A DNA stretch of 13,594 nucleotides from Pseudomonadales bacterium. Its GTDB lineage: Bacteria > Pseudomonadota > Gammaproteobacteria > Pseudomonadales > DT-91. Below, in pieces: positions 1-13,594 of this stretch. The position numbers were made by a program, and so were the translations under genes. The notes beneath the pieces were generated by a model. The model had not been told where the DNA came from, made no database searches, and saw nothing but the letters and a program-made list of their open reading frames with translations. Within the stretch, counting starts at the first letter, position 1. The number at the start of each line of letters is the position of its first letter. The stretch covers positions 13,022-26,615 of the forward strand of contig JABSRR010000024.1 of assembly GCA_013215025.1 (NCBI GenBank). The letters are read 5' to 3'.

Positions 1-936
1 AAAGCTACTCAGGAGATTAAACAGGCGCTGCCAAATATTGATATCATCATTGAGGTACTGGATGCTCGGATTCCTTACAGTAGTGAGAACCCAGTTATTC
101 GTAAGCTCTGTCAGAAGCATGCTGACAGTCAAGTAAAAGGCGGCCGCACACCATCGATTAAGCTTCTCAATAAGTGTGACTTAGCAGACCCAGAACAAAC
201 GGCCTTATGGCTTGATCACTTTGCACAGCAGGCCGATGTGAAGGCGATAGCTATCAGCCAGCAACAAGCACAATCTATTCACACTCTGCCTGAGATTTGT
301 CGGCAGCTCGCACCTGAAAAATTTAGTCAAGCTGGGGTATTGGACTGCCTTATCATGGGTATTCCAAATGTCGGTAAATCAACCATCATCAACACTTTAG
401 CTGGCCGACAGATCGCAAAAACTGGCAACGAACCAGCCGTTACCAAAGGTATGCAAAAAATCAATTTACGCAACGGCATTATGCTCTGGGACACGCCCGG
501 CATTTTATGGCCAAAGTTTGACAACCAAGCCAGTGCTTATCGTTTAGCCGCCACCGGTGCAATCAAAAACACCGCGATCAGCAGTGATGATATTGCTTTT
601 TTTGCCTGTGACTACCTACTTACACATCACCCTGCGCAGCTGCAGCAGCGTTACCAATTGGCAGATTTACCGCCCACAGAGATTGACTGTTTGCAGGCTA
701 TTGCCATGCAGCGCGGTTGCATCACGAAAGGCGGCAGAGTAGATTTAGAAAAAGTGTGTAACTTGTTGCTCACCGAATTACGTGATGGCCTGATTGGCAA
801 ATTCAGCTGGGAAACACCAGCCATGGCAATGGCGGAAGAAGCGCAAGTTGCTGAACAACTAGCTAAGCAACGTGCTAAAAAAGAACAGCAAAAAGCTGCA
901 CGAAAAGCCAAGTTTAAAAAAAATAAATCATCCTGA
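1..936 (+). CDS. YlqF/RbgA-family circularly permuted ribosome-biogenesis GTPase, 5' truncated
   Basis: The frame is open from base 1 to a TGA at 934-936, giving 311 visible residues. The N terminus lies outside the window; family members usually begin only a few residues earlier with a WFPGHM-like motif, so about 15-20 residues are probably missing. The G motifs appear in permuted order: G4 NKCD (169-180), then G1 GIPNVGKST (358-384), then G3 DTPG (490-501). This order is the hallmark of YlqF/RbgA/YawG GTPases, which in Bacillus assist late assembly of the large ribosomal subunit. The C terminus is a Lys/Ala-rich basic tail that could contact rRNA. A GTG at 238 could be mistaken for a start, but it lies inside the conserved domain and would remove G4. 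Family assignment is firm; the exact role in gammaproteobacteria is inferred. Confidence 0.93.
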   Translation, partial: KATQEIKQALPNIDIIIEVLDARIPYSSENPVIRKLCQKHADSQVKGGRTPSIKLLNKCDLADPEQTALWLDHFAQQADVKAIAISQQQAQSIHTLPEICRQLAPEKFSQAGVLDCLIMGIPNVGKSTIINTLAGRQIAKTGNEPAVTKGMQKINLRNGIMLWDTPGILWPKFDNQASAYRLAATGAIKNTAISSDDIAFFACDYLLTHHPAQLQQRYQLADLPPTEIDCLQAIAMQRGCITKGGRVDLEKVCNLLLTELRDGLIGKFSWETPAMAMAEEAQVAEQLAKQRAKKEQQKAARKAKFKKNKSS

Positions 937-969
937 TGCCTATCATCATGAGCGTTGTTGCTAGATTCT

Positions 970-2031
970 ATGGGAAAAATTAGATTTTTACTCGCCGCGT
1001 CGGTTGTTGTTTATCATAGCCACGCGATTCTAGGCTTTGAGTTTGTAGGTGGAAAAATAGCAGTTGAGCTGTTTTTTATTATCTCAGGCTTTTACATTGC
1101 GATGATTTTGGCGCAAAAATATCAACAGCAGTTTTGGGTATTTTTCAGTAATCGACTGCTGAAAATTTTCCCTTGCTACTGGTTAATTGCTGGCATTTCA
1201 GCGCTACTCTATGCCTTGGTAGTAAACCTTAATATCATCCCTGAATTTACTGCTGCTTGGCAGCAGCTTGATGGCCGAAATTTTATATTATTCATGCTCA
1301 GCAATATTTTTATTATTGGTCAGGATATTTTTATGTTCACCGGGCTTGATCCTGAGACTCAGCAGTTTTATTTTGCCCCCGCATTTCACAGCAATCAGCC
1401 GGGTGTTTTACACTTTTTATTTGTTCCTCAGGCTTGGTCAATCTGTTTAGAGTTTTGTTTTTATGCTATCGCACCATTTGTTGTACGGCGACGATTGGTT
1501 GTGATTCTGAGCCTACTCACGCTCAGTCTGTTAATTCGTTTCAGCTTATTTTATAAAGGCTATTATGATGACCCCTTTAGCTACCGTTTTTTTCCGAGTG
1601 AATTATGCTTTTTCTTACTTGGCGTATTAAGCTTTCGAGCTTACCAACAAGGCTGGATAATCTCATCTACTCTGATATCTAGGCTGTCAATTGTAATCTT
1701 CTGCCTATTAATTTTGGGGTTAAAAAATATTATTGCTCAACCCAGTGAGTGGATCAGCTGGGTGATTTATATCTCTTTTGCAGCACTGTTGCCGACATTT
1801 TTTAACGCGGAGAAATCCAATAGATTTGATCGATTTATCGGTGAATTATCATACCCGATCTATATATCGCATGTAATGATCATTTTTATGATAAGACCGT
1901 TTATACAAACCGAGCTATGGCAATATCGAGGTCTAATAACGTTATTATTAAGTACCATATTGGCCATGATCTTAGTGAAATATCTTATGCAACCCATTGA
2001 TCGTATTCGCCAACAGCGCGCTGAGCTTTAA
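970..2031 (+). CDS. Acyltransferase family 3 (AT3) integral membrane protein
   Basis: A polytopic membrane protein of about 353 residues. The N terminus has the AT3 pattern KIRFLLAASVVVYHSH, with the conserved His of the first membrane segment. It is followed by GGKIAVELFFIISGFYIA, which matches the usual 'VxxFFxISGF' segment, and about ten hydrophobic helices; near the C terminus is SYPIYISHV, the late AT3 signature. Such proteins move acyl groups (often acetyl) across the inner membrane onto sugars of LPS, exopolysaccharide or other glycans; the substrate here is unknown. ATG 970 fits the family N terminus; in-frame TTG codons at 955 and 958 would add five or four residues, and TTG 958 has a GAG six bases upstream. 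No clear Shine-Dalgarno precedes 970. The gene begins 33 bp after the GTPase stop, so it may be cotranscribed. It is visibly richer in A+T than its neighbours. Confidence 0.88.
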   Translation: MGKIRFLLAASVVVYHSHAILGFEFVGGKIAVELFFIISGFYIAMILAQKYQQQFWVFFSNRLLKIFPCYWLIAGISALLYALVVNLNIIPEFTAAWQQLDGRNFILFMLSNIFIIGQDIFMFTGLDPETQQFYFAPAFHSNQPGVLHFLFVPQAWSICLEFCFYAIAPFVVRRRLVVILSLLTLSLLIRFSLFYKGYYDDPFSYRFFPSELCFFLLGVLSFRAYQQGWIISSTLISRLSIVIFCLLILGLKNIIAQPSEWISWVIYISFAALLPTFFNAEKSNRFDRFIGELSYPIYISHVMIIFMIRPFIQTELWQYRGLITLLLSTILAMILVKYLMQPIDRIRQQRAEL

Positions 2032-2053
2032 TTACCGTAAACTTAAGCTCAGC
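2020..2053. terminator. Hairpin between convergent genes, possible bidirectional terminator
   Basis: A perfect 9-bp inverted repeat, GCTGAGCTT (2020-2028) and AAGCTCAGC (2045-2053), encloses a 16-base A+T-rich loop. It overlaps the last codons of the acyltransferase gene and lies about 45 bp past the lpoB stop, so it sits where two convergent transcripts should end. Neither side has a run of T after the stem, so a classic intrinsic terminator is not demonstrated. Confidence 0.4.
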
Positions 2054-2057
2054 AACC

Positions 2058-2095
2058 TAACATCAGCGATTAAACGTCAGCGCCTAAACATCAGC
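2058..2095. repeat. Three imperfect copies of TAAACATCAGC
   Basis: Copies lie at 2058-2067 (TAACATCAGC), 2071-2081 (TAAACGTCAGC) and 2085-2095 (TAAACATCAGC), spaced 13-14 bp, between the hairpin and the lpoB stop codon. It may be a remnant of local slippage or a binding site; no function can be assigned. Confidence 0.45.
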
Positions 2096-2098
2096 TGT

Positions 2099-2698
2099 TC
2101 AAGCACCAAACCAGCGTTTATCTTTGGTTTTTCGAATCTCTTTTTCGGCAGACCACTCTAGCAAGCCGGTCTCAAGGTGTAGCAGTTTAAGTGTGAACTT
2201 ATAATACACATCGGTAGTCACGCCCTCTCTTTTTACAATCGAAGACATATTGCCATATAGCATATATTCGGCACCTAGCTGCTGACCGAAGCGGGCAGCC
2301 ATATCGGGATTAACCATGCCAGAGGAATTTTGAAAATTCATTTGCGCTTTTACCTGATTGGCAACCGTCATATCAACAAATCGATACTTGCCGGAGTTAA
2401 GCAGCTTAGACTGGATAGTATCGGTAATACTCTCCATATCAATTTGCTCACTGGTTTTATTCTTCACGCGGTCAACAAATAAAATAGGTCGCTTAGACGC
2501 TGTTATCTGCACCATCGGCGGAAACATGAGTAAGTCATCAACCATTTTCGCAGCGATAGTTTGTAAATCGGTTGAGCCAAAGTCAGTATTGACGGTTTCA
2601 ACGCCCTGCGCATCACCATATTGCGTTGACACACTCGAACAAGATTGCAAAAGCAAACAACATATCGACAGTGTGACGAGGTATAGTGGCTTGATCAT
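2099..2698 (-). CDS. lpoB: Penicillin-binding protein activator LpoB (outer-membrane lipoprotein)
   Basis: The protein has 199 residues. The signal peptide ends in a lipobox LLQSC with Cys20; the +2 residue is Ser, so Lol-dependent sorting to the outer membrane is expected. The mature part matches LpoB/YcfM: RPILFVDRVKNKTSEQID, then SKLLNSGKYRFVD, then AAEL-like spacing to GAEYMLYGNMSSI and a C-terminal LKLLHLETGLLEWSAEKEIRK. In Escherichia coli, LpoB reaches through the peptidoglycan and stimulates PBP1b glycan polymerisation and crosslinking. Here the linker after Cys20 is short compared with the long disordered linker of the E. coli protein. It is the last gene of the waaC-COG3014-ycfL-lpoB operon. 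Its ribosome binding site GGGAGAGA (2703-2710) overlaps the ycfL stop codon, which suggests translational coupling. Confidence 0.9.
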   Translation of the reverse strand: MIKPLYLVTLSICCLLLQSCSSVSTQYGDAQGVETVNTDFGSTDLQTIAAKMVDDLLMFPPMVQITASKRPILFVDRVKNKTSEQIDMESITDTIQSKLLNSGKYRFVDMTVANQVKAQMNFQNSSGMVNPDMAARFGQQLGAEYMLYGNMSSIVKREGVTTDVYYKFTLKLLHLETGLLEWSAEKEIRKTKDKRWFGA

Positions 2699-2709
2699 TA
2701 ATTCTCTCC

Positions 2710-3072
2710 CTATTCCTTAATATAAATTTTCGTGCCTAACACGGAGCTGTTTGGCGCCGTTACTTGAATGGCGGTAGTCTCTTTCGGGCTTAAGGTAACT
2801 GGTGTCCATGGGCGACCATCTTTTGCGACTTCAAATTTGTCGGCATCAAAAAACTTAAACTTGTATTGGAATTTCACCACATCTTTGGTTTTATTGGTTA
2901 AGTCTACCGAGAACTGCAGCATGTCATACTTACGCCTTGTTCTAGGCTCACCTACTTTGATATATCGACTCATACTGGAGTTTTCATATTCGACATATGG
3001 CTTTTCTTCATTACTCCCGCAAGCCAGTAATAAACTGAACACAGATAGCATAGCGCATAATTTCAACCGCAT
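2710..3072 (-). CDS. ycfL: YcfL-family (DUF1425) lipoprotein
   Basis: The protein has 120 residues from the ATG at 3072. That start is chosen because AAGAGGGA (3077-3084) lies just upstream and because it gives a compact lipoprotein signal MRLKLCAMLSVFSLLLAC with Cys18. An in-frame ATG 36 bases further upstream lies inside the preceding gene and is unlikely. The +2 residue is Gly, compatible with outer-membrane sorting. The mature domain has the DUF1425 features: NSSMSRYIKVGEPRTRR, a beta-rich body with QFSVDLTNKTKDVVKFQYKF, and the late RPWTPVTLSPKETTAIQV. In E. coli ycfL lies immediately upstream of lpoB, as here. Its function is not established; the conserved link to lpoB suggests a role in envelope or peptidoglycan maintenance. 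The upstream stop TAA (3083-3085) overlaps its ribosome binding site. Confidence 0.85.
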   Translation of the reverse strand: MRLKLCAMLSVFSLLLACGSNEEKPYVEYENSSMSRYIKVGEPRTRRKYDMLQFSVDLTNKTKDVVKFQYKFKFFDADKFEVAKDGRPWTPVTLSPKETTAIQVTAPNSSVLGTKIYIKE

Positions 3073-3076
3073 AATT

Positions 3077-3084
3077 TCCCTCTT
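3077..3084 (-). promoter_or_regulatory. Ribosome binding site deciding the ycfL start
   Basis: AAGAGGGA on the minus strand, four bases before ATG 3072. It overlaps the TAA stop of the upstream lipoprotein gene (3083-3085). It favours the 120-residue product over the longer 132-residue reading and implies stop-restart coupling. Confidence 0.7.
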
Positions 3085-4438
3085 ATAGACTGTATTGATT
3101 AACCACAAATTGAGAGCCTGTATCGACGACCCGAATTAGATACGATCGACCAGGCTCGGCATTAAACTGCAAGGTTTGACTAAGATTAGCGCGTGTGAGC
3201 ACCACTGAGTGTTTACCAAGTTCAAGCGGCTGGTAGTAATTTTGCACATTGTCTGGCAAGGTAAGCCAGCTGCGCAGATCAGCCTGTTCCGAAACTATAT
3301 TATAGATTGAGGCTAGGAATCCACCTAACTCATTCTGCTTTTGTATTTTTTGCTGCATTTCAAATTTTGATTTTGCTCTTAAGAATTGTCGCAATACAAT
3401 ACCAGGCATGTCCTCTTCTAACGACTTGATCGCTAGCTTTGAAATATCGCTTAGCATAGACGCATTCACTGCTGGCTGCGCATCAACCTGAATCTGTAAA
3501 CTTGGTCGATTGATGGTGCGTCGAGCTCGATAATAAGGCACTGAAACAGAAAAATACGTATCGTATTCAAAGCTCGGCAGTGATAAATTAAAGCTTTGTT
3601 TATTCGCCACAAAGCCCTGCTCATAAACAATAAATAAATGTGCCTTAGCGCTCACTAAGCCGGCATCAGCGCGTTGAATGCCAGCTCTTATATAACGGTT
3701 ATTTGGTGCCAGCGCAGCCGCTTTTTTGTAGTCGACTAATGCCGCATTCCAGTCACGCTGAGCTTCCCAAAGAATCGCGCTAACAAAGTACACATAGGCA
3801 TTTAACAAGGAACTGCCAACGCCGCTGGTGGCGTTTTGCATCGCAGCAAACTCTGGTGAACCAGACCAGGTTTGATCATTTAATTGCTGCTTACGCGACT
3901 CTTTGGCAATCGTCTGACTATTTTTTGCATTTTGATTTTCTAGCCGACGTTGTTCGATAGCCGCTTGGCGTAATTCAACGGATGCCGCCTCTAATTTTGC
4001 GGTCGACAAATAATTAAACGCTTGAAATAAATTTAACAAAATTCGCTCGTAAGCATCGCCTGTGTAAGGTATGGCATTATCATTACTGATCACCGCCACC
4101 CCTTTAGCTGATATGTCACTGGCAGATATGATGGCGCGATCATCAAGTTGTCGATAAAACCCTTTGGCAACATCTGCCGCGGCCTGACTGGTACTCACAT
4201 CTTGATTTAATTGCGCGATACGCATTAATTCTTGTGCATACAGCAAACCATCTGCCGAACGAAGTTTGGCTTGCAGGTCATTCGCAAGCTTATCAGAGGA
4301 ACCGCTAACGATGGCTTGACGAAACTTTTGCGCCTGCACTGGGTAGGGTAAGAATACTGATGAACTCGCGCAGCTGAGCAAACAAAAGCTGATACTCAGT
4401 AATATAACGCGCTGCCACAGCGTTGAAAGACGTCCCAT
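3083..4438 (-). CDS. COG3014-type TPR-containing lipoprotein of unknown function
   Basis: The protein has about 451 residues. From ATG 4438 it has a lipoprotein signal ending in CLLSC (Cys23) with Ala at +2, so an outer-membrane anchor is expected. The body is alpha-helical with at least one recognisable TPR, WEAQRDWNAALVDYKKAAAL, and an earlier helical pair around AYERILLNLFQAFNYLSTAKL; the C-terminal third is beta-rich and ends in a domain with GRSYLIRVVDTGS. The start is chosen because AAGGGA (4445-4450) lies six bases upstream. The ATG at 4462, which overlaps the waaC stop as TAATG, would add eight residues and is a credible alternative. The family is conserved next to ycfL and lpoB in gammaproteobacteria, but I know of no assigned activity. 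Context suggests an envelope assembly or scaffolding role. Confidence 0.8.
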   Translation of the reverse strand: MGRLSTLWQRVILLSISFCLLSCASSSVFLPYPVQAQKFRQAIVSGSSDKLANDLQAKLRSADGLLYAQELMRIAQLNQDVSTSQAAADVAKGFYRQLDDRAIISASDISAKGVAVISNDNAIPYTGDAYERILLNLFQAFNYLSTAKLEAASVELRQAAIEQRRLENQNAKNSQTIAKESRKQQLNDQTWSGSPEFAAMQNATSGVGSSLLNAYVYFVSAILWEAQRDWNAALVDYKKAAALAPNNRYIRAGIQRADAGLVSAKAHLFIVYEQGFVANKQSFNLSLPSFEYDTYFSVSVPYYRARRTINRPSLQIQVDAQPAVNASMLSDISKLAIKSLEEDMPGIVLRQFLRAKSKFEMQQKIQKQNELGGFLASIYNIVSEQADLRSWLTLPDNVQNYYQPLELGKHSVVLTRANLSQTLQFNAEPGRSYLIRVVDTGSQFVVNQYSL

Positions 4439-4444
4439 GCTCAA

Positions 4445-4450
4445 TCCCTT
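4445..4450 (-). promoter_or_regulatory. Ribosome binding site deciding the COG3014 lipoprotein start
   Basis: AAGGGA on the minus strand, six bases before ATG 4438. The alternative ATG at 4462 has no comparable purine-rich element, though its TAATG overlap with the upstream stop could allow reinitiation. Confidence 0.55.
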
Positions 4451-4461
4451 GCCATTATCCA

Positions 4462-5487
4462 TTAAAGCTGCGCGATAAATTGCTGCCAAATAGTTTCTAC
4501 TTTTAATTCAGCTAAACACAGCGGCTGCGATTGCGCATTATTTTTAGCGCAGCTGCGTCGGTAACATGGCTGACAATCGATCAGCTCAGCTGAGGTCATC
4601 TGCATCGCATGCGGTCCTGTGGCAGCAATCAATGCAGGGTCTGTGGGGCCATAAACGGTTACAGTTGGCTTCGCCAAAGCCGCGGCAATATGTGCCAAGC
4701 CGGTATCATTGCAGATAGCCCCCTCACTGTGCTGCAACAATACGGCAAGAGCTGACAGTGATAAGCGAGGCAATACCGTTGCATAATCAAGCCCGGCCGC
4801 TAATCTTAGGCAGCGCTGCTGTTCTGACTGACTACCCCAAGGCATCAAGACTTGATAACCCTGCTCGTTGGCCTGCGCCAATAGTAAACGCCAATGCTGC
4901 TCAGGTAAGCACTTTGTCGCCCAGCTAGCATTCGTCACAAAGACTAAAAAAGGCTTATCCGGCAAAGCTATGCTGAGTGCATCAGCGTGCAATGCAGTGA
5001 GGCCAAAATTGATATCGCCAGTAACTGTATAGCCAAATGCATCTGCACATAAATGTCGCAGCCGTTCAATTGCCAGCTGATTGCGCGGTGCTGATATGGC
5101 TACATCATAGGCTAAGTAAGCCGGCTTTTCGCGCACCGAAGCCTTATCTGCGCCGATCCGCTTACCTTTCGCTATGCGGGTAACCAATGCCGACTTGAGA
5201 TTACCTTGTAAATCTAAAACAACGTCATACTGCTGCCGCCTGATTTGCTTCAGAGTTTGCCTAATATCGCCCGAAACCAGACTCTGCCAGATACGCCTTT
5301 TCCAACGCCGATGCGCAGTGGGAATCACCTGATTGATCGCAAAATGCCATGCCGGCACTTCAGCAAAGCCCTCATCAACAACCCAGTCGATAATAGCGTT
5401 CGGATAGTGCTGCGCAATATCGCTAATAGCTGGCAGCGCCTGCACCAGATCGCCCATCGAGCTTAGCTTAACAATTAGAATTCGCAT
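4462..5487 (-). CDS. waaC: LPS heptosyltransferase I (WaaC/RfaC, glycosyltransferase family 9)
   Basis: The protein has 341 residues (E. coli WaaC has about 320). It transfers L-glycero-D-manno-heptose from its ADP-sugar to Kdo of the LPS inner core on the cytoplasmic side of the inner membrane. The N terminus MRILIVKLSSMGDLVQALPA carries Asp13, the catalytic base position of WaaC. The segment DWVVDEGFAEVPAWH and VIPTAHRRW match heptosyltransferase I rather than WaaF. The C-terminal ADP-heptose site is NDTGLAHIAAAL with Asp261, then VTVYGPTDPALI. The end has clustered cysteines (CQPCYRRSC and a later Cys), also seen in several GT9 members. It is the first gene of the minus-strand operon and its stop overlaps a possible next start. 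No strong Shine-Dalgarno precedes ATG 5487. Confidence 0.9.
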   Translation of the reverse strand: MRILIVKLSSMGDLVQALPAISDIAQHYPNAIIDWVVDEGFAEVPAWHFAINQVIPTAHRRWKRRIWQSLVSGDIRQTLKQIRRQQYDVVLDLQGNLKSALVTRIAKGKRIGADKASVREKPAYLAYDVAISAPRNQLAIERLRHLCADAFGYTVTGDINFGLTALHADALSIALPDKPFLVFVTNASWATKCLPEQHWRLLLAQANEQGYQVLMPWGSQSEQQRCLRLAAGLDYATVLPRLSLSALAVLLQHSEGAICNDTGLAHIAAALAKPTVTVYGPTDPALIAATGPHAMQMTSAELIDCQPCYRRSCAKNNAQSQPLCLAELKVETIWQQFIAQL

Positions 5488-5517
5488 ACAGTGATAGTAG
5501 TTCGATATTCACTGAAT

Positions 5518-5540
5518 AAAAAAACCGAGCTTTTGCTCGG
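5518..5540 (-). terminator. Intrinsic terminator of the YeeN/YebC gene
   Basis: Read on the minus strand: stem CCGAGC, loop AAAA, stem GCTCGG, then seven T. It starts 17 bp after the YeeN/YebC stop and ends about 30 bp before the waaC start, so it separates that gene from the waaC operon, which must have its own promoter nearby. Confidence 0.88.
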
Positions 5541-5557
5541 CTTTGCTAAGATGACTG

Positions 5558-6274
5558 CTAGTATTCAGCATTATGATAGACACGCTGCACATCATCTAGA
5601 AAATTCAGCATGTCTAAGAATTTCTCAAACATCTCAACATCATCGCCCGTAATCGGATGCGAAGCGTGCGGCACAAATTGAATTTCATCAACTTCAAATT
5701 CACTTATACCCGCCTCATCAGTTAAGGCATGACGTGCTTTAGCGTATTCGGTATGCGGTGCAAACACCGTGATTTTACCGTCTTCGTTTTCGATATCCGT
5801 CACATCCACATCAGCCATCATCAGCGCCTCTAGGATCGCCTCATCGTCATCACCTTTAAACACAAAGATCGCCGCATGGTCAAAAGAATGCGCGCAAGTA
5901 CCCTGAGTACCAATTTTTGACTTAGTTTTGGTAAAGCATTGACGCACATCGCCAAAGGTACGGTTTGAATTATCCGTTAGACATTCGATAATCACCATAG
6001 CGCCACCCGGCCCAAAACCTTCATAACGAGCAGGATCAAAATCTTCTCCTCCTGCGCCTGTGGCTTTATCAATGGCCTTTTCAATCACATGGCTAGGTAC
6101 CTGGTCTTTTTTGGCCCGATCCATGAGCGCACGTAGGGCTAAATTACCATCTGGGTCAGCTCCGCCAGATTTAGCGCAAACATATATTTCGCGACCATAT
6201 TTGCTATAAACCTTTGCTTTCATATCAGAGGTTTTGGCCATCGACTCTTTACGGTTTTGGTAGGCTCGACCCAT
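5558..6274 (-). CDS. YebC/PmpR-TACO1 family protein, YeeN subtype
   Basis: The protein has 238 residues, the length of E. coli YeeN (238) rather than YebC (246). It starts [15 protein letters not shown] and continues [21 protein letters not shown], the YeeN-like version of the family's first domain. It then has [36 protein letters not shown] and NRTFGDVR, and ends [12 protein letters not shown]. YebC-family proteins have been described as transcription regulators. More recently they have been linked to translation, relieving ribosome stalling at proline-rich stretches, with mitochondrial TACO1 as homologue. The role of the YeeN subtype is less clear. It reads as a separate unit: 68 bp follow the GT-C-like gene upstream, and an intrinsic terminator follows its stop. 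Confidence 0.93.
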
Positions 6275-6342
6275 AGTGCTCTCGTATTTTGTAATTTAAT
6301 GAATTGTCTAATTTTAGCTTGAAGCGTACACGGTGTGAAGAA

Positions 6343-8061
6343 TCAGTTTGCGTCAATCTTGCTAAAACGCTCTGAATGCCATCGGTAAAAGTTCAACGGC
6401 TGCGGGGCATCCAGCCAGATTTGACTGACTCGACCTGCTGCATTCAATGCTTTAATGGTTATAGCAATATGCTCTGCGACAGTAACAGTCTGGCCTATGC
6501 GAAACGGCTGGCGCGCTTCATTGCGCATCAGTACGTCGTCTGCATCAAAAATGCCATCAGCATGACTAAGCTGGTATCGCCAAACTGTCTCCGATGATAA
6601 ACGCTGAAGATCTAGCTGAGACCGAGAAGATATATTTAATAATAATTTAGGAATCGCTTGCTGTTGATAAAGTGATATTGGACTGAGATATGCAGCAATA
6701 AATACTGGCATGCCTAAAGTCACGATATATTGTTGCTGTGGCAGTTGTCGAACTGCGGACTCAGCAGGACTAGCTAACAATTTAGGTGCATACGACATCG
6801 GTATTAACACCATCGCCGACACCATTAAATGCCCAGCCAGAAGCAACAGCGCTAATGGGGTTAACACCAGACGGGTGCTTAGATTTAAATGCTGCTCCCT
6901 AGCATGGGCTAATGTTTGTAAGATGCGATAGCAACAATCAGCCAGCAATATCGAACTGCCGATACTGGCAAACAGTAGATTACGCTCCTGTATTTCTGCA
7001 CTCAGCACCGGAAAAATAGCCAACAGCATAATACTTAGTGCAGCAATATTGTGTCGCTGCCTAAACACTGCCACATACAGCACACTGGCAAATAATAGCA
7101 AGGCACCCAGCAATACGTTGAGCGATTGCAAGGCGGGAATATGATACAAAGGCAGAGGGTTCAGCAAGATCGAAACCGCCATCGCGAATCGCTCAGGCAG
7201 TTGTGACAGATAAAAGCGCAACTCGGACACAGGGTCTGCATAGTATGCAAGATTACCACGTGCGCCGAAATCTGAGCCTTGATATAGCCAAAGCCAGGCG
7301 ATAAACACCAGCAACGCTATAAACATTAGAACAGCCATAGGCCTCACCGAGCGTGCTTCAGACGGAATAGCGATAATGCTTGCCAACAATAGCACGCCAC
7401 TGCAGATACCCAACTCTCCAGACATAAATGCGGCCAGCAAAAAAATCACGAATAGCGCGGTGCGTTTTGCACATAACATCGCGCCTTGTGACAGGCTAAT
7501 GAATTGATTGGCGGCCAACAAGCTAAACGCCGTTGCCATGATAGCGTTGCGATTTGCCAACCACGCTAAACTAAATCCATGCGTCGTATCTAAGGCAAAA
7601 AACAGTAAACTAAATGCCAGCAGTTGCGGTGGCAAAATAGTCTTAAACCACTGCTTAAGGCCCCACAGCAATAAGGCAAACCAGAATAATGAATGCAGAT
7701 GCATCAGCCAGGGCTGCTTAAGCCAGCGATAATCAAGCCAATGTGTTAGCTCAGCCAATGGACGCCAGAACACCATATGAAACGTTTCTACAGTCCACCA
7801 TGGCAGTACCGATTGTGCCATTAGCTGTTGCCGTCTCGCTGCGTCTTCGGTGACAAAAGTAAATAGATTTGCCACCGTGGGCGTATCTGGCTGAAGAATG
7901 GTTTCAGGCGCCAGATCCTGCAGAATCACCGCATGACTATAATCATCAGCAAACAAACCGGCAGCCAGGCTTGGTAATACCATGATCACAGCCAATATAA
8001 GCGGCCATTTAGCATCTAATGCAACGACGCGATTCAATAATGCTGAAAACAGACGAGTCAA
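6343..8061 (-). CDS. Polytopic membrane protein, GT-C-like putative glycosyltransferase
   Basis: The protein has 572 residues with roughly ten to twelve hydrophobic helices. After the first helix is FADDYSH with Asp39-Asp40, the position of the acidic pair of GT-C glycosyltransferases, which use lipid-phosphate sugars and act on the outer face of the inner membrane. Next comes FWRPL (98-102), HWLDYRW and HLHS (121-124), a pattern common in GT-C proteins, then a loop with WLANRNA (167-173). The last about 140 residues form a soluble, probably periplasmic domain. No close named family was recognised and the substrate is unknown. The start is TTG 8061, chosen because AAGGAG (8071-8076) lies nine bases upstream. 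It is divergent from the lipopeptide synthetase, so it might decorate that product or a surface glycan; this is inference. Confidence 0.7.
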   Translation of the reverse strand: MTRLFSALLNRVVALDAKWPLILAVIMVLPSLAAGLFADDYSHAVILQDLAPETILQPDTPTVANLFTFVTEDAARRQQLMAQSVLPWWTVETFHMVFWRPLAELTHWLDYRWLKQPWLMHLHSLFWFALLLWGLKQWFKTILPPQLLAFSLLFFALDTTHGFSLAWLANRNAIMATAFSLLAANQFISLSQGAMLCAKRTALFVIFLLAAFMSGELGICSGVLLLASIIAIPSEARSVRPMAVLMFIALLVFIAWLWLYQGSDFGARGNLAYYADPVSELRFYLSQLPERFAMAVSILLNPLPLYHIPALQSLNVLLGALLLFASVLYVAVFRQRHNIAALSIMLLAIFPVLSAEIQERNLLFASIGSSILLADCCYRILQTLAHAREQHLNLSTRLVLTPLALLLLAGHLMVSAMVLIPMSYAPKLLASPAESAVRQLPQQQYIVTLGMPVFIAAYLSPISLYQQQAIPKLLLNISSRSQLDLQRLSSETVWRYQLSHADGIFDADDVLMRNEARQPFRIGQTVTVAEHIAITIKALNAAGRVSQIWLDAPQPLNFYRWHSERFSKIDAN

Positions 8062-8070
8062 CGTCGCTAG

Positions 8071-8076
8071 CTCCTT
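8071..8076 (-). promoter_or_regulatory. Ribosome binding site for the TTG start of the GT-C-like gene
   Basis: AAGGAG on the minus strand, nine bases before TTG 8061. It is the best Shine-Dalgarno match in this part of the window and supports a non-ATG start. Confidence 0.65.
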
Positions 8077-8136
8077 GTAGTGTATGATTTGCCCAATGAT
8101 TGGCTCGGCAAGATGCGAATATCGTTCTGATCATTT

Positions 8137-8166
8137 AATAAATCGACGACACGGCTTTTTATTCAA
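8137..8166 (-). promoter_or_regulatory. Weak candidate sigma-70 promoter for the GT-C-like gene
   Basis: On the minus strand, TTGAAT (8161-8166) and TTTATT (8137-8142) are separated by 18 bp, about 75 bp before the TTG start. Matches to consensus are partial, so this is only a candidate. No convincing promoter was seen for the divergent synthetase gene in 8167-8290. Confidence 0.25.
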
Positions 8167-8198
8167 CCGAGGGGGTGATGGTGCCGTTGCAGCCGATA

Positions 8199-8226
8199 GT
8201 TAAAAGCTTTAAGCTGCTACTTTAAC
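8199..8226. repeat. Short inverted repeat in the divergent intergenic region
   Basis: GTTAAA (8199-8204) and TTTAAC (8221-8226) flank 16 bp. It lies 65-92 bp before the synthetase start and could be an operator for the divergent pair, but six-base arms rich in A+T can arise by chance. Confidence 0.25.
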
Positions 8227-8290
8227 ATAGCCTGCGTATTAAAAATCAACCGCAAGATTGAAACAATAACAAGCCTTACAACGCGACCAT

Positions 8291-11200
8291 ATGTCAAGCT
8301 CAGACGCTGTCAACCCGAATACATCTCCACACGCCGCAAAACATCTGATTGATGTTTTATATTATTGGGCACAGCACAGCCCTTCGCATGAAATGCTGCG
8401 TTTTTACCCGCAAGGCGAAGTCAGTGAAAGCTACCAAAGCCGCACTTTTTTGCAATTTTATCAACGTGTCTACAGCATTGCTAAAACCATAGAAAACCAG
8501 CGCGGCGAGCGTGCTATTTTATTTTACCAGTCAGGCATCGGCTTTTTAGAAAGTTTATTTGCCTGCTTTATGGCTGGCGTCACTGCGGTGCCGGCCTACC
8601 CGCCGCGCAAAAACCAAAATTTAGATCGTATCACTGCCTTATTTGATGACTGTGCGCCGAGCATTATTCTCTCAGCCGACGGTATACAAGCGCAATCTGC
8701 ACAGGCGCTGGCACAAATATATGTCAGCAGACCCGAGCTTGAAACACTACCATGGCTTAACACCGACACTGTCAGCCTAGAAGGGTTGCAGCATGTCTCC
8801 GAGACAACTATTGATCTTGGATTAATCCAGCCAGAGCATATCGCGTTTTTGCAATATACCTCCGGTTCAACCGGCACCCCCAAAGGGGTTATGGTGAGCC
8901 ACCACAATCTGATCAGCAATATTCGTATGGCCGAGCATAATTTTGCCCTGCCTAACGACACGCGCTGCATATCTTGGCTGCCACTGTTTCATGATATGGG
9001 CTTAATCGGTGCAGTGATGATGCCAATGTACTGGGGTGCAGGTTCTTGGCTAATGCCGCCCGCTGCCTTTTTACAAAAGCCAGTGCGTTGGCTGCAGCTG
9101 CTCAACGAGGCTGGCAAAACGTCCCATGTTGCCTCCGCCTCACCTAACTTTGGCTATCAACTCTGCATCGACCAAATCAGTGATGCGCAGCTTGAGGGTA
9201 TCAATTTGTCAAACTGGTGCTTTGCTTTGAATGGCGCCGAACCGATTCGACCCGATACAGTTCAAGGCTTCATTCAACGCTTTGCCGATTATGGCTTCTC
9301 AGAAGCCGCGATGGGGCCATCTTACGGCATGGCGGAATGCACACTGCTAGCAACAACGAGACGGCAAAACCCGATAGCATCCATTGACGTCAACACCTTG
9401 TCGCTAAGCCAAGATCAACTAAAGCAAAGTAGCAGCCGCTCAGTATCAACCACCAGCCTTAACAGCTCCGGCAGCTCCTGTAGCGAACAAATATTACGCA
9501 TTGTCGAACAAGGCAAGATTGTCGCTGACGGACAGGTCGGTGAGATTTGGCTCAAGGGCGAGCATATCGCTCAAGGTTACTGGCAAAAACCTGAGCTTAA
9601 CGCAGCAACCTTTGCTGCTTATGCAGTAGGTGATGATGGCGAGGAAGGCCCTTTTTTACGCACCGGAGATCGCGGCGCGCTCGTAAACGGCGAACTTTAT
9701 ATCACCGGCCGCAGCAAAGATATGTTAGTTATACGCGGTCGAAATTTATACCCACAAGATATCGAATACACCGCATCACACGCCAGTGAAAGTTTTCAAG
9801 TGGATGCTGCCGCTGCATTTTCTATTACTGAGGCTAATGACGAAAAGCTGGTAGTAGTGCAAGAAGTGGCAAGGCAACAGCGCAAAAACTTTGATGCAGT
9901 AAATGCCGCTAGCATAATTCGCAAGGCTATAGCGCGCGAACACGGTGTTGAAGTTGCTCATATAGCTTTTATTCGTTTTGCCAGCATCGCGAAAACCTCG
10001 AGCGGCAAAATACAGCGTTTCAAATGTAAAGAGCTTTACCTGAACAAACAGCTACGCCTTATCGATGACTGGCATATAAAAGCGCCCACTGCCGACTCAG
10101 ACAAAACCGCGATCGCATTACCAGAGCCCAGTCAGCTTTTCGCAAACCCGATCAATGCCCATAAAATACTTAATCGCTTTATCCAACAATTTATTGCTTT
10201 ACGACTATCGGTAGATACAGACGCCATCTCTATACATGAAAGCCTGCAGGCCAGTGGCTTAGATTCTATCGATATCATCCAGCTCTCTGCAGCCCTTGAG
10301 CGCCAGCTTGATTGCCAATTAGACCACCAGTTATTTATTGACAGTGAGAATATTGACCAGCTTAGTCAAGTCGTTCTTCAGGCCGTATTGAACCATGCTT
10401 CAGCTGACACACCACAAACTTTAGCGGCCACAGGCATAAACTTACCAGAACAGACTTTCCCTGTTAGTATAAGCCAGGCTGCAATGTTCAGTGCGCAAAA
10501 CGAAGAACCTGATAGTTATAACTTTAACCTCTTAGCGCTGGCTGAAATTAAGCAAGATATTTCTCAGCTGCAGATTGAGCAGGCCGCGAAACAACTACTA
10601 CGAATGCATCCGGTACTAAGCGCTAGCTTTAAAACTCACAGTTTTGGCGACGCTAATATTACGCAAAATTATCAGCAGTCGCATATACAGCATGCCCTGC
10701 ACATAGCGCAGTGTTTCAAAGCCGATAGAGAGATAGCGTTAAGCCATATCACCCTCAAGCCACAAGAAAATATCACCACATATGCAAGAGATTGGTCTCA
10801 GACAGCGTTTCATTTAGAACATGATGTGCTCGTTCGTCTGGCAATTATTCATCAAGCAGAACAGCGGTACCTAGCGATCTGCGCCCATCATATCGTATGT
10901 GACTTTATCGGCTTACATAATGTATTAAGCGACCTGCAGCATCTAATCCACAACCCTAATTATCAAGGCCAATCCAAGGTCTCTCAAGCAGCAGACTTCG
11001 CCCACATCAATCAAACGCAATTTACCCGTGTTGAGCAAGGCATTGCCTGTTTGAGCGAGCAAATCAGAGACACGTTTAGCCAAAACTTCAGCAACGTGAA
11101 CTTCACAGGTTTTTCAACACGGCTGCAATCTCCCGATAAGCAATTTGGAGATCATCAGCGCTCAAACAAAGCGGCTGAACATACACTCAACTTAGATCGG

Positions 11201-13594
11201 AACTTGCTGAATCAACTTGAAAGCCAAGCAAGCCAGCATGGATATACGGTTTATCATTGGTGCCAAGCTATTTTTGCCTGTTTATGCGCCAGGCTTAATC
11301 AAGGCAAACAGTTTGTTATCACCACACCACTGGCAAACCGACACGGCAAAAGCTTGCAGGCAGCGGGTCATTTCACCAACCCTTTACCGCTCGCCTTCGA
11401 TTTTAGCAAGCTCAAGTATTTCTCTGACATTCTGTCACAGACCAAACAAGCCAGCGATGCCTTATACAGCCTTCAAGATCTGCCAAGTGAATGGCTCAGC
11501 GACGCATTTGAAATCAATAGCAATATTGCCTTCTCATTTAATCGCGTTGACGATGAAGCACTAAGCGGTGAGCTATATCACAGACTGTTACTGGCCGAGC
11601 AACAAGGCCATACACATGACTTAGTGCTAACCGGCTTACACCAAAAAGCTGAAAGCTTGCAGCTAAACTGGCGTTACCGCAGCGAGTTAATAAGCCCTGA
11701 GAATATTCAGCGCCTGGCCAAGCTCTATCTTCAGCTATTGCAAGCATCTTTATCTGATGATGCCTTTGAGCCACTCAGCTTCAGGCTTTTAAGTGACGAC
11801 GAGCTGGCCATCATCAAACAAAGCAATGCCACAGCCGCTCGCTTCGATGCTGACAATCTTGCCGCACAGTTTATCCAAGTGGCGCAAAAAAACCCTGAAC
11901 ATGTGGCCCTAATCATCCCTGCCTCCGTGCAGCAAAGTTTATCCCATGACGACAATCCAACCGTATTCGAGGACAAAGTCTTTAGCTATCAGGCCTTGCT
12001 CAGCTTAAGCGCTAGCGCACAGCAAAGTATGTTAAGGCTAAACTTACAGCAAGGTGAGCGTATTGCTTTATTTGTAGAACGTGATGAACATTACCTAAGT
12101 TTATTATTAGCGGGTTTAGCGTGCGGCTTATGCATAGTGCCTATTGATCGACAATTTCCTGAAGATCGGATCAACTTTATGCTAGATAGCGCAGATGTTA
12201 GCGCTATATTTTGCTATGAGGCAGATACAGCGATTTTTCAACATAGAAAAGTAATCAGTATCGAGGCCATCCACGAACAACAGCAAAGCGTAGAAAACGC
12301 TCAGCCACTGCATTGCCTTGCCACGCATCCGGAGTGCATTAATTTTATCTTTTTCACCTCCGGCTCAACAGGCAAACCAAAAGCCGTTCCGGTCACGCAA
12401 CAAGCTGTTGCTCGCCTGACACACCATAACAAATTTTTCAGCATGCAAGCCGCTGAGCGTTGCCTTTTCGCGTCTAATATTTCATTTGATGCAACCAATA
12501 TTGAAATCTGGCAGAGCTTATTAAACGCAGCGTGTCTGGTTGCGGTCGACAAACTTAGCTTTGCTTCACCACAGCTACTTGATCAAATTTTTCAGCGTTA
12601 CAAGATTGATCACGCCTTTCTGACAACCGCGCTGTTTAATGTATTACTGGCTTACAAAGGCAATATATTCTCGCGCTTTACTACCTTGATGTTTGGCGGT
12701 GAAGCCTGTGATAACAGCAGCATCGAGATTTGCATTCAGCAAGGCAAACCGAAGCACTTACAACATTTATATGGTCCAACCGAGAACGGCTCGATCAGCA
12801 CCTGCCAGCCGCTAACGATTAACAGTTTTCACAAAAATGCGCTAACAGCTATTGGCACCGCCACGGGCAATACTTCAGCATGGATTATCGATGCCTACAA
12901 CAATCTTCAAATCCCTGGCGCACTCGGTGAAATCGTCCTCGGCGGCCCTGCGGTATCACCGGGCTATCTGACAGCAGCATCGGCTGATATGCGCTATAAG
13001 CAAAGTATAGATCAGCTTAACCAGGATAAGTTTACGCAAAAGCTTTTACCCGACAATATCTCGGCGCACCAACAATTTTACCGCACCGGGGATTATGCCT
13101 TTACCGACAGCCTAGGCAGCATTTATTTCGCCGGGCGCATCGATGATCAAATAAAAATTCGCGGTTTTCGGATTCAGTTAGGGGAAATTTTACAGCAGCT
13201 ACTCAGTCTTGACGCCGTTAAACAAGCCACGGTCATCGTAGATGCCGAAAACGCTGATCATGCTGAAAAACAACTCATTGCTTACATAGTGCCGACAATT
13301 AAGGGAGACGAGCAAGAGATTGTTCGCGCTATTAGAACAGCGCTGACTGAAAAGCTGCCGCACTATATGCTGCCGCAGCATTATTTGCTGCTAGAAAACC
13401 TACCGCTTAATGCAAATGGTAAAATCAACAAAGCTCTATTACCCAAGCCCGAAAAACAAAACCAAGCGGCCAATATTGATCTCACGCAATTAACTCAAAC
13501 TGAAGCTCTGTTACTGGATATATGGCAGACGCGTTGTAAGCTCAATGTTAGCAGTATTGATGATAATTTCTTTGAGCTCGGTGGTAGCTCATTA
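8291..13594 (+). CDS. Nonribosomal lipopeptide synthetase, FAAL-ACP-C-A-PCP, 3' truncated
   Basis: A continuous frame of 1768 codons without a stop, running off the window. Domains: fatty acyl-AMP ligase (about residues 20-595), acyl carrier protein (622-703, Ser659), condensation domain (723-1160, HH at 866-867), adenylation domain (1167-1720) and the start of a peptidyl carrier protein ending at FFELGGSSL with Ser1767. The order is that of a lipoinitiation module: the FAAL activates a free fatty acid as acyl-AMP and loads the ACP; the C domain joins the acyl chain to the amino acid activated by the A domain. The enzyme should be cytoplasmic and needs a phosphopantetheinyl transferase. ATG 8291 is the only ATG/GTG/TTG start after the in-frame stop at 8267-8269; it lacks a clear Shine-Dalgarno. 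Downstream modules, release domain and tailoring genes are outside the window, so the product is unknown. Confidence 0.93.
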   Translation, partial: MSSSDAVNPNTSPHAAKHLIDVLYYWAQHSPSHEMLRFYPQGEVSESYQSRTFLQFYQRVYSIAKTIENQRGERAILFYQSGIGFLESLFACFMAGVTAVPAYPPRKNQNLDRITALFDDCAPSIILSADGIQAQSAQALAQIYVSRPELETLPWLNTDTVSLEGLQHVSETTIDLGLIQPEHIAFLQYTSGSTGTPKGVMVSHHNLISNIRMAEHNFALPNDTRCISWLPLFHDMGLIGAVMMPMYWGAGSWLMPPAAFLQKPVRWLQLLNEAGKTSHVASASPNFGYQLCIDQISDAQLEGINLSNWCFALNGAEPIRPDTVQGFIQRFADYGFSEAAMGPSYGMAECTLLATTRRQNPIASIDVNTLSLSQDQLKQSSSRSVSTTSLNSSGSSCSEQILRIVEQGKIVADGQVGEIWLKGEHIAQGYWQKPELNAATFAAYAVGDDGEEGPFLRTGDRGALVNGELYITGRSKDMLVIRGRNLYPQDIEYTASHASESFQVDAAAAFSITEANDEKLVVVQEVARQQRKNFDAVNAASIIRKAIAREHGVEVAHIAFIRFASIAKTSSGKIQRFKCKELYLNKQLRLIDDWHIKAPTADSDKTAIALPEPSQLFANPINAHKILNRFIQQFIALRLSVDTDAISIHESLQASGLDSIDIIQLSAALERQLDCQLDHQLFIDSENIDQLSQVVLQAVLNHASADTPQTLAATGINLPEQTFPVSISQAAMFSAQNEEPDSYNFNLLALAEIKQDISQLQIEQAAKQLLRMHPVLSASFKTHSFGDANITQNYQQSHIQHALHIAQCFKADREIALSHITLKPQENITTYARDWSQTAFHLEHDVLVRLAIIHQAEQRYLAICAHHIVCDFIGLHNVLSDLQHLIHNPNYQGQSKVSQAADFAHINQTQFTRVEQGIACLSEQIRDTFSQNFSNVNFTGFSTRLQSPDKQFGDHQRSNKAAEHTLNLDRNLLNQLESQASQHGYTVYHWCQAIFACLCARLNQGKQFVITTPLANRHGKSLQAAGHFTNPLPLAFDFSKLKYFSDILSQTKQASDALYSLQDLPSEWLSDAFEINSNIAFSFNRVDDEALSGELYHRLLLAEQQGHTHDLVLTGLHQKAESLQLNWRYRSELISPENIQRLAKLYLQLLQASLSDDAFEPLSFRLLSDDELAIIKQSNATAARFDADNLAAQFIQVAQKNPEHVALIIPASVQQSLSHDDNPTVFEDKVFSYQALLSLSASAQQSMLRLNLQQGERIALFVERDEHYLSLLLAGLACGLCIVPIDRQFPEDRINFMLDSADVSAIFCYEADTAIFQHRKVISIEAIHEQQQSVENAQPLHCLATHPECINFIFFTSGSTGKPKAVPVTQQAVARLTHHNKFFSMQAAERCLFASNISFDATNIEIWQSLLNAACLVAVDKLSFASPQLLDQIFQRYKIDHAFLTTALFNVLLAYKGNIFSRFTTLMFGGEACDNSSIEICIQQGKPKHLQHLYGPTENGSISTCQPLTINSFHKNALTAIGTATGNTSAWIIDAYNNLQIPGALGEIVLGGPAVSPGYLTAASADMRYKQSIDQLNQDKFTQKLLPDNISAHQQFYRTGDYAFTDSLGSIYFAGRIDDQIKIRGFRIQLGEILQQLLSLDAVKQATVIVDAENADHAEKQLIAYIVPTIKGDEQEIVRAIRTALTEKLPHYMLPQHYLLLENLPLNANGKINKALLPKPEKQNQAANIDLTQLTQTEALLLDIWQTRCKLNVSSIDDNFFELGGSSL
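8348..10075 (+). other. FAAL domain of the synthetase
   Basis: Residues about 20-595. The P-loop YTSGSTGTPKG is at 189-199. The FAAL-typical WLPLFHDMGLIG starts at 229, and GPSYGMAE is at 342-349. RTGDRG is at 457-462, followed by GELYITGRSKDML, and IRGRNLYPQDIE ends at 492. SSGKIQR has the catalytic Lys573. HDMGLIG together with RGRNLYPQDIE distinguishes fatty acyl-AMP ligases from amino-acid A domains and from acyl-CoA ligases. A serine-rich stretch (380-397, 10 of 18 Ser) lies before the EQILRIVEQGK strand, where family members have a short VSCG-like loop. Acyl chain length cannot be read from the sequence. Confidence 0.9.
10154..10399 (+). other. Acyl carrier protein domain of the synthetase
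   Basis: Residues about 622-703. A four-helix carrier fold is suggested, with the core GLDSIDIIQL; Ser659 (10265-10267) is the expected 4'-phosphopantetheine site. Its position directly after the FAAL indicates it receives the fatty acyl chain. Confidence 0.88.
10457..11770 (+). other. Condensation domain of the synthetase, divergent C3 motif
   Basis: Residues about 723-1160. C1-like SISQAAMF is near 726, and C2-like MHPVLSASF follows. The C3 active-site motif is HHIVCDF (866-872), with the catalytic second His867 and Asp871 kept but Phe in place of the usual Gly. The C5-like motif is GHFTNPLPL, and NIAFSFNRV lies near the C7 position. Upstream acyl-ACP implies a starter-type domain that N-acylates the first amino acid. 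Confidence 0.85.
11789..13450 (+). other. Adenylation domain of the synthetase
   Basis: Residues about 1167-1720. A3 FTSGSTGKPK is at 1355-1364, A4 FDATNIEIW has Asp1400, and A5 LYGPTEN starts at 1493. A6 is GEIVLGGPAVSPGYL and A7 YRTGD. A8 is GRIDDQIKIRGFRIQLGEI, and A10 NANGKINK has Lys1711. By alignment to GrsA by eye, the ten specificity positions read D, A, I, F, M, G, L, S, I, K. Asp at the first position indicates an alpha-amino acid, and the nonpolar lining suggests an aliphatic side chain (leucine- or isoleucine-like). The exact residue is not certain. Confidence 0.88.
13475..13594 (+). other. Peptidyl carrier protein domain, cut by the window end
   Basis: Residues about 1729 to the last codon. 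The sequence LTQTEALLLDIWQ is the usual first helix, and DDNFFELGGSSL is the phosphopantetheine motif with Ser1767 (13589-13591). The window stops one codon after this serine. Confidence 0.9.

Follow-up and report, generated by a model that had tools for sequence, protein, structure and literature searches.

A FAAL-led synthetase gene in a Pseudomonadales draft genome as the probable start of a conserved lipopeptide assembly line

The synthetase gene at the end of the window, as we call the whole stretch of 13,594 nucleotides that was analysed, probably encodes the loading module plus elongation modules one and two of a conserved NRPS line, the product of which would be an N-acylated, hydroxyl-rich peptide. 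FAAL-led NRPSs are a known kind of system, while the line itself appears to be undescribed within the plasmid records, the GTDB scan, the PDB and the literature searched. The coordinates of the features are collected in Table 1.

The gene begins in the window as an ATG-initiated frame, for which a previous reading of the sequence alone had described FAAL, ACP, C and A domains and the start of a PCP; the frame listing of the window and Pfam both agree with this. The same reading had stated that the full gene is longer than the window. On the extended contig the frame runs on without a frameshift and ends about 3.5 kb beyond the window, giving a protein of 2942 amino acids, of which the window holds the first 60%. 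A stop or frameshift just past the window, which would have spoken against the original description, was looked for and neither is present up to codon 2942. One ambiguous base occurs at gene position 5305 (base 5617 of L012), and the window stops directly before it.

In the full protein Pfam recognizes three AMP-binding, two Condensation and three PP-binding stretches, in the domain order FAAL-ACP-C-A-PCP-C-A-PCP, followed by an acidic, Asp/Leu-rich tail; it finds nothing 3′ of the last PCP, neither a thioesterase nor another release domain. The part within the window contains two of the AMP-binding stretches (366.5 bits for the whole protein), the PP-binding match (50.1 bits), the first Condensation match (102.3 bits), an AMP-binding_C match at residues 1636–1711 and a DIP2-like AMP domain at residues 477–591. 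The C, A and PCP domains stand in module order and carry the catalytic motifs HHIVCDF and HHIIADG. Because a frame of 1768 codons carries these domains in order, chance is no realistic account of it. The G+C content of the gene is 0.455, compared with 0.458 for the contig's first 13.1 kb.

Table 1. Position, strand and characteristics of the features discussed (window coordinates unless a locus, L, or contig, C, is given)
Feature	Position	Strand	Remarks
Synthetase gene, 5′ part (1768 of 2942 codons)	8291..13594	+	Open at window edge; stop at C24:30140
FAAL domain (residues 18-594)	8342..10072	+	Best solved relatives 7r7e, 3kxw and FadD32/23/28 entries
ACP (residues 631-694)	10181..10372	+	PF00550; phosphopantetheine motif GLDS
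C1, putative acylating condensation domain (residues 720-1169)	10448..11797	+	Pfam and C-domain tree; active-site motif HHIVCDF
A1 with C-terminal subdomain (residues 1197-1711)	11879..13423	+	Pfam; specificity code DAIFMGLSIK
Start of PCP1, running on past the window	13433..13594	+	Domain calls on the full protein
572-aa integral membrane protein, predicted GT-C fold	6343..8061	-	Structure model; divergent from synthetase
EgtD, EgtB and PhzF-like genes	L012:9144-12352	-	EgtD and EgtB over NCBIfam ergothioneine cut-offs
C-C′ tandem modules	L014:12471-13781 and L015:7708-9030, and relatives	- and +, respectively	C′ before homoserine-type A

By its nearest relatives the N-terminal domain is a FAAL and not a CoA ligase. 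Among solved structures, residues 1–600 are closest to 7r7e (titled as a polyketide synthase, 431 bits) and 3kxw (359.7 bits), followed by three entries titled “Acyl-CoA synthase” (5d6j, 5icr and 7wua; 277–289 bits), which we take to be FAALs of the FadD32 type, and by the entries titled FadD32, FadD23 and FadD28 (about 214–279 bits). Other entries with CoA synthetase or ligase titles reach at most 71 bits among the best 60 of 96 matches. The NCBIfam FAAL models match the synthetase below their whole-protein cut-offs. A possible gauge of the FAAL-specific insertion, the span from the YGxAE motif to TGD, measures 104–108 residues in four of the six FAALs of the family (motif not found in G002 and G005), 115–122 in three of four other FAALs (not found in G032) and 75–77 in two of six ligases of the genome itself, the measurable ones; it is not specific for FAALs because the A domains of NRPSs span 79–100 residues. 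A FAAL is present in all six genomes of the family (G000, the source genome, to G005).

The condensation domain that follows the ACP, C1, groups with four acyl-to-X1 C domains of the sister genus (support 100/100) on a long branch, X1 being the first amino acid, and the motif HHxxxDF is found in C1 of G000, G001, G002 and G004. Its grouping with C domains behind an acyl carrier indicates that C1 is an acylating, starter-type domain. The description of the gene as a FAAL-led lipoinitiation module is thus borne out at the level of sequence relationships, with 7r7e, 3kxw and the FadD entries nearest and the ACP and C1 behind. Of the accessory proteins that the sequence-only reading had named, a phosphopantetheinyl transferase has one match in the source genome and MbtH has none in the six family genomes.

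The proposed core-genome setting beside yeeN and waaC-lpoB was also confirmed, as one flank of the synthetase codes for heptosyltransferase I, a YebC/PmpR-family protein, LpoB and YlqF. Directly downstream of the synthetase follow convergent genes for EgtD, EgtB and a PhzF-like protein, and a LipA-like protein is encoded on this flank too. Both G000 and G002 have, by eye, carB-carA-moeA-moaA-mobA and TRAP transporter genes ahead of the FAAL locus. An acyltransferase-3 family protein is encoded at 955–2031 (+) of the window, within a few kilobases of the gene for heptosyltransferase I.

Next to the synthetase gene lies the gene for a membrane protein that, judged by a structure model, is probably a GT-C glycosyltransferase. 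The predicted structure has the GT-C fold: its first 430 or so residues are mainly helices, and several strands lie in the part behind them; residues D39 and D40, invariant in all five rows aligned, would lie in the first extracytoplasmic loop. The gene adjoins the FAAL gene, divergently, in four of the six family genomes (G000, G004, G001 and G003), and in G001 it sits between the FAAL gene and another synthetase. Matches to the protein were obtained at 44 places; among the 19 inspected, 12 are near NRPS genes, including the six best-scoring, and seven are away from them (G000:C46, three on G002:C1, two in G032 and G049:C404). All 11 genomes with a match below 1e-40 are among the 14 of 56 genomes that have six or more NRPS matches, an association for which the cut-offs were picked after seeing the data and kinship is uncorrected, with NRPS match counts per genome being lower bounds (five candidates scored per genome).

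The GT-C protein may hence belong to the lipopeptide pathway, and a glycosylated product is plausible because the predicted GT-C protein adjoins the FAAL in four of six genomes. To a reading that keeps the synthetase as described and assigns the GT-C protein to the modification of LPS or the envelope, with no role for the lipopeptide, we give somewhat less than an even chance. The heptosyltransferase I gene is only 0.9 kb from the GT-C gene in the window, and this proximity speaks for an envelope function, as do the seven inspected places away from NRPS genes and the neighbourhood, by eye, of some places to acyltransferase-3-like proteins; the divergent arrangement with the FAAL gene in four genomes, the position between two NRPS genes in G001, the 12 places near NRPS genes with the six best-scoring among them and the confinement of the strong matches to NRPS-rich genomes argue against it.

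A known counterpart of a GT-C protein in a lipopeptide pathway is Ram29 of ramoplanin biosynthesis, a GT-C mannosyltransferase of a lipopeptide from an actinobacterium (PMC4635501). Ram29, too, spans the membrane as a GT-C protein, has its C-terminal part outside the cytoplasm and is encoded with a lipopeptide NRPS; the likeness to the window protein is one of fold and context. A literature search for a GT-C-glycosylated lipopeptide from a Gram-negative bacterium gave the ramoplanin paper only. Downstream of the 2237-aa synthetase gene of G002 there is a gene for a 573-aa membrane protein with 19% identity to the window GT-C protein and no Pfam match above the cut-off. A second, distant GT-C paralog of the source genome (L097:5068-7017, +) stands beside genes of thiamine type, by eye, and has a counterpart in G002 (L100) with similar surroundings. 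Acyltransferase-3-like proteins were also seen by eye near GT-C paralogs in G032, G049 and G016.

The window gene is not self-contained, for it stops after two elongation modules and carries no domain for release, with the rest of the line elsewhere in the draft. It would be the start of a longer line, in which the order of the contigs is taken from relatives. Further C-A-PCP modules had been anticipated, and they exist, one as the second module of the same gene and others in synthetases on the contigs C40, C45, C200 and C57. The source genome is a 96% complete draft of 2.78 Mb in 353 contigs, and its 16 Condensation matches, 15 of them over the cut-off, fall on these four contigs and on C24, the contig of the window. 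The ends of C200 and C57 have 60 identical bases in common. Those of C45 and C200 share 530 bases at 95.7%, and this junction is less sure because the overlap is not identical. C57 ends inside its last PCP, and the start of an A-PCP gene on C40 is also cut by the contig end.

The relatives show how these pieces may belong together. The clusters of G002, G004 and G005 consist of a separate FAAL-ACP gene (694–696 aa), a C-A-PCP-C-A-PCP gene (2212–2238 aa), a C-A-PCP gene (1117–1118 aa) and a C-A-PCP-C-C′-A-PCP gene (2666–2684 aa), where C′ is a second, divergent C-type domain. For G002, we used the FAAL frame with its stop after codon 696 and a separate frame of 2237 codons (other listings give 3028 and 710). 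A second locus in G002 and G004 adds one or more C-A-PCP genes and a five-module gene of 6638 or 6605 aa that ends in a TE, a label that came initially from a profile of G002's own end and was then tested with Pfam (Thioesterase, 109.6 and 110.5 bits). With the TE last, the line of the sister genus reaches 12 modules in G002. The same kinds of genes are found in G001 on two contigs, cut at the contig ends; G003 entered the comparison as fragments only and G005 without its second locus.

A tree of the 60 C-type pieces longer than 300 residues, out of 62 from G000, G001, G002, G004 and G005, places 12 of the 14 C-type domains of the source genome with a counterpart at the same position in the sister genus; C2, for example, groups with the second C domains of the sisters (support 100/99). 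The two rows without a positional counterpart, the first C domain and the C′ domain of the second C45 gene, cluster with the sisters' Ser-to-Hse module and resemble an additional copy. Conversely, no domain of the source genome pairs with the sister module that reads DAWL/DALL. The C-terminal tails of the proteins correspond as well, RDTGFI ending the second C40 protein as in G004, FEEGVL the first C40 protein (FEEGIL in the sisters) and ESFTL the first C45 protein (ESFVL in G002). Within the second module of the window gene, the relationships differ from domain to domain. A2 has 48% identity to the Ser domains of G049 and G020, against 32–38% for the Thr domain of the sisters. For C2 these two sets of relatives score about the same (35–37%, 31% in G001), and for PCP2 those of G002 and G005 come first (56%). 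Replacement of the A domain would explain this mismatch, and shared specificity could do so too. The simplest reading is one inherited line in which a module was exchanged and which is scattered over the contigs of a draft.

A thioesterase, another part that the sequence-only reading had named, thus stands at the end of the line in G002 and G004, while no NRPS-type TE was found in the source genome; the four PF00975 matches there (28.8–37 bits, cut-off 26.4) are in separate frames of 277–561 aa and could be free-standing hydrolases. Such frames would suit an alternative in which the window gene acts alone and makes an acyl-X1-Ser dipeptide that is freed spontaneously or by a trans-acting hydrolase, and the genes that follow on the contig are indeed named for ergothioneine and lipoate biosynthesis and are not NRPS genes. 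We consider this unlikely. The gene has no release domain, the sister 2237-aa protein has a similar acidic tail, and the equivalents of the gene in G002, G004 and G005 lead further clustered synthetases that have counterparts in the source genome.

In the longer line, the FAAL would adenylate a free fatty acid and hand the acyl group to the fused ACP. C1 would join the acyl chain to X1, activated by A1, and C2 would add serine, selected by A2 (code DVWHISLIDK). Via the acidic C-terminal tail, acyl-X1-Ser would then pass to the synthetases on C40, C45–C200 and C57, and a terminal TE, present in two sister genomes and unseen in the G000 draft, would release the chain. Against such a line count its division over five contigs with an order taken from relatives, the non-identical C45–C200 overlap, the two rows lacking positional counterparts together with the missing DAWL/DALL module, the strong divergence of C1 (branch length 2.38) and the lack of an NRPS-type TE among the matches in the source genome. 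We nevertheless regard it as probable.

The ten-residue codes of the A domains were read from a common alignment, at positions set by the numbering of GrsA. Putative readings as Ser, Thr or Asn follow the usual code tables. The A1 code (DAIFMGLSIK) gave no assignment, the A2 code is read as Ser, and one domain of C45–C200 (DATKVGEVGK) as Asn-like. The contigs give Ser, Hse, C′-Hse for C40, Ser, C′-Hse, Asn-like for C45–C200 and C′-Hse, Ser, C′-Hse for C57. Arranged in the order of the relatives, the source genome would yield acyl, X1, Ser, Ser, Hse, C′-Hse, Ser, C′-Hse, Asn-like, C′-Hse, Ser, C′-Hse; the sister reading is X1, Thr, Hse, Hse, C′-Hse, Ser, (Ser in G002), Y, Ser, C′-Hse, Hse, C′-Hse-TE. 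The predicted lengths are eleven residues in G000 and twelve in G002. Codes of the form DLKN(V/L/F)G(S/T)DVK denote homoserine according to the available parts of PMC12283262 and PMC7524897. Those of the family end in GMDIK, GHDIK or GNDIK and are similar, not identical, to the published ones; because of this difference, activation of homoserine by the DLKN-type domains is probable rather than sure. The predicted product, with substrates and chain length deduced from the codes, is an N-acyl, Ser/homoserine-rich undecapeptide, most likely a membrane-active lipopeptide or biosurfactant.

Four modules of the source genome carry a C′ domain directly 5′ of the A domain. Throughout the family, the A domain behind C′ is of the DLKN type in 13 of 13 cases and that behind a plain C in 11 of 34 (one of the 11 cut after DLK). 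In the other genomes fetched, which are no random set, the numbers are 6/9 after C′ and 4/25 after plain C. C′ was recognized by a profile built from three domains of the source genome, and four A domains of G025 and G032 that follow a second C-type domain unclaimed by this profile were counted under plain C. The HH...D motif is kept in all nine aligned rows, and the predicted structure is a C-domain fold (model pLDDT 77.5).

Interface domains, which recruit hydroxylases, take a C-C′-A-like position in the module and would be the known analogue of C′. The available part of the antiSMASH 8 paper mentions them with siderophore beta-hydroxylases. TauD hydroxylases have no match in G000 (96% complete), G001, G003 and G004 (98, 93 and 84%), and those matched in G002 and G005 are on contigs apart from the NRPS genes. 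Ornithine/lysine hydroxylases match over their full length (E 1e-110 or better) in G001 and G003 alone. G000 has two short partial matches (E 1.7e-4 and 4.5e-4), counted as over the cut-off within their frames, and this enzyme family is matched in 12 of 14 control genomes. An acyl-peptide siderophore line in which C′ recruits an aspartate beta-hydroxylase is therefore very improbable, for although the C-C′-A order recalls interface domains and acylated marine siderophores such as the marinobactins exist according to the part of the literature available, all 13 family A domains behind C′ are of the DLKN type, read as homoserine and not as an aspartate code, and four genomes including the source genome lack a TauD match.

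Going further, it is conceivable, if rather unlikely as a whole, that the family makes undescribed Gram-negative glycolipopeptides. These would be FAAL-started, Ser/homoserine-rich acyl-undeca- to dodecapeptides, with C′ as a new tailoring domain of the C superfamily that acts on chosen homoserines or recruits an enzyme to them, and with the GT-C protein glycosylating the exported lipopeptide on the outer face of the inner membrane. Should the proposed line itself be real, one bacterial family has retained a large inherited lipopeptide system next to core genes. Comparison domain by domain would then show how such a line changes, with its starter fused here and split there, a module gained or lost, and the C domains staying in register while the readings of the A domains change (Ser/Thr, Ser/Hse, Ser/Asn), and the C′ domains and the GT-C protein would be two directly testable tailoring steps.

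That the gene matches no named pathway had been stated from the window, and no named pathway with this module string emerged from the plasmid records, the pattern-based scan of GTDB genomes, the PDB or the literature searched. Near-identity to a known lipopeptide cluster was likewise not encountered. The 20 best places listed in the plasmid records are 26.2–29.5% identical and all 2197 records are under 60%, and the GTDB scan gave three distant relatives (30–34%) in Micromonospora, Aquabacterium and Paenibacillus. Turnercyclamycin, a beta-hydroxyaspartate lipopeptide of Teredinibacter turnerae, is of a similar size class as the predicted product, with a doubly charged ion near m/z 787 (available parts of PMC12971057 and PMC9692312). 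The source genome differs by lacking a TauD match and by C′ modules that read homoserine.

Known systems feed the acyl chain into the line after a FAAL has loaded it onto an ACP, and they do so either with a FAAL-ACP didomain, as in hapalosin, or with a FAAL fused to the NRPS, as in vioprolide (available part of PMC11837247). Both forms occur in the family studied here. FAAL-ACP is fused to the first bimodular part in the window gene and is a separate gene in the sister genus; unlike in known FAAL-led lines, the two forms are thus found in apparently orthologous lines within one bacterial family. In a FAAL tree the six family FAALs form one clade (100/100), its root left open, with four FAALs of other families, all of them fused, as the outgroup. 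The direction of change cannot be polarised because of this root and the four fused outgroup FAALs.

Docking by pairs of a SLiM and a beta-hairpin (TubC_N) domain is described in the available part of PMC13324335, and similar elements are present here. All four synthetases tested have TubC_N at the N-terminus (the 2238-aa protein of G005, both C45 proteins and the 2706-aa C40 protein), and C-termini are short acidic/hydrophobic tails, the sister FAAL-ACP proteins ending in DIEGFI, ELEGFI or EGFL. In the sister genus, such a tail and a TubC_N domain would connect FAAL-ACP with the synthetase that comes next. Unlike these, the window gene lost, or never had, the pair at the FAAL-ACP/C1 junction: a short linker leads from the ACP to C1 without such a tail, and Pfam finds no TubC_N in the fused protein of 2942 amino acids. 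Fused FAAL-ACP-(C-A-PCP)2 genes also occur in other families of the order, in G025 and G032 (L068/L069, L070/L071 and L087/L088), where long lines containing tandem C domains come after them.
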